From Sedimentisphaerales bacterium (GTDB taxonomy: Bacteria > Planctomycetota > Phycisphaerae > Sedimentisphaerales > Anaerobacaceae): a DNA stretch of 58,400 bases. Below the pieces are notes generated by a model, which was not told where the DNA came from, ran no database searches, and saw nothing but the letters and a program-made list of their open reading frames with translations. Shown here piece after piece: positions 1 through 58,400 of the stretch. The position numbers and the translations under genes were made by a program. The first letter of the stretch is position 1. The number at the start of each line of letters is the position of its first letter. The DNA lies in the NCBI GenBank assembly GCA_016932095.1, contig JAFGDN010000047.1, positions 1 through 58,400 on the forward strand. The letters are read 5' to 3'.

Positions 1-279
1 ATTCGCCGTAAAAACGGCGACTTATTTGTTTTACCCGCCTATCCCGCCACGGTTGTCAAAGACCCGACAGGCGCAGGCGACAGCTTCGCGGGCGGTCTTT
101 TCGGCTATTTAGCGGGCCAAAACAAAACCGATTTCGCAACCTTGAAAAAGGCCGTCGCATACGGCACGGTCGTCGCGTCTTTTACAATCTCTGATTTCTC
201 GCTAAAGGGGCTGACAAAGACAACCCGGCAAAATATCGATAATCGCCTCAACGAGCTTCGCAAACTGGTAAAGTTTTAA
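1..279 (+). CDS. PfkB-family carbohydrate kinase, C-terminal end (partial)
   Basis: The window opens inside this gene; 92 codons and a TAA stop are visible in frame 1. The fragment carries the PfkB/ribokinase signature DPTGAGDSFAGG at visible residues 21-32. In this family the GAGD aspartate is the catalytic base that activates the sugar or nucleoside hydroxyl, and the loop forms the anion hole for ATP phosphates. The tail is a helical segment ending LRKLVKF. The substrate (ribose, adenosine, fructose or another) cannot be told from this end. It reads toward thpR but is 415 bases away, so it is probably a separate unit. Confidence 0.85.
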   Translation: MRRKNGDLFVLPAYPATVVKDPTGAGDSFAGGLFGYLAGQNKTDFATLKKAVAYGTVVASFTISDFSLKGLTKTTRQNIDNRLNELRKLVKF

Positions 280-301
280 GAATCGCCCCACTTAAGTTCG
301 T

Positions 302-552
302 TTTTTAGCTTAAAAACGCAAGTATGTGGTAGTATGCGCTACTATGTTCTACCTGCCCATCATAAAAATAAGGTAAAATTGCGTTTTTGGCTTAAAAATG
401 AAGATGGCCACACTTGGCCACCACAAAAAGCTTGGCCAACTAAGGTCAAGTTAGGTTTTTAGCGTAAAAATGATGGTGGTCCGGCACTACTTGTCAAAAA
501 AGTAATGAAATCCGACGAAAACTGATGAAAACAATGCTTTTTTGCATAAAAA
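302..552. repeat. Four evenly spaced TTTTT-(N)GC(N)-TAAAAA near-palindromes
   Basis: Copies are centred near 308, 391, 463 and 545, so spacings are about 82, 72 and 82 bases. Each is a T5-6 run, a core with GC, then TAAAAA: TTTTTTAGCTTAAAAA, TTTTTGGCTTAAAAA, TTTTTAGCGTAAAAA and TTTTTTGCATAAAAA. Sequence between copies is not obviously conserved. They could be weak bidirectional terminators, protein-binding sites or remnants of a tandem repeat. Confidence 0.5.
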
Positions 553-649
553 CGCAAAATTTCGTTGAAAAACCGTGAAAATCACACAATCCACGATTAG
601 AATAGGGCAAATTGGCAGGGTAAATCTCGCCCTGCAAAAATGTAAAAAA

Positions 650-680
650 CTCTGCGGTGTCTGGGTTCTTCGCGGTGAAA
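650..680 (+). repeat. Dispersed CTCTGCGGTG/GCGGTGAAA repeat, copy 1
   Basis: The text CTCTGCGGTGTCTGGGTTCT followed by TCGCGGTGAAA lies immediately upstream of thpR. A related copy is at 7549-7580 upstream of another gene. Both contain TCTGCGGTnTCTG-GTTCT and end GCGGTGAAA. It is probably a dispersed intergenic element and not a promoter. Confidence 0.5.
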
Positions 681-693
681 AGTTGGGTGAAAT

Positions 694-1272
694 ATGCGTT
701 GCTTTATAGCGATAGATATTGATGAAAAAATGAGAAATGCAATCGCCGATTTGCAAAAACAAATCGCTGCTAAGGTTGACATTAAAAAAGGCGACGTGAA
801 ATGGGTTGAGCCGGATAATATTCATCTTACACTGAAATTCCTGGGTGAAATAGAAGATAAGCAATTAGCCGACGTCTGCGAAATTTCAAAACAGGTCGCC
901 GAAGCACATAAAAATTTCACTCTCGATATCGAGACCGTCGGAACATTTGGCGGCAGGAGCGCAAAGGTCGTCTGGGTGGGCGCAGGTAAAGGAGCCGATG
1001 AGCTATTGGCGTTGCAAAAGGACCTTGAAGGCCGGCTCGAACAGGCGGGATACCCTAAGGAAGAACGGGAATTCAGCGCTCATCTGACTTTGTGCCGGGT
1101 GCGAAATCCTAAAGCAGGTTTCAAACTGGCCGATGCCTGCAAGGCGTTCGCGGATTACAAGCTCGGCTCAATCTCAGCCGATGCCCTTTGCATTTATCAA
1201 AGCCAGTTGACACCGGCCGGTCCAATCTATACTCTATTGGCAAGCTATAAACTAACAGAATTAAGAATTTAG
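694..1272 (+). CDS. thpR: RNA 2',3'-cyclic phosphodiesterase (2H phosphoesterase)
   Basis: The 192-residue length and layout match the ThpR/LigT branch of the 2H superfamily, which opens 2',3'-cyclic phosphates on RNA and has 2'-5' ligase activity in vitro. Both catalytic HxTx motifs are visible: HLTL at residues 44-47 (followed by KFLGE) and HLTL at 130-133 (followed by CRV). The N-terminus MRCFIAIDID is typical of the family. The start ATG has a weak GGGTGA sequence upstream. recA follows 45 bases downstream on the same strand, so the two may share a transcript, although a palindrome between them could give recA its own control. Confidence 0.93.
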   Translation: MRCFIAIDIDEKMRNAIADLQKQIAAKVDIKKGDVKWVEPDNIHLTLKFLGEIEDKQLADVCEISKQVAEAHKNFTLDIETVGTFGGRSAKVVWVGAGKGADELLALQKDLEGRLEQAGYPKEEREFSAHLTLCRVRNPKAGFKLADACKAFADYKLGSISADALCIYQSQLTPAGPIYTLLASYKLTELRI

Positions 1273-1279
1273 AATTCTT

Positions 1280-1295
1280 GTTAAACTCTTTTAAC
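1280..1295 (+). promoter_or_regulatory. Palindromic candidate operator upstream of recA
   Basis: GTTAAA-CTCT-TTTAAC is a perfect dyad with a 4-base spacer, ending 8 bases before the GGAGGAG ribosome binding site of recA. A symmetrical site at this place is what a LexA-type SOS operator would look like, but the sequence does not match the LexA boxes I know from Gammaproteobacteria, Firmicutes or Alphaproteobacteria. The function is inferred from position only. Confidence 0.35.
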
Positions 1296-1317
1296 TTATG
1301 TTGGAGGAGAGAAAAAA

Positions 1318-2391
1318 ATGACAAAGACGAAGACATCCCAGCAAAGCAAAGGCGCGGTTGAGCCGTTGAGACCGGAAGCATCAGGCGCAGAATCGGCATT
1401 GCAGCGAGTCATCGCTCAAATCGAAAAGCAATACGGCAGGGGCGCAATTATGCAGATGGACGAGCACAAATACGCCCGAATCCAGGGTATCTCAACCGGC
1501 GCGTTATCGCTCGATATTGCCCTTGGCGGGGCGGGCATCCCGCGAGGCAGAATCACGGAATTATTCGGCCCCGAATCCTCCGGCAAAACAACGCTGGCCC
1601 TTCACATCATCGCCAACGCGCAAAAGGCGGGAGGCGTCGCCGCATTCATCGACGCCGAGCATGCACTCGATACAACCTGGGCAAAACGCCTCGGCGTTGA
1701 CGTAAGCTCGCTGCTCATCAGCCAGCCCGATAACGGCGAGCAGGCGCTGGATATTGTCGAAATGCTCATCGGCTCAAACTCCGTTGACGTTGTCGTCGTC
1801 GATTCCGTCGCGGCGCTCACTCCAAGAGCCGAAATCGAAGGCGAAATGGGCGACAGCCACATGGGCCTTCAGGCGCGACTGATGAGCCAGGCGATGAGGA
1901 AGCTGACCAGCGTAATCGCCAGAAGCAAAACAGCCCTTATATTCATTAATCAGATTCGTATGAAAATCGGCGTGATGTTCGGCAATCCCGAAACCACCAC
2001 CGGCGGCAACGCCCTGAAATTTTACAGCTCCGTCCGCATCGACCTGAGACGCATTACAACAATTAAAGAAGCAACCGGCGCCGTCGGCAGCAGGGTGAGG
2101 GCCCGGGTCGTCAAAAATAAAATCGCCCCGCCCTTCCGCGAGTCCGAATTTGACGTTATGTTCGACCACGGTATCAGCTACGAGGGCGACCTTTTAGACC
2201 TCGGGACCGCCTGCAACGTAATCGAAAAATCAGGCGCACACCTCGGCTTCGGCGAAATCCGTCTTGGCCAGGGAAGAGAAAAGGCAAGGCAATTCCTTGC
2301 CGACAACAAGGACCTCTGCGAGCAGATAAAACACAAAATTTTGGTCGCAAAAGGATTAGTAGAAGATTTATCCGCCGGGGCGGACAAATGA
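1318..2391 (+). CDS. recA: Recombinase RecA
   Basis: RecA forms ATP-dependent filaments on single-stranded DNA for strand exchange and SOS co-protease activity. The 357-residue protein has an N-terminal extension of about 25 residues rich in S, T and K, then the core. The Walker A motif GPESSGKT is at residues 84-91, a [12 protein letters not shown] Walker B segment follows, and the L2/ssDNA-binding region around [20 protein letters not shown] is intact. The C-terminus ends SAGADK without the long acidic tail of E. coli RecA. The start has a strong GGAGGAG ribosome binding site 9 bases upstream. alaS begins 27 bases after the stop; recA-alaS adjacency is a known arrangement, and recX is absent here. 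Confidence 0.98.
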
Positions 2392-2418
2392 CATCAAGCC
2401 GGAATAAATACATAACCT

Positions 2419-5139
2419 ATGATGCTTAGCGCAAAACAGATACGGGCCGGCTTTATTGACTTCTTCAAAGGTAAGGACCACGCCTTTGTCCCAAGCTCGC
2501 CGATAGTTCCCATTGGCGACCAGACGCTGCTTTTTGCCAACGCTGGAATGAATCAGTTCAAGGACATATTCCTCGGCCTGGCGACGCCATCGCGGCGCAG
2601 GGCGGTCAACAGCCAGAAATGCCTTCGCGTCAGCGGCAAGCACAACGACCTCGAAGAAGTCGGGCACGACAACTATCACCACACGTTCTTTGAAATGTTA
2701 GGCAACTGGTCCTTCGGCGATTACTTCAAGGCCGAGACGATTGAATGGGCATGGCAGCTTCTCACAGAGGTCTGGGGAATCAACCCGGACCAGTTATGCG
2801 CCACCGTTTTTGCCGGCGACGCCGCTGATAACCTGCCGGAAGACAGCGAATCCGCGTCTTTTTGGACGAAATTTACGCCGCTTCCCGCCGGCCGCGTCCT
2901 GAAATTCGGCAAAAAGGACAACTTCTGGGAAATGGGCGAAACAGGCCCCTGCGGCCCTTGCAGCGAGATTCATATCGACCTGGGCCCCGAACGCTGCGAC
3001 AAGAAAGACGTTCCCGGCCACAAGTGCGCCGTGAACGCCGGCTGCGCAAGGTTTATTGAGTTGTGGAACCTCGTTTTCATCCAGTTTAATCGGGCGGCAG
3101 ACGGCAAACTGACGCCGTTACCCGCCAAATACGTCGATACCGGCGCCGGACTCGAAAGAATCGCCGCCGTCATGCAAAATAAACGAAGCAATTATGACAC
3201 CGACCTGTTCTCGCCGATTACCGAAAAGCTAACCGCGATGACCGGCCAAAAATTCACGTCGCAACTGAACAACAAAACCGACAACGCCTTCCGCGTCATT
3301 GCAGACCATATACGCGCGCTTACTTTCGCGATAACCGACGGCGCAACCCCCTCGAACGAAGGCAGGGGATACGTCATTCGCAGGATTCTTAGACGCGCCT
3401 CGCGATTCGGCAGAGAAATCGGTCTGCAAGAGCCATTCTTATATAAACTGGTTCCCGCTGTGGATGACTGTCTCGGCGAAGCGTTTCCTGAAATAAAAGC
3501 AAGGGCCGATTACATCTCGACCGTAATCGAATCGGAAGAGGCGAGCTTCGGCAAAACGTTAGACAGGGGGCTTGAGATATTTAACGCTGCCGCCGACAAG
3601 GCGCAAAAGTCCAAAAGCAAAACGATTACCGGCGACGACGCCTTCCAGCTTTACGACACATACGGCTTCCCAATCGACCTTACTCAACTGATGGCCCAGG
3701 AACGAGGCCTGAGTGTTAATACCGCCGGCTTCGATACGTTAATGGAACAGCAGCGCAGCCGGGCAAGGGCCGCCCAAAAAGGCGCACAATTCCTCATTAC
3801 GATTGCCGGTATAGAACTGCCCGTGACCGAAGACCTGCATAAATACAAGACCGACCGTGTGGCTGCGACAATTAGCGGCTTTATCGACCAGGGCGCTTAC
3901 AAAACAGACGCTAAATTCGAGGCAGGCGCCGAAATCGGCGTTGTTCTCGATAAGACCTGCTTTTACGCCGAAATGGGAGGCCAGGTCGGCGATTGCGGGA
4001 CGATAGAAGCCGACAGGGGAAAATTCTTCGTTGATTCGACGGCCAAAGTCGCCGATTGCGTGATTCACCGCGGCCATCTCGTTGAAGGAACGCTTGCCGT
4101 TGGCGACAAGGTTACGGCAACCGTCAGCCACGACAGGGACGCAACAAAGAAAAACCACACAGCCACTCACCTGCTCCAGTGGGCGCTTCAACAGGTGCTG
4201 GGTAAATCCGTCGCCCAGCAGGGCAGCTTGGTTTGCCCGGATTACCTGCGTTTCGATTTTACCTATCCCAAGGCAATGACCCCGGATGAGGTAAAAAAGG
4301 TCGAAGAGCTTGTGAGAGGAACAATTATCGCCGATTTACCGGTTGCCTGCGCTGTTTTGCCTCGTAACGAGGCGGAAAAAGTCGGCGCGATGGCGTTATT
4401 CGGCGAGAAATACGGCGAGGAGGTTCGCGTCGTCGCCGTCGGCGCTCAGGATGAAAAAGGCCTGAATCTCGCCTTCAGCAAGGAATTTTGCGGCGGCACC
4501 CACGTTGACCGAACCGGTGTTATTACCGATTTCAAAATCATAAAGGAAGAAAGCGTATCGGCAGGCGTCCGCAGAATCACCGCTCTCACTGGTCAGGGAT
4601 TATCCAAATACCTCGAACAACGAAGCGACATCATCGATGAGCTTGCCGTTATGCTCAAGGTTTCGCCGGAAAGTATTATCGAAAGGGTCTCTAAAATACT
4701 TGCCGAGAATAAAAAGTTTGCAAAGCAGCTCAAGTCCGCACCGCACCAGGGCGCAGCCGACTCGCTTGCCGAAGCAAAACACCTTCTCGAAAGCTGCATT
4801 AAAACAGGCGACGTCTCGATAATCGTCGGCAAACTCTCGCCAACAACCGTCGAGCAGGCAAGGGCCGCGATTGATATGCTCAAGATGAAGGCAAAACCGG
4901 CAGTCATAGTTCTCGGTTTTGTCGAAGGCGACAAGGCGACACTGCTTGCCGGCGTGACCGATGACCTCGTAAAAACAATCAGCGCCTCCGATATCCTCAA
5001 GCAAATATCGCCAATTATCGAAGGGGGCGGCGGCGGAAGACCGAATATGGCGCAGGCAGGGGGCAAAAAACCGGAAAAACTCGACGACGCTCTCTCGCAG
5101 GCCGCCGATGTTGTAAAAGCAAAATTAAAAAGTTCCTGA
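2419..5139 (+). CDS. alaS: Alanyl-tRNA synthetase
   Basis: Full-length 906-residue class II synthetase that charges tRNA-Ala. The N-terminal catalytic domain starts SAKQIRAGFIDFF and includes the HxxLEEVGHDNYHHTFFEMLGNW region. The tRNA-recognition segment GRGYVIRRILRRASRFGREIG is present. The editing domain carries its zinc/active-site motifs HTATH (580-584) and CGGTH (691-695), so misacylation editing should be intact. A glycine-rich EGGGGGRPNMAQAGG segment near the C-terminus marks the DHHA1 domain. The start is one of two tandem ATG codons (2419 or 2422). It lies 27 bases after recA and is probably co-transcribed with it. Confidence 0.98.
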   Translation: MMLSAKQIRAGFIDFFKGKDHAFVPSSPIVPIGDQTLLFANAGMNQFKDIFLGLATPSRRRAVNSQKCLRVSGKHNDLEEVGHDNYHHTFFEMLGNWSFGDYFKAETIEWAWQLLTEVWGINPDQLCATVFAGDAADNLPEDSESASFWTKFTPLPAGRVLKFGKKDNFWEMGETGPCGPCSEIHIDLGPERCDKKDVPGHKCAVNAGCARFIELWNLVFIQFNRAADGKLTPLPAKYVDTGAGLERIAAVMQNKRSNYDTDLFSPITEKLTAMTGQKFTSQLNNKTDNAFRVIADHIRALTFAITDGATPSNEGRGYVIRRILRRASRFGREIGLQEPFLYKLVPAVDDCLGEAFPEIKARADYISTVIESEEASFGKTLDRGLEIFNAAADKAQKSKSKTITGDDAFQLYDTYGFPIDLTQLMAQERGLSVNTAGFDTLMEQQRSRARAAQKGAQFLITIAGIELPVTEDLHKYKTDRVAATISGFIDQGAYKTDAKFEAGAEIGVVLDKTCFYAEMGGQVGDCGTIEADRGKFFVDSTAKVADCVIHRGHLVEGTLAVGDKVTATVSHDRDATKKNHTATHLLQWALQQVLGKSVAQQGSLVCPDYLRFDFTYPKAMTPDEVKKVEELVRGTIIADLPVACAVLPRNEAEKVGAMALFGEKYGEEVRVVAVGAQDEKGLNLAFSKEFCGGTHVDRTGVITDFKIIKEESVSAGVRRITALTGQGLSKYLEQRSDIIDELAVMLKVSPESIIERVSKILAENKKFAKQLKSAPHQGAADSLAEAKHLLESCIKTGDVSIIVGKLSPTTVEQARAAIDMLKMKAKPAVIVLGFVEGDKATLLAGVTDDLVKTISASDILKQISPIIEGGGGGRPNMAQAGGKKPEKLDDALSQAADVVKAKLKSS

Positions 5140-5170
5140 AAAACAACTATAATCCAAAGGAAGATCGGCG

Positions 5171-6220
5171 ATGGAGGGTAATGAGCCGAAGGAGAACGAG
5201 GCGGATTCGATAATCCGGTTTGCCTGTAATGCTTGCGGGCAGCGTATTCGAGTCCCCAAATCATACGCCGGCAAAAAAGGCAAATGCCCAAAATGCCAAA
5301 GCGTATTAGTTGTGCCGCAGATTCCCTCACCCGCATTGGAATCTGTTCCTTCGAAGCTCGATGACCAGAAACCAGACCTGTTTTCCGACCTGCTTTTACA
5401 GCAGCCGCCTCATACAAAACGTTCTTCGGAATCGCACCCCGCTTTAACAAAAGAACAGGAATATCAAATTCTTCACGAAAGCGCAGGTATGCTTACTCAG
5501 GATACAAGTCCGCCTCCGAAGCGAAAATACCCCTGGCTTATCGATGTATTCCTGTATCCCGCGAACGTGCAGGGACTTATATTTCTCGGTATCGTAATTT
5601 TGGTTCCCTTGGCGATTTATTTGTTATTCATACTGTTTTCCTTTTTGTTAGGCCCGTTGGCCTTGTTGATTCTCTTTGCCGGCGTAATCGCCAATATTGT
5701 TTTATGGATGTATGCTTACTGGTTTATGGCTCAGTGCATACGGGACAGCGCTTGCGGCGGCATTCGGGCGCCGGAAACATTATCTGAAACTCCTGGTTTT
5801 TCGGAATTGTTTTGGCAGCTTCTGAGAATATTTTTTTGTCTTGCCGTTTGCGCCGCACCCGCTTTTTCGTATAACAGATTCGCCGGGAGAATCGACTGGC
5901 CTTTCTGGGTTTTAGTCGGCTGTGGTATATTTTTATATCTGATGTCTATCCTGGCCGTGGTAATGTTTGATTCCCTCGAAGGTCTGCGCCCGGGTATAAT
6001 CTTTCCCTCCATTCTCATCACCTTCTTTCCTTATTGCGGCTTGATTATGCTTATCGCCGCGATTATGGCATCTCCGGTATTATTGATGATAATTTTTTGG
6101 ATGTTTTTTCCGTTATATCCCTTCGTTAAAGCTTTTTTAATCTATTTACTTATGGTGTCGGCGCACCTGCTCGGCCGGTTCTATTTTAAATATCAGGAAA
6201 AGCTCAATTGGGCCGTTTAA
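5171..6220 (+). CDS. Zinc-ribbon multi-pass membrane protein of unknown function
   Basis: 349 residues. The N-terminus has a treble-clef type zinc ribbon with CxxC pairs at C19/C22 and C39/C42 (FACNACGQRIRVP...GKCPKCQ), a pattern I associate with planctomycete membrane proteins. A polar linker runs to about residue 115. The rest is hydrophobic with roughly six to seven membrane segments between about 122 and 335. No catalytic motif is visible. An AAGGA ribosome binding site precedes the ATG. It follows alaS by 31 bases and ends overlapping the convergent hisD stop by four bases, with no obvious terminator between them. Confidence 0.8.
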   Translation: MEGNEPKENEADSIIRFACNACGQRIRVPKSYAGKKGKCPKCQSVLVVPQIPSPALESVPSKLDDQKPDLFSDLLLQQPPHTKRSSESHPALTKEQEYQILHESAGMLTQDTSPPPKRKYPWLIDVFLYPANVQGLIFLGIVILVPLAIYLLFILFSFLLGPLALLILFAGVIANIVLWMYAYWFMAQCIRDSACGGIRAPETLSETPGFSELFWQLLRIFFCLAVCAAPAFSYNRFAGRIDWPFWVLVGCGIFLYLMSILAVVMFDSLEGLRPGIIFPSILITFFPYCGLIMLIAAIMASPVLLMIIFWMFFPLYPFVKAFLIYLLMVSAHLLGRFYFKYQEKLNWAV

Positions 6221-7530
6221 TCCCGGACCTTCATTCGTATCTGTATGCTTTTTGCGTGCGCGTCAAGCCCCTCGGCTTCCGCCAGCCGGATTATATCATC
6301 CGCACTCTCCGCTAATTTCTTCTTGTCGTATTCTATTATGCTGGTCGCCTTTACAAAATCGTTTGCGCTCAACGCGCTGAAGAACCGTGCGCTTGTCCCT
6401 GTCGGCAGGGTATGACTCGGCCCCGCCCAGTAATCGCCGACTGCAACCGGCGAATAATTACCGATAAAAATCGCGCCGGCATTGTTAATTTGGTCAGCGA
6501 TTTTCTTGCTTTCATCTCCACACTGAATCTGCAAATGTTCCACTGCAAAGTCATTGGCTCCCCGAATTAAAGCATTTATATTTTCAAAGATGACTATGCC
6601 ACTTGATATTTCAAGTGACTCAATAGTTTTATCTTTTCGCCTTAATTGTTCAACCTGTTTTTTTAATTCTTCGAGGACTTCATCTGCAATTTTTCGTGAA
6701 ATAGTGAATAAATACGCACCACCAGGAGCGTGCTCCGCTTGGCTTAACATATCGGCTGCCACCCATGCCGGATTTGCTTTGTCATTTGCGATTATGAGAA
6801 CTTCACTTGGTCCAGCTATAGAATCGATGCCGACAAAACCGAGCACCTTTTTCTTTGCCATCTGAACCCAGGCATTCCCCGGCCCTACAATCTTGTCCAC
6901 GTTTCGTATTGTCCTTGTTCCTTTCGCCAGTGCCATTACGGCCTGTGCCCCGCCTATTCTGTAAACCTCTTTAATCTTCAGTTCTTTACAAGTCGCTAAT
7001 ATAACTGGGTGAATGCTTCCTTTGTATCTCGGCGGCGAGACAACAACAATTTCCTTTACGCCCGCAACTTGCGCAGGAACCGCAGTCATAATTACCGTCG
7101 ATGGCAGCGGCGCAGACGACCCCGGCACGCATATTCCAACTCGCTTTATAGGGGTATATTTTATGCCCGTAGAACCAAAATCTTTGTCGTTTACGATAAA
7201 AATCTTTTTTTGATAGTCCTCGACGTTTTTTATCGCTTGTCGAATTGATTCTAAAAGTTTTCTGTCGATTGCTTTATGAGCGTTACTTAGCTCCTCATCC
7301 GTAATCCTGAACCGCTCCGGCGTTAATTTCACGCCGTCAAATTTCTCGGTGTATTCAGCTACCGCTTCATCATCGCGTTCCATCACTGCTTCAAGAATTG
7401 CCTCTAATTGCTGCTCTTTCTCGCCAATAAAATGGGTTCCTTGAAAAACAGACAGCCGGAGTTCAGTGACTCGTTCTTTGAAGTTTGGCTGGTCGTATTT
7501 AATCACCAATTTATCAAGCTCACTTGCCAT
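6217..7530 (-). CDS. hisD: Histidinol dehydrogenase
   Basis: 437 residues; catalyses the last two NAD-dependent oxidations from L-histidinol to L-histidine. Diagnostic segments are seen in order: VPGSSAPLPSTVIMTAVPA, RIGGAQAVMALAKGT, VGPGNAWVQMAKKKV, GPSEVLIIANDKANPAWVA, QAEHAPGG, the catalytic Glu-His in AVEHLQIQ, and the GPSHTLPTGTSARF substrate/zinc region. The ATG start has only a weak upstream purine stretch. No other his gene is adjacent, so the pathway is dispersed in this genome. Its 3' end overlaps the convergent membrane-protein gene. Confidence 0.97.
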   Translation of the reverse strand: MASELDKLVIKYDQPNFKERVTELRLSVFQGTHFIGEKEQQLEAILEAVMERDDEAVAEYTEKFDGVKLTPERFRITDEELSNAHKAIDRKLLESIRQAIKNVEDYQKKIFIVNDKDFGSTGIKYTPIKRVGICVPGSSAPLPSTVIMTAVPAQVAGVKEIVVVSPPRYKGSIHPVILATCKELKIKEVYRIGGAQAVMALAKGTRTIRNVDKIVGPGNAWVQMAKKKVLGFVGIDSIAGPSEVLIIANDKANPAWVAADMLSQAEHAPGGAYLFTISRKIADEVLEELKKQVEQLRRKDKTIESLEISSGIVIFENINALIRGANDFAVEHLQIQCGDESKKIADQINNAGAIFIGNYSPVAVGDYWAGPSHTLPTGTSARFFSALSANDFVKATSIIEYDKKKLAESADDIIRLAEAEGLDAHAKSIQIRMKVRD

Positions 7531-7548
7531 TTTTTAATCTCTTTTTTC

Positions 7549-7580
7549 CTCTGCGGTCTCTGCGTTCTCAGCGGTGAAAT
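7549..7580 (-). repeat. Dispersed CTCTGCGGTG/GCGGTGAAA repeat, copy 2
   Basis: CCTCTGCGGTCTCTGCGTTC followed by TCAGCGGTGAAAT lies between hisD and the upstream minus-strand gene. It resembles the copy at 650-680, sharing the CTCTGCGGT, GTTCT and GCGGTGAAA words. Confidence 0.5.
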
Positions 7581-8428
7581 TATTTTCCGAAATTGCCGTA
7601 ACTATAGGCCTTTGTTACCTTTTGCAGCAGCAAATACTGCCGGCCCTCATATTTTGTCAGAATACCCGCGACATTGAACCTCACTGGGTTCGGCTCTGCC
7701 TTAATTTCCGCGATTGCCTCTTCAAGCTTATGGCAGGGCAGCAATTCAAGTGATAATCCAACAACACCTCGCCCAAGCCCATCCGGCTGAAACAGAAATT
7801 TACCCTGCCCGCCGATTACAAACCCGGCGCGATTAGCGAAAATTGCGTCCCGCTTTAACCGGACCTGCGCCTGTTCCTCATCGGCAGGTAAAACTTCCGA
7901 CGTCTGCAACCTGGCAACTATCTCATTCGGTATTGTCAAAACGTCGTTCGGGGCGTTTACCGCCTGCCCGGTTTTATCTCCTGTTGTCTGTTGCTCCGCG
8001 GGTTTGTCTAATTTTCGTAAAGGCAGAAAATATGACGCAAAAATGAAGTTTTTCCCCGCGAATTTCGTAATCTTGCCCCACAGCCGATACCTTGCGTCTT
8101 TGCGTTCGTTGGCGTCCTCGACCATTTTCTCAAGTGTCGCCGATTTAAGCATCTCAATCGGCTCACCCGCCGCGAGCAGCGCCGGGCCATCGCTGTAATC
8201 CTTCTCAAACTCAAACAGCCATTTGCCTTGGCTATCCTCTGTCAATTTGCCGTCAAATCCCGAAATGACGTAATCATCCCGCAGAAGTCCGCTTGCCTCG
8301 GCAGCCGAAATCTCGCCGCCCCAAAAAGTCGTAAGCGCACAAGTCACAAGTGCACAATTCAGAACCCGTGGTCTTGTGGTCTTGTGGTCTTGTGCTCTTG
8401 TGCTCTTTCCTGTATTCTGCATTCTCAT
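7580..8428 (-). CDS. Secreted protein of unknown function with two related motifs
   Basis: I do not recognise the family. The 282-residue product has a basic start followed by a hydrophobic stretch (LNCALVTCALTTFWGG) that could be a signal sequence. Two similar motifs are visible: a GKITKFAGKNFIFASYFLP segment in the middle and a GILTKYEGRQYLLLQKVTK segment near the C-terminus. Both are small beta-strand pairs resembling half of an OB-like barrel. The ATG overlaps the TGA of the upstream gene as ATGA (8425-8428), indicating translational coupling. Residues 9-21 are encoded by a simple 8-base repeat, so the true mature start may lie further in. Confidence 0.65.
   Translation of the reverse strand: MRMQNTGKSTRAQDHKTTRPRVLNCALVTCALTTFWGGEISAAEASGLLRDDYVISGFDGKLTEDSQGKWLFEFEKDYSDGPALLAAGEPIEMLKSATLEKMVEDANERKDARYRLWGKITKFAGKNFIFASYFLPLRKLDKPAEQQTTGDKTGQAVNAPNDVLTIPNEIVARLQTSEVLPADEEQAQVRLKRDAIFANRAGFVIGGQGKFLFQPDGLGRGVVGLSLELLPCHKLEEAIAEIKAEPNPVRFNVAGILTKYEGRQYLLLQKVTKAYSYGNFGK
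8368..8407. repeat. Five-copy 8-base tandem repeat inside a coding 5' end
   Basis: Five units of GTGGTCTT or GTGCTCTT lie back to back. They fall within the first 25 codons of the minus-strand gene that starts at 8428. Because the unit is not a multiple of three, gain or loss of one copy would shift the frame. Confidence 0.75.
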
Positions 8429-8967
8429 TTCAAGCCCTTTGGCGTCTGTCGGCGTCTTTTCAAAATTTTAATAACGTCTATCGGCTCTTTTGCCAATATC
8501 AAATGCCGGGGGGCATCCGGGTCGTATGCCGTTATCTCTTCCACTAACCGGCCCCAGTATTCGCCTAAAATTATAATCGGCCTGCGGCCGTCCAAAAATC
8601 CCTTGTTTTTCAATTCCCAAACCATCGCCAGCTCCAGCAGCGTCCCCGTCCCTCCCGCCAATACCACGTATGCGTCGCCAAGCTCTATCAGCTTATCGAG
8701 CCGTTCATTTAACGTCCTGGTCACAACTTCACGACTGACGTATTTATTCGCAGCCCCGCGTCCGAACGCCAGGCACGTTACCCCTATCACCTCGCCGCCC
8801 ATTTCCGCGGCCCCCCTCGCCGACGCCTCCATCGTCCCGCCGTATCCGCCGTTGGCTATCGAGTAACCGGTTTTGGCCAGCAACCTGCCGAGCTGCTTGG
8901 CGATTGCGTAATCTACATTGCCCGGCTTTGCCCTGCCGGTCCCGAACACGCTTACTATTTTTATCAT
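8425..8967 (-). CDS. LOG-like / TIGR00725-type Rossmann protein
   Basis: 180 residues. The N-terminal strand MIKIVSVFGTGRAKPG is followed by ANGGYGGTMEASARGA and later VVLAGGTGTLLELAMVWEL. These correspond to the glycine loop and the GGxGTxxE motif of the LOG/SLOG superfamily, formerly annotated as lysine decarboxylases. Members include cytokinin-activating phosphoribohydrolases, but the substrate is unknown for this subgroup. Its start overlaps the aconitase stop (ATGA at 8964-8967) and its stop overlaps the next start in the same way, so the three genes are translationally coupled. Confidence 0.8.
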   Translation of the reverse strand: MIKIVSVFGTGRAKPGNVDYAIAKQLGRLLAKTGYSIANGGYGGTMEASARGAAEMGGEVIGVTCLAFGRGAANKYVSREVVTRTLNERLDKLIELGDAYVVLAGGTGTLLELAMVWELKNKGFLDGRRPIIILGEYWGRLVEEITAYDPDAPRHLILAKEPIDVIKILKRRRQTPKGLK

Positions 8968-10952
8968 TTTTCTTTGCCGCGGGCTGTCGCTTTTTCGAGC
9001 GTATATTTCAATAAGCCCCCCGCCAGTAATAACTCCCTGTCTCTCTTGGACAGGTTCAGTTTTCCCTTAATTTCGTATGTGCCCGTCTCTTCGATAATCT
9101 TCACCTCGTCTTTATTTTTAATCGTCTCAGTAAATCCATCGATTCGCAGCTTGTCGCCTTCGCTGATTTTATCGTAGTCGCCGGCGTCAGCCAGCTCTAT
9201 CGGCACGACGCAAAAGTTTATCAAGTTCGCCTTATGAATGCGCTCGATACTCTTGGCCAGGACCACTCTCACACCCAGATACATCGGGCAAAGCGCCGCG
9301 TGCTCCCTCGACGACCCCTGCCCGTAGCTTGCCCCCGCAACTATAATTCCCGCCAGGCCGGACGCCTTTACCTTCGCCGCGCGGTTCGCAAACGTGGGCT
9401 TGCCTTTTTCATTGAAGCAATGGAATACAAACGATGAATACTCCGGCACGTTGCTGCGATACTTCAAAAACGCCCCCGCAGGCATTATGTGGTCGGTTGT
9501 AATCTTGTCGCCGCATTTTATCAAGACCTCGCCCTTCAAATCCTTCGATAGCTTTGTCGGCTGCTGTGGAACAACTATCGTCGTCCCGCGAATGACATCC
9601 GCCTTTGCCGCCTCTTTCTCGCTCAAGGGCGGCTCTATCATATTATCATTGACTATAAACTCATCCGGCAGCTCAATTTTCGGGTATTCTATCCTGAGCA
9701 GTTCCGCCAATCGTCTCGGGTCCGTAATATTCCCCGTCAATGCCGACGCCACGGCTGTCTCAGGGCTTACCAAATAAATCATGTCGTCCTTCGTCCCGCT
9801 TCGTCCGCTGAAATTACGGTTAAACGTCCGTAAGCTCGCAATCCCTTCCGCAGGCGAAAGTCCAAGCCCTATGCAGGGCCCGCACGCACATTCGAGAATC
9901 CTTGCGCCCGCCGATATCAGGTCCGTCAGCGCCCCGCTGACCGCCAACATATTCAAGACATCCCTGCTGCCAGGCGCAACCGCAAATTCTACCATTGGAT
10001 TTATCCGTCTTCCCTTCAAGGTTCTGGCCGCCATAATCAAATCACTGAAACTGGAGTTGGTGCAGCTTCCTATTGCAATCTGACCGACCTCCATACCCTC
10101 AATTTCTGAAATCTTTTTGACGTTGTCCGGCGATGACGGGCAGGCCGCCATCGGCTCAAGCTCGCCTAAGTTTATCTCAATCAGCCGGTCGTAAATCGCC
10201 CCCGCGTCCGCACTCAACGCACGGTAGTCATTTTCCCGCTTTTGAGCCGCTAAGAACTTCCGTGTCTGCTCATCGCTGGGAAAAATACTGGTCGTTACGC
10301 CTAATTCCGCCCCCATATTTGTAATCGTCGCCCGCTGCGGCACAGTCAGCGTCGCAACAGCCGGCCCGAAATATTCTATTGCCCAGCCGACGTTTCCCTT
10401 CGTTGTCAGTATTCCCAAAAGTTTCAAAATCACGTCTTTAGCAGCGACCCAGTCGGGCAACCGCCCTGTAAGTTTAACGCCTAATATCTTCGGGCAGGTC
10501 AAATAGAATGGCCCCCCCGCCATAGCCACCGCCACGTCTAACCCGCCTGCCCCAATCGCCAGCGCCCCAATTCCCCCCGCCGTCGGCGTATGCGAATCGC
10601 TTCCCAATAGCGTAATCCCCGGTTTTGCGAACCGCTCTAAGTGAACCTGGTGGCAAATCCCGTTACCCGCTCTGGAATGATAAACCCCGCTTTTGGCCGC
10701 TATCGTCTGTAAATACAAATGGTCGTTATGGTTCTCCGGCCCGAACTGCGCCATATTATGGTCGATGTAGCTGACCGACAAATCCGTCCGGGCTCGACCC
10801 GCGCCAATCGACTCAAACAGCAAAAAAGCCGTCGTTCCCGTCGCGTCCTGCGTCAGTGTCTGGTCAATCTTTATGCCTGTCTGTTCGCCCGCTTCGAGCC
10901 GGCCGTCTTTTAGATGCGCCGCCAATATCTTGTAAACAATCGTTTCCGCCAA
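8964..10952 (-). CDS. Aconitate hydratase (Aquifex-type length)
   Basis: 662 residues; isomerises citrate and isocitrate in the TCA cycle using a [4Fe-4S] cluster. The cluster cysteines are visible in IGSCTNS and ECACGPCIGLGL. Substrate-binding segments LLGSDSHTPTAGGIGALAIG, FNRNFSGRSG and the swivel-domain ASYGQGSSREHAALCP are intact. The length is below the roughly 850-900 residues of AcnA and AcnB and fits the shorter Aquifex-type enzyme. The start codon is TTG, preceded by GGTG; MAETIVYKILAAH is the expected N-terminus, so I keep it. It is first in an overlapping three-gene unit with the LOG-like gene and the secreted unknown. Confidence 0.94.
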   Translation of the reverse strand: MAETIVYKILAAHLKDGRLEAGEQTGIKIDQTLTQDATGTTAFLLFESIGAGRARTDLSVSYIDHNMAQFGPENHNDHLYLQTIAAKSGVYHSRAGNGICHQVHLERFAKPGITLLGSDSHTPTAGGIGALAIGAGGLDVAVAMAGGPFYLTCPKILGVKLTGRLPDWVAAKDVILKLLGILTTKGNVGWAIEYFGPAVATLTVPQRATITNMGAELGVTTSIFPSDEQTRKFLAAQKRENDYRALSADAGAIYDRLIEINLGELEPMAACPSSPDNVKKISEIEGMEVGQIAIGSCTNSSFSDLIMAARTLKGRRINPMVEFAVAPGSRDVLNMLAVSGALTDLISAGARILECACGPCIGLGLSPAEGIASLRTFNRNFSGRSGTKDDMIYLVSPETAVASALTGNITDPRRLAELLRIEYPKIELPDEFIVNDNMIEPPLSEKEAAKADVIRGTTIVVPQQPTKLSKDLKGEVLIKCGDKITTDHIMPAGAFLKYRSNVPEYSSFVFHCFNEKGKPTFANRAAKVKASGLAGIIVAGASYGQGSSREHAALCPMYLGVRVVLAKSIERIHKANLINFCVVPIELADAGDYDKISEGDKLRIDGFTETIKNKDEVKIIEETGTYEIKGKLNLSKRDRELLLAGGLLKYTLEKATARGKEK

Positions 10953-10980
10953 TGTAACACCCTGATTATCATTGTTTAGC

Positions 10981-10999
10981 CCCGCCCCGCAGGGGCGGG
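10981..10999. repeat. GC-rich perfect hairpin upstream of the aconitase gene
   Basis: CCCGCCCC-GCA-GGGGCGGG is a perfect 8-bp stem with a 3-base loop, 29 bases upstream of the aconitase TTG start. It lacks a strong T-run on either side. It could act in the 5' leader or be a dispersed repeat. Confidence 0.5.
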
Positions 11000-11056
11000 T
11001 TTACGTTAATTTATCACAAATCCCCCCTGAAGACAACCGCACTTGCCTCCCGCATC

Positions 11057-11093
11057 AAAAAAAACGGCCATATACCGTTCGGTATATGGCCGT
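11057..11093 (-). terminator. Rho-independent terminator of the prepilin gene
   Basis: A perfect 12-bp stem CGGCCATATACC / GGTATATGGCCG (11065-11076 with 11081-11092) with a four-base loop. On the minus strand it is followed by eight Ts. It lies 23 bases past the stop of the prepilin-like gene. Confidence 0.92.
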
Positions 11094-11115
11094 GTATTAA
11101 CGTTAAGTTAAGTTA

Positions 11116-12186
11116 TTAAATGACCGGAGTTGTGCCGGTATCCTGTGGCTCGTTTACCAGAAGCGAGTCGCCGGCTCCCATCGGTGTTACTTGGTTGTTA
11201 GTGCAACTGTATGCATTTTGACCTGTGTTCCCGGCAGTCCCTCGTGGTATAAAACCTCCACAGGCCTCTCTTTCCCTCTTTACCGGCTTTGGCTGAGTTG
11301 GGATTGGCGGACTAACCCATCTTTGCCAGATATTGTCGTTGTCAATACCGACGTTTGCCGTCTTTGCGAACGTAACGTGGCCATCGACGTAAAGCACGTT
11401 TTGTCCCTCGCGCTGATGGGCAAAGGAGTTATAAACGTTGTCTTTGTCAATATACTGGTTGCTGTTGGTAGTCCAAGTGTCACAAGGCGTTTGCTCCGGG
11501 GAAACCGGTGTCCCACCGGGTGATGTAACGGCGGTGGAAGTTATATAATTAACATTGGTGTCTAACGTCGGATTTCTGTCCGCCGCCATCGGCATACTGG
11601 GGGGGCTGCTGCCGGTTACCTGCCACTGAATTCCATTCGCCCCGCCCGAAGCTAAGGGGGAAAACGGCTGATGATACGAATAGCTGCAATATCTTCCGGG
11701 TGAAAGGCCGAAATCAAAGCATTTCGTAAAATCTTCTACCGTCCCCTTGATTTGCGGAAAATCGTTGAGCCGGAACGTCCTGACTCCAACGTCGCCCTTG
11801 CAGTTAAACTGTTTTACCGAGGTGTCCTCATACCTGACAAGCATGTAGAAAATCGAGCCGATGGTTGCTTTGCAACTTGTTGGTGGGTCTCCTCCTTCGC
11901 ACATGTATACTTGCGTGCACATCTGGCCGTAATCATACCAGAAATTAAGCTGCCCCGTATCAGACCAGGTCGTCTTACCTACGCAGCCGGTCATCGGATA
12001 CGCTTCCTTCGTATCACCGGCGTACAGTAACATCGCCTTGCCGATGCCCGCGAGGTTTGTCCCGCAGACCATCCGGTAGGCAATCATCCTGACCCTTGCC
12101 AGCGCGGGCATCAGGATGCCCATCAGCAGAGCTATGATGGCGATAACGACCAACAGCTCGACCAATGTAAAACCTTTCTTTCTCAT
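11116..12186 (-). CDS. Prepilin-type protein with H-X-DG motif
   Basis: 356 residues. The N-terminus MRKKGFTLVELLVVIAIIALLMG is a canonical type IV prepilin/pseudopilin signal: basic residues, cleavage after Gly5, methylated Phe and Glu at +5. The C-terminal half carries HQREGQNVLYVDGHV, the His-X(n)-Asp-Gly feature of the planctomycete prepilin-associated family; here ten residues separate His from DG, one more than the usual nine. A strong AAAGGAG ribosome binding site lies 8 bases upstream. These proteins are numerous in Planctomycetota and their exact role is unknown. It stands alone with its own terminator and a structured leader. Confidence 0.88.
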   Translation of the reverse strand: MRKKGFTLVELLVVIAIIALLMGILMPALARVRMIAYRMVCGTNLAGIGKAMLLYAGDTKEAYPMTGCVGKTTWSDTGQLNFWYDYGQMCTQVYMCEGGDPPTSCKATIGSIFYMLVRYEDTSVKQFNCKGDVGVRTFRLNDFPQIKGTVEDFTKCFDFGLSPGRYCSYSYHQPFSPLASGGANGIQWQVTGSSPPSMPMAADRNPTLDTNVNYITSTAVTSPGGTPVSPEQTPCDTWTTNSNQYIDKDNVYNSFAHQREGQNVLYVDGHVTFAKTANVGIDNDNIWQRWVSPPIPTQPKPVKREREACGGFIPRGTAGNTGQNAYSCTNNQVTPMGAGDSLLVNEPQDTGTTPVI

Positions 12187-12197
12187 TGTCGTTCTCC

Positions 12198-12360
12198 TTT
12201 AAATCTTGTCCGCCTGTGGCGGATTTCCGAGATTCGCCTATCCGGCTGTTTCGGGCACAATCGGGTATGGCTTTAAACGATAAAGCCGATTTACTCACCT
12301 GCACGGTTCGCCCCGCACCTTGCCTGGCGCCGGGTTTGCCCCAAAATTACTTTGCGAATC
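12198..12360 (-). promoter_or_regulatory. Structured RNA leader candidate upstream of the prepilin gene
   Basis: On the minus strand a 7-bp stem GATTCGC/GCGAATC (12354-12360 with 12231-12237) encloses about 115 bases. Inside are a hairpin CCCGGCGCC-AGGCAA-GGTGCGGGG (12334-12311) with one G-G mismatch and a second stem AATCGG/CCGATT (12291-12286 with 12264-12259) capped by a CTTTA/TAAAG helix. Text such as GGGGCAAACCC and CAGCCGGATAGGCGAA recalls c-di-GMP-I (GEMM) riboswitches, which often control pilin genes, but the canonical GACGCAAAGCC core is not present. The ribosome binding site begins about 40 bases after the closing stem. Confidence 0.45.
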
Positions 12361-12672
12361 TCACTTTTAATAGTTTAGCCCGCAACTGCCGGTCTTAATC
12401 GTCTTAAATCAAATTAACACACGCCGTTTGGCGACATTTCACCTTTGGCGGACTGGCTGCTTTTCGCCGGCGAAAAACAACCGCACTTATGAGCCGGTAA
12501 AAGCAAAAACCACTTTTGGCAGGCAGGTTTCGATATGATTGGGCAGGTTTACATTATGATGACAGCTTACAAAATATAATAATACTCGTTTTTTAATCTG
12601 CCTACGCTACCCTTAATTTATCCTTAAAAACAACTTATGTCAAGTGATTTTTCGGCAAAATCGTCAAATTTC

Positions 12673-12701
12673 TTGAAATTTCCCTTCCGATAATTTATAA
12701 A
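12673..12701 (+). promoter_or_regulatory. Sigma-70-type promoter for the UDP-sugar pyrophosphorylase gene
   Basis: TTGAAA (12673-12678), 17-base spacer, TATAAA (12696-12701). Transcription would begin near 12708, which leaves no room for the TTG at 12710 as start codon and favours the ATG at 12728. Confidence 0.6.
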
Positions 12702-12727
12702 GACCCTTTTTGATACTAAAAACGCTT

Positions 12728-14155
12728 ATGATAGACAGGGTAGAGCTCGAAAAATTAAAAAAAGTCCTAAAAAAATACGGCCAGAGCAGCCTTTTGGCCT
12801 TCTGGGACCGGCTAAACTCTGCTCAGCAACAGCGCCTTTTTGACCAGCTTAGCCGCCTCGATTTCGCCCAATTGGACCGCTGGCGTAACGATTTTGTCCT
12901 TAACAATACCCCCTTCAAGCTGCCTGTAAATATAGCCCCTGCTCCGTCTTACGCCCCAAAACCCGAAAATGAGACCCAGCGGCTCAAATACGACCAGGCG
13001 CGTCAATTAGGCGAAAAACTCATTTCACGGGGCAAGGTTGCCGCCTTTATCGTCGCAGGCGGCCAGGGTACCCGCCTCGGCTTTGACGGTCCCAAAGGCG
13101 ATTTTCCTATCAGCCCCGTCAAAAACAAAACCCTTTTTGGGATATTCGCCGAAATCCTTGCCGCACTTTTCCAAAAATATAACGCTTTATGCCCCTGGTA
13201 TATAATGACCAGCCCCCTGAACCACCAGCAGACCCTCGATATCTTCTCCGCCAACGGTTATTATGGTCTCGATAAACAAAATATCTTCATTTTCCAGCAG
13301 GGCACATTGCCCAATTTCTCAATCGACGGCAAAATCTTGTTGTCCGATATAGATACCGTCGCTTCTTCACCTGACGGTCATGGCGGCAGCTTACTCGCCC
13401 TTTATAAAAGCGGCGCTTTGGCCGATATGAAAAAACGAGGCGTAGAATTCATCAGCTATTTCCAAATCGATAATCCGCTTGTAAGCGTCCTTGACCCGCT
13501 CTTCATCGGCCTGCACGCCCTCGACGGCGCTGAAATGTCTTCAAAGGCCGTTACCAAAACAGGCCCCCTCGAAAAAGTCGGCAACTTCTGCCTGGCTGAC
13601 GGGAAAGTAACCGTCATCGAATACAGCGACCTCCCCTGTGAGCTTGCCCAGAAACGAAATCCCGACGGCTCACTGGTTTTTAACCTCGGCAGTATCGCTA
13701 TCCATATTATCAGCGTCTCATTCGTCGAAAGGCTGAATAAAGAGGGCTTATCGCTGCCCCTTCACAGGGCCGTCAAAAAAATCCCTCATATCGACGACCA
13801 GGGTAATCACGTTAACCCCACAACACCCAGCGGCATAAAGCTCGAAACCTTCATTTTTGACGCCCTGCCGTTAGCAAAAAAGTCAATTATCCTGCAAACC
13901 ATTCGCAGCGAAGAATTCGCACCAACAAAAAACGCTGCGGGCTCAGACAGCGTCGAAACAACAAAACAGATGATGATAGCTCGTGCAGCCGACTGGCTCG
14001 TATCGGCAGGCGTCAAAATACCCCGAAAAGCCGACGGCACACCCGACTGTGTAATCGAAATCGCCCCCTCCTTCGCCCTGACAAAAGACGATATTGCCGC
14101 CAAACAAGATAAAATCCCGCCAATCAAGCCGGGCCAAAGTGTTTTTATTGCGTAA
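12728..14155 (+). CDS. UDPGP-family UTP-sugar-1-phosphate uridylyltransferase, UAP1-like
   Basis: 475 residues from the ATG. The nucleotide-binding motif GGQGTRLG is at residues 111-118, followed by FDGPKGDFPISPVKNKTLF. Downstream FQIDNPLVSVLDPLFIGLHA and KTGPLEKVGNF match the eukaryote-like UDP-N-acetylhexosamine pyrophosphorylase (UAP1/AGX) branch of PF01704, not bacterial GlmU or GalU. The likely reaction is UTP plus GlcNAc-1-P (or another hexose-1-P) to the UDP-sugar for envelope glycan synthesis. The frame stays open upstream to a TTG at 12710, but the promoter position argues for the ATG. Confidence 0.88.
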   Translation: MIDRVELEKLKKVLKKYGQSSLLAFWDRLNSAQQQRLFDQLSRLDFAQLDRWRNDFVLNNTPFKLPVNIAPAPSYAPKPENETQRLKYDQARQLGEKLISRGKVAAFIVAGGQGTRLGFDGPKGDFPISPVKNKTLFGIFAEILAALFQKYNALCPWYIMTSPLNHQQTLDIFSANGYYGLDKQNIFIFQQGTLPNFSIDGKILLSDIDTVASSPDGHGGSLLALYKSGALADMKKRGVEFISYFQIDNPLVSVLDPLFIGLHALDGAEMSSKAVTKTGPLEKVGNFCLADGKVTVIEYSDLPCELAQKRNPDGSLVFNLGSIAIHIISVSFVERLNKEGLSLPLHRAVKKIPHIDDQGNHVNPTTPSGIKLETFIFDALPLAKKSIILQTIRSEEFAPTKNAAGSDSVETTKQMMIARAADWLVSAGVKIPRKADGTPDCVIEIAPSFALTKDDIAAKQDKIPPIKPGQSVFIA

Positions 14156-14165
14156 AATGTCCTTA

Positions 14166-14194
14166 TTGACATAAGGTGTATGTGGTGATATTAG
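14166..14194 (+). promoter_or_regulatory. Promoter of the DUF4160-DUF2442-GIY-YIG cassette
   Basis: TTGACA (14166-14171), 17-base spacer, TATTAG (14189-14194), 35 bases before the first gene. The consensus -35 and spacing make this one of the better promoters in the window, and it gives the cassette its own transcription unit. Confidence 0.6.
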
Positions 14195-14228
14195 TTTCAA
14201 TAATTCACTGAAGATACAGGGAATTTAT

Positions 14229-14489
14229 ATGCCTGAGATTTGTCGATTCTATGGGATTATTATCGCTTTGTTCTATGACGAACATAATCCGCCGCATTTT
14301 CACGCCAGATATGGCGAATATAAGGTAGCGGTCGATATTCGTTCTTTAGTAGTGCTTGAGGGTAAATTCCCCGCACGTGCTCTGGGTTTATTAATCGAGT
14401 GGGCAAGCCAGCACCAGGACGAACTGATGAAAGATTGGGAGCTTGCGCTAGAAGGAAAGTCCCCCAAAAAAATCGAACCGCTCAATTAG
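14229..14489 (+). CDS. DUF4160 family protein
   Basis: 86 residues. The N-terminus MPEICRFYGIIIALFYDEHNPPHFHARYG is the hallmark of DUF4160, with a conserved His cluster (PPHFHARY). Proteins of this family are small, often sit next to DUF2442 genes, and are regarded as a putative toxin-antitoxin-like pair; the biochemical role is not established. Here a DUF2442 gene follows after 10 bases. The ribosome binding site is weak (AGGGAATTT). It is the first gene of a three-gene cassette with its own promoter. Confidence 0.85.
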   Translation: MPEICRFYGIIIALFYDEHNPPHFHARYGEYKVAVDIRSLVVLEGKFPARALGLLIEWASQHQDELMKDWELALEGKSPKKIEPLN

Positions 14490-14499
14490 GAACTGATTT

Positions 14500-14784
14500 A
14501 TGTATCACGATGTTGTAAAACTTAAATGTCTCGACGACTTCCGGCTGGAGCTTACCTTCGATAACGGCAAGTCAGGCATTCTGGATTGCAAGCCCATCAT
14601 TGCCAAAGGCGGTGTCTTTTCAAAGCTTCAAAATCCACAAGTATTCAAAAATGTGCACATCAATAAAGAGCTCGGCGTCGTTACCTGGGACGAAGACATT
14701 GACATTGCCCCCGAAACCGCTTATTCCTTGGCGACCGGTTCGCCATTTCCCGAATGGATGCAGACAAGCGAGAGTATCCCATGA
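14500..14784 (+). CDS. DUF2442 family protein
   Basis: 94 residues. The pattern VKLKCLDDFRLELTFDNGKSG followed by VFSKLQNPQVFKNVHI and GVVTWDEDIDIAPETAYSLA is typical of DUF2442. The family has a small alpha-beta fold and is commonly paired with DUF4160, as here. Its stop overlaps the start of the GIY-YIG gene (ATGA at 14781-14784), so the nuclease is translationally coupled to it. No enzymatic residues are known. Confidence 0.85.
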   Translation: MYHDVVKLKCLDDFRLELTFDNGKSGILDCKPIIAKGGVFSKLQNPQVFKNVHINKELGVVTWDEDIDIAPETAYSLATGSPFPEWMQTSESIP

Positions 14785-15209
14785 ATAACCTTACTGAATT
14801 TCTCTGGGAACAATGGCATCCGGAGGCAAAAGTTATTGCAAATTCACTAAAAGAATTGCTTGCAAAGGAATCCTGTCAGTTTCCAGAAAACGGCAAGCTA
14901 ATGAATGTGTCGAAAACGCAAGGTGTTTATATCATCCGCAAAAATCGGACTGTTCTCCACGTAGGAAGAACCTATGGTGGCAGAGAAGGGCTTCATCAGC
15001 GCCTCAAAAATCATCTCAATGGCGCGTCTTCATTTGTAATTAAATATCTGAAACGTAATAAAGAAAAGCTACGCAAGAAAGGATACACTTATCAGCTTCT
15101 CAGGGTAAGGGGCGATAAAAAACGAGCATACCTCGAAAACCTTGCAACTGGAATACTACATCCCGAATATATTGGCACCGGTCGAAAGAAACAGCATACG
15201 GCTGATTGA
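14781..15209 (+). CDS. GIY-YIG-like nuclease domain protein
   Basis: 142 residues. GVYIIRKNRTVLHVGRT followed by GLHQRLKNHL fits the GIY-YIG core: the GIY equivalent is GVY, the YIG equivalent is HVG, and the catalytic Arg is in the following helix. A glutamate in AYLENLATGIL could be the metal-binding residue. The YIG tyrosine is replaced by His, so activity is not assured. The start is fixed by the ATGA overlap with the DUF2442 gene; a longer upstream reading would overlap that gene by 31 bases. A strong hairpin terminator follows 11 bases after the stop. The nuclease is the last gene of the cassette. Confidence 0.75.
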   Translation: MNNLTEFLWEQWHPEAKVIANSLKELLAKESCQFPENGKLMNVSKTQGVYIIRKNRTVLHVGRTYGGREGLHQRLKNHLNGASSFVIKYLKRNKEKLRKKGYTYQLLRVRGDKKRAYLENLATGILHPEYIGTGRKKQHTAD

Positions 15210-15220
15210 ATTAAAATGTA

Positions 15221-15251
15221 GGGCGGGGTTTGGAATTTGCCCCGCCCTTTT
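15221..15251 (+). terminator. Terminator between the convergent GIY-YIG and aldose epimerase genes
   Basis: Perfect 8-bp stem GGGCGGGG/CCCCGCCC (15221-15228 with 15240-15247), an 11-base loop, then TTTT and a T-rich stretch on the plus strand. It may also serve the minus-strand gene ending at 15259. Confidence 0.85.
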
Positions 15252-15258
15252 ACCTTTT

Positions 15259-16422
15259 CTATTTCGTCGAGAACGTGTGAATTGTAACCGTCTCGTATTT
15301 CTCGCCTGGGCGCAGCGTCGTTGACGGGAAGTTCGACTTGTTCGGCGAATCGGGGTAATGCTGGGTCTCAAGGCAGAACGCGTTATACTTGTTATAAATC
15401 TTGCCGCCCTTTCCCTTCAGCCCGTTAAGGAAAATTCCGCTGTAAAATTGTACCCCCGGCTCGGTAGATTCAATCGTCATTGTACGCCCGCTGCCGGGGT
15501 CCTCGACTTTAGCGACGAGTTTCATCTTGCCGGGCTTACCCTTGAGAACGTAATTATGGTCGTAACCGCCTATATCAATCTGCTTCATGCGTGAGCCGAT
15601 ACTCATCGGCAGTGTAAAATCAAACGGTGTTCCTTCCACGTTTTTGAGCTCCCCGGTCGGAATCGATACCTTGTCAATAGGCGTGAATTTATCGGCGTTT
15701 ATCATAAGGAGCTGGCCGAGCATTTCGCCGCTGTCGTGCCCGGCTAAGTTCCAGTATGAGTGGTTCGTCAAATTCACGACCGTCGGCTTATCCGTTGTCG
15801 CCTCGTACTTCATCTCCAATTTATTGTCCGCAGTGAGCGTATATGTCATAATGCACTTTAGATTGCCGGGGAAGCCCTCCTCGCCGTCCTTGCTCAGGTA
15901 GCTCAGCTTCAACATCGCCTTATTGTCATCGGCTTTGGCTTCTTCAATTTTCCATACCTTCTTATGAAAACCGTCGACTCCGCCGTGCAGAGTATTACAT
16001 CCCGCGTCATTTATCGGCAGCTTGTATTCCTTGCCGTCCAATGTGAATTTTCCTCCACTTATGCGGTTGCCGTATCGTCCTATGATTGCTCCGAAGAACG
16101 GATTAAACGACGACGGCTTTGTATAGGGTTCTACGCTGTCGAATCCCAGCACGATGTCGGCGGGCTTGCCGTTGCGGTCTGGGGCCTCGAATGAGACGAT
16201 TGTCCCGCCATAGTTTGTAATTTTTGCCGTTAGGCCTTTGCCGTTTGTCAGCGTTACAATTTCAACTTCCCGACCGTCCGGCGTCTTTCCAAATGGTTCA
16301 ACCTTTACGCTCATTTTGCCTGGCTCCTTATCTTTTTTCATCCAAAATTTCATTTCGCGGCATCCAACCACATAAGCCGCGACAATAGTTAAAATAGCAC
16401 CTGCCAAAATTTTTCTGCTCAT
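15259..16422 (-). CDS. Aldose 1-epimerase (galactose mutarotase), lipoprotein
   Basis: 387 residues. The N-terminus MSRKILAGAILTIVAAYVVGC is a lipoprotein signal with a VVGC lipobox, placing the enzyme outside the cytoplasm. The GalM fold is clear: GAIIGRYGNRISGGKF, CNTLHGGVDGFHKKVW with one catalytic-region His, NLTNHSYWNLAGH with the second His, TEPGVQFYSGIFLNG and FCLETQHYPDSPN with the Glu region. The reaction is interconversion of alpha and beta anomers of aldohexoses. A membrane-anchored form suggests work on sugars released outside the cell. AAGGGG precedes the ATG. Confidence 0.93.
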   Translation of the reverse strand: MSRKILAGAILTIVAAYVVGCREMKFWMKKDKEPGKMSVKVEPFGKTPDGREVEIVTLTNGKGLTAKITNYGGTIVSFEAPDRNGKPADIVLGFDSVEPYTKPSSFNPFFGAIIGRYGNRISGGKFTLDGKEYKLPINDAGCNTLHGGVDGFHKKVWKIEEAKADDNKAMLKLSYLSKDGEEGFPGNLKCIMTYTLTADNKLEMKYEATTDKPTVVNLTNHSYWNLAGHDSGEMLGQLLMINADKFTPIDKVSIPTGELKNVEGTPFDFTLPMSIGSRMKQIDIGGYDHNYVLKGKPGKMKLVAKVEDPGSGRTMTIESTEPGVQFYSGIFLNGLKGKGGKIYNKYNAFCLETQHYPDSPNKSNFPSTTLRPGEKYETVTIHTFSTK

Positions 16423-16486
16423 TTTTCAGCCCCTTCTTAATAATTCATAATTCGCGGCACAAATATACCTTCGATTCCGTCGAATG

Positions 16487-17536
16487 TCAAATAATCAGCA
16501 TCGTGTCGCCGTACGAGTAAAAACGGTATCGTTTTTCTATCGCGTATCTGTAAATGCTCAATATCGTCTCAAGCCCCGTGAACGCCGACACAAGCGCAAG
16601 CAGCGTCGAGCGAGGCAGGTGAAAATTAGTTACCATCGCATCGACTATTTTGAAGCGATATCCCGGTAAAATGAACAATTCCGTTTGGCCACTCATTGCG
16701 TTGACTGTTGAATCTTTCGCCGATGCTTCGAGCGTCCGCACCGATGTAGTTCCCACGGCGATTATCCCGCCTCCGGCCTGTTTCGTGTCGTTTATTATGC
16801 GGGCGTTCCTTTCGTCTATGCTGAAATACTCCGCGTGCATCCTGTGCTCTACGAGTTTCTCCGTTTTGACCGGCTTGAACGTCCCCTCGCCCACGTGCAA
16901 AGTTATATATGCAAACTTAATCCCTCTGCCTTCGAGCCCGTTTATAAGCTCCTTCGTAAAATGCAGCCCCGCCGTCGGCGCCGCTATCGCCCCCGGCTGC
17001 TTTGCGTAAACCGTTTGATAACGCTGTCTGTCTTTTGTCGCCTGCTCAAAATATGCGTCTCTTTTTATATATGGCGGCACAGGCGCAAAGCCAATCTCCT
17101 CCAGAATCTTTTCTGCCTGACTATCCTTCTCGATATTCAAAAGGCACTTCCCGTCTTCTTTTTTTTCAACCACCTCCGCCGCACAGTAGTCCTCGCCGTG
17201 GACGTTTTTGAGCCAAATTTTTTCCCTTGCCTTTACTTTTCCCGCCCCCTTCAGCATTACGTCCCATACGCCGTTATTCTCTCGTTTCAGAAACAGTCCT
17301 TCAAGGTTGCCTCCCGTCCGGCGTCTGGCGTAAAACCTCGCCGCCAGGACTTTTGTGTCATTTAGCACGAGGCAATCTCCCGCCCGCAGGAATTCACCGA
17401 TATTCTTAAACACGCTGTCTGTCAGCGTTCCGCTTTTACGCTCCAATACCAATAATCGCGATTCGCTTCGTATTTCAGCCGGCTGCTGTGCTATCAGCTC
17501 CGCCGGCAAGTCGTAATCAAGCTCTTGCGTGTTCAT
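16487..17536 (-). CDS. queA: tRNA preQ1(34) S-adenosylmethionine ribosyltransferase-isomerase
   Basis: 349 residues; transfers the ribosyl part of SAM to 7-aminomethyl-7-deazaguanine in tRNA to give epoxyqueuosine. Family segments are visible throughout: LDYDLPAELIAQQPAEIRSESRLLV at the N-terminus, CLVLNDTKVLAARF, APTAGLHFTKELI, YITLHVGEGTFKPV, RIIAVGTTSVRTLE-like text and TNFHLPRSTLLALVSAF near the C-terminus. The ATG start is standard. No other queuosine gene is adjacent. The gene diverges from the small ORF at 17720. Confidence 0.97.
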   Translation of the reverse strand: MNTQELDYDLPAELIAQQPAEIRSESRLLVLERKSGTLTDSVFKNIGEFLRAGDCLVLNDTKVLAARFYARRRTGGNLEGLFLKRENNGVWDVMLKGAGKVKAREKIWLKNVHGEDYCAAEVVEKKEDGKCLLNIEKDSQAEKILEEIGFAPVPPYIKRDAYFEQATKDRQRYQTVYAKQPGAIAAPTAGLHFTKELINGLEGRGIKFAYITLHVGEGTFKPVKTEKLVEHRMHAEYFSIDERNARIINDTKQAGGGIIAVGTTSVRTLEASAKDSTVNAMSGQTELFILPGYRFKIVDAMVTNFHLPRSTLLALVSAFTGLETILSIYRYAIEKRYRFYSYGDTMLII

Positions 17537-17719
17537 ATCTAAAACTTATCAGACCATACGCCGATTACATACAAAAATTTTTCGCTCCATCTGCTCGTTT
17601 TCAATACTGAAAAACAGCGCTCCCGATTCCTTTCAAAAAGAAACATCCCAATCCGGTCGAAAGGAAAAATGTCGGCACAAATGAAAGCCGGTCGTCGTAA
17701 AATTGAGAAAGGTGATGTA

Positions 17720-17917
17720 ATGACTTCAAAAGAGTATTTTGAGCAGACGGCAACATCAATCGCGGCGCTCGACAGGGAGGAGCTTAAACGACGCATAAGG
17801 AACTTCAGAGGCCGATTCAAACTCGACTTCACCGAGGATTACCTCGATAAGCTCAATATCGACCGCCTCCGCCATATACTCCTGGCCGCCCACATAAGCG
17901 CCACTTCATCTCATTAA
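17720..17917 (+). CDS. Small helical protein of unknown function
   Basis: 65 residues beginning MTSKEYFEQTATS. The frame is open upstream, but the ATG at 17720 has an AAAGGTGAT ribosome binding site with proper spacing. The sequence is charged and helical (REELKRRIRNFRGRFKLDF...YLDKLNIDRLRHILLAAHI), with no membrane segment, signal or zinc motif. I do not recognise the family. It is transcribed away from queA and ends about 335 bases before the convergent exporter operon. Confidence 0.6.
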   Translation: MTSKEYFEQTATSIAALDREELKRRIRNFRGRFKLDFTEDYLDKLNIDRLRHILLAAHISATSSH

Positions 17918-18252
17918 GCGTTCTCGCTTCCTCGCTAATAAACACAAAAAAAACCGTTTATCCTTCCCGGCTGCGGCTTGACCCTCACCGAGACGAGGAG
18001 GATGTTATTTCCCCAAAAAAGAAGAGCCGGGGTTGAGAAGGACCCCGACTCTTGTGAGACAGCGGTAAAAATATTACATGGTTATTCAATACCCACTATC
18101 CCACTGACAACTAAAACCTAATTGGAAGAAAAGAACTATTAACTTGTCATCATCATTATACACCCTCTAAGCCCTTTTTTGCAAGCCCTTTTTTTACTTT
18201 TTTTAAAAATTTTTTATATGTGCATAACTCTTTGTTACGAAAGGTGTTACGC
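17918..18252. other. Gene-free stretch between convergent units
   Basis: It contains a terminator-like hairpin at 18022-18053 and a run of T/A homopolymers (18174-18215) just past the exporter operon. No open frame with a ribosome binding site is seen. Confidence 0.6.
18015..18053 (-). terminator. Probable terminator of the exporter operon
   Basis: An imperfect 12-bp stem (18022-18033 with 18042-18053; one C-A mismatch at 18027/18048) with an eight-base loop is followed on the minus strand by CTTTTTT. It lies about 200 bases beyond the TolC-like stop. Confidence 0.55.
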
Positions 18253-19941
18253 TTATTTTGGTTCTATCTGTTCCCATCGCACCTTCGCGGCCCCCAACAG
18301 CGTCCCGGTCGCGTACGCCAAATCAACCTGTGCTATCTGGTATTCTGTCAGCGCCTTAATCTCAGCGCTTTGAGCGTTTGCGAATTTCGCCTGCTGGTCA
18401 AGGACATCGGTGCTCGTGCGTAAGCCAAGCGCAAATTGCCGCTTTTCCGCCTCATACAGCCGACCCGCCAAAATCACGTTCTGCCTGCTTGCCAAAATGC
18501 TTTGCCAGTTTGCCTCTAATTGCTCAATTGCCGCCAAAACCTCCAGCTCTATTGAAATCCGACGGTTCTCCCTGGTTAATAACCGCTGGCTCCTGCGGTA
18601 TTGCGATTCGAGAAGCCGGTTTTTCGCCGCTTCATTGCCTAAGGGTGCTATAAAACGCATCCCAACTATATGACTTTCCAGTTCCCGGTTATACATAATA
18701 TCATATGCGTCGTTTCGAGTGGGGCCGTTACCGTTTAATTGATAAGAATAATCCAGAGTAGCCAGCGGCAGTGTTTGATTTTTAAAATAGTCAATCCTGC
18801 TCGAATCCTGCGCAAGCTGCAATTCTACTTCCAGCATTTCCATACGGTTTTCAACCGCCGATGTAATCAAAAGGTCTCGGTCTATCTCGTAACGAACCGG
18901 GTCCGGCTCCGTTATTGGCGTGATAGCCGTCGACGTTTCGACACCTAATCCTGTTTCATTTAGAATCTGCTTTAATTCCCGTTCCCTGTCCCGCAACTCT
19001 TTTTCTGCCTTTATTATCGCGTCTAATCGTTCAGCTGCCCCCGCTTCTGACCGCAACTCCTCGACCGCCGCCTTTTCCCCTGATGCCACCATTCGCCGGG
19101 TCTGCTCAAGTTGCGCCTTTGCCGATTCATATTCCTGCTGGCGAACCTCAAGCTCTTTTCTGGCTGCGTATAATCGCCAGAAACCCCTGTCGGCATTGGC
19201 CAAAACTCGTATCACCTCCAGTTTCGTAAGCGCATCTGTGATCTGCCGCTGGTATTCGAGAATTCTTATCGAGTAGGTATTCACCCTTTTGCCCGCCCCC
19301 CGCAGCAATGGCTGACTTATCGACAGTGTCGCAATAGGCGTGTAAGACGTCGTGCTGTCTTGTCCATTGACGTCCATGTTTGCGTCGTAAGTATTAAAAA
19401 TGGTCTTTGTGCGGTTGTCCGCAAGGTCAAATCTGATCGTTCCACCGGTTCGCAGCGGAACGTCAACTCCAAGGTCAACCGACCCGCTTTTGTATTTCTC
19501 TGCCTGTTCAACCACAACCGTTGGCTGATCTATATCTCTATAATCTAAGTTCGTGAAAAACGCCGACTCGAACTTCGCTTCTTCGGCATCTACCTGCCTG
19601 GCTGCTATCGCCGGCTCTATCAACTGGACCTTCAAATCGAGATTATTCATCAAGGTCATCGCCCGGCACTGCTCAATACTTAGCATAATCTGCTTTTCTG
19701 CCTGTCCTCGCGTCTGCACCTCCTCATTGGCGTCCGCCTTTTTCTCCAGCTTCAGCGTATCAATCTCCTTTACCTGCTCCGGCCTCGCCTTGACCGTATA
19801 AAACTCCTCCTCGCTGACAAACTCCTCGCACCCACTAAAAAACAGAAGACAGATGATGGAGAACAGATTACAAAGGGCAGACCGGCTGACTGCTGTTTTA
19901 TGTCTTCCGTTCTCTGTCTTCCGTACTCCGTTTTTATTCAT
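18253..19941 (-). CDS. TolC-family outer membrane efflux lipoprotein
   Basis: About 562 residues from the ATG at 19941. A hydrophobic segment NLFSIICLLFFSGC near residue 37 is a lipoprotein signal with an FSGC lipobox. The body has the TolC/OEP architecture: two repeats of long coiled-coil helices (for example the IRVLANADRGFWRLYAARKELEVRQQEYE region and a matching C-terminal LEANWQSILASRQNVILAGRLYEAEKRQFALG region) separated by beta-strand segments. It would form the outer-membrane channel for the adaptor and ABC genes upstream. It overlaps the permease stop. Its first 30 codons are encoded by an AGAAGACAGAGAACGG-type simple repeat, so the signal-peptide start is uncertain. Confidence 0.88.
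   Translation of the reverse strand: MNKNGVRKTENGRHKTAVSRSALCNLFSIICLLFFSGCEEFVSEEEFYTVKARPEQVKEIDTLKLEKKADANEEVQTRGQAEKQIMLSIEQCRAMTLMNNLDLKVQLIEPAIAARQVDAEEAKFESAFFTNLDYRDIDQPTVVVEQAEKYKSGSVDLGVDVPLRTGGTIRFDLADNRTKTIFNTYDANMDVNGQDSTTSYTPIATLSISQPLLRGAGKRVNTYSIRILEYQRQITDALTKLEVIRVLANADRGFWRLYAARKELEVRQQEYESAKAQLEQTRRMVASGEKAAVEELRSEAGAAERLDAIIKAEKELRDRERELKQILNETGLGVETSTAITPITEPDPVRYEIDRDLLITSAVENRMEMLEVELQLAQDSSRIDYFKNQTLPLATLDYSYQLNGNGPTRNDAYDIMYNRELESHIVGMRFIAPLGNEAAKNRLLESQYRRSQRLLTRENRRISIELEVLAAIEQLEANWQSILASRQNVILAGRLYEAEKRQFALGLRTSTDVLDQQAKFANAQSAEIKALTEYQIAQVDLAYATGTLLGAAKVRWEQIEPK
19842..19930. repeat. AGAAGACAGAGAACGGAAG-type low-complexity repeat in a signal-peptide coding region
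   Basis: On the minus strand 19930-19901 reads CGGAGTA-CGGAAGACAGAGAA-CGGAAGACA. A related text in the opposite orientation, ACAGAAGACAGATGATGGAGAACA, lies at 19842-19865. Both fall inside the 5' end of the TolC-like gene. Confidence 0.55.
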
Positions 19942-21250
19942 GTCTAAGCGCCTCAATCGGGTCTAATCTCGCCGCTTTTATCGCGGGAAACATTCCGAAC
20001 ATTATCCCGACCGTTCCGCAGAAACAAAACGACAGCACCACTGCCCACAAAGGTATGTGAGCCATATTCAGCATCTTATTAATCGAGCAAATTCCTATCG
20101 TCAGGAGCTTGCCTATTCCCAGTCCGATTAATCCCCCGAGAAAGCAAAGAACAACCGACTCTACGAGAAACTGCGTCAGTATCGCCCTTTTCTTTGCACC
20201 GACGGCCTTGCGAAGTCCTATTTCTCTGGTTCTTTCCGATACCGAGACAAGCATAATATTCATAATGCCGATTCCACCCACCAGCAGCGATATGCTCACG
20301 ACACCACCGGCCACCAGCGTTATCACCTGTGAAAGCTGGTTGAACTGCTGCATAGCTGATTGCATCGACTGCGCACCGAAGGTGTCCGGCTCGCCGGGGC
20401 TTAATGCAGGCCTGCGCGACTTACGGAGAAAGAATTTTATCTCTGAGACGGCTTCCTCGGAAACCTCCGGCGACTTGCTCATTGCCATCACGTATATAAA
20501 GGGACGCTTATCGCCCAATTTCAAAAATGTATTGTATGGAAGATACATCTCGTATACCTCCATTCGGTCTCCTCCGCCGCCGTCTATCACCGCGAGGTCA
20601 GGACGCTGGTCTATTACGCCGACTACCATGTAACTCCGTCCCCCCACAACCACCATTTCACCTATGCAGTCCTTGTCCATCCCGAGTTTGTCCCGCAGAG
20701 CCGATTCTACGTAACACACCTGCCGACCTTCACTTTGGTCAATCTCCGAAAAAGGTCTGCCCATAATCACCGGCCTGTTCGCTATCTCTTCCCAGCCGGG
20801 GTCTATTCCCATAAGCCGCACCCCTTCGACCGTTTTTTCTCCGAACGACGCCATAAAGCGGTAGTCTATAGGTGAAACTCGAGAAAACTTGGTTACTGAC
20901 GGACAATGCTCCAAAAGCCCGTCGAACTCACCGGGCCAGAACCGCAACTCCCACCACGAGATATTTTTCTTTGGTCCCGTATCCGGCCGCAAAAACCATA
21001 CCCAGATGGTTTTGGCGCCGAGCGTTTCGAGGTCGGCAAGCACCTTTGCCTTTAGTCCCGTCAAAGAAGCTATCACGGCCGTTATCGAGGCGACCCCTAT
21101 CACTATCCCCGTCGTCGTCAAAACAGACCGTCCTTTCTTCGCCCATATCTGTCCTATCGCCAGATAGCTGCTTTGATACAGCAGCCGAAGGAAAAATATC
21201 GGCGACAGCAGCAAATCCTTGATATACCCGCCTATTGCTCTTCTACTCAT
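19934..21250 (-). CDS. MacB-type ABC transporter permease (second of a pair)
   Basis: 438 residues. It has an N-terminal membrane segment preceded by LAIGQIWAKKGRSVLTTTGIVIG, a large extracytoplasmic MacB_PCD domain (about residues 60-310), then FtsX-domain membrane helices with SVSERTREIGLRKAVGAKKR, the coupling-helix signature. The C-terminus ends AARLDPIEALRHE. MacB normally fuses ATPase and permease; here they are separate genes. The start overlaps the stop of the first permease by 8 bases. It is a close paralogue of the gene at 21243-22535, and the two could pair as a heterodimer. Confidence 0.93.
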   Translation of the reverse strand: MSRRAIGGYIKDLLLSPIFFLRLLYQSSYLAIGQIWAKKGRSVLTTTGIVIGVASITAVIASLTGLKAKVLADLETLGAKTIWVWFLRPDTGPKKNISWWELRFWPGEFDGLLEHCPSVTKFSRVSPIDYRFMASFGEKTVEGVRLMGIDPGWEEIANRPVIMGRPFSEIDQSEGRQVCYVESALRDKLGMDKDCIGEMVVVGGRSYMVVGVIDQRPDLAVIDGGGGDRMEVYEMYLPYNTFLKLGDKRPFIYVMAMSKSPEVSEEAVSEIKFFLRKSRRPALSPGEPDTFGAQSMQSAMQQFNQLSQVITLVAGGVVSISLLVGGIGIMNIMLVSVSERTREIGLRKAVGAKKRAILTQFLVESVVLCFLGGLIGLGIGKLLTIGICSINKMLNMAHIPLWAVVLSFCFCGTVGIMFGMFPAIKAARLDPIEALRHE

Positions 21251-22535
21251 GTCTCAACGCCTCTATTGGGTTCAGCCGCATCGCTTTTATCGCAGGAATC
21301 ATCCCGAAGATTATCCCGACTGTCCCACAGAAGCCAAACGCCAGCACCACGGCCCACAAAGGTATTTGTGCCATACCCAGCACCTCGTTTTTGGATATTG
21401 CACCAATCGCTATAGTCAGCAGTTTGCCTAACCCAAGCCCAATCAGCCCACCGAAGAAGCAAAGGATAAGCGACTCCACGAGAAACTGCGTCAATATCGC
21501 TCTTTTTCTCGCACCAACGGCCTTACGCAATCCTATCTCCCTTGTTCTTTCCGAAACCGAAACGAGCATAATATTCATAATCCCGATTCCCCCCACCAGA
21601 AGCGATATACCGGCAACGCCGCCTGCAATCAATGTTATTAACATTGACACCCGATTGTATTGTTCAATTCTCGACTGAACCGAACGAACAGTAAAGGTGT
21701 CCGGCTCTCCCGGACTAAGGCGAGGTCTGCGCATCTGGCGAAGAAAGAAAGTTATCTCTGACACTGCTTCTTCAGACAACTCTGTTGATATGCTCTCAGC
21801 CATCGCATACATATGAGGATGTGGGTCACCCAGTTTCAAATACGTCCTGAAAGGAATAAACATCTCCAGTCCATGCCCCCCACCTGTCCATTGCGATGCC
21901 CGTTCGGGCAGTATATCTACCACGCCTATTATCAGGTAATTTTTGCCGCCCACCAGCACCGTCTGACCGATGCAATCTTTGTCCAAGCCGAGCTTATCCC
22001 TCAACATCACATCTACGTAGCAAACCTGGCGTCCCTCGCTCTCATCGAGCTTCGAGAAAGGCCTGCCAAGTATGACTGGCCGATTGGTAATCTGTTCGGC
22101 ACCCGGGTCCACTCCTGTAACATTGACGCCTTCCACCGACTTCCCGCCGTATCTGACTATGAAAGGAGTGTAAAAATCGCGAGGCGCTATTCGTGAAAAC
22201 CTCACAAGCGACCGGCAGCGTTCTAAAATTCCATCGAATTCGTCGGGCCAGAACCTCAAATTCCACCACGATATGTTCCGCTTGGGTCCTGTTCGGGGTT
22301 CTGCGTGACGTATCCAAATGGTTCTGGCGCCCCATTTCTCGAAATCTGCAAGCGTTTGCTTCTTCAGCCCTGTCAGCAGTGCTATTACGGTTGTTATCGA
22401 CGCCACACCTATTACAATCCCGGTCGTTGTCAGAATCGACCGCGTCTTTTTTGCCCATATCTGGCCGACCGCCAGGTAACTGCTCTGATACAGCAGTTGC
22501 AAGAAAAGTATCGGTGCCAGTAGCAGCTTCTTCAT
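21243..22535 (-). CDS. MacB-type ABC transporter permease (first of a pair)
   Basis: 430 residues with the same layout as the next gene: LAVGQIWAKKTRSILTTTGIVIG at the N-terminus, a periplasmic MacB_PCD domain, and the FtsX region with SVSERTREIGLRKAVGARKR and a C-terminal RLNPIEALRHE. The conserved stretches are nearly identical to the paralogue while the extracytoplasmic domain differs more. The ATG overlaps the ATPase stop (ATGA, 22532-22535). Role: substrate-handling membrane subunit of a tripartite exporter. Confidence 0.93.
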   Translation of the reverse strand: MKKLLLAPILFLQLLYQSSYLAVGQIWAKKTRSILTTTGIVIGVASITTVIALLTGLKKQTLADFEKWGARTIWIRHAEPRTGPKRNISWWNLRFWPDEFDGILERCRSLVRFSRIAPRDFYTPFIVRYGGKSVEGVNVTGVDPGAEQITNRPVILGRPFSKLDESEGRQVCYVDVMLRDKLGLDKDCIGQTVLVGGKNYLIIGVVDILPERASQWTGGGHGLEMFIPFRTYLKLGDPHPHMYAMAESISTELSEEAVSEITFFLRQMRRPRLSPGEPDTFTVRSVQSRIEQYNRVSMLITLIAGGVAGISLLVGGIGIMNIMLVSVSERTREIGLRKAVGARKRAILTQFLVESLILCFFGGLIGLGLGKLLTIAIGAISKNEVLGMAQIPLWAVVLAFGFCGTVGIIFGMIPAIKAMRLNPIEALRHE

Positions 22536-23296
22536 GTTTGTATCTCTTTTGATTTTGCCCCCGATGAAGAGTTTGACGCCCTGTCCTGCTCAATCGGCAT
22601 ATCACTATAAATTTTGCCGTCCCGCATTCTGATTATCCGCCTTGCGTGTTTCGCCACGTCCTCCTCGTGTGTTACAATGATTATCGTCTGCCCCTGCTGG
22701 TGAAGCTGGTCGAAAAGCTCCATTATGCCATTCGTCGTCTTGCTGTCCAGGTTCCCTGTCGGTTCATCAGCAAGAAGCACGTCCGGCTCACATACCAGTG
22801 CCCTTGCAATCGCCACGCGTTGTTTCTCTCCACCCGAAAGCTGGTTCGGCCTGTGGGTCATCCGGTCTTCAAGCCCGACCCGCTGCAGAGATTTCTTCGC
22901 CTTTGCTCCTCGCCCGAGCCATCCAAACCTCGAATATAGAAGCGGTATCTCCACGTTTTTTATCGCGCTCATTTGCGGCAGCAGCTCGAATGACTGGAAC
23001 ACAAAGCCAATCCTCTCGTTGCGTATTCTCGCCAGCTCCGAGTCCTCCATCTCTGTTACATCATCACCCCCGAACTCGTAACTGCCCTCGGTCGGCTTGT
23101 CCAGGCACCCTAGGACGTTCATCAGCGTGCTCTTGCCCGAACCGGAGTGTCCCATCACCGCGATATATTCGTTCTCTCTGACCTCAATGTCCACCCCGTC
23201 AAGTGCGTGTATCTGGTCCACTCCCACTTCGTAAATTCGCCTCACGCCTTTTAGCTGAAGAATAACACCGTTGCTGTTACTTGCTCGCCGTTTCAT
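22532..23296 (-). CDS. ABC transporter ATP-binding protein, MacB/LolD type
   Basis: 254 residues. Walker [10 protein letters not shown] is at residues 49-57, the signature is [15 protein letters not shown], Walker B is [12 protein letters not shown] with the downstream H-loop [14 protein letters not shown]. The sequence matches the MacB/LolD/FtsE subfamily, which powers mechanotransmission exporters. The start lies inside the end of the adaptor gene (20-base overlap) and its stop overlaps the permease start. It has an extra 30-residue polar C-terminal tail. Confidence 0.96.
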
Positions 23297-24701
23297 TGCT
23301 GTCGCTTTTGCCTTTCTTTGCTGCCTTTTTTTCTTCCTCTTCCTTTTTCTTGGCTTCCACTTCCCTCTCGTCCTGAACGTTCTGGTTGTGTTTTATATTC
23401 TCAAGCACCTTGTAAGGTCCCACAATGACTTTGTCTCCTTCTTTAAGACCCGATTCGATAATCGTATCCCTCAGGTCGCTTTTACCCATCTTCACCGGTG
23501 TTACAACCGCCTTGCCGTCCACGAACCGGTAAACAACGGTCACAAACGTCTTGTTCTTGTCCACCTCGCTGCAGTTGTCGCGTATCTCAAGGGGCATCTC
23601 ATCGACCGGTCTCGCCAGCACCGCTTGACTGGGAACCTTTAGAATATCGGCGTGTTTCCGCGTCTTGATATCGACGTGTCCCGTCAGTCCCGTATAAAGC
23701 TTCGATACGTTTGGGTCGTCCTCAAGAAGTATCTCCGTGCGGTAGTATCTGGTCCCCGTGTTGCTTATGCGGTGTTTAAGTGCTACCTCGTCGACAATTC
23801 CAGTGAACTCTATGTTCCCGAACGCCAAAACGCTCACCGTTGCCTCCTGCCCTGCTTCCAGGCTTCCTACGTCCGCCTCGTCTATCTGTGCCACCGCCAG
23901 CATCCTCGACAGGTCTGAAACCTCCATTATCACCGTCCCTGGGTTGTTCATCGTCCCCGTCATCACCATCTCGCCGACTTTTGCGTTTACCCTCGTAACA
24001 ACCCCGTCTATCGGCGACGTTATCGTCGTGTAACTCAGCGCCTCCTTCGCTTCTGTCATCCTCGCCTCGGCTGCTTCGAGGTTATGTTTCATTACAACCA
24101 GATTTTTCTGCGACGCGTCGAGACTGTGCCCCGCCGAATCATATTGCGCCCGAAGCTCATCAACCTTGTATTTTACAAGGTCAAAATCCGCCTTGCTGAT
24201 GTCTTTCGAAGCAAAAAGCCCCTTTTTCCTTTCGAGGTCTTTTTCGGCCTGCTCTAACGATGCCTTAAGTCCCACCACGGTCGCCTTGCTGCTCTCAATC
24301 CTCGCCTTTTCAACCTCTATCTGTGCCTCCTGAGCGTTCCGGCCTGCCTCCGCTAACTGCAATTGACTCTCCATTTCCTTTGCGTCAAGCTCAATTAGCA
24401 CCGAAGCCGGCACCGGCGGCTCAGAGTTTGGGTCTCCGCCTGTTACCACGTCGCCTTCATCGTATGGCATCTCCACTATACGCGCAGATACCCTGGCGCT
24501 AAGCTGAACTACTTCTTTCGGCTCAATCTCGCACAGCGCGCCTATTTCCTCCGTCAGTTCCCCAAGCTTTACCTCCTCAATCCGAACCACCTCTCCCGCG
24601 TCTTTGCCGTTGCGGCTCTTGCTTATCATCCTGCCAGCAACAAGCGCCGCTAAAGCCGCAATTGCAACTACAATAATAATCCACTTTCGTCTTTTTTTCA
24701 C
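23277..24701 (-). CDS. MacA-like periplasmic adaptor (HlyD/RND-type membrane fusion protein)
   Basis: 474 residues. A basic N-terminus and one membrane anchor (about 7-24) precede a lipoyl-like half, a long coiled coil (about 100-215), the second lipoyl half with SYTTITSPIDGVVTRVNAKVGEMV, a beta-barrel and a membrane-proximal domain. The C-terminal 40 residues are lysine/glutamate rich. The start codon is GTG with an AGAGGAG ribosome binding site six bases upstream. It is the first gene of a five-gene operon that encodes a complete MacAB-TolC-like exporter for peptides, lipids or siderophore-like molecules; the substrate cannot be read from sequence. Confidence 0.92.
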   Translation of the reverse strand: MKKRRKWIIIVVAIAALAALVAGRMISKSRNGKDAGEVVRIEEVKLGELTEEIGALCEIEPKEVVQLSARVSARIVEMPYDEGDVVTGGDPNSEPPVPASVLIELDAKEMESQLQLAEAGRNAQEAQIEVEKARIESSKATVVGLKASLEQAEKDLERKKGLFASKDISKADFDLVKYKVDELRAQYDSAGHSLDASQKNLVVMKHNLEAAEARMTEAKEALSYTTITSPIDGVVTRVNAKVGEMVMTGTMNNPGTVIMEVSDLSRMLAVAQIDEADVGSLEAGQEATVSVLAFGNIEFTGIVDEVALKHRISNTGTRYYRTEILLEDDPNVSKLYTGLTGHVDIKTRKHADILKVPSQAVLARPVDEMPLEIRDNCSEVDKNKTFVTVVYRFVDGKAVVTPVKMGKSDLRDTIIESGLKEGDKVIVGPYKVLENIKHNQNVQDEREVEAKKKEEEEKKAAKKGKSDSNETASK

Positions 24702-24767
24702 AATTGCTCCTCTCTTGTTAAAAAGCGATATCTCCCGGCCTCCGTTGCCTTCGATGTCTTGCCTTAT

Positions 24768-24773
24768 ATTATA
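24768..24773 (-). promoter_or_regulatory. Possible -10 element of the exporter operon
   Basis: A consensus TATAAT is seen on the minus strand 66 bases before the adaptor GTG. The expected -35 position reads AACAAA, which is poor, so the promoter may need an activator or use a different sigma factor. Confidence 0.3.
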
Positions 24774-24917
24774 ACACCTTCTGTTACCGTTTTGTTATCG
24801 TTTTACCCCCTTTTTAGTGATTTTCGCCCTTTTCCTGTGATAAAAACGCACGTCTGCCTGAAAATCACTCATTTTCTCCCTGCCCATTCTTATACTTGCA
24901 ATAAGGAGCGTTGAATA

Positions 24918-26495
24918 TTACTCACGCCACGGCTGTCCCGTTTTTGGCTTCGTCTCAGCCGACGGAGTAGCACCCGTGATGGGTATGGTTACTGAAATCT
25001 CATCGTCGCCGTTCATAACTCGCATTAGTCCCTTTGCGTCGGCCTTAATCGGCCCCGTAACAAATTCCGGGGTATTAAACGTTTCGAGGCAGAAGTCATA
25101 AAATTCCGGATTTTTTTGCGGCAGCACCAGCGGCTTGTGCACACTGCCCATCTTATCGACATAGCTTATGTAGCACCTTGTGAACGACCCCTGCTCTTTT
25201 TTGCTGCTGAAAACTATCCACCTGCTGTTACTGGACCAGCTATGCCAGCCCTCACTGTGGTCGCTGCTAATATCCAGCCGACGATATTCATACCGGCCTG
25301 ATTCCTCGGCCGATTTCAAATCCATAATGTATAAATCGCTGTTTTTCTCCCAGGGCGGAAAATAACCATACTTGCACATACAAAACACCAGCCATCGCCC
25401 GTCGGGACTTATGCGCGGCATTGCTATGCTAAATCCTGTATCTTTAGATGACAACACCGTCTCGACCTGGCCCCATTTATCCTTTTCCACATCGTAGCTT
25501 ATTCGAACAAGGTCATACTTTACCTTATCGTACCCGTCCGGCGGAAACTTCTCCTGGCCCGCCCACGTTATTTTTGTGCTGCAGAAATACAAATAACGTC
25601 CGTCGCCGGACCATGCAGGCCAGGTCTCCAGTCGGTCTTTTCTTGAAATCTCAGGCGTCGTCTTAATGGTCCTGGAGCCCGCGACGAAATATGCCAGCGT
25701 CGAGTCAAGGTCGATTGTGTCGCGAACCTCCTCTCCGGCTGTATGAAAAAACATCGGAAGATTGTTAATGGAATATACCGCAATATTTCCGCTCGGGTGC
25801 CACGCCGTATAGCCGAACTTGGCACCGATTTTAATAACTTCGTCGCCCTTTAACAGCAGCGTTTTTGCTCCCTTCGTATTGCTCCGCACGCCCATCAATA
25901 CCCTGTCGGGCCGGTTTGCGCTGAAGCTGTGACAATTCAGGCACATACCCACATAGCCGTGATTGTCCAGCACTGCTCGTTCATCGAAACTACTAAGGTC
26001 GCGCTGATAAATACCTACAGGCCCCCTGGTCATTGTATGAGTGGGATGCATCCTCCTGTAAACTACAAAACCATCGACTTCTTCGCCGGCAATCCTGTTG
26101 GCTATCGTGCCGAATCGAACCCAGCCCTCCTTGTCCTTTTTCACAAAAATATCGAAATACAGTTTTTCCCCTTTGTTATCCTCAAGAAGCTTATGCCAGG
26201 CATTTTTACCTATTATGATTTTCGGCGACCTGCTCGAAATCTTTATCGGTTTGCCCTTCGCTGAGTATATTTTAGTAAAATAAGACGTGCCGCGCTCCTG
26301 CACCATAAAATTCAGAGGCGCAATATTAGGCGGTATTACCATTGAACTGTAGTCGGGGCTTATCTCCGGCGGTCGTTCTATTGAGTTATATTTGTCAATC
26401 TCAGCCCTGCGACTTCGCCAGGCATATACAAAAACGCCGCTCAGCAATAATATTCCAAATAACACAAAACTGAAAATTACCGCTTGCTTCCTCAC
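24918..26495 (-). CDS. Membrane-anchored beta-propeller (TolB/PD40-like) protein with a CxxCH motif
   Basis: 525 residues. One N-terminal membrane segment (about 7-26) anchors an extracytoplasmic protein. Repeated PD40/WD40-like blades are visible as AWHPSGNIAVYS, AWSGDGRYLYFCS, RISPDGRWLVFC and SWSSNSRWIVFSS. A single CLNCH at residues 185-189 is a c-type heme attachment motif, which would link the propeller to electron transfer; zinc or disulfide use is an alternative. The start overlaps the stop of the upstream membrane-protein gene (ATGA, 26492-26495), so the two are coupled. No enzyme activity can be assigned. Confidence 0.75.
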   Translation of the reverse strand: MRKQAVIFSFVLFGILLLSGVFVYAWRSRRAEIDKYNSIERPPEISPDYSSMVIPPNIAPLNFMVQERGTSYFTKIYSAKGKPIKISSRSPKIIIGKNAWHKLLEDNKGEKLYFDIFVKKDKEGWVRFGTIANRIAGEEVDGFVVYRRMHPTHTMTRGPVGIYQRDLSSFDERAVLDNHGYVGMCLNCHSFSANRPDRVLMGVRSNTKGAKTLLLKGDEVIKIGAKFGYTAWHPSGNIAVYSINNLPMFFHTAGEEVRDTIDLDSTLAYFVAGSRTIKTTPEISRKDRLETWPAWSGDGRYLYFCSTKITWAGQEKFPPDGYDKVKYDLVRISYDVEKDKWGQVETVLSSKDTGFSIAMPRISPDGRWLVFCMCKYGYFPPWEKNSDLYIMDLKSAEESGRYEYRRLDISSDHSEGWHSWSSNSRWIVFSSKKEQGSFTRCYISYVDKMGSVHKPLVLPQKNPEFYDFCLETFNTPEFVTGPIKADAKGLMRVMNGDDEISVTIPITGATPSAETKPKTGQPWRE

Positions 26496-28405
26496 TGCTT
26501 CAATCCCGATATGCCATAGACATAATAAAAAAAGTAGCTGTCGCCGTAATTTCCTGCCAGCTCATTGAAGGCAAGTTTCTTGTTTGACCTGTAACGACCC
26601 AGGTAAATATCGTTGAAACCTTTAAAACGCTGCGTCGCCTCCCGGCCGATTTCACTGCCAGGCAATTCTATCTTGTTTTTTTTCGTCATGAAATTGTAAA
26701 GCAATATCGCCTCCTCATACGAACGCGGAATAAATTTATAACCAAAATCATCCAGCCGGACGATAATCCCCGCGAAATCGTCAAGCTGCCCCGTCAGCAG
26801 GTAGTATGCCGTTAAATATTCGAATGCCATCCGATTGCCTCTGTTCTTTTCGAGAAGGTCAAGAAAGAGATTTTCGTTGAGCGAATTGAACTCTCTGTCG
26901 GTTTCCGGCATCAAACCTCGCAAACGCTGAATCTCCCGGTCCGTTGACAGGTTAGGGTCTAATTCTATCTTTTCAAGATAATCCTTTGCCCAGCCCGCGT
27001 CAAACAGTGTCCTGCTAAGCGCCCCAAGATACACCTTTGCCGCGCCGGTATCGCCCTTGACCATACTAACCAGAGCCAGCCGCCTCAGAACTATCGGCCG
27101 CTCTCCGAATGTATCCATGGATAAAGCCAGCATCGATTCGGCAATGTTCATATGCCCCATCTCGATGTATGTGTCAAACGACCACCATCGGCCCATGGGG
27201 GTTTCCGATTCGCCCGACAGCGTCAGCGCGCCTCGCACCTGGTCATACTCAAACATATCTTCGCCTAAGCGCCCCGTCTGGTACAAAGCGAGGTTGATAG
27301 CGTGGCTGATGAATTTGTTATGCTGGTATGGGCGGGCTGTCTCGAGCGCCTTGTTCCACATTCCCCTGTTGACGTAATAATTCACCGCTATGAACGCCTT
27401 CGCCTTGGTGTTGTGGCAAAAGCAGATAACCAGCACCCCGGCAATAATAGCAAGCACCGGCGTAATCGCGGCCGCGGATTCTCCCGCCAGCCGCATTCGA
27501 AGCCGCTCGAGCCGGCCCCGCCCGGTTTTCCCGATTGTTTTCAACGGCCTCGCGGGAGCCGTCCTTTCGCCCTTACGAAGCAAACCCGCAATCCATAAAC
27601 CCAGCAATCCCAGCGGCAGCAGAAAGTAAAGGGCATAAACCACCGTCAAAGTAAGTTTATCGCCCCCAAAAAAATGAGGCATAAAACCGTTGAAGGCGTC
27701 TGTAATACCTGCATCGAAAAAAAACTCGCTTGCAAGGTATGCGACTATAGGGGGCGCTATCAGAAAAACCAGTGCGGTCGCCGCCCGGCGTCTGAAAAAC
27801 AGCTCGTAGAGGCCGCAAATCACCGAAAACAGCAAATACTCTCCCCCGCCGACCACATAAACAATTATCGATAAGACCGCGAAAATCACTAAATTTACCG
27901 GCTTCGCTTTTGAGGTGGCCGCCATATACAAATACGAAAATCCGAGTATTGTCAGCAAATCCATTGCGATGTTAAATGGGTACACATAACGCTCATTCGC
28001 GAACGGGTATGTGTAACGGGCATAAATGATAAGCAGCAGAATCGGCCCGGTAAAACACACCCAGCCAATACGCCGCCCGCCCGCGGCACGCATTATCACG
28101 CCGGTGCAGAGCCACAAAAGCCATGCCTGAGCAGTAGCAACCACGGGACCTGCCCATCCTATATAGAAAAACTGCGCCAAAAAGGCGCTGACGTATGAGA
28201 CCAGCCCGCCCGGATAGGTTATGAATTTCCTGAAAAACTCCCAACCAGTGTAAAAAACCGGAAAATCCCAGCTTATTCCGCCCTCGTGGTAAATAAGCCG
28301 AAGGTCAACCACCTGCCACAAATACAGATAATACAATATAAAAAACAGCAGGCATAATACCATTGTCCAGATTAGGCCCAAAGGCATTTTACGCGACAGA
28401 TTCAT
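26492..28405 (-). CDS. Large multi-pass membrane protein (DUF6057-like)
   Basis: About 637 residues from the ATG at 28405, which has GGTGA upstream; in-frame TTG (28414) and GTG (28411) are less likely. The first 340 residues hold about ten membrane helices. The rest is soluble and helical with TPR-like pairs (for example GMWNKALETARPYQHNKF and LTAYYLLTGQLDDFAGII). The layout resembles proteins annotated DUF6057 in Bacteroidota that accompany TolB-like genes; this assignment is from memory and moderate. It is coupled to the CxxCH propeller gene, so a shared role at the membrane is likely. Confidence 0.65.
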   Translation of the reverse strand: MNLSRKMPLGLIWTMVLCLLFFILYYLYLWQVVDLRLIYHEGGISWDFPVFYTGWEFFRKFITYPGGLVSYVSAFLAQFFYIGWAGPVVATAQAWLLWLCTGVIMRAAGGRRIGWVCFTGPILLLIIYARYTYPFANERYVYPFNIAMDLLTILGFSYLYMAATSKAKPVNLVIFAVLSIIVYVVGGGEYLLFSVICGLYELFFRRRAATALVFLIAPPIVAYLASEFFFDAGITDAFNGFMPHFFGGDKLTLTVVYALYFLLPLGLLGLWIAGLLRKGERTAPARPLKTIGKTGRGRLERLRMRLAGESAAAITPVLAIIAGVLVICFCHNTKAKAFIAVNYYVNRGMWNKALETARPYQHNKFISHAINLALYQTGRLGEDMFEYDQVRGALTLSGESETPMGRWWSFDTYIEMGHMNIAESMLALSMDTFGERPIVLRRLALVSMVKGDTGAAKVYLGALSRTLFDAGWAKDYLEKIELDPNLSTDREIQRLRGLMPETDREFNSLNENLFLDLLEKNRGNRMAFEYLTAYYLLTGQLDDFAGIIVRLDDFGYKFIPRSYEEAILLYNFMTKKNKIELPGSEIGREATQRFKGFNDIYLGRYRSNKKLAFNELAGNYGDSYFFYYVYGISGLKQ

Positions 28406-28541
28406 CTTCACCAATTATCACCCCAAACGCGTCTTGACACGACGCTTCCATAACACAACCTTCGATATATCATCTTACCAGATTTTCGTCAGGGAAACAC
28501 GTCAATTTCCTTGCTCTCGCCTGTTGCCTCTATGAAAATCC

Positions 28542-28570
28542 TTGATAAATTTTTGCTCTGTTGTTATACT
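28542..28570 (+). promoter_or_regulatory. Promoter of ahcY
   Basis: TTGATA (28542-28547), 17-base spacer, TATACT (28565-28570), 50 bases before the ahcY ATG. Confidence 0.65.
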
Positions 28571-28620
28571 TTCTGCCCTGTAAATCTGTGAAAGCTGTGG
28601 TTTTTGAAAGGAAAACTTAT

Positions 28621-29880
28621 ATGAAATTCGATATCGCTGATATTAAACTCGCCGGGAAAGGCAAAAAACGAATCCTCTGGGCCGACAACGATATGCCGGT
28701 TCTGGCGTCAATCCGTGAACGCTTTGCAAAACAAAAACCCTTAGCCGGCAAAAACGTCTCCGCCTGTCTTCACATAACCGCTGAGACCGCCAATCTTGCC
28801 CGCACCCTCAAGGCGGCAGGCGCTAACGTCGTTCTCTGCGCCTCGAATCCCCTTAGCACCCAGGATGACGTCTCCGCCTCATTAGTAAAGGATTTCGGCA
28901 TACCCGTTTTCGCAATCTGCGGCGAAGACCGCAAGACCTATTACAAGCACATTCACGCGGCGCTGGACCATAAGCCCGTGATTACTTTCGACGACGGCGC
29001 TGACCTCGTTACTGAGCTTCACACAACCCGAACCAACGACGCCGAGCGAGTAATCGCCAGTATGGAGGAAACCACCACGGGCGTTATCCGGCTGCGCGCC
29101 CTTGACAAGTCCGGCAAGCTCAAATTCCCTGTCATCGCCGTGAACGACGCCGCCAGCAAACATCTCTTCGATAACCGCTACGGCACGGGGCAATCCACCG
29201 TTGACGGCATCATCCGCGCTACCGACTTCTTAATGGCCGGCTCCAAAGTCGTCGTCGCCGGCTACGGCTGGTGCGGCAGGGGCTTCGCTATGCGGGCAAA
29301 AGGTATGGGCGCTATCGTTATCGTTACCGAAATCAATCCCATCAAGGCAATTGAGGCCTCGATGGACGGCTTCGAGGTTATGCCTATGCAGCAGGCCGCT
29401 AAGGTCGGCGACCTGTTCGTGACGCTTACCGGCAACAAAAACGTCATTCGCAGCGAGCACTTCCGCGTTATGAAAGACCGCGCCGTCGTCGCCAACTCAG
29501 GGCACTTCAATGTCGAAATAGACATTCCAGCCCTGGCCAAGCTCAGCAAAAAAATCAATAAAGACATCCGCAACCACGTCGATGAATACGTTCTTCCAAA
29601 CGGCAAACGAATATGCCTGTTGGCCGAAGGCCGATTGATTAACCTCGCCGCCGCCGAAGGTCACCCCGCCAGCGTTATGGATATGTCCTTTGCCACACAG
29701 GCCCTCGAAGCCGAATACGTAGTCAAACACGCCGACAGACTTGCTGCCTTCGTCCACAACGTTCCCATCGAAATCGAAAACACCGTCTGCACGCTGAAAC
29801 TCAAGTCGATGGGTATAACGATTGATAAACTGACCCTCGAACAGGTCAAATACCTCGCCGACTTCGGCGAAGGAACATAG
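28621..29880 (+). CDS. ahcY: S-adenosylhomocysteine hydrolase (adenosylhomocysteinase)
   Basis: 419 residues from the ATG at 28621, chosen because AAAGGAA lies just upstream and the promoter at 28542-28570 overlaps the longer reading frame. The enzyme splits SAH to adenosine and homocysteine with bound NAD and so removes the inhibitor of methyltransferases. Visible motifs: FDDGADLVTELH, NDAASKHLFDNRYGTGQS, the Rossmann loop AGYGWCGRGFAMRAKGMGA and NSGHFNVEID. The C-terminus stops at LADFGEGT without the Lys-Tyr tail of mammalian enzymes, like the shorter archaeal and Thermotoga forms. A HAD phosphatase follows after 16 bases. Confidence 0.96.
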   Translation: MKFDIADIKLAGKGKKRILWADNDMPVLASIRERFAKQKPLAGKNVSACLHITAETANLARTLKAAGANVVLCASNPLSTQDDVSASLVKDFGIPVFAICGEDRKTYYKHIHAALDHKPVITFDDGADLVTELHTTRTNDAERVIASMEETTTGVIRLRALDKSGKLKFPVIAVNDAASKHLFDNRYGTGQSTVDGIIRATDFLMAGSKVVVAGYGWCGRGFAMRAKGMGAIVIVTEINPIKAIEASMDGFEVMPMQQAAKVGDLFVTLTGNKNVIRSEHFRVMKDRAVVANSGHFNVEIDIPALAKLSKKINKDIRNHVDEYVLPNGKRICLLAEGRLINLAAAEGHPASVMDMSFATQALEAEYVVKHADRLAAFVHNVPIEIENTVCTLKLKSMGITIDKLTLEQVKYLADFGEGT

Positions 29881-29896
29881 GGCAGGCGTTGCAGGA

Positions 29897-30553
29897 ATGT
29901 TCAAGGCCATTCTTTTCGACCTCGACGGCACGCTGCTCAATACGCTCATCGACCTTGCCGAAGCGATGAACGCCTCTCTCGTTTATTTCGGCTTCAAGCC
30001 CCACTCAGTCGAGGCCTTCAAATACTTTGTCGGCGAATCCGTCGAGGTCGAGGCGAGACGTGCCCTCCCCGAATCCGCACGCGACAACCGCACCGTCAAA
30101 AAAGTAGCCGAATACTCGCAGCAAATCTACGCAAATTGCTGGCAAAAGCACACCAAACCATATCCCGGCATTCCCGAACTGCTCGATGAGCTTCAACATC
30201 GCGGATTACGCCTGGCCATTCTCTCAAATAAAATCGACAGTTTTACAAAAATTATGGCCGAAAAGCTCCTCCCGCAATGGCGTTTCGACGTTATCCAGGG
30301 CGCATTACCCGGCGTTGCCCTCAAGCCCCATCCCGATTTGGCCCTGCGAATAGTAACACAACTGAAAATACCATCAGAACAGTTCCTTTATTTAGGCGAT
30401 TCCAATATCGATATGCGAACCGCCGTCGCCGCCGGTATGTATCCCGTCGGCTGTCTGTGGGGCTATCGAACCGCCGATGAATTGCTAAAAGACGGCGCAA
30501 GAGCGCTCATCAGCACCCCCGCAGAACTCCTTAAAATCCTCGAAGCTCAATAA
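29897..30553 (+). CDS. HAD-family hydrolase, phosphoglycolate phosphatase-like
   Basis: 218 residues. HAD motif I is FDLDGT (residues 7-12), motif II is AILSNK, motif III is the Lys in ALKPHPD, and motif IV is YLGDSNIDMRTAVAAG. The helical cap between motifs I and II fits the Gph/PGP subgroup, which removes phosphate from 2-phosphoglycolate formed during DNA repair or oxygenation. Substrate specificity in this family is not safe from sequence alone. It follows ahcY by 16 bases and is probably co-transcribed. Confidence 0.88.
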   Translation: MFKAILFDLDGTLLNTLIDLAEAMNASLVYFGFKPHSVEAFKYFVGESVEVEARRALPESARDNRTVKKVAEYSQQIYANCWQKHTKPYPGIPELLDELQHRGLRLAILSNKIDSFTKIMAEKLLPQWRFDVIQGALPGVALKPHPDLALRIVTQLKIPSEQFLYLGDSNIDMRTAVAAGMYPVGCLWGYRTADELLKDGARALISTPAELLKILEAQ

Positions 30554-30590
30554 TCCGATACTCTTTTAAGCGCCTTTGCACCGAAATCCC

Positions 30591-30630
30591 TTACTGGCCT
30601 TTGACTTTGACGGCCTTTGCGCGTTCGGAC
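30591..30630 (-). pseudogene. Duplicated 3' end of hsp20 (tail only)
   Basis: On the minus strand this reads S-E-R-A-K-A-V-K-V-K-G-Q-stop. The intact hsp20 gene at 32511 ends with the same residues plus one extra V-K pair. At DNA level 35 bases match around a 6-base deletion, and the stop codon is kept. The bases further upstream in the coding sense (30631 onward) do not match hsp20. It forms a direct repeat with 32511-32556, and the two copies bracket the beta-helix gene. Confidence 0.85.
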
Positions 30631-30645
30631 GTGAAACATTTTAAT

Positions 30646-30675
30646 TTGCAATTCACGCTGTGTTTGTTGTATACT
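30646..30675 (+). promoter_or_regulatory. Promoter candidate for the beta-helix gene
   Basis: TTGCAA (30646-30651), 18-base spacer, TATACT (30670-30675), 47 bases before the proposed ATG. Confidence 0.45.
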
Positions 30676-30722
30676 CATAACGAGTGAAAACATTAATATT
30701 GGGGGGCGGGAGAAGGGCTAAA

Positions 30723-32468
30723 ATGAGAAGGGTTATTGTCTCTTTCGCAGTTTTCTGCGTAGCGGCTGTCTGCCAGGCAGAAACAATCTACGTGGACGCC
30801 AACGCACCAGGCGCCAATAACGGTTCAAGCTGGGCCGATGCGTATAAATATCTGCAGGATGCCCTTTGGGCAGCCGAACCGAATCAGGGGATTCAAATCT
30901 GGGTAGCACAGGGCACTTACCGGCCAGATGAAGACATAAATAATCCCGTCGGTACAGATGACCGAACTGCCACCTTTCAACTTAAAAACGGCGTTGCAAT
31001 CTACGGCGGATTCCCTGCTGGCGGCGGAGGTCGTTACCCAAACACATACCAGACAATCCTCAGCGGCGACCTCGACGAAGACGATGAACCTGGTTTTATC
31101 AATAATGGGGAGAACAGTTACCACGTTGTCACCGGCTCTTATACAAATTCGACTGCAATCTTAGACGGTTTTACTATTACCGCCGGCAACGCCAACGGCT
31201 CATCCCCGTATGATTGCGGCGGCGGAATGTACAATGAATCCAGCAATCCGACGCTGGCCAACTGCACTTTCAGCGGCAACTCAGCAAAATATGGCGCTGG
31301 GATGTACAACGAATCCTCCAGCAGCCCGACCCTGGACGACTGCACTTTCAGCGGCAACTCCGCAGACAATGCAGCCGGCGGAATGTATAACTCAAACAAT
31401 AGCAGCCCGACACTGGACGACTGCACTTTCAGCGGCAATGTTGCAAAGGGCTATAGCGCCGGCAGTTCAACAACAACCACCACCAGCGGCGGCGGCTCAA
31501 CAACCACCACAAGCGGCGGTGGTTCAACAACCACCACAAGCGGCGGCGGCGGAATGTACAACAACTCAAGCAGCCCGACTCTGACCAACTGCACTTTCAG
31601 CGGCAACTATGCAGGTTGCTACAGCGGCACCGGAACCTGCGTCAGTTGCGGCGGCGGAATGTACAACAACTCCAGCAGCCCGACGCTGACCAACTGCACT
31701 TTCGCCAACAACTCGGCAAGCGGCTCCGACATACACAGCTCCAGTTCGGGTGGCGGAATGTATAACAACTACAGCAACCCGACGCTGACCAACTGCACTT
31801 TCCGCGGCAACAGTTTAAACGGCGAAGCAAGCACTTCCGGCGGCGGAATGAAAAACTTTTACAGCAATCCGACACTGACCAATTGTTCTTTCAACGACAA
31901 TCGTGCGCCTCACTTTTTAGGCAACGGCTCAGGCGGTGGAATATTTAACGGTTACAGCAGCCCGACCGTAACCAACTGCATATTCTGGGGTAATTATGCT
32001 CCAAACGGGCCTGAGATATATAATTCTGAAACAAGCACTCCAATTGTTACTTTTTCTGACGTTCAGGACGGCTATTCAGGAACAGGTAATATCGATGCAG
32101 ATCCGTGTTTTGTTAATTCTTCGGCGGGCGATTTACGCCTTTTGCCTCGTTCACCCTGCATCGATGCAGGCGATAACACAGCCGTCCCTGAAGGGGTAGA
32201 AACCGACCTCGACGGCAGAGACCGCTTCGCAGATGGGGACTGCAATACTACCGTCATCGTCGATATGGGGGCATACGAATTCACTTATGCTTATTTAGGC
32301 GACTTCGACTCCGATTGCGAAGTTGATTTTACGGACTTTGCAATCCAGGCCGGTTTCTGGTTCACAGATGAGCTTCTTGTGGATATTGCCCCGACGCCCG
32401 CCGGCGACGGCATCGTTGGTATATATGATTTAGCCGTTATTTGCGATAACTGGCTGGCCGGAAAATAA
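30723..32468 (+). CDS. Secreted right-handed beta-helix protein with dockerin-like C-terminus
   Basis: 581 residues from the ATG at 30723, which has AGAAGGG upstream; a GTG at 30684 is less likely. A signal peptide (VIVSFAVFCVAAVCQA) precedes ETIYVDANAPGANNGSSW, the usual start of such proteins. From about residue 165 to 440 a repeat of the type GGGMYN(N)SSSPTLTNCTFSGN recurs about eight times, each a coil of a parallel beta-helix (Chlamydia-PMP/choice-of-anchor style). A Thr/Gly-rich tract interrupts it. The end (GDFDSDCEVDFTDFAIQAGFW...GIYDLAVICDNWLAGK) is a dockerin type I-like EF-hand pair common in Phycisphaerae. Likely extracellular, possibly adhesive or glycan-linked. It is flanked by hsp20-end direct repeats. 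Confidence 0.85.
   Translation: MRRVIVSFAVFCVAAVCQAETIYVDANAPGANNGSSWADAYKYLQDALWAAEPNQGIQIWVAQGTYRPDEDINNPVGTDDRTATFQLKNGVAIYGGFPAGGGGRYPNTYQTILSGDLDEDDEPGFINNGENSYHVVTGSYTNSTAILDGFTITAGNANGSSPYDCGGGMYNESSNPTLANCTFSGNSAKYGAGMYNESSSSPTLDDCTFSGNSADNAAGGMYNSNNSSPTLDDCTFSGNVAKGYSAGSSTTTTTSGGGSTTTTSGGGSTTTTSGGGGMYNNSSSPTLTNCTFSGNYAGCYSGTGTCVSCGGGMYNNSSSPTLTNCTFANNSASGSDIHSSSSGGGMYNNYSNPTLTNCTFRGNSLNGEASTSGGGMKNFYSNPTLTNCSFNDNRAPHFLGNGSGGGIFNGYSSPTVTNCIFWGNYAPNGPEIYNSETSTPIVTFSDVQDGYSGTGNIDADPCFVNSSAGDLRLLPRSPCIDAGDNTAVPEGVETDLDGRDRFADGDCNTTVIVDMGAYEFTYAYLGDFDSDCEVDFTDFAIQAGFWFTDELLVDIAPTPAGDGIVGIYDLAVICDNWLAGK
31461..31547 (+). repeat. 27-base in-frame tandem repeat (GSTTTTSGG)
   Basis: Two clean 27-base units at 31494-31520 and 31521-31547 follow a longer 33-base unit at 31461-31493. 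Each encodes a Thr-rich, Gly-flanked linker inside the beta-helix gene. Unit length is a multiple of three, so copy number can change without a frameshift. Confidence 0.85.
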
Positions 32469-32470
32469 GA

Positions 32471-32502
32471 AAAGCCGCCTGCGAAAGTGCAGGCAGCTTT
32501 TT
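32471..32502. terminator. Bidirectional terminator between the beta-helix gene and hsp20
   Basis: AAAGC-C-GCCTGC, loop GAAAGT, GCAGGC-A-GCTTT then more Ts. The stem has one C-A mismatch and A- and T-runs on its two sides, so it can serve both convergent genes. Confidence 0.88.
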
Positions 32503-32510
32503 CGTTAGGT

Positions 32511-32951
32511 TTATTGGCCTTTGACTTTGACCTTGACGGCCTTTGCGCGTTCGGACTTGGGCAGCTTTATTGTCAGGACGCCGTTTTTGCAGGCAGCGTC
32601 AATCTTCGATGGGTCAATGTCGGAAGGCAAGCTCAAATCGCGCCTGAATGACCCATAGTTGCGTTCGGCGTAGTAATAGCCCTTTTCTTTTTTCTCTTCT
32701 TCGTGCTTTTTCTCGCCGCTTATGGTCAGCGTATTACCCTGGACTGAAATGTCAATATCCTCGGCGTTACAGCCTGGAACCTCGGCCTTGACTGTTAAGG
32801 TATTTTCATCCTCGCTGATGTCAATCGCGGGCCACACGGTTTTTTCGGCTAACGCGGGCCAGCCGCCGAAGAACGAGCTTACCAAATCGTCCATATCCCT
32901 GTGCAAACGTGCCAAATCATTTTTACCTTGTCTTAAACTTAACAGAGTCAT
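32511..32951 (-). CDS. Hsp20/alpha-crystallin small heat shock protein
   Basis: About 146 residues. The alpha-crystallin domain runs from PAIDISEDENTLTVKAEVPG to the closing GVLTIKLPK motif, with the C-terminal extension SERAKAVKVKVKGQ. It forms oligomeric holdase chaperones that bind unfolding proteins. Two ATGs are possible: 32957 lies only two bases after AAGGAGG, whereas 32951 has an 8-base spacing, so I choose 32951. The last codons are duplicated upstream of the neighbouring beta-helix gene. Confidence 0.95.
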   Translation of the reverse strand: MTLLSLRQGKNDLARLHRDMDDLVSSFFGGWPALAEKTVWPAIDISEDENTLTVKAEVPGCNAEDIDISVQGNTLTISGEKKHEEEKKEKGYYYAERNYGSFRRDLSLPSDIDPSKIDAACKNGVLTIKLPKSERAKAVKVKVKGQ

Positions 32952-33212
32952 ATTCATTACCTCCTTTTCTTTTTTTAAATTTATCCGCTTTTTTCCGTTT
33001 TTATCTCACTAAGACCAGGAGCAAAACGCGTGCCAGTTCCCAAAAGCCCTGTTTAAGCGATAAAACCGCCGCTAAACTGCCTTTTGGATGTTTTTTTCAA
33101 CCTCCCAAACTGCCAATTTGACACCCCCGTATCCAATCTTCTAAAACGGTATTGCGGCAAAGGATTAGCTGCGTTACCATATCTGCGTATGTTTTTTAAG
33201 GGGTAAAAGCAA

Positions 33213-33968
33213 ATGACTGAGAAACAAAATAATCTTATGCTCGACCGATTGGAGCAGGTCGTCCGCTCAACAATTAAATCCTTTGCTGAAAAACTGATAG
33301 CCGGGCTAACGGACAATCTCGAAAGTATTACCATTGTAGGAAGCGCCCTGACCGGTGATTTTCATCCCGGCACAAGCGATATAAATATCGTGCTGGTCCT
33401 CGGCAGGGAAAATATCGATTCCCTGAACCTGCTGGCCTCTATGGTCAGGCCGATGAGAAGGGCGAGGGTTTCACCGCCTGTTATTATGACCGCTGAATAT
33501 ATCGAGCGAAGCAAAGACGTCTTCGGAATCGAGTTTTTGGACTTCCAGATGACGCACCAGACCATTTTCGGGCAGGACCCCTTCGTTAATCTTAATTTTG
33601 ACAGGCCTCACGTCCGGCTGCAATGCGAACGCGAGCTAAAAGCGACGCTAATCCGGCTCAGGCAGGGCTACATCGCAAGCTCGGCAAACCGACGTATCGT
33701 TCAGGATATCCTGATTTCGGCGGTAAGGGGACTGGCGCCTCTGCTTCGAGCAATGTTTTGGCTAAAAGGCATAGACCGGCCGGCAAAAACCGCACAATTG
33801 TTCGAAAGGTCGGTCAGTGAATTTTCAATCGAACCGGTTATGTCAACCCTTTACAACAGGGGGACGAAACTCAAACTTGCAAATGACGAATTCGCAAACC
33901 TGTTTGAAAAAGTTTATGCTGCCGTGGATAAACTTGCGAGGATTGTCGATGGGCTTGAGGTCTCCTGA
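33213..33968 (+). CDS. Nucleotidyltransferase-like protein with altered metal motif
   Basis: 251 residues. VGSALTGDFHPGTSDINIVLVLG at about 42-64 is the GS...DxD helix-turn of the polymerase-beta nucleotidyltransferase fold, but the second Asp is Asn (D56-I-N58). The C-terminal half is helical like the substrate-binding part of kanamycin-nucleotidyltransferase-like proteins. The lost carboxylate suggests weak or no catalysis, or a binding role. The ATG has AAGGGG upstream. The stop overlaps the next start by one base, tying it to the TPM and LemA genes. Confidence 0.65.
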   Translation: MTEKQNNLMLDRLEQVVRSTIKSFAEKLIAGLTDNLESITIVGSALTGDFHPGTSDINIVLVLGRENIDSLNLLASMVRPMRRARVSPPVIMTAEYIERSKDVFGIEFLDFQMTHQTIFGQDPFVNLNFDRPHVRLQCERELKATLIRLRQGYIASSANRRIVQDILISAVRGLAPLLRAMFWLKGIDRPAKTAQLFERSVSEFSIEPVMSTLYNRGTKLKLANDEFANLFEKVYAAVDKLARIVDGLEVS

Positions 33969-34756
33969 TGAAACGGACGTTTTGGTTAATATCAGTTTTG
34001 CTTATTTACCCGGCTGTCTGCCTCGGCGAAACGACGCTGCCGATGCCCCGAAACTACGTAGAGGATTACGCCGGCGTCGTTGACCCGGCAGATGAGCAGT
34101 CGCTTAACGCCATATTGCAGGAGCTTGAGCAGAAAACCGGCGCCCAATACATCATCCTGACCGTTCAAAGCACAAGCGGCGTCCCGATTGAGCAGTTCGC
34201 CATCGACCTTGCCCAGGGCTGGCGGCTGGGTCAGAAAGGCAAAGATAACGGCCTGCTTTTTGTCTTTGCCGCACAGGACAGGCGATACCGTTTTGAGGTC
34301 GGCTACGGCCTCGAGGAATTTATCACCGACCAGTATTGCGGCCGCGTCGGCAGAAACATCCTCGTCCCTTATCTCAGGCAAAACCAGTACAGCGCCGGCA
34401 TTTATAAAGCAAATGTCGAAGTCGCCGCTAAAATCGCCGAGCACTATGGTGTAAATCTGACCGGACTGCCTCAACGAACACCGCTGCCGTCAGAAGATTT
34501 TTCAATATGGCCATGCTGTTCGTCTGTTTTGCCTCTGCTGATTCTTATAATTCTGCTGACTGGTATGAGAGGGCGAGGGATGGGTTTTCTGCTATGGCCG
34601 TTTATATTCGGGGCCTTCGGCGGGTTTGGCGGCCATAGGGGCGGGTTCGGCGGCAGCGGCTCGTTCGGAGGAGGCATTTTCGGCGGGGGAGGGGGCGGAT
34701 TCGGCGGCGGTATGGGCGGTGGTTTTGGCGGCGGCGGCGCAAGCGGCGGCTGGTAA
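33968..34756 (+). CDS. TPM-domain membrane protein (YgcG-like) with Gly-rich tail
   Basis: 262 residues. A signal peptide (FWLISVLLIYPAVCLG) precedes a TPM domain (about 22-165): NYVEDYAGVVDPADEQSL, DNGLLFVFAAQDRRYRFEVGYGLEEFITD and YSAGIYKANVEVAAKIAEHYG. TPM proteins are extracytoplasmic and some have weak phosphatase activity or help photosystem repair in plants; the bacterial role is unclear. A membrane helix (about 178-205) is followed by a glycine/phenylalanine-rich tail on the other side. A LemA gene follows, a frequent pairing. Confidence 0.9.
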   Translation: MKRTFWLISVLLIYPAVCLGETTLPMPRNYVEDYAGVVDPADEQSLNAILQELEQKTGAQYIILTVQSTSGVPIEQFAIDLAQGWRLGQKGKDNGLLFVFAAQDRRYRFEVGYGLEEFITDQYCGRVGRNILVPYLRQNQYSAGIYKANVEVAAKIAEHYGVNLTGLPQRTPLPSEDFSIWPCCSSVLPLLILIILLTGMRGRGMGFLLWPFIFGAFGGFGGHRGGFGGSGSFGGGIFGGGGGGFGGGMGGGFGGGGASGGW

Positions 34757-34811
34757 ACGAGGTAAAAGTTAAAATTTAAAAGTAAAAAGGTAAAACTTAA
34801 GGAGTGAAAAA

Positions 34812-35399
34812 ATGAGAGATGCCGGTAAAGTGTGGGTTGCAATTGTCGTTATTTTAATCGTCCTGGGTATCGCGGGGCTGATGTTTTTTAGCTGGTATAT
34901 AGCCGGCTACAACAAGGCGGTCGGTCTCCAGCAGCAGACGCAACAGACCTGGGCGGATATCGACGCGGCGCTGCAGCGCCGGCTGGACCTGATTCCAAAC
35001 CTGGTCAATACGGTCAAGGGTTACGCGACCCACGAGAAAGAGCTGTTCGAATCCATAGCCAAATCGCGGGAAAAGTATTTTGCCGCCGGAACGCCCGCCG
35101 GCAAAATCGAGGCCTCAAATGAGCTTTCAGGACTGCTTTCGCGACTGCTGGTTCTCACTGAGAATTACCCACAGCTTAGGGCAAGCGAAAATTTCCGCGA
35201 CCTCCAGGTTGCCCTGGAGGGCACCGAAAATCGCATAGCCGTGGCGAGGACCCGGTATAACGATGCCGCAAAACAGTTGAACACCTACGCAAAAGAGTTT
35301 TTCGGCTCGTTTTTCTGCCGGCGAGCAAATGTAACGCCCGTCGAATACTTCGAAGCGACGCCGCAGGCCAAAACCGAAGTCCCAAAAGTCGAGTTTTGA
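34812..35399 (+). CDS. LemA family protein
   Basis: 195 residues. One N-terminal membrane helix (about 7-30) is followed by YNKAVGLQQQTQQTWADIDAALQRRLDLIPNLVNTVKGYATHE, the diagnostic LemA core, then long helices through YNDAAKQLNTYAKEFFGSFFC. LemA proteins are membrane-anchored helical bundles of unknown mechanism that commonly travel with TPM genes. AAGGAG lies 9 bases before the ATG. The last of three adjacent genes starting with the nucleotidyltransferase-like gene. Confidence 0.95.
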   Translation: MRDAGKVWVAIVVILIVLGIAGLMFFSWYIAGYNKAVGLQQQTQQTWADIDAALQRRLDLIPNLVNTVKGYATHEKELFESIAKSREKYFAAGTPAGKIEASNELSGLLSRLLVLTENYPQLRASENFRDLQVALEGTENRIAVARTRYNDAAKQLNTYAKEFFGSFFCRRANVTPVEYFEATPQAKTEVPKVEF

Positions 35400-35612
35400 C
35401 CCTGAGGGGCTTGTCCGGCGTGGGGCGGCGAAGACGGAACGCAGCCGGCCGACCAAAAAATACCGCAAATTATGTAAAAAATTTTGTTGAAGAATACCTG
35501 TTTAAGGGTTATTTTTTAGGCGTTGCGTAAAGAGCGTTTTTTTAACAATCCTCGGGAGAACGCTTCTGGAAAACAACGAGGAATCTGGCGGTTTGGTTTC
35601 AAGGAGAATCAC

Positions 35613-35816
35613 GTGGCTACAGGCAAGGTAAAATGGTTTAACGAGAAAAAGGGATTTGGTTTTATCGTCCCGGACGATGGCTCCACCGATGTATTTGTCC
35701 ATCACTCGAAGATTGTCGCAGAGGGCTTTAGAACCCTCTCAGAAGGACAGGCGGTCGAGTACGACCTCGGAGAGGGCAAGAAAGGCCCGGAAGCGACAAA
35801 CGTCAAACCTGTCTAA
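35613..35816 (+). CDS. Cold-shock domain protein
   Basis: 67 residues starting at a GTG with AAGGAG eight bases upstream; a longer frame from 35523 would run through the leader. The single CSD has RNP1 KGFGFI (about 14-19) and RNP2 VFVHH (about 27-31), so it should bind single-stranded RNA/DNA as an RNA chaperone. Length is that of CspA. The AT-rich region upstream leaves room for a long 5' untranslated leader, as for cspA. Two hairpins follow the stop. Confidence 0.96.
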
Positions 35817-35838
35817 CTTTTTTTATAAGTGGACGACT

Positions 35839-35913
35839 CCCCGCGTCTTGTTATCACAAGACAGGGGCGGGGACAAGAACCCCACGGTTCCGCTCAAAGG
35901 CGGGACCTTTTTT
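35839..35913 (+). terminator. Two hairpins after the cold-shock gene, the second a rho-independent terminator
   Basis: First hairpin: GTCTTGT-TATC-ACAAGAC with flanking CCCCGC/GCGGGG (35839-35872). Second: GGTTCCGC-TCAAAG-GCGGGACC followed by TTTTTT (35886-35913), an 8-bp stem with one G-T pair. The second fits a classic terminator. Confidence 0.85.
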
Positions 35914-35920
35914 ATGCGCA

Positions 35921-36229
35921 TCAGGCAATTAACGCAAAGGCGTCTGTGACCGGCATATCTTCCTTTATACCAAGTAATTTGGCCTTTTCGTTTACCTTTG
36001 AGATTTTGCGGTTCGGGAATCGTTCCAGCGTGCCGATTGGGTTGTCAGGCGAGCTCTCGACTAATGCGGTGGCGACGCCGTAACGCTGGCAGGCGTCGAC
36101 ATCGATTGCCGGGCAGGCCAAAAAACCCTTCGTGCCGGTAACAATCAGAATACTGAAGCCGGGCCATTTCGTCTGGATGCCTTCGACCCTGCCTTTGGTC
36201 GTTTCCCAGGTTTTGTTAATAACTTCCAT
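35921..36229 (-). CDS. DUF1805 (YunC-like) protein
   Basis: 102 residues. FSILIVTGTKGFLACPAIDVDACQRYGVATALV followed by the C-terminal KAKLLGIKEDMPVTDAFALIA matches the DUF1805/YunC fold, a small protein of unknown function found in Bacillus and archaea. The start is 3 bases beyond the stop of the phosphohexomutase gene on the same strand, so the two are almost certainly co-transcribed. The assignment comes from the GTKGFL(A/M)C motif. Confidence 0.7.
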   Translation of the reverse strand: MEVINKTWETTKGRVEGIQTKWPGFSILIVTGTKGFLACPAIDVDACQRYGVATALVESSPDNPIGTLERFPNRKISKVNEKAKLLGIKEDMPVTDAFALIA

Positions 36230-36231
36230 AG

Positions 36232-37734
36232 TTACCGCCTCCGTTTTCCGGGGGTTCTTTTCTTCTTCTTTATCTTTTTTATCAGTGATTTCACTTTCGG
36301 TTTCGCCGGTTTTTTCTCTGGTGACGACGGCACTGCCTGTGGAGCCGGCGGTGTTTTTTCATGGCGAACAGGCAAGCCGAGCACCGACTGAATTTCCTTT
36401 AGTTTTTCTTCGAGCAGTTTCTCTGTTTTGGCCTCGACGGTCAGCCGCAATAACGGCTCTGTGTTGCTCGGCCTGCAGTTAAACCACCAGTCCTTGTAGC
36501 CCACGGTTACGCCGTCGAGTGAGTCACTCTGGCCGTCGCGGTATCTTCTGGCCAGCTCATCCATCTTGCCCGATTTATCCTCAATTTGAAAGTTTATCTC
36601 GCCGCTTGTGAAGTATTTTCGCAGCGGCTTGATGAGTGAGCTGACCGCGGAACTGCTTTGGCTGACGATATTGAGCATGTGAACGAAGGTAATCATGCCC
36701 GAATCAGCGTAGAAATTATCGCGGTAATAAAAATGCCCCGAAAGCTCGCCGCCGAAGATGGCGTGCGAATCCCGCAGCGCCTTTTTCATAAAGGCGTGGC
36801 CAACGCGTTCACGCCTCGGCGTTCCGCCGTTTTTGATAATCTCTTCGGCGACGACCCGGCTCGAACGCAGGTCAAAAACTATCGTTGACTTCGGCTGCTT
36901 TTTCAGAAAATAGCCGGCCATAAGCGCTGTAATCAGGTCGCAGCCGATGGTCCTGCCCGTTTCATCGACCATCATCAGCCGGTCGGCGTCGCCGTCGAAA
37001 CAAATGCCGAAATCACATTGCCTGCCGGTGACCGCGGCCTTGATTTCCCTGAGGTTTTCTTCAATCAACGGATTGGGGTCGTGCTTAAACGTGCCGTCGT
37101 ATGTGAAATTCAGCTCGACGATTTCCAGTCCCAGTCCCGAAAAAATCGCCGGCACCATTTTCCCTGCCATCCCGTTCGAGGCGTCGATGGCGATTTTGAG
37201 CTTTCGCAGTTTCGGCTGCAGAAATTTCAGCACGTGTTTTTTGTATTCGCTTGTCAGGTCGAGTTTTCGCACCGAGCCGGTGGACTTGCCTTTCGTATGC
37301 AATAGCGATACGGCTATATGTTTTATGTCCTTTAGCCCCGTATCTTCGCCGACCGGTTTTGCCCCGGGCCCCGAAACCTTAAAACCGTTGTACTTCGCCG
37401 GATTGTGCGACGCCGTTACCTGGATACCGCCGCAGGCGCCGAGGTGATTTATCGCAAAGTAAATAAAAGGCGTATCGTTCATACCGAGGTCGATAACATC
37501 GATACCCGCCGAGGTAATACCCTCGATAAGTGCTTTGGCGAGCGCCTCGCTGTGTGTCCGCATATCCCTGCTGACGCAGATTTTACGGCTGTTTACCTGC
37601 CCCCGCTCGAAGCCGTGAAGCAGCGCAGGCAAAAAACGCGCACAGGCAAAGCCGACCTTCCAGGCGTCTTCCTCGTTCAACTGGTCGGGATAAACGCCTC
37701 TTATATCGTATGCTTTGAAAATGTCGGCGTCCAT
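36232..37734 (-). CDS. Phosphomannomutase/phosphoglucomutase (alpha-D-phosphohexomutase)
   Basis: 500 residues; interconverts hexose 6- and 1-phosphates for polysaccharide precursors. All family loops are visible: AYDIRGVYPDQL, the phosphoserine loop TASHNPAKYNGFKV, the metal loop CFDGDADRLMMVDE, the sugar-specificity loop GELSGHFYYRD and the phosphate-binding loop RPSNTEPLLRL. The last 45 residues form an unusual Pro/Lys/Arg-rich tail (PEKKPAKPKVKSLIKKIKKK...) beyond the normal end of the enzyme. AAAGGAT precedes the ATG. Confidence 0.95.
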   Translation of the reverse strand: MDADIFKAYDIRGVYPDQLNEEDAWKVGFACARFLPALLHGFERGQVNSRKICVSRDMRTHSEALAKALIEGITSAGIDVIDLGMNDTPFIYFAINHLGACGGIQVTASHNPAKYNGFKVSGPGAKPVGEDTGLKDIKHIAVSLLHTKGKSTGSVRKLDLTSEYKKHVLKFLQPKLRKLKIAIDASNGMAGKMVPAIFSGLGLEIVELNFTYDGTFKHDPNPLIEENLREIKAAVTGRQCDFGICFDGDADRLMMVDETGRTIGCDLITALMAGYFLKKQPKSTIVFDLRSSRVVAEEIIKNGGTPRRERVGHAFMKKALRDSHAIFGGELSGHFYYRDNFYADSGMITFVHMLNIVSQSSSAVSSLIKPLRKYFTSGEINFQIEDKSGKMDELARRYRDGQSDSLDGVTVGYKDWWFNCRPSNTEPLLRLTVEAKTEKLLEEKLKEIQSVLGLPVRHEKTPPAPQAVPSSPEKKPAKPKVKSLIKKIKKKKRTPGKRRR

Positions 37735-37921
37735 AAACTATCCTTTCGAATCTTGTATCTCACGGATTTAATCAATCTCAAAAACGATACTATAAGAAAA
37801 TACTCGCCACTATGCAATAACCGGCGCTCCCGCTTTCATTCGAACCGGCTGCAATAAAACATAACGCCCAAACGTCTATGTTTACAAACGTATCCACGAG
37901 AATTTATGAAAGGAGCTTCAA

Positions 37922-38506
37922 ATGACTCGAAAAACGATTATCAGTATTACAGGGATTGTCCTGCTTGCAACAGCGGTCGTGTTTGCCGCGGAGAAAGCAA
38001 AGGAGAAAAAGGAAGCCGACAAGCCCGAACAACAGGCACAGGTCGGCGAAACGCAAAAACAGCGTGAAAACCTGCTCGACCAGCTCATTAACGCCTACAA
38101 GGCCGACGACAAAAAGGCAATGGGCGAAATTATCACAAAAATGGAACAGCGAAGAGACAAAATGCGCGAGGCCGCCAAACTACGCAGATGGCATCGCCGG
38201 GAACACCGCCGAATGGACCGCCAGGGTCGTGGCTGTGGTATGCGGGGCGGTTTCGCCCCTCGCTGCCGGGGATATTGTCCAATGGGGATGAATAATCGTC
38301 AGCGACCCCGCTTTGACGGAAGACCGATGCCCGGCGGGCGCGGATTCGGTCAAAGACAGGGATGGATACCGAGCCCGGCACAAGGCGATGTTGCGCCTCC
38401 GGCCGCTGATTTAGAACCTGACGACCACCAAACCGACGAAATATCTACCGAAGAGGACCTGCCCGACATCAGCGTGGCGGACCTGTTTTCCGAAACGGAC
38501 TGGTAA
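37922..38506 (+). CDS. Secreted Arg/Gly-rich protein of unknown function
   Basis: 194 residues. A signal peptide (IISITGIVLLATAVVFA) precedes a lysine/glutamate-rich coiled region, then a helix (ENLLDQLINAYKADDKKAMGEIITKMEQRRDKM), a basic stretch RRWHRREHRRMDRQGRG and a Gly/Arg/Pro-rich middle, and an acidic C-terminus. Three cysteines lie between about residues 104 and 118. It resembles stress-type periplasmic proteins only in composition; I do not recognise a family. AAGGAG is 8 bases before the ATG and a terminator follows. Confidence 0.6.
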   Translation: MTRKTIISITGIVLLATAVVFAAEKAKEKKEADKPEQQAQVGETQKQRENLLDQLINAYKADDKKAMGEIITKMEQRRDKMREAAKLRRWHRREHRRMDRQGRGCGMRGGFAPRCRGYCPMGMNNRQRPRFDGRPMPGGRGFGQRQGWIPSPAQGDVAPPAADLEPDDHQTDEISTEEDLPDISVADLFSETDW

Positions 38507-38542
38507 AACTCACTCCTCACGAAATCACCGATTAAGTTTAAA

Positions 38543-38586
38543 TCCCGGGTTTTATCCGACGCGGCGGGTAACCCGGGGTTTTTTAT
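38543..38586 (+). terminator. Rho-independent terminator
   Basis: CCCGGGTT ... AACCCGGG (38544-38551 with 38570-38577) with an 18-base loop, then GTTTTTT. Confidence 0.85.
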
Positions 38587-38596
38587 TAACTGGTAT

Positions 38597-38625
38597 TTGA
38601 CATTTGCGGTGACGCCGCTTATAAA
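38597..38625 (+). promoter_or_regulatory. Consensus promoter of the SPFH gene
   Basis: TTGACA (38597-38602), exactly 17 bases, TATAAA (38620-38625), 51 bases before the ATG. Among the strongest promoters in the window. Confidence 0.75.
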
Positions 38626-38676
38626 ATAGCCGGTATGGATACTTAAAAAACGGATTTTTATTTAGGAGGTAGAAAA

Positions 38677-39576
38677 ATGGAAACGATGCACGTAATTTAC
38701 TGGATTATAGGAATTCTGGTTGTTGTTATTTTCTTTTCAGGCATACACATCATAAGACCTACGCAGAGAGGCCTCATCGAACGGCTGGGAAAATACCGCA
38801 GGTTCGCAAATCCCGGTTTTCAGTGGATTATCCCCGTTATCGACAGAATGTATAAAGTCAATGTTACCGAGCAAATGGTTGACGCCGAGCCGCAGGAAAT
38901 CATCACCAACGATAATCTCAATGCCCGCGTCGATGCCCAGGTATATTTCAAGGTCAGACCCGACGAAGAAAGCGTTAAAAATTCCCAGTATAACGTCAAT
39001 CATTACCAGTGGCAGATAGTCAACCTCGCGAGAACCACGCTTAGAAACATCATCGGCACACTTACGTTGAAGTCTGCCAACAGCGAAAGAGGCAAAATCA
39101 ATGCCGACCTCCATAAAACGCTGTGCGAAGAGACAGCCCACTGGGGAATTGAGATAGTTCGCACGGAATTGAAGGAAATAGACCCGCCGAAGGACGTGCA
39201 GGAGACGATGAACAAAGTCGTCAAGGCCGAAAACGAGAAAATCGCCGCCGTTGATTTTGCAACTGCTACCGAGACGCAGGCCGACGGCCTCAAACGCGCC
39301 GAAATCAAAAAGGCCGAGGGTATCAAGCAGGCAAGAATCCTTCAGGCACAGGGTGAAGCTGAGGCGATTCGCTTAGTCAATGAGGCGGCGGAAAAATACT
39401 TCATCGGGAACGCCCAGATTTTGCGAAAGCTCGAAGCCGTTGAAAAATCCCTCGCCCATAACGCCAAAGTCGTAGTGCCCACTAATACAGAGCTTGTCAA
39501 CGTGATTGGTGAAATGGCAGGCGTTTTGCCCCTGAAAATGGAAGAAAAATCGCCCAGACCGCCCAGAATGGCTTAA
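38677..39576 (+). CDS. SPFH/Band 7 (stomatin/QmcA-like) membrane protein
   Basis: 299 residues. A short N-terminal membrane helix (about 6-24) is followed by the SPFH domain: RPTQRGLIERLGKYRRFANPGFQWIIPVIDR, VDAQVYFKVRPDEE and LRNIIGTLTL. The C-terminal coiled coil is Ala/Glu-rich (ETQADGLKRAEIKKAEGIKQARILQAQGEAEA). Such proteins form large membrane scaffolds, often with a partner NfeD or FtsH protein, none of which is adjacent here. AGGAGG precedes the ATG and its promoter is close to consensus. Confidence 0.95.
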   Translation: METMHVIYWIIGILVVVIFFSGIHIIRPTQRGLIERLGKYRRFANPGFQWIIPVIDRMYKVNVTEQMVDAEPQEIITNDNLNARVDAQVYFKVRPDEESVKNSQYNVNHYQWQIVNLARTTLRNIIGTLTLKSANSERGKINADLHKTLCEETAHWGIEIVRTELKEIDPPKDVQETMNKVVKAENEKIAAVDFATATETQADGLKRAEIKKAEGIKQARILQAQGEAEAIRLVNEAAEKYFIGNAQILRKLEAVEKSLAHNAKVVVPTNTELVNVIGEMAGVLPLKMEEKSPRPPRMA

Positions 39577-39631
39577 TACACTCCGGTTAATTCAATATCG
39601 CGTATGCCTCCCGAAAACAGGCGGGTTTTGC

Positions 39632-39659
39632 TTGATTTAAGGGCATAAACGGGTATAAT
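39632..39659 (+). promoter_or_regulatory. Promoter of the small lipoprotein gene
   Basis: TTGATT (39632-39637), 16-base spacer, TATAAT (39654-39659), 40 bases before the TTG start. Confidence 0.5.
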
Positions 39660-39698
39660 AAATCAGGCAAAAAGATAAATCTGTGCAGGGAACCGACC

Positions 39699-40100
39699 TT
39701 GAAATATACCGTGATTTTAATGGTAGTTTTAGTTGCAATAGTGGGCTGTAAAACGCCTGCTGAAAAGCCCTCTGTTCCCGCTTTTGATTCAGCCATAGAG
39801 AACCTAAGTTTCACCAGCGAGCAACTGAAGCTGCTAAGCCGGGAAAAGGATTTTTTCATAAAAACCCTCGAAGATTTCGAGCGCCAGCAGGCCGAATACG
39901 GCAGTATTATCAATTCCCACGAATTCCGCAGGCAAAAAGAGGATTTTGCATACTGGCACCGGGATATTGAACTGCGGGAAAGAGAACTCGCTATGCAGCA
40001 TGCAATCAACGTCTTCGCCGCTCACAATAGGGTCCTCAAACGAAAGTTCGCCGACCCTAATGCAATCTCACTGGCTAATCCGGTAATGGGAAAACCCTGA
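39699..40100 (+). CDS. Small lipoprotein of unknown function
   Basis: 133 residues from a TTG preceded by CAGGGA. The N-terminus KYTVILMVVLVAIVGC is a lipoprotein signal with an IVGC lipobox (Cys17). The mature part is helical and charged, with a long amphipathic stretch (SEQLKLLSREKDFFIKTLEDFERQQAEYG...IELRERELAMQHAINVF), consistent with a coiled coil. No family is recognised. It has its own promoter and precedes the tRNA region. Confidence 0.65.
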   Translation: MKYTVILMVVLVAIVGCKTPAEKPSVPAFDSAIENLSFTSEQLKLLSREKDFFIKTLEDFERQQAEYGSIINSHEFRRQKEDFAYWHRDIELRERELAMQHAINVFAAHNRVLKRKFADPNAISLANPVMGKP

Positions 40101-40133
40101 ATTGCCTTAGATGTGCAAGCAATATGGGCCGAC

Positions 40134-40204
40134 TGGAGACGAAGGGAATCGAACCCTCATTTCCGCGATGCGACCGCGGTGTGCTCCCGTTACACCACGT
40201 CCCC
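40134..40204 (-). tRNA. tRNA-Ala (anticodon CGC)
   Basis: On the minus strand a 71-base cloverleaf: acceptor GGGGACG/CGTCTCC containing the G3-U70 pair that marks alanine tRNAs, D-stem GTGT/GCAC region, anticodon stem CCGCG/CGCGG with loop GTCGCAT (anticodon CGC at 40170-40172), and T-arm GAGGG-TTCGATT-CCCTT. CCA is not encoded. Its 5' end lies 4 bases after the stop of the nitroreductase gene on the same strand. Confidence 0.92.
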
Positions 40205-40208
40205 GTAA

Positions 40209-40721
40209 TTAAAACTTCCACTTATCGTAACAAACAATGCTCCCTATCGGCTCCCGTGTTGTTTGTCTTTTGCCTTCTTCGGGATAGCCCAGGGCCATCA
40301 GCTCAATTATAGCAACATCTTTGGGTATTCCCAATACCTGTCTGACCTGCTGGGCGTCAAATGAGCCAATCCAGCAGGTCGCCAGTCCCAGTTCCGTTGC
40401 CATAAGAGCGATATGCTCCAGTGCGATAGCCACATCAATCGGCGCAATCGCCTGGCCGCATCGCATCGTCTCATTGCAGACGCTGCAGGCCGCTATCATT
40501 ACCCCCGCCCGTCCAAATGCGTGCGGATGGTTCGTGCAGTCGGCCGCCTGCTGCTTTATTTTCTTGTCTGTTACAACCACGAGCCGCCAATCCTGCAGGT
40601 TCTTTGCCGACGGCGCCTGCCTGGCCGCCTCTAAAATCTGATCCAGCTTTTCCTGCTTGACGGGCTTATCCAGATAAGCCCTGCACGAGTATCGTTTTTT
40701 AATCGTCTCAAACACACCCAT
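40209..40721 (-). CDS. Nitroreductase family protein (FMN-dependent)
   Basis: 170 residues from the ATG at 40721, chosen because GGGGAA lies upstream and the family begins there (MGVFETIKKRYSCRAYLDKPV). Other motifs: ILEAARQAPSAKNLQDWRLVVV, the mid-protein helix IALEHIALMATELGLATCWIGSF and the C-terminal MALGYPEEGKR. The fold binds FMN and reduces nitro-aromatics, quinones or flavins with NAD(P)H. The extra Cys residues in ACSVCNETMRCGQAIAP are unusual for the family. The tRNA-Ala follows on the same strand after four bases. Confidence 0.93.
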   Translation of the reverse strand: MGVFETIKKRYSCRAYLDKPVKQEKLDQILEAARQAPSAKNLQDWRLVVVTDKKIKQQAADCTNHPHAFGRAGVMIAACSVCNETMRCGQAIAPIDVAIALEHIALMATELGLATCWIGSFDAQQVRQVLGIPKDVAIIELMALGYPEEGKRQTTREPIGSIVCYDKWKF

Positions 40722-40778
40722 ATCAATTCCCCAAAATATTAAACTGCTCGGCACAATAAATATACGCTGTCGCGGATG

Positions 40779-40807
40779 TTGACGCAAGCGCCGATAATCA
40801 GTAGGCT
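40779..40807 (+). promoter_or_regulatory. Promoter of tRNA-Val
   Basis: TTGACG (40779-40784), 17-base spacer, TAGGCT (40802-40807), 12 bases before the tRNA 5' end. Confidence 0.5.
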
Positions 40808-40818
40808 GTTGATTTCAC

Positions 40819-40892
40819 GGGCGGTTAGCTCAGTTGGCTAGAGCACCTGCCTTACACGCAGGGGGTCACAGGTTCAAGTCCTGTACCGCCCA
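40819..40892 (+). tRNA. tRNA-Val (anticodon TAC)
   Basis: A 74-base cloverleaf: acceptor GGGCGGT/ACCGCCC, D-arm with TAGCTCAGTTGGCTAGAGCA, anticodon stem CCTGC/GCAGG with loop CTTACAC (anticodon TAC at 40853-40855), and T-arm ACAGG-TTCAAGT-CCTGT. CCA is not encoded. Confidence 0.97.
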
Positions 40893-40945
40893 GTCAGTGG
40901 AAATGTGGAAAACCGGTCATCATAAGCACCCAGCTTTATGTTGGG

Positions 40946-40968
40946 GGTTTAATCCCCGGGGATAAACC
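40946..40968. repeat. Inverted repeat beyond the pseudopilin operon
   Basis: GGTTTAATCCCC/GGGGATAAACC lies 8 bases past the last stop of the minus-strand operon. The stem is strong but no T-run follows on the minus strand, so it is not a classic terminator. Confidence 0.5.
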
Positions 40969-40975
40969 TGAGGGC

Positions 40976-41359
40976 TTACGGTCGAGTTTTGACGAAAAGT
41001 TTTTCCGAAGATTTAATTGTTTGCTCGCCTTTGCTGCAGGATGTTTTTATTTCAACCTGGGCGGCCTTCCTTTTTGCTGAAATTATCGTAACGTGCAAAG
41101 ATGCTCCCTTGATATTCATATCCGCCGTATCAAGCTCGACGCCGGCTGTAGTCCTGAGGGAATCGCCGTTTTGCCCCGACCAGTTCAAGCCGCTTTCAAC
41201 AAGGTTCTGTCGGCAGGCATCGAGATAGGCACGGTCGGCCTGAAATAACAATATCCTCGAATTAAAGGCAAGAATACTCATCCACAGGGCGACAGCCGAA
41301 AAAGCAAAGATAACCAGAATCATCACAAACCCGTTTTTTCTCAATTTCTGTTTTTTCAT
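40976..41359 (-). CDS. Pseudopilin-like membrane protein (GspK/PilX-like position)
   Basis: 127 residues. NGFVMILVIFAFSAVALWMSILAFNSRIL is an N-terminal hydrophobic helix after a basic start with a Gly-Phe junction, as in GspK/PilX-like minor pilins, though the +5 Glu is absent, as in GspK. The remainder is a small mixed domain too short for full GspK. Its start overlaps the GspJ-like stop (ATGA, 41356-41359), and it is the last gene of the secretion operon. The K assignment rests on position and N-terminus. Confidence 0.65.
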   Translation of the reverse strand: MKKQKLRKNGFVMILVIFAFSAVALWMSILAFNSRILLFQADRAYLDACRQNLVESGLNWSGQNGDSLRTTAGVELDTADMNIKGASLHVTIISAKRKAAQVEIKTSCSKGEQTIKSSEKLFVKTRP

Positions 41360-41865
41360 TGCGTCGGTCTCCCAGCAACGCCGGCAAAAAATACATAGCT
41401 GTTGGCCATCTTTCGTCTCGGTTTGCCGTTATCCCAATATTCGAGGCCGGTTACAAGCTCGACCGCGCCGGCTTTGTGTTTGGCGCTGCTGACCTGCATC
41501 TCGATTATCCCGTGCGGTAACGACCAGGTCGTATCATCGGGTATTGTCTCCCTATCTGCGTCCTTTTGCCTGCGGATAAGCCGACCATTTTTAAAGTTAT
41601 AACTAACTACGCCGTTGGCCAATTTAATAACAAGCGAAGATGGTTCATTTGAGTCGCCTGCCTCCTGCGAAAGGGCCAAGGCCTCGGCAACGTCCGAACG
41701 AATATTCTTCACGGCGTTAAGTAAAACGATGCTTTCGTTAACCAGCCAGCTGTCCCTCGGCAGCTCAAAAGCAATGACCTTGAAAAACCGGTCAAATATC
41801 GGCATAAGCATCACTAAAAGAGCTATGGTAACAATCATTTCAATAAGTGAATAACCCTTGCGCAT
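41356..41865 (-). CDS. Prepilin-type protein, GspJ-like
   Basis: 169 residues from the ATG at 41865, which lies one base after the stop of the previous gene; the longer frame would overlap that gene. MRKGYSLIEMIVTIALLVMLMP is a prepilin signal with cleavage after Gly4 and Glu at +5 (here Y-S-L-I-E). The downstream globular region (VNESIVLLNAVKNIRSDVAEALALS...YNFKNGRLIRR) fits GspJ minor pseudopilins. It would sit at the tip of the pseudopilus. Confidence 0.75.
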   Translation of the reverse strand: MRKGYSLIEMIVTIALLVMLMPIFDRFFKVIAFELPRDSWLVNESIVLLNAVKNIRSDVAEALALSQEAGDSNEPSSLVIKLANGVVSYNFKNGRLIRRQKDADRETIPDDTTWSLPHGIIEMQVSSAKHKAGAVELVTGLEYWDNGKPRRKMANSYVFFAGVAGRPTQ

Positions 41866-41866
41866 C

Positions 41867-42268
41867 TCATTTTTCCTGTAAAGCCGACAGACGAGGCACT
41901 GAGTTATCAAAATACCTCGATAAGCTGATTTCCACCTTTTTATTAAAACTCATTGCCTGGGCTGTAACGGTAACCAAATTCAATCCCTTCCACTGGCCCA
42001 ATCCCTTTGATTCGTCGATTTTAATGGTCATACCGGGCCACAGCCGACTCAGGTCATTGGGGTCAACGGGAGCGCCAGTGGCAGCGATGCTATCCAGGTT
42101 GGCCTGGGCAGCCGATATGGCACGCTGCTTTACGAGGTTAAAGCTGTTAAGTCGTTTGAAGCCGTCCAGCGATATCGCAAAAGCAATCAGAAGTGTCGCG
42201 AAGACCGTCATTGAGACAATCAGCTCAGTCATCATAAAACCGCGTTGTCTGTTTTTTTGACCGGTCAT
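41867..42268 (-). CDS. Prepilin-type protein, GspI-like
   Basis: 133 residues. QRGFMMTELIVSMTVFATLLIAFAIS is a prepilin signal: cleavage after Gly10, then F-M-M-T-E with Glu at +5. The short C-terminal domain and position before the J-like gene suggest GspI. It follows the second GspF-like gene by 11 bases. Confidence 0.75.
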   Translation of the reverse strand: MTGQKNRQRGFMMTELIVSMTVFATLLIAFAISLDGFKRLNSFNLVKQRAISAAQANLDSIAATGAPVDPNDLSRLWPGMTIKIDESKGLGQWKGLNLVTVTAQAMSFNKKVEISLSRYFDNSVPRLSALQEK

Positions 42269-42279
42269 TGATTCCTCGT

Positions 42280-43752
42280 TTAAGATATTGAAGACCCAAC
42301 CGCCACAATAATTGTGACTATCGGAACGAAAACTGCATACATAACGAAACCAACCATCAGTCCCATTGCTACCGTTTCACAGGGGCCGATTATGACCCTT
42401 GCCAGACCCGCTGCCCGGCTATAAGCCCAGCGATACGACGTTTCGAGTGTATCGAGAATATTCATAGTGTTGCCACGGTTGCCTGCGTCGCTGCTTGTCC
42501 TGAGCGAAGTCGAAGGAAACGCCCACGTCATACCGCTGCCCAGCCCGCATCGGCCAGCCGATTGACCGATATCATCGCCACGCTCGACCATTAATAGCCA
42601 CTGTTTTAATCTGCGCCTGAAACACCCGTTTACATCCAGCATAAGCGTATTTTTAATCGCCTCATTAACAGTGCAGCCGGCGTTTAGCGAAAGCCGAAGC
42701 ATCCCGGCGACCTGCTGCATTGACCTGCTCCATTCGTAAAAACGCAAAAATGGGATATGCCACTTAAGATAATCGCCGATTCGGGAGGTAAGATACGGCT
42801 TCTCAGGCCGTCGGGGCCGCGTTCTGACGCGAATATAAAGTCCCGCCCCTGCCTGGAGTAAAATAATCAATATCAAGCCGGTTATAATCGCTGCATCGCT
42901 TCTGAAAAATTTGGTCATTTCAATCAATACCTGTGTTGCGACGGGAAGCGGAACCTCACACATTTCCCATAGAACCTCAGAAAATTTAGGAATGACTAAT
43001 GTCATCAGGAAAAGTAATATAATAAGCAAAAAAACCATAACCAAAGGAGGATACATCAAGGGAACAGGCCTTATTTTTTTATTTGTGAACGCTTTCGCGG
43101 CCAAATCCTGCTCCAATGCGGCTATCGCCTGTGGAAGCTGGCCGATTCGCTCGCCGGCCGCTATCAGCGCAATCGCGTAACCCGGGCACCTCGGATAGCC
43201 CCGTCTGAGCGACTCGCTCAGGGAATATCCCTCCACGAGCCACTTCTTTATGTCCCTGAGAATCGACTCGCGTTTATCACTCAGGCCGCTGGCCGCCATT
43301 TCGAGAGCCATAGGCAATGGCAGGTTCTGCCGGATGCTCGAACCAATCGTGGTTATTACATAAGCAGCCCTGCTGAACTCCGTTGTCGCAATCGCGCCAA
43401 TCACCGCCCCGGTGAACATCAGAAAAAAAACAAATCCGTATGGGCCGGCCGGACCAAAAACTGTAACAGAAAAAATCCCGAGGCCTATAAAGCTGATAAC
43501 CATCAGAATCCATCTGGCCCATATCCGCGGACACCTGGCGCCTTCCCGCGGCTGTCTAAATGCTATGATTAGCATTGTGAGAAAGAAAATAAACGGTGCC
43601 GTACTGGACAGTTCCACGATATCGAACTCAATCCCGCAGAATAAAGCTCCGGCGCTGAGCACTACACCTGTGATAAATCCCAAAACCGGCCTGAAGTAAT
43701 AGGCCGCAATACCGCAGCCGATAACCAGTATAATCATCAATGCGATTAACAT
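42280..43752 (-). CDS. Second type II secretion F-domain protein, with repeat insertion
   Basis: 490 residues. The N-terminal 130 residues hold four to five membrane helices not seen in normal GspF. Then come F-domain features: IRQNLPLPMALEMAASGLSDKRESILRDI, the YPRCPGYAIALIAAGERIGQLPQAI motif and membrane helices, a second F repeat and a C-terminal helix. At about residues 412-420 the text PSTSLRTSS is encoded by a dispersed repeat and splits WAF from DAGNRGNTMNIL, where the F-domain should be continuous. The frame is kept. The gene lies 7 bases after the first GspF. Confidence 0.8.
   Translation of the reverse strand: MLIALMIILVIGCGIAAYYFRPVLGFITGVVLSAGALFCGIEFDIVELSSTAPFIFFLTMLIIAFRQPREGARCPRIWARWILMVISFIGLGIFSVTVFGPAGPYGFVFFLMFTGAVIGAIATTEFSRAAYVITTIGSSIRQNLPLPMALEMAASGLSDKRESILRDIKKWLVEGYSLSESLRRGYPRCPGYAIALIAAGERIGQLPQAIAALEQDLAAKAFTNKKIRPVPLMYPPLVMVFLLIILLFLMTLVIPKFSEVLWEMCEVPLPVATQVLIEMTKFFRSDAAIITGLILIILLQAGAGLYIRVRTRPRRPEKPYLTSRIGDYLKWHIPFLRFYEWSRSMQQVAGMLRLSLNAGCTVNEAIKNTLMLDVNGCFRRRLKQWLLMVERGDDIGQSAGRCGLGSGMTWAFPSTSLRTSSDAGNRGNTMNILDTLETSYRWAYSRAAGLARVIIGPCETVAMGLMVGFVMYAVFVPIVTIIVAVGSSIS
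42494..42519. repeat. Dispersed TCCTGAGCGAAGTCGAAGGA-type repeat inside a coding sequence
   Basis: The plus strand reads CTTGTCCTGAGCGAAGTCGA then AGGAAA. I recognise this as a repeat met in many unrelated environmental genomes; its translation PSTSLRT is a known give-away. It lies in frame inside the second GspF-like gene. Confidence 0.8.
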
Positions 43753-43759
43753 AAGGTCC

Positions 43760-44956
43760 TCAACCGCCTAGGGTTGTAATTATCTTTATCATTGGTAAAA
43801 ACATCGCAATGACACACATCATTACAAATCCCCCCACAAAGATAATCATTATCGGCAAAAGCAAACCCTGCAGGCGAACCTGCGCGGAGCGAACCTGCTG
43901 GGCATACATATCGCCAAGGCCCCGCAGGTTGTCGGCAAGCTCGTTGCGCTGAGAGCCGAGCTGAATCGAATACAGGAAAAAACGCGGTATGACCCGGCAA
44001 AAAACGCCCGCGTCGAGAATTCCTGCACCCTGCTCAACCTCACTGGCAATCAAGGTGCCTTCTCTTCTGAGTTTTTCGCTGCCGGTTGCGTCAGGTCCCA
44101 ATCGAAAACAGGTCGGCATATCGGTTCCAGCGGCCACCATCATCGCCATTGCCTCAGCCATTTTGCTTAAAATACTGCTGTGATACAGCCACCCGAATCC
44201 AGGTACCCGCAGCATTATCGCCTCCCTGATGCTTCTACCTTCGGAAGAAGACCGCAGAACCGCGTTTATGAGTATTGTGCCGGCGACTATGCAGCCGACG
44301 ACTAACCAGAAAAGCCCGACGTGACGAGATAAAGCGAAAATAAGCTCGGTAACACCAGGCAGGCCGCCATACGTCATTTCTTTAAGCACTGCCTCGAAAG
44401 GCGGAATTAAAAACAGGAGCACGAACGTCATAACAAAAGAAGCCAGAACAAATATGACTGCAGGGTAGGCCAACGCCTCAAAGACAATTCGCCTTGTCTG
44501 GTTGGAAATCTCGAGATGCCTGTTCAGGGAGGTCAGCATTTCGCTCAGCCGGCCGGTCTCGACGCCCGCCTTGAGAATCCTGCCGTAAAGAGGCGGGAAG
44601 TGCTCCTTTCGTTTTTCAAAAGCCCGTTCGATACTGACGCCCGCTTCGAGGTCGCGTACTATTGCATCTATGAGTTGCCGCATCGGCCTCGACGCTACGT
44701 CTTTCGACAGCTCCCGCAGCCCCTTTTCGAGGGGAATGCCTGATTTTGTCAGCGAGGCAAGCTGCTGGTTAAAGAGTAAAAACTCGGTTCGGGCAATGGG
44801 CGATTTTGGCCTTTCGGGAATGGCCTTTTCGAGTGAATTGACTTTAAGCTGCATCTGTTTAAGCAGTTGCGTCGCTTCCTCCGGCGAGCCGGCCTCGATG
44901 ATGCCCTTCATTAGCCGCTGGCTTACCGTCAATGCGCTGTATTCGAACGTTGCCAT
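43760..44956 (-). CDS. gspF: Type II secretion inner-membrane platform protein GspF
   Basis: 398 residues, the normal GspF/PilC length. The N-terminus MATFEYSALTVSQRLMKGIIEAGS is the family's cytoplasmic start. Two F-domains follow: FNQQLASLTKSGIPLEKGLREL with LYGRILKAGVETGRLSEML, and a second with MAEAMAMMVAAGTDMPTCFRL. Three hydrophobic segments sit near 170-190, 215-240 and 370-395. It couples the E ATPase to the pseudopilus. It starts 20 bases after gspE. Confidence 0.93.
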   Translation of the reverse strand: MATFEYSALTVSQRLMKGIIEAGSPEEATQLLKQMQLKVNSLEKAIPERPKSPIARTEFLLFNQQLASLTKSGIPLEKGLRELSKDVASRPMRQLIDAIVRDLEAGVSIERAFEKRKEHFPPLYGRILKAGVETGRLSEMLTSLNRHLEISNQTRRIVFEALAYPAVIFVLASFVMTFVLLFLIPPFEAVLKEMTYGGLPGVTELIFALSRHVGLFWLVVGCIVAGTILINAVLRSSSEGRSIREAIMLRVPGFGWLYHSSILSKMAEAMAMMVAAGTDMPTCFRLGPDATGSEKLRREGTLIASEVEQGAGILDAGVFCRVIPRFFLYSIQLGSQRNELADNLRGLGDMYAQQVRSAQVRLQGLLLPIMIIFVGGFVMMCVIAMFLPMIKIITTLGG

Positions 44957-44976
44957 TTTATTTTTCCTTACGATTT

Positions 44977-46146
44977 TTAAGTATTGGCCGAACCGCAGAC
45001 CTTATCAAGCTCGGCCTGCGTGGTTATTCCCTGCCTGACAAATCGCAAACCGTCTTCGAGAATATGTTTATGGCCCTGCTCGTCTAACATCTTCTCAAGT
45101 CCGTCGCAATCGCTCCTGGCAAGAACGGCCTTTCGCAGTGGGCCGTCTAATTGCATAATTTCCGCTATCAACATTCTGCCTTTGAAGCCCGTGCCTAAGC
45201 ATTTTTCACAGCCGACCGCTTCGAAATCCCCGTTGTTATCCTTTTTACAGTTTTCACAAAGCCGACGGACGAGCCGCTGATTTAAGACCGCTGAAACGCT
45301 CGACGTAATCTGGTATGGCTCGATTCCCATTTCGAGCAGGCGAAGAATCGCCGCCGACGGCCTGCCGCTGTGCATCGTGCTCATAAGCAAGTGCCCCGTT
45401 AATCCCGCCTCAATCGCGATTTTTGCCGTTTCGGCGTCCCGGATTTCACCTATCATCAGGACCTCCGGGTCCTGCCGAAGCAGCGAACGCAGCGCCGTCG
45501 GAAATGTCATTGGGCCAAAAGGCGTAATTTGCACCTGGGTAACTCCGTCAAGCCGAAGCTCGACGGGGTCTTCGAGAGTAACGATACTTTTGCCGGGGAA
45601 TTGTTTCTGTATATATCGCAGGATAGCGGCAAGCGTCGTGCTTTTACCGCTTCCAGCAGGCCCCGTAACAAGCAAAATGCCCTGGTTGGCGCGTGCGATA
45701 TGCTTGAGCGTGGATAGAATCTGGTCGGCTAAGCCGAGCTGCTCAAGGTCCGTCAGTTCTGTGTTCTGGTAGAAAATCCTGACAACCGCCCTTTGGCCGT
45801 AAATCGTCGGGAAGACCGACAGCCGGCGGTCAACAACATCAGGGCTGCCGTTGTTGGTTTCAATGCGTCCTTCCTGCGGGATGTCGTTGCGATAAGTCAG
45901 CAAATTGCCCAGCACCTTCAGCCGGGCAATGACGTTGTCTGAAATTGCCCTGGGCAGCGTCTCAACGGTATTGAGCACCCCATCAAGCCGAAATTTAACC
46001 GATAATTCATTGCCTCCCGGCTCGAAATGAATATCGCTTGCGCCGACCCGGGTCGCTTCTTTCAAAAGCTCATCGACTAGCACAACCACGTCGTTTCCGG
46101 TCGTCTTCGTATCACAACTCTTGTTTCCGTAATGACTTATGGCCAT
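44977..46146 (-). CDS. gspE: Type II secretion/type IV pilus assembly ATPase GspE (compact form)
   Basis: 389 residues from the ATG at 46146, which has AGAGGT upstream. An upstream in-frame extension exists but is low in coding character. Motifs: DIHFEPGGNELSVKFRLDGVL (ligand-binding Asp-box region), Walker A GPAGSGKST, DPEVLMIGEIRD (Walker B/Asp box), GHLLMSTMHSG (His box) and a four-cysteine zinc site CENC...CEKC. The N-terminal N1E domain of full GspE/PilB is missing, so the docking to GspL or PilM must differ. It heads the minus-strand operon and diverges from the sigma factor gene. Confidence 0.93.
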   Translation of the reverse strand: MAISHYGNKSCDTKTTGNDVVVLVDELLKEATRVGASDIHFEPGGNELSVKFRLDGVLNTVETLPRAISDNVIARLKVLGNLLTYRNDIPQEGRIETNNGSPDVVDRRLSVFPTIYGQRAVVRIFYQNTELTDLEQLGLADQILSTLKHIARANQGILLVTGPAGSGKSTTLAAILRYIQKQFPGKSIVTLEDPVELRLDGVTQVQITPFGPMTFPTALRSLLRQDPEVLMIGEIRDAETAKIAIEAGLTGHLLMSTMHSGRPSAAILRLLEMGIEPYQITSSVSAVLNQRLVRRLCENCKKDNNGDFEAVGCEKCLGTGFKGRMLIAEIMQLDGPLRKAVLARSDCDGLEKMLDEQGHKHILEDGLRFVRQGITTQAELDKVCGSANT

Positions 46147-46331
46147 TTCGTTACCTCTGCAAATCCACGCCTTTATATTTTCGCTCTCTCCTCCGCAAAT
46201 AAAGACCCCTCGGCGGGCTAAAATGTTATTAAGGAAAATTACTTTTTTACCTCTCTTAGCCAAATTTGTGATAACATATAAGTAGGTTGGCATGTCTTAA
46301 TTTTCAGAGTAGAAACAGGAAATGAAGCGTT

Positions 46332-46892
46332 ATGGCTGACCGGAGCGTTAGTATCGAGCTGATGTGGGATATTCCCATCCCACAATCGCTGGAGGCGACC
46401 CAGCAGTGGGTGCTTTCTGCGATGCAGCGTCATGGCTGGCAGCTTGTTAATATGCTTTGGCGCATACTCGGCAACGAGCAGGACGCCTGCGACGCTTACC
46501 AGGATACGTTTCTGAAGCTGGCACATCACGATTATGGAGCTAAGCCGCAAAACATCAAGGCATACGTTTTCCGCGCCGCAAGCAACGCTGCCATCTCGAT
46601 TCTGAAACGCCGGCTTCGCGAGAAGGACAAGCTCCAGTCAAATGCAGCCATAAAGCAGAACGCAACCCGCCCGTCAAATGAACTTAATGCCGGATACCTG
46701 TCCGAGACGCTCAGGGCAAGCATCGCCCGGCTGCCGGAGCAGTTCCGTGAAGTCATAACTCTCCACGACCTGGGTGACCTGCCATACGAGCAGGTCGGTA
46801 TGATTTTAGGAATCACGCCCGCCACTGCGCGGGTTTACAGGTGTAAGGCGGTCCAGCTTTTGGCCGTCTGTATGAGAAAGGAAACAAGGTAA
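46332..46892 (+). CDS. RNA polymerase ECF-type sigma factor
   Basis: 186 residues. Region 2 is seen in LVNMLWRILGNEQDACDAYQDTFLKLAHH and NIKAYVFRAASNAAISILKRR; region 4 in ARLPEQFREVITLHDLGDLPYEQVGMILGITPATARVYRCKAVQLL. These bind the -10 and -35 promoter elements. The N-terminal 30 residues are unusually long for an ECF factor. The gene is divergent from the secretion operon with a 185-base gap. Its stop is 4 bases before the following anti-sigma-like gene, the standard sigma/anti-sigma order. Confidence 0.92.
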   Translation: MADRSVSIELMWDIPIPQSLEATQQWVLSAMQRHGWQLVNMLWRILGNEQDACDAYQDTFLKLAHHDYGAKPQNIKAYVFRAASNAAISILKRRLREKDKLQSNAAIKQNATRPSNELNAGYLSETLRASIARLPEQFREVITLHDLGDLPYEQVGMILGITPATARVYRCKAVQLLAVCMRKETR

Positions 46893-46896
46893 TAAT

Positions 46897-47397
46897 ATGT
46901 GGGCCGCAAAAGGAAAAAATTACTGCAGACAGCTTAGAGAAAGGATTTCCCGCAAGCTGGCCGATTATCTTTCGCTTGACCGAAGCTGGATACACAACCA
47001 TATCGCAAGCTGTCCCCGCTGCCAGAAGCGGCTTGCGCACGTAGGCAAAGTGGAGTTGGCGATATCACTTTTGAAATCCCAGCCGCACGGCCTCGATTTG
47101 CTTATGCGGGCCAATACACAGGCAATCAGCGTCCTCAAGCATTGCCTCAGAACACTGCCCAAGGCCGACAAGCTGCGAAATGTTCGTCCTGAATTGAGCA
47201 TTTTCGAGAGATGCGCGAGGTATAAATCCGCAATCGTCAACGTTGCCGCCTGCATTTTCATCGCGGTTATAATGAAAGCCGGCACGTTCCAGTCCGCCCG
47301 CCGATTCGAAACCAGCGGCCGCAAGACAATTGAGCATTATTACACCGCCAACGCCGGCGAAGACATCGCCCGCGACATTTTCTCATCGAATGCTTAA
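46897..47397 (+). CDS. Probable zinc-type anti-sigma factor
   Basis: 166 residues. WIHNHIASCPRCQKRL (about 37-52) is an H-x3-C-x2-C motif of the zinc anti-sigma fold. A single membrane segment (SAIVNVAACIFIAVIMKAGTF, about 108-128) places the remainder outside, with a short C-terminal extracytoplasmic tail. The membrane topology and location directly after an ECF sigma gene support a signal-releasing anti-sigma. The intervening region is longer than usual, and no classic full zf-HC2 domain is clear, so this is an inference. Confidence 0.65.
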   Translation: MWAAKGKNYCRQLRERISRKLADYLSLDRSWIHNHIASCPRCQKRLAHVGKVELAISLLKSQPHGLDLLMRANTQAISVLKHCLRTLPKADKLRNVRPELSIFERCARYKSAIVNVAACIFIAVIMKAGTFQSARRFETSGRKTIEHYYTANAGEDIARDIFSSNA

Positions 47398-47444
47398 TCG
47401 TTTGTTCTGTTTCAAGTTGACTCACGTCTGTGACAATGTCGGTA

Positions 47445-47473
47445 TTGACACTGATTCCCGCGGCATATAAGAT
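47445..47473 (+). promoter_or_regulatory. Promoter of the lipoprotein gene at 47515
   Basis: TTGACA (47445-47450), 17-base spacer, TAAGAT (47468-47473), 42 bases before the ATG. Confidence 0.6.
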
Positions 47474-47514
47474 TCATTTCACATCGGGCGTGTCAAAATC
47501 TTGAAAGGCAAATT

Positions 47515-47883
47515 ATGATTTACCGGCCGGTTTTCGCCATTAAATGGGCGTTTGCTTCAATAATCCTGTTATCGATAGTCGGCTGCGGGCAAAAATCCGA
47601 CAAAGACCTCATTCCCATTCGTCCTAAATTAACCGGCGTATCATACGAGGGCGGCGATGGCAGCTCCATCGAAAACGCTGTAATAATAAAGGCGCCTAAC
47701 AAACTCACAGGCATTCGCGCAGAATACGACTGGATGAAAAAAAATCGCTCCGACTGGCAGCTCGACAGGCAATCAGTGCTCAAAGGCCAAGGCAAGGTTC
47801 TTGACAAGATGTACTGTATTACGCCAGATGGACAACGAACGTTTCTGTTCTTCGACGTTACGGACTTCTACGAAAAAAAGTAA
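47515..47883 (+). CDS. Small lipoprotein of unknown function
   Basis: 122 residues. FAIKWAFASIILLSIVGC is a lipoprotein signal with an SIVGC lipobox (Cys24). The mature part contains ENAVIIKAPNKLTGIRAEYDWMKKNRSDWQLDRQSV and ends TFLFFDVTDFYEKK, a small alpha/beta domain of a kind often seen in paralogous planctomycete lipoproteins. Family not recognised. It has a good promoter and lies after the sigma/anti-sigma pair, converging on tyrS. Confidence 0.65.
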   Translation: MIYRPVFAIKWAFASIILLSIVGCGQKSDKDLIPIRPKLTGVSYEGGDGSSIENAVIIKAPNKLTGIRAEYDWMKKNRSDWQLDRQSVLKGQGKVLDKMYCITPDGQRTFLFFDVTDFYEKK

Positions 47884-47901
47884 ATCAAAAATTTCTGTGG
47901 C

Positions 47902-49110
47902 TTATCCAATTTTTATTCTTGCGAATTTACGTTTGCCGACCTGGATTGTCATACCGGTTTTGGGGGTGGTTTGAGCGTTTGAATCGGTAATCTTTTGGCC
48001 GTCAATCATTACGGCTGACTGAGCGCACATTCGCTTTGCTTCGCCGCCGGTTTCCACAAGCTTGCAGGCAAGCAAAAGCTGCTTAACTGAAGTCGGCTCT
48101 GCCGCCAGTTTGAATTCCGGGATTTCATCGGGCAGTTGCTTTTGAGCGAAAACCTTTTCGAATTGTTCTGCAGCCGAATCGGCGGCGGCTTTTCCGTAAA
48201 ACTGCGAGACAATCGTCTTTGCCAGCAGGACTTTCGCCTCCTTGGGATGCGTTTTCTGAGAATTGGTCAATTCTGCGATTTTCTCGACGGGCAGGTCGGT
48301 AAGCAGCGTAAAGTAGTTTTCCATCAAGCCATCGTTTATGCTCATAACCTTGCCGAACATATCATTGGGCTCATCGGTAACGCCGATGTAGTTGCCCTTT
48401 GATTTGCTCATTTTCTCTTTGCCGTCTAAGCCGACAAGAATCGGGACGGTAATGACAATCTGGGCCTGCTGGCCGTATGTGCGCTGGAGGTCTCTGCCGA
48501 CGAGATTATTGAAGGTCTGGTCCGTGCCGCCTAATTCTACGTCGCTTTTTATAACGACCGAGTCATAGCCCTGCATCAGGGGATATAAAAACTCGTGGAC
48601 GCCGATTGCGTCGCCGGCCTTGTGGCGAATCTCGAAGGTGTCGCGTTCGAGCATACGCGCAACGGTCATATTACTGGCCAGTTTAATTAACTCGGCGAGG
48701 TTGAGTTTACTTAGCCATTCACTGTTGTAACGGACTTCGAGCTTGTCTGGCGAGGTATCGAGGATTTTGCCCGCCTGCTCGAAATAGGTCTGTGCGTTTT
48801 TCTCGATTTGCTCAGGCGAGAGCATCGGCCGGGTCGTGTTTTGTCCGGTCGGGTCGCCGATGCGGGCGGTGTAATCGCCGATAATCAAAACCGCCTTGTG
48901 GCCTAAGTCCTGAAATTGCCTCATCTTGCGAAGCACAACCGTATGGCCTAAGTGAATATCCGGGCTTGTCGGGTCAAGGCCAAGCTTTATACGGAGCTGG
49001 CGTTTCTCTTTGGCTGCGTTTGATAGCTTTTCCGCCAGCTCGGCCTCAGTGAAGATTTCTACTGTTCCGCGTTTCAGCGACTGAACCTGTTCTATAATCG
49101 TTTTTGACAT
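47902..49110 (-). CDS. tyrS: Tyrosyl-tRNA synthetase
   Basis: 402 residues, class I synthetase that charges tRNA-Tyr. The HIGH signature is HLGH (residues 53-56) in [15 protein letters not shown], the KMSKS motif is at about 233 ([17 protein letters not shown]), and the tRNA-binding S4 domain is at the C-terminus ([34 protein letters not shown]). The sequence fits the TyrZ-like subtype. An AAGGA ribosome binding site precedes the ATG. Confidence 0.96.
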
Positions 49111-49266
49111 AGTCCTTCTCGACTAAAATCTAAAGCGAGGATTATAAGCTCTGCTCAATATGCTGGCAAGGATTGAAACCGCTGTAATTACTCACGTCAC
49201 CCGAAATGATATGGTCTAAACGGCATAGGGTCTCTTTCAAAGACAACAGGCAGGTAATAAAACCCT

Positions 49267-49749
49267 TTAATTTTTCGGCCTCTTTTGGCGAATACGTTGC
49301 GGAGCCATTAACATTTTGCGTTTAAGCTTGAGGAGGTATTTGAGGTCTTCAAGGTCTTTGGCACGACCTGCTGCCTTTTTCATTTTTATCAAATCATCCA
49401 GAGAAGCAAACCAAACAAACGTGTCACCAAATTTGCCTTTTACCTTATGACTCCAGACAGATTCAAAGTCAGCCCCCGTAACAAATGGGTGGATATCTGT
49501 TTCCACCAGATACTGACGTATCAAAACCTTCTTTGTGAGCAAGTCCTCGACGGATACGTCGGCCACGTCATATCCGAACTTTGCCAGGGCTTTGCGTGTT
49601 CTTTCTGCGTTTTGAGATTTTGGCTCGATGAAAATATCAATGTCTAAGGTAGTTCGTGAATAACCATAGACGGGAAATGCGGTCGCACCGATAATGACGA
49701 ACCGTACTTTATTTTCTTTTAATAACTTTAGGAGTTTTTCGACGTCCAT
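49267..49749 (-). CDS. Nucleotidyltransferase of the AbiEii/MNT-like group
   Basis: 160 residues. RFVIIGATAFPVYGYSRTTLDIDIFIEP is the nucleotidyltransferase active site with the D36-I-D38 pair intact. The C-terminal helices (DDLIKMKKAAGRAKDLEDLKYLLKL) carry the usual K-x3-R-x2-D-x2-D motif of this group. Relatives act as toxins or abortive-infection components with small antitoxin partners, modifying tRNA or proteins; this member's target is unknown. It overlaps the small upstream gene by 41 bases, consistent with a two-gene module. Confidence 0.78.
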   Translation of the reverse strand: MDVEKLLKLLKENKVRFVIIGATAFPVYGYSRTTLDIDIFIEPKSQNAERTRKALAKFGYDVADVSVEDLLTKKVLIRQYLVETDIHPFVTGADFESVWSHKVKGKFGDTFVWFASLDDLIKMKKAAGRAKDLEDLKYLLKLKRKMLMAPQRIRQKRPKN

Positions 49750-49891
49750 TTCTTCTCAATAAGGCGGCCATTTGCCGGCTTTTCTTAAACATCATCTCGA
49801 ACCGCTGACGCGTGGTCAGCGACATTAGGTATTTCAGCTCAAATTCGATTTCCTTCTTCTCGTCCGATTTTGTCAATTTCAATACAGCCAT
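49709..49891 (-). CDS. Small basic protein upstream of the nucleotidyltransferase
   Basis: 60 residues from the ATG at 49891; a TTG at 49906 is possible. It is charged and helical, starting MAVLKLTKSDEKKEIEFELKYLMSLTTRQRFEMM and ending in a basic tail RRNGRRKTPKVIKRK. No ribosome binding site is obvious. The position, the 41-base overlap with the nucleotidyltransferase and the size suggest the antitoxin-like partner, but no known antitoxin fold is recognised. Confidence 0.55.
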   Translation of the reverse strand: MAVLKLTKSDEKKEIEFELKYLMSLTTRQRFEMMFKKSRQMAALLRRNGRRKTPKVIKRK

Positions 49892-49928
49892 TGTAAGATA
49901 ACCCAAATGTAAGAACCAAGTGCTTTAC

Positions 49929-50606
49929 TCAGTCATCTCGGTTTTTCTTGCCCTCATTACAACAGAAACAAAGTGTTTGCAAATTGTCTAACTCTGAACT
50001 GCCACCTTTTGAATCAGGTATGATATGATCAACATGTAAAGTAACTGACGAATCTTTTTTCGGACTGGCCCCGCACTTAACACAGCGATATCCATCTCTC
50101 TTCAAGACGGCTATCCTGTCCTTAAGAGAAATACTGCGCCTTTTCTTTTCACGCTCTATCCTCTGATATAGTACTGCCTCAGGCGACCGGCCCGCCTCAA
50201 CCGCCTCGACAAGTTGAGCGAGCTTATTCAAACTGCCAAAAAAATCCAGATAAGCCCGCCATCGAAAAGGGAAATTATGGCGACTTAGGTAGTCCTTCAA
50301 TTGTTTACGGGAAGGAACCGATTGCTGTTCTCTCCAACACTGCTTGAAGGCATTGACCATTTCTTTCGGATCAAGCTTGCACCATTTTGCCCTAAAACCA
50401 GCTGCGCGCAATGCCTTTCCCCAAGAACCGAAGTAGTTACGAATTGTTCCAGAGCAGACGATTCTTTTGGACCACTTATTGTATTCCACCATCCCGAAAG
50501 TCGTTACGCCATATTGCTCTCCATATTTTTTGAGCGACGCAATAATCTCCGCCTTAGAGTGTTTAGTATTGATTCTATCTACTCTGAAGTGGAATTCCTC
50601 AGGCAT
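49929..50606 (-). CDS. HNH endonuclease with N-terminal homing-associated repeats
   Basis: 225 residues. Residues about 15-130 contain two copies of the HNH-associated repeat: SKAEIIASLKKYGEQYG...NYFGSWGKALRAAGF and DPKEMVNAFKQCWREQQ...DFFGSLNKLAQLV. The C-terminal HNH domain has CVKC, the HVDHIIPDSKGGSSELDNLQTLC active-site region and a second zinc pair CFCC. Such proteins nick or cut DNA and are often mobile or intron-associated. No intron or interrupted gene is seen. The gene is isolated between the nucleotidyltransferase pair and hldD. Confidence 0.85.
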   Translation of the reverse strand: MPEEFHFRVDRINTKHSKAEIIASLKKYGEQYGVTTFGMVEYNKWSKRIVCSGTIRNYFGSWGKALRAAGFRAKWCKLDPKEMVNAFKQCWREQQSVPSRKQLKDYLSRHNFPFRWRAYLDFFGSLNKLAQLVEAVEAGRSPEAVLYQRIEREKKRRSISLKDRIAVLKRDGYRCVKCGASPKKDSSVTLHVDHIIPDSKGGSSELDNLQTLCFCCNEGKKNRDD

Positions 50607-50680
50607 TTACGACCACCTAACTGTTGAACATATACAAAAATACATGTTTCTCTTTATCTTCTGCACAAGATTATGACCTA

Positions 50681-51664
50681 CTAACCATCATTATTCCCAA
50701 GATATAGACCTTTTTCAAGGTAATTTTGGACGTAATCTTTAACAGCGTCTTCAAGGGAGGTAATTTGTTTTTTATAGCCGGCGGAGCGGAGTTTGGTTAT
50801 GTCGGCTTCGGTGAAATACTGGTACTGGTTACGGACGGAATCGGGCATATCAATGTATTCGATATTAGGCGTTTTGCCCATCGCGGCAAAGACGGCCTTT
50901 GCTAAATCGTTCCAGGTGCGGGCAACCCCTGCTCCGAGATTGTATATGCCTGCCGTTTCTGGATTATCATAAAAGAAAAGCGTCATATCGACTGCGTCCT
51001 TGACGTATAGGAAGTCGCGTTTCTGCTCGCCGTCCTTGTAATCGGGCCGGTGCGATTTGAACAGGCGAACCTTGCCCGTGGCGTTTATTTGCTCAAAGGC
51101 CTTCAGGACGAAACTACGCATATCGGCCTTGTGATATTCATTGGGGCCAAAAACGTTGAAATATTTCAACCCCACGATTTTATCGAGTAAGCCGTTTCGC
51201 TTCGCCCATAAATCAAATAACTGCTTTGAATAGCCGTATGGATTAAGGGGTCTGAGTATTTCGAGTTTTTCCTCATCGTCTTTGAAACCCTCTGAGCCGT
51301 CGCCGTATGTGGCTGCGCTTGAGGCGTAAATGAGCCGGATATTCTCGTCTGCCGTCCATTGGGCCAGTTGTTTTGTATATTCGTAATTATTTTCCATTAA
51401 AAACGAGACATCCGTCTCGGTAGTCGATGAGCAGGCGCCTAAGTGAAAGACCGCTTCCACAGAGAAGCCCACAACATCGTCGGCCACCATATCGAGAAAT
51501 TCTTCCTTGTCGATATAATCGGCGAATCGCAGATTTACAAGGTTCTTCCATCGCTGGTCGCTGCCTAATCGGTCAACGATGATAATGTCGTTTATGCCCC
51601 TTTTGTTCAATTCGGCCACAATCGCCGAGCCGATAAAGCCCGCCCCGCCCGTTACTATAATCAT
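50681..51664 (-). CDS. hldD: ADP-L-glycero-D-manno-heptose 6-epimerase
   Basis: 327 residues. NAD(P)-binding TGGAGFIGSAIV (residues 5-16) and the SDR catalytic Tyr-Lys in NPYGYSKQLFDLW are present. Further family text includes YFNVFGPNEYHKADMRSFV and KDGEQKRDFLYVKDAV. The enzyme epimerises ADP-D-glycero-D-manno-heptose for LPS inner core, supporting a diderm LPS-type envelope. AAGGGA precedes the ATG. A long palindrome sits 37 bases upstream of the start. Confidence 0.94.
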   Translation of the reverse strand: MIIVTGGAGFIGSAIVAELNKRGINDIIIVDRLGSDQRWKNLVNLRFADYIDKEEFLDMVADDVVGFSVEAVFHLGACSSTTETDVSFLMENNYEYTKQLAQWTADENIRLIYASSAATYGDGSEGFKDDEEKLEILRPLNPYGYSKQLFDLWAKRNGLLDKIVGLKYFNVFGPNEYHKADMRSFVLKAFEQINATGKVRLFKSHRPDYKDGEQKRDFLYVKDAVDMTLFFYDNPETAGIYNLGAGVARTWNDLAKAVFAAMGKTPNIEYIDMPDSVRNQYQYFTEADITKLRSAGYKKQITSLEDAVKDYVQNYLEKGLYLGNNDG

Positions 51665-51700
51665 TCACAGTCCCTTTCTTATTGTTTCGTCAAACGGTTG

Positions 51701-51791
51701 CGGTTGCGCTGCTCGTTTCGTTGTGCGTAAAGCGTCCTGCGTATCGCGTTATTTGTTCGCACGACGCAGGACGTTACGAGCAGCGTAACCG
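51701..51791. repeat. Large imperfect palindrome upstream of hldD
   Basis: Outer arms 51701-51716 (CGGTTGCGCTGCTCGT) and 51776-51791 (ACGAGCAGCGTAACCG) pair along 16 positions with one G-T. Inner arms 51731-51742 and 51764-51774 (GCGTCCTGCGT/ACGCAGGACGT) pair along 11 with one G-T. The left side has 14 unpaired bases between the stems, the right one. It could be a MITE-like element or a leader structure of hldD. Confidence 0.75.
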
Positions 51792-52365
51792 ATAAACGAT
51801 ATACGAAGTTTCAGGACGGGTGTCAATGCGCAGAAAAATGCCGCCCAACAAGAGCGGCTGGAGAAAAGCAAATAATTGCTCGCCTTTAACACAAGGCGAT
51901 ATACGTTGCGATTGTCAGTATAAGAATCCTCCTTTTATTAATTGTGAATGGTATCCAGTATTTATAGTACAATTTTCTCATCACCTTAATCGCCGAAACC
52001 GAAACTCTAAATACCAAACCTCTCTTAACTATTGTATTATACTCTATCCGGGAGCCTGACCAAAGTAAAAATACGCCCTCCGACCGTAACGCCTTACATG
52101 ACAATAACTTACAATGCGTCACCCCCTGAATATTTTTCGCTTCACACCCCTTGAAAATAGCCCTCCGAAGACAATTTTTAACCAGGACAGGATTATTTTC
52201 CTTTGGCTGGTGTTATGTTAACCAAATATGGATTAATTTACCGAAGTTAACCGAAGGCCGAAGCTAAACAATGGTTAGCTACTTTTATGCGGGTTAACAA
52301 ATGTTAATATAGGCAAGCAGTATCGTTCCTTTTCGTGCGTTTTGACAGATAAAAGGGGTAGTCGT
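51792..52365. other. Gene-free region with clustered GTTAAC sites
   Basis: No supported gene is present: a 78-codon minus-strand frame (51886-52122) has no ribosome binding site or family features. From 52217 to 52308 five GTTAAC-like words occur (52217, 52246, GTTAGC at 52274, 52293 and GTTAAT at 52303) just upstream of the zinc-ribbon gene. They may be repressor or activator sites. Confidence 0.5.
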
Positions 52366-52701
52366 ATGAAAAAGTGCCCGTTTTGTGCGGAGGAAATTCA
52401 GGAGACGGCTGTAAAGTGCAAACATTGCGGCGAGTTTCTTATCGACGCTGAGCTTAAAAAACTTAAGTCAACCTCAGGTGTCGAATGGTACTATAAGACC
52501 CCTATGGTCATTCTCTGGGTATTGCTCCTAGGACCTTTTGCCCTGTCGTTTATTTTGAAAAATCCTCAATACAGCAACGCTCAAAAAACAACTTGGACAA
52601 TAGTAACGTTTGTTTATACCGCACTAATAACATTGATTCTGATAGGAGTCATTATCTTTTACTTCTGGATTATCGGGCGCATTGCAACGCACGGTTTATA
52701 G
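52366..52701 (+). CDS. Small zinc-ribbon membrane protein
   Basis: 111 residues from the ATG at 52366, chosen because AAGGGG lies upstream; a TTG at 52342 opens the longer frame. The N-terminus KKCPFCAEEIQETAVKCKHCGEFL has two CxxC knuckles of a zinc-ribbon/DZR type. Two membrane helices follow (VILWVLLLGPFALSFIL and ALITLILIGVIIFYFWII). Such proteins are widespread and uncharacterised. Clustered GTTAAC sites lie upstream. Confidence 0.75.
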   Translation: MKKCPFCAEEIQETAVKCKHCGEFLIDAELKKLKSTSGVEWYYKTPMVILWVLLLGPFALSFILKNPQYSNAQKTTWTIVTFVYTALITLILIGVIIFYFWIIGRIATHGL

Positions 52702-52750
52702 AACTTTATTAGGTGCAAATCATTTTGCGTTTCCTGCAGGAGGGCTTGCC

Positions 52751-52779
52751 TTGCTGAACCAAAACGGTTATTCTATTAA
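52751..52779 (+). promoter_or_regulatory. Promoter candidate for the secreted protein/xylanase unit
   Basis: TTGCTG (52751-52756), 17-base spacer, TATTAA (52774-52779), 47 bases before the ATG at 52826. Confidence 0.4.
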
Positions 52780-52825
52780 TCTGACCAATTCCATACCAAA
52801 GGCGATTGTTTAGGAGAATTGAATT

Positions 52826-53575
52826 ATGAAGTCATTTAAGAAGACAGCAACAATAATTATAATTGCGTGCGTTATAATGCCGCGGCTCGTTTCCGCGGCC
52901 GAGGGTGTCGATGGCGTCTGGGAATTCAAAAGCCAGATACCCGGCAGAACTTCATCGGCGACTATGGCTATCACCAAAAACGCCGAAGGAAAATACGAAG
53001 GGACGTGGTCGTCACAATGGGGCGAAAGCTCACTGTCGGATATCACCTTCGACAACGGCAAATTAACGTTTGTCCAGACCGTTTCCTTCGGCGATAGGGA
53101 AATGAAAACAACCTACGAAGGCAAAGTCGAGGGAGTGAAACTGGCCGGCAAAGGGAAAGGCCAGTGGGGCGAATTTACGTTTGATGGAACTTTACAGCCA
53201 GGGGTCAAACCCGACGCTAACGACGTTGTCGGCGAGTGGCAAATCGCCGTTACCATACAGCCGAGGGATATCGTCGAAAAGATGACCATAACTAAAAACG
53301 CCGATGGTTCGCTTTCGGGCAAATGGCAGGCCCAGCGAGGCGAAAGCACGATTTCCGACGTCAATTTCGCAGCCGGCAAGCTCACCTTTACGCGCACAAG
53401 TAAAATGGGCCCGATGGAATTTACCTCGACCTTCGATGGAGCCGTCCAAGGCGACACTATAAAAGGCGTTTTCAAAAGCGAACGCGGCGACAGAGAAATA
53501 ACCGCGGCCCGCGTTGCCCCGCCTAAACCCGACGAGGGTCAAAAAACCGAACCAAATAAACCCGCCGAAAAGTAA
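52826..53575 (+). CDS. Secreted protein with two tandem beta-barrel-like repeats
   Basis: 249 residues. A signal peptide (ATIIIIACVIMPRLVSA) precedes two homologous halves. Each reads VDGVWEF or VVGEWQI, then MAITKNAEGKYEGTWSSQWGE or MTITKNADGSLSGKWQAQRGE, then LSDITFDNGKLTFVQT or ISDVNFAAGKLTFTRT, then a GKVEGVKLAGKGKG-like end. The pattern looks like a small lipocalin-type domain duplicated. A proline/lysine-rich tail follows. Function unknown. AGGAG precedes the ATG, and the xylanase starts 12 bases later, so they probably share a transcript. Confidence 0.75.
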   Translation: MKSFKKTATIIIIACVIMPRLVSAAEGVDGVWEFKSQIPGRTSSATMAITKNAEGKYEGTWSSQWGESSLSDITFDNGKLTFVQTVSFGDREMKTTYEGKVEGVKLAGKGKGQWGEFTFDGTLQPGVKPDANDVVGEWQIAVTIQPRDIVEKMTITKNADGSLSGKWQAQRGESTISDVNFAAGKLTFTRTSKMGPMEFTSTFDGAVQGDTIKGVFKSERGDREITAARVAPPKPDEGQKTEPNKPAEK

Positions 53576-53587
53576 GGAGACAGTTTT

Positions 53588-54850
53588 ATGAACGCAAAAT
53601 CTATAATGTCAATTCCGACCGTAATTGCGCTTATGACCCCCGCCTGCTTTGCCGGGGATGATGTCTCAGCGAAGCTTACTCCCGAAGCAATAAACACGCG
53701 CATAGCCGAAATCAGGATGGGTGATTTAATTGTAAAAACCAAACCAGGCGCCGACGTCAATATCCAGCAGGTCCGTCACGAATTCCTCTTCGGCACCGCC
53801 ATAACGAATCAGCTCGCCGAAAATGACACAAACCCGATGTCGCCTGATGACAGGAAAATGTTCCTGAAAATCCTCTCCGAAAATTTCAACTACGCCGTCC
53901 ACGAAAACGCCCTGAAATGGTATGACTGCGAAAAAAAGCAGAACGTCGTTGATTACGGCGTCGCCGACAGAATCTGGGAAATGTGCCGCGATTTGAATAT
54001 CCCGATGCGCGGACACTGTATTTTCTGGGAAAAAGACAAGTATATTATGCCCTGGCTGAAAAAGCTCAATAACGATGACCTCCGTGCCGCCGTCGCTCGC
54101 CGCGCCGTCGGCGTCACAAAGCACTTCAAAGGCCGCATTTCCGAATTCGACCTCAACAATGAAATGATTAACGGCGAATTTTTCCGCCGTCGTCTCGGCT
54201 ACGGCATCGTCAGTGAAATGGCTTATATGGCCAAGGCCGGAAATCCCGATGCCGTTCTGTTCGTTAATGATTACGGCATTCTCGTGGAAAACGGCTTTAA
54301 CGCCGACTCCTATATAGACCAGATAGAGGGCTTCCTTGCCAACGGCGTCCCAATCGGCGGAATCGGCTGCCAGGGACATTTCGTCTCTTCGCACAAAAAC
54401 GACTCTTCAGGCAGGGCAGCCACTACCCCCGAACGCGTTCAGAAAACACTCGACAAGCTCGCCAGGTTCAACCTCCCCATTAAAATCACCGAGTGCCTCG
54501 TCGCCGCTGATACCGAAGAGGGTAAGGCCGAGGAACTCCGCTGGTTTTTCCCCGTTTGTTTCGCCCACCCCAAGGTCGAGGCAATTTTGATGTGGGGATT
54601 CTGGGAAACCGGCCACTGGATGCCAAAGACCGCTATGTGGCGGAAGGACTGGTCCCCAACCCCGCAGGCCGACGCCTATCGAGACCTTGTCTTTAACAAG
54701 TGGTGGACCCAAACCGAAGGCAAGGCCGAAAAAGACGGCTCTTTCAAAACGCGCGCCTTCTATGGCGACTATCTGATTACCTCCAACGGCCAAACTCAAA
54801 AAGTAACACTCAGTAAAAAAGATAAATCCGCGGAGATAAGCTTTAAGTAA
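53588..54850 (+). CDS. Secreted endo-1,4-beta-xylanase, GH10
   Basis: 420 residues with a signal peptide (SIPTVIALMTPACFAG). GH10 features: FGTAITNQ, the HENALKWYDCE segment, RGHCIFWEK, the acid/base Glu192 in EFDLNNEM, VNDYGIL, GIGCQGHF, the nucleophile Glu302 in LPIKITECLV and MWGFWETGHWMP near the end. Both catalytic glutamates and surrounding substrate residues are intact, so it should hydrolyse xylan backbones. The domain is complete without a carbohydrate-binding module. AAGGAGA precedes the ATG. A hairpin and T-run follow. Confidence 0.94.
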   Translation: MNAKSIMSIPTVIALMTPACFAGDDVSAKLTPEAINTRIAEIRMGDLIVKTKPGADVNIQQVRHEFLFGTAITNQLAENDTNPMSPDDRKMFLKILSENFNYAVHENALKWYDCEKKQNVVDYGVADRIWEMCRDLNIPMRGHCIFWEKDKYIMPWLKKLNNDDLRAAVARRAVGVTKHFKGRISEFDLNNEMINGEFFRRRLGYGIVSEMAYMAKAGNPDAVLFVNDYGILVENGFNADSYIDQIEGFLANGVPIGGIGCQGHFVSSHKNDSSGRAATTPERVQKTLDKLARFNLPIKITECLVAADTEEGKAEELRWFFPVCFAHPKVEAILMWGFWETGHWMPKTAMWRKDWSPTPQADAYRDLVFNKWWTQTEGKAEKDGSFKTRAFYGDYLITSNGQTQKVTLSKKDKSAEISFK

Positions 54851-54906
54851 TCGAAAGTTCCTTCTGCGTTGAGTTTGTTGAACCGGCGACATCCGAAAAT
54901 CCGGCA

Positions 54907-54931
54907 CCCCGTTTGTTGGGGGCTTTTTTTT
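54907..54931 (+). terminator. Terminator of the xylanase unit
   Basis: A short CCCC/GGGG stem (54907-54910 with 54918-54922) with GTTTGTT loop, then C and eight Ts. The stem is short, so moderate confidence. Confidence 0.55.
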
Positions 54932-55096
54932 CCGCTTTTTTGGCACTGATAATGCCCCTTCGCTGGTTAAGTCAGACGCCCCGATTGCCGAAGATAATTT
55001 ATGCACCTTCGCCTGACACACCCGCGGAAAACAGGAGCGGTTCATAATGAAGGATATAAATTCGGACAGGGTGCGCTTTTTGCAGTCATAGCATTT

Positions 55097-55537
55097 ATGG
55101 AAAACGGCGACAAAAAAAAGCTCATTGTTCTCACGTTTGCGTCAGGGATGTTTCTGGGACTGCTGTTCACAAGCGTCTCGTTTATCGCCTGGCGGCATAA
55201 GGAAAGCAGACAAGCGCTCTGTTATATCACCGCCGCTCAGGCAAAGCTGATTGCCTCAAACGTCGAATGCTCGCTGGTCTTTGAAGACCGCAAAAGCGCA
55301 AAAACAGTGCTTGAGACCCTCAAAACTCAAAATAATATCGCTTTCGCCGGCATTTACGATTCCGCCGGCAAACTTTTTGCCTACTATTATCGCTATGATG
55401 TCAGGCGTCAGGGCTTCATACCTGCGCCTCCTTCAAAAGTAAGATTCGTAATTCGCAATGGCTACCTGGTTGTCTCCGAACCGGTCGTTGTCGATCGCAC
55501 TCTCGTCGGCACCGTTTGCCTCTGGGCTCAGATATAA
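55097..55537 (+). CDS. Orphan CHASE8-like sensor domain protein
   Basis: About 146 residues from the ATG at 55097. One membrane helix (LIVLTFASGMFLGLLFTSVSFIAW) is followed by an extracytoplasmic domain resembling CHASE8: ITAAQAKLIASNVECSLVFEDRKSAKTVLETLKTQNNIAFAGIYDSAGKLFAYYYR and a closing VVVSEPVVVDRTLVGTVCLWAQI. In histidine kinases and cyclases this domain is followed by a second membrane helix, HAMP and output. Here the stop falls just where that helix should begin, and no continuation is seen in other frames. Either a truncated sensor gene or a stand-alone input domain. Confidence 0.65.
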   Translation: MENGDKKKLIVLTFASGMFLGLLFTSVSFIAWRHKESRQALCYITAAQAKLIASNVECSLVFEDRKSAKTVLETLKTQNNIAFAGIYDSAGKLFAYYYRYDVRRQGFIPAPPSKVRFVIRNGYLVVSEPVVVDRTLVGTVCLWAQI

Positions 55538-55856
55538 TCAATTCGCATCCTTAGTATCGCAGCGAACATTTCCTTATCCGCCCGTCTGTTCCCTTGCAGC
55601 GAAGCGAATATCCCCGTATGCCTGCCCTCAAAAGTCGTTGTTGGGGGTCTTTGGAGGGGAGCCACACTGCTTTGGTCTCGCATCAGGGAGCCCGGTGTTT
55701 ATTACTACGCCCCTCAAATCCACCCCCCCTTGGTTGAAATTTGCACTTTTTCAAAAAAAATATTAACCATTTTCAATTTTATTCGCATTTCAAAACGACA
55801 TAACCTCAGTATCCAAAAGAACATATAAATTATTTATAATATTGTTAAAAATATAC

Positions 55857-55885
55857 TTGACTTATTTATTTGTTTATGATATAAT
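55857..55885 (+). promoter_or_regulatory. Consensus promoter of the HNH-AP2 gene
   Basis: TTGACT (55857-55862), 17-base spacer, TATAAT (55880-55885), in an AT-rich stretch (55740-55900). The start codon is 52 bases downstream. Confidence 0.75.
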
Positions 55886-55936
55886 GAATTGCATGTGGGC
55901 TTATTGACCGACATTAGAAGAGAAGGAGATTGGTTT

Positions 55937-56515
55937 ATGAAACTTAGAATGAATGATTCAGGCCGTATCGAGCGTATTATTCGCCGCTTATCGCTTGCCT
56001 GGCACCGCTTGCGTTTCGGCCGCGATGCCTGTTTTATCCACATCCGAAAATTCAGGTTCGCCGTCGTTGACCCCGCCGACTACGAACTTCTCCGACGATA
56101 TAAATGGCGTCTCAATCGTTCCAATCGAACATACTACGCCTTTTGCACCGTCTCCCGCGGCCCTCTGCTCAGGCCGAAAGTCGTTTGGATGCATCACCTT
56201 GTCCTGCCTCCCCCTCCGGGCTTTCTCATTGACCACCATAACCACAATGGCCTCGATAACCGTTCTTCTAATCTGCGCATTGCCACTCAGACCGAAAACC
56301 ACTGGAACACACGAAAAACAAAATCTAAAACCTCATCGCGTTACAAAGGCGTCGATTACGTCAAGGCCACCGGCAAATGGCGCGCCCGTATCGTCGTTAA
56401 CGGCCGCCGTTTATTTCTCGGCTCATTCGATACCGAGGAGGAAGCCGCTTTGGCTTACGATAATGCCGCAAAGAAATACTTCGGTGAATTTGCTTGCCTT
56501 AATTTCCCTGATTAG
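55937..56515 (+). CDS. HNH endonuclease with C-terminal AP2 DNA-binding domain
   Basis: 192 residues from the ATG at 55937, preceded by AAGGAG. The HNH core is [37 protein letters not shown]. It runs into an AP2 domain, [45 protein letters not shown], and ends [19 protein letters not shown]2 proteins are mobile homing-type nucleases found in phages and bacteria; AP2 binds the target. A degenerate second copy of its last codons lies 60 bases after the stop. The flanking region holds many small repeats, typical of a decaying mobile locus. Confidence 0.9.
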
Positions 56516-56574
56516 CAGTCGTATTGCAGCGCAGTCCCCCGCGTCGCGTTTTACGAAGTAAAACGGCGGGGGAT

Positions 56575-56625
56575 GACGCCGCTAAACTATATTTTGGTGA
56601 ATTTGCTTGTCTGAATTTTCCGTAG
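56575..56625 (+). pseudogene. Duplicated C-terminal tail of the HNH-AP2 gene
   Basis: Reads [16 protein letters not shown]-stop in frame. The intact gene ends with [18 protein letters not shown]. Amino acids are conserved while codons differ (for example CTA TAT TTT against AAA TAC TTC), so the copy is old or comes from another family member. Nothing of the rest of the gene is next to it; the palindrome lies between them. Confidence 0.8.
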
Positions 56626-57020
56626 CGCAGCGCCGGTCCTCCCGAAGCGCAGCGTAGGCCCCGGATGAAGTTCACGAATCTTATTCGGGAACGAAGATCC
56701 GGGGTCCAGGATTGACTTTACTCAAATCTTTCCATTCCGGATTCATCTGTTCTATAAGTGCCAGCTTCCACTTTCTACTTTCTCGCGCAGCGCGTGAGGT
56801 TCGCTGAATTAAATCGACAATCGTCAATCGGAAATCGGAAATTGAACTTTGGTCTTCTGCCGGCGACCCATTCCTCATCTACTTCGCTCTCCCCGGGTGT
56901 CAGCTCGCTTTGGCATACAGCAGGGGATCCAGCTTTTAAATTCCTTGCTTTTCTTCCCGTAGCGCAGCGAAGGTCCTCGGTGGCTGCTTCATTGTTCTTC
57001 TGCCGGGGACCCACTATTCA
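56620..57020. repeat. Cluster of AGCGCAGCG and TTCTGCCGG words
   Basis: GTAGCGCAGCG followed by GGTCCTC occurs at about 56622 and 56959; AAGCGCAGCG followed by TAGGCCCC is at about 56645; GCGCAGCGCG at about 56785. TTCTGCCGGCGACCCATTC (56854) and TTCTGCCGGGGACCCACTA (56996) form a second pair. They are degenerate dispersed repeats. Confidence 0.5.
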
Positions 57021-57032
57021 TTCTTAAATTTC

Positions 57033-57061
57033 TTGTTTATTCATTATTTTAACGTTATACT
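57033..57061 (+). promoter_or_regulatory. Promoter candidate for the AT-rich gene
   Basis: TTGTTT (57033-57038), 17-base spacer, TATACT (57056-57061), about 130 bases before the ATG at 57190. Confidence 0.4.
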
Positions 57062-57070
57062 GCCGCCTTA

Positions 57071-57095
57071 TGGCCGGAAGGGATTCGCACCCTTG
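57071..57095 (-). other. tRNA 3'-end-like fragment at the edge of an AT-rich region
   Basis: On the minus strand AAGGGTGCGAATCCCTT then CCGGCCA looks like a tRNA T-arm plus acceptor end. The stem is a perfect 5 bp with a TGCGAAT loop. The acceptor arm would be short by one base and no 5' half follows, so it is a fragment at best. Such tRNA ends often mark integration sites. The markedly AT-rich DNA begins about 25 bases to the right. Confidence 0.3.
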
Positions 57096-57189
57096 CCTAT
57101 CAGTATTACCGTCCGGAAGATGATTTTTTTATAAATAATAAGGGAAGAAGTACTGATAGTATCGCAATTCTAATTAAGGAAAGTAATAT

Positions 57190-58350
57190 ATGGAAGAAGA
57201 ATTTAGTATTGTCAGACGAACAGAAGCTGAAATATCACCTGCTTCTATAAAAGGAATGTTAATTTTAATAAGGCCTGTTTGGCAAGGCAAAGGGTTAATT
57301 AAAAGAGTAGAAATATTACTCCCCATCGATCCGGGCAGTGCATGTCAAAGATTATTTAACGCAGCGATATATGATTTACGAGAAAAAATAGTAACGGTTG
57401 GCATTGATATAGCCAAAGAAGTGGCGAAAACATATAGATTGCCTCCAATAGAAAAAGATGACGATATACTAGAAAATTATTCTACTTACAATGTTATTGA
57501 TCTAAGTTATAGAATGGGTATTTTGAGAAGACCTGAATGGAGAAGAATACAAAGATGTTATGAGATTAGAAGAGATTTAGAACACGAAGACAATGAATAC
57601 GAAGCCGTATTAGAAGACTGTTTTTATATATTTAAGTCAACAATCGAAGTTGTTTTATCTCAAGATCCAGTTGAAATATTAAAAGTAACAGATGTCAAGC
57701 AGGTCATAGAAGAACCACAAAGAATTACAATTACGGAAGAACTATTGACTTATTATTCTCATGCACCTGAATTACGGCAAAAAGAAATCATAGGATTTTT
57801 GGTGGCAACTGCAAAAAGTACCGATCAACCTGACGTAATTAGGGAAAATTCTTTTGAGTTATTACGGCATTTCAAGACGACAACTAAAACACAAGTAATA
57901 ATTGAAATAGCTAAAGAGTTGGAAAAAAGATTAGATAGAAATGAAATCGATTTAGTGACCGCAAAAATAGGACATGCGATTGGCGCTACAGCATATTTCA
58001 AACGAGCAAAACTTAAAGATTACTATAGTTCCATTTTAAGGGATTTTAAAAATTCAAGTTCATCCTGGTCAAAACAAGCAAAAATAGTGTCCATTTTCCA
58101 TGATATTGGACATTTTACATATTGCCCTAAGGATTTAATCGTAGAATTCTTAAAATATTTGGTTTTATGTTACATTGGAGAACCGGGAGGATATGGAACA
58201 TATGGTAGAAATAGGGCCGTTTTTTTTAGTGACGCTGCTGCACCAATAATCAAAAGGATAATAAAAAATAATGGAAATATGTTATCCGACGAAATAAAAA
58301 AATTAAGGAAAGATGAGCTGACCCCCAAAAACTGTGCCATTGCGGAATAG
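57190..58350 (+). CDS. AT-rich gene of unknown function with HEPN-like R-x4-H motif, 3' end cut by an IS
   Basis: 386 residues, AT-rich codon use unlike any other gene here, with AAGGAAAG upstream of the ATG. The N-terminal third starts with a beta-rich region; residues about 95-155 are helical with EIRRDLEHEDNEYEAVLEDCFYIFKSTI, in which R127-x4-H132 fits the catalytic motif of HEPN ribonucleases. The C-terminal part is helical (TAKIGHAIGATAYFKRAKLKDYY). I know no named family; HEPN proteins commonly serve in toxin or antiviral systems, so defence is an inference. The last twelve codons (LTPKNCAIAE region) probably come from the inserted IS, so the native protein was longer. Confidence 0.6.
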   Translation: MEEEFSIVRRTEAEISPASIKGMLILIRPVWQGKGLIKRVEILLPIDPGSACQRLFNAAIYDLREKIVTVGIDIAKEVAKTYRLPPIEKDDDILENYSTYNVIDLSYRMGILRRPEWRRIQRCYEIRRDLEHEDNEYEAVLEDCFYIFKSTIEVVLSQDPVEILKVTDVKQVIEEPQRITITEELLTYYSHAPELRQKEIIGFLVATAKSTDQPDVIRENSFELLRHFKTTTKTQVIIEIAKELEKRLDRNEIDLVTAKIGHAIGATAYFKRAKLKDYYSSILRDFKNSSSSWSKQAKIVSIFHDIGHFTYCPKDLIVEFLKYLVLCYIGEPGGYGTYGRNRAVFFSDAAAPIIKRIIKNNGNMLSDEIKKLRKDELTPKNCAIAE

Positions 58351-58400
58351 AGGGTATCCGATAAGATGAGTCGGTATTTAGTGAAAGGATACCCAAATGA
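58319..58400 (+). mobile_element. Left end of an IS3-like insertion sequence (partial)
   Basis: From 58319 the text TGACCCCCAAAAACTGTGCC resembles the terminal repeat of IS3-family elements. An inverted GGGTATCC/GGATACCC pair lies at 58352 and 58387, and AAAGGA precedes an ATG at 58397, where an OrfA-type transposase would start. The window ends there, so the transposase is not visible. Identification is from memory of terminal sequences. Confidence 0.45.

Follow-up and report, generated by a model that had tools for sequence, protein, structure and literature searches.

Results

Organization of the hsp20 locus

The DNA analysed here (the window) is a stretch of 58,400 nucleotides that forms one entire contig in the 2.95-Mb, 94-contig genome of a Sedimentisphaerales bacterium, and in it the gene for a secreted right-handed β-helix protein is flanked on each side by a copy of the hsp20 3' end. 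The locus comprises the following features:

29897–30553, + strand: gph-like HAD phosphatase gene, beyond the orphan end (Pfam HAD_2)
30591–30630, − strand: orphan hsp20 3' end, 12 codons plus stop and one V-K pair short (alignment, pattern search)
30631–32510, no strand: insert between the repeats, 1880 nt, without terminal inverted repeats
30646–30675, + strand: possible sigma-70 type promoter of the β-helix gene within the insert, TTGCAA-18-TATACT (consensus match only, such matches being no more frequent in the insert than in shuffled sequence)
30723–32468, + strand: secreted right-handed β-helix protein, 581 aa from the likely ATG 30723
32470–32501, no strand: terminator-like hairpin within the insert, common to the β-helix gene and hsp20
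32511–32556, − strand: intact hsp20 3' end, the second repeat copy (alignment)
32511–32957, − strand: hsp20, small heat-shock protein, the presumed target gene (Pfam HSP20, E 4e-27)
33213–35399, + strand: nucleotidyltransferase-like ORF, TPM-domain protein and LemA (Pfam, comparison with relatives)

The reading frame of the β-helix gene (Pfam Beta_helix, E 3e-18) is open from GTG 30684, and ATG 30723 was chosen as the start from a ribosome-binding-like AGAAGG and a signal-peptide-like beginning read in the sequence. The C-terminus of the protein is dockerin-like, yet it falls below the Pfam Dockerin_1 threshold, and positions 31460–31545 of the coding sequence contain low-complexity STTTTTSGGG repeats. 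A search of viral contigs found no relative of this protein, and one of plasmids only weak ones.

In local alignment the orphan (40 nt) and intact (46 nt) hsp20 ends, both in the same orientation, are identical at 39 of 40 aligned bases, with one 6-nt gap in the alignment. Two statements of an earlier sequence-only reading are thereby confirmed, namely that a 40-base copy of the hsp20 end with one V-K pair deleted is present and that the β-helix gene is bracketed by hsp20 ends in the same orientation. The orphan end reads (G)SERAKAVKVKGQ-stop and the intact one SERAKAVKVKVKGQ-stop; since the hsp20 proteins of relatives end in the longer K-V-K-V-K-G form, the loss of two codons is placed on the orphan. 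Besides an in-frame slip of 6 nt, the window copies show a single, synonymous difference. A 37-nt hsp20-end pattern, allowing up to three mismatches, occurs in the 2.95-Mb genome solely at the two window sites and is absent from 36 relatives searched in the same way. The flank pair scores 30.5, and a score of 18 is reached by only 7 of 5,805 pairs of flanks drawn at random from different contigs. That the pair is a chance match or an assembly error can practically be dismissed: the division of the genome into 94 contigs leaves some room for the latter, but the two copies differ, the pair is unique, and the same pattern recurs in a single-contig record, CP070715.1.

The hsp20 locus in related genomes

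In several genera of the family, hsp20 is divergent from a nucleotidyltransferase-TPM-lemA block. Three congeners (G001–G003) have neither hsp20 nor the nucleotidyltransferase, and the genes that follow gph in them are unrelated to those of the window and different in each of the three. No relative was found in which gph adjoins hsp20, so there is no empty site for the window locus itself. In another relative, G006, hsp20 is cut to its last 28 codons and lemA to its last 43, with a secreted FGE-domain gene between them; the region concerned (L078, 7161–10308) is a mosaic of gene fragments that also holds 145 nt copied from the 5' part of a lipoyl-domain (E2-like) gene.

The absence of hsp20 from the three congeners and its reduction in G006 are what could speak for a different history, in which hsp20 was duplicated in tandem together with its surroundings and a later deletion left the orphan as all that remains of a second hsp20. 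We consider this origin, one of two offered by the sequence-only reading, very unlikely: alignment and self-comparison detected no duplicated sequence at the window locus outside the 40 nt, comparable loci of sister species show a single gene and its usual neighbour, and most differences between the two ends are synonymous (see below).

Recurrence of gene-end duplications in the same genome

The same reading had proposed a search for further genes flanked by copies of neighbouring gene ends. Comparison of the upstream and downstream flanks of ORFs, together with self-comparison, over the window and 54 other stretches (904 kb) detected eight other inserts with the same architecture, which lie between 42–75-nt copies of the end of a neighbouring gene or tRNA:

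HEPN/MNT pair and a 149-aa ORF: ccsA-like 3' end, 48 nt
197-aa membrane ORF: sigma-54 regulator 3' end, 70 nt
HepT-like ORF: acyltransferase 3' end, 61 nt
short insert with no recognised gene: thiH 3' end, 72 nt aligned
IrrE-type peptidase: 3' end of a terminase-like gene (523 aa), 75 nt
ORF6N protein: 5' end of a 145-aa gene, 65 nt
992-aa secreted dockerin protein: xseA 5' end, 56 nt
981-aa glycosidase-like gene, without integrase: tRNA-Arg (tct) 3' end, 42 nt, starting at the anticodon loop (L196, 12873–16413)

The gene-end class, with the window included and the tRNA-Arg case counted outside it, amounts to nine program matches in the 904 kb, or eight after the removal of one as a dispersed repeat. 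The match removed (L189, gene 10850–11443) has a repeat encoding SFPRKRESRF, which we take to be part of a dispersed repeat; four further candidates (L183, L168, L184 and L188) were excluded as dispersed or tandem repeats. As part of the genome sample was picked around β-helix and dockerin genes, the fairer figure is that of the 40 stretches chosen irrespective of content (631 kb), in which five protein-gene cases remain. No case was detected in 1.19 Mb of controls from the same family, the same order and other phyla: there were none in 400 kb of G044, none in 400 kb of G013 and none in 394 kb of non-planctomycete loci, where two matches pair positions inside neighbouring genes. Within the genus, selected congener loci yielded one gene-end case in 218 kb. 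Across all cases the repeats are variable in length (31–148 nt, most of them 31–75 nt) and often extend to the stop or start codon.

An explanation restricted to dockerin genes was rejected, as many of the inserts do not encode secreted proteins; flank repeats with a score of at least 18 accompany 2 of 28 dockerin-like ORFs versus 16 of 615 others, which indicates no strong cargo bias. Three other repeat-flanked genes were observed during the survey: a subtilase with dockerin-like and lectin-like domains between exact 22-nt repeats, adjoining an apparent truncated gene and a short transposase-like start (L142, 4494–10480); a nucleotidyltransferase (NTP_transf_8) gene between 87/73-nt repeats to which no gene end was matched (L163, 5188–6586); and a 600-aa subtilase gene between 81-nt repeats at 89% identity (L194, 4926–6981).

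Empty sites and re-used gene ends

Empty sites exist in sister species for four of the eight other inserts. The ccsA-like gene of G002 and G003 runs straight into the gene found past the orphan in this genome; thiH in G002 is 20 nt from its neighbour, without an insert; the terminase-like gene has no peptidase insert in G001–G003; and xseA in G003 directly follows a PEP-CTERM gene. The promoter and start of xseA in relatives match the orphan fragment and not the present xseA start. In this genome the ancestral xseA promoter and start survive solely on that fragment (L139, 2760–4109 and 7662–7830), which carries an in-frame stop.

Two gene ends have been used more than once. At the same ccsA-like end, G001 has a different insert of 0.55 kb (128-aa ORF), and its orphan end runs on into AACCTTGCACTTGGCAAG, which is the sequence natively downstream in G002 and G003; the inner boundaries of the two inserts differ (48 and 31 nt). 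Among 30 planctomycete hsp20 loci, one, in a genome of another genus (CP070715.1), has an insert between copies of the hsp20 end, and this insert encodes a 1045-aa secreted β-helix-like protein without a Pfam match above the cut-off. The copies there are 148 nt long at 81% identity, 39 nt of this being coding, and the inner edge of the repeat is within about two codons of that in the window. The orphan in CP070715.1 leads into the native region upstream of parA, and in a related locus without an insert hsp20 is followed by the parA region, with a sequence that matches the far side of this orphan. The two β-helix proteins do not align to each other. Because of this, and because the window copies are nearly identical, we do not take the two loci to represent one inherited insertion. 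Since the hsp20 and ccsA-like ends have each been used in two genomes, some site preference may exist.

Divergence of the two ends

Over eight protein-coding pairs of orphan and intact ends, the differing codons comprise 33 synonymous and 15 non-synonymous changes. Polarisation against congeners assigns 12 synonymous and 7 non-synonymous changes to the orphan branch, and 9 and 1 to the intact branch. The proportion on the orphan branch (12 of 19 synonymous) compares with a neutral expectation of about 24% (p about 3e-4), and a simpler test by codon position gave no significant departure from a neutral orphan (p 0.10), in both cases with small numbers and with reading frames set by hand. The terminase-like case is an exception, as it is the intact end and not the orphan that resembles the end found in relatives. 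Because the differences are mostly synonymous across cases, the two ends look like alleles of two lineages and not like a gene with its decaying copy. In most cases they seem, as far as codon patterns can tell, to have diverged as working gene ends in separate lineages and then met, the orphan having relaxed afterwards.

Search for recombination machinery

No integrase or transposase domain was recognised in the inserts examined, and the whole genome contains only three tyrosine-recombinase genes. Terminal inverted repeats showed no excess over shuffled ends in nine inserts, the best score (that of the tRNA-Arg insert) merely equalling its own shuffled maximum, and no common core was seen among the repeats by inspection. 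Ku was not found in the genome or in its closest relatives. ComEC, which is found in most bacteria, is encoded. The range of repeat lengths is not that of the constant short target duplication of insertion sequences.

Discussion

Our results show insertion with gene-end duplication at several loci of one planctomycete genome, with recurrence, empty sites at loci other than that of the window, and inserts free of integrases. The window locus probably arose like the others, judging from its identical anatomy. The explanation that we think somewhat more probable than all others combined is an acquired insertion with gene-end duplication, assisted by homology, at the window as elsewhere. A segment of about 1.9 kb, acquired horizontally and comprising the β-helix gene, its possible promoter and the terminator, would have entered at the 3' end of hsp20, and integration would have left two hsp20 ends, one completing hsp20 and the other displaced as an orphan beside gph. 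We infer that the incoming DNA came from a related lineage and carried, besides the insert, the neighbouring gene end in the form proper to that lineage, and that homology at this end would have allowed joining without an integrase. The duplications would be found at gene ends because only insertions that duplicate a gene end leave the target usable. Several points count against this explanation. The window has no empty-site relative, the codon test is small, and in the terminase-like case it is the intact end that resembles the end of relatives. The few differences within the window pair are compatible with copies that were identical at birth, and if joining took place at random on one side, repeat lengths should be widely spread, yet most are between 31 and 75 nt.

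The main rival is a strict insertion with long target duplication, in which a wide staggered cut is filled in around captured DNA, so that both copies derive from the recipient and are identical at the start. The variable repeat lengths at many unrelated sites and the single copy at empty sites agree with such a cut, as does an anatomy like that of the Helicobacter cases, whose duplications are described as long and variable, on the order of 100 bp (PMC3874152). However, the ends differ largely by synonymous changes on both branches, unlike a neutral relic, and the obvious end-joining factor, Ku, was not found. We favour homology-assisted uptake over this rival, to which we would still grant a small but real chance. 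Site-specific cassettes, inserted by a recombinase acting in trans on circles that bear a duplicate of the target gene's end, like integrative elements at tRNA genes, are improbable in our view. The insert between copies of a tRNA-Arg 3' end that start at the anticodon loop, the re-use of two gene ends and the frequent extension of repeats to a stop or start codon would all be expected of them, but there is no integrase in the inserts examined and there are few tyrosine recombinases genome-wide, neither terminal inverted repeats nor a shared core were seen, and the inner boundaries at the ccsA-like gene do not coincide. Of the other origin suggested by the sequence-only reading, a site-specific insertion that restores the target end, the restoring insertion holds as a general event in this genome, given the recurrent gene-end duplications and the empty sites in relatives; its site specificity is not borne out by the inverted-repeat, core and integrase searches.

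Insertion with long target duplication was reportedly described for restriction-modification genes of Helicobacter pylori by Nobusato and co-workers in 2000. Our cases resemble it in that small gene units, not linked to any known mobile element, lie between long and variable direct target repeats, with an empty site in a relative, and in that some of the planctomycete cargo consists of toxin-antitoxin genes. Unlike the Helicobacter cases, they come from a different phylum, much of their cargo is made up of secreted β-helix, dockerin and glycosidase-like genes, the repeats concentrate on gene ends, and the two ends resemble diverged alleles. According to reviews, some restriction-modification systems insert with long, variable target duplications on the order of 100 bp (PMC3874152; PMC1643837). 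Homology-facilitated illegitimate recombination has been demonstrated both in species with natural competence and in Escherichia coli conjugation (PMC3240628), and homology-assisted illegitimate recombination has been put forward to account for small variable segments in other bacteria (PMC2884548). Its one-sided homology, with none on the other side, would explain the integrase-free addition of genes beside a conserved gene. That process is usually described with replacement or loss of recipient DNA; here, in contrast, a short recipient gene end is kept, and the repeats are mostly confined to a narrow span of lengths.

Genomic islands at the 3' ends of tRNA or other genes are inserted by tyrosine recombinases. 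They share with our inserts the direct repeats of the target-gene end and the restored target, including one tRNA-Arg case, whereas our inserts have no integrase, many unrelated targets and no common core. In the minimal mobile elements of Neisseria, different single genes are swapped between the same conserved neighbours, probably by transformation, a feature that our cases may share; to our knowledge, a leftover gene end is no part of their description. What our cases add to insertion with long target duplication and to homology-assisted recombination is a bias towards gene ends, two ends that have diverged like alleles, and the repeated use of the ends of hsp20 and of the ccsA-like gene. 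A bolder extension, which we put forward as an unlikely though conceivable one, is that a family-wide process free of integrases adds single genes or toxin-antitoxin pairs at preferred ends (hsp20, ccsA-like), each segment bringing a compatible end and the repeat serving as a reusable address for the next transfer.

The entry of single genes into bacterial chromosomes without mobile-element machinery is poorly documented. Here, about nine scars in one genome record the positions of the joints and suggest the lineage of the ends, and the empty sites found in sister species for some of them make the question of entry testable by comparative genomics. Our results suggest that short gene-end relics could mark acquired genes, including those for secreted proteins and toxin-antitoxin pairs, and they point to a recurring, integrase-free route by which genes may be added without breaking those in which they land.
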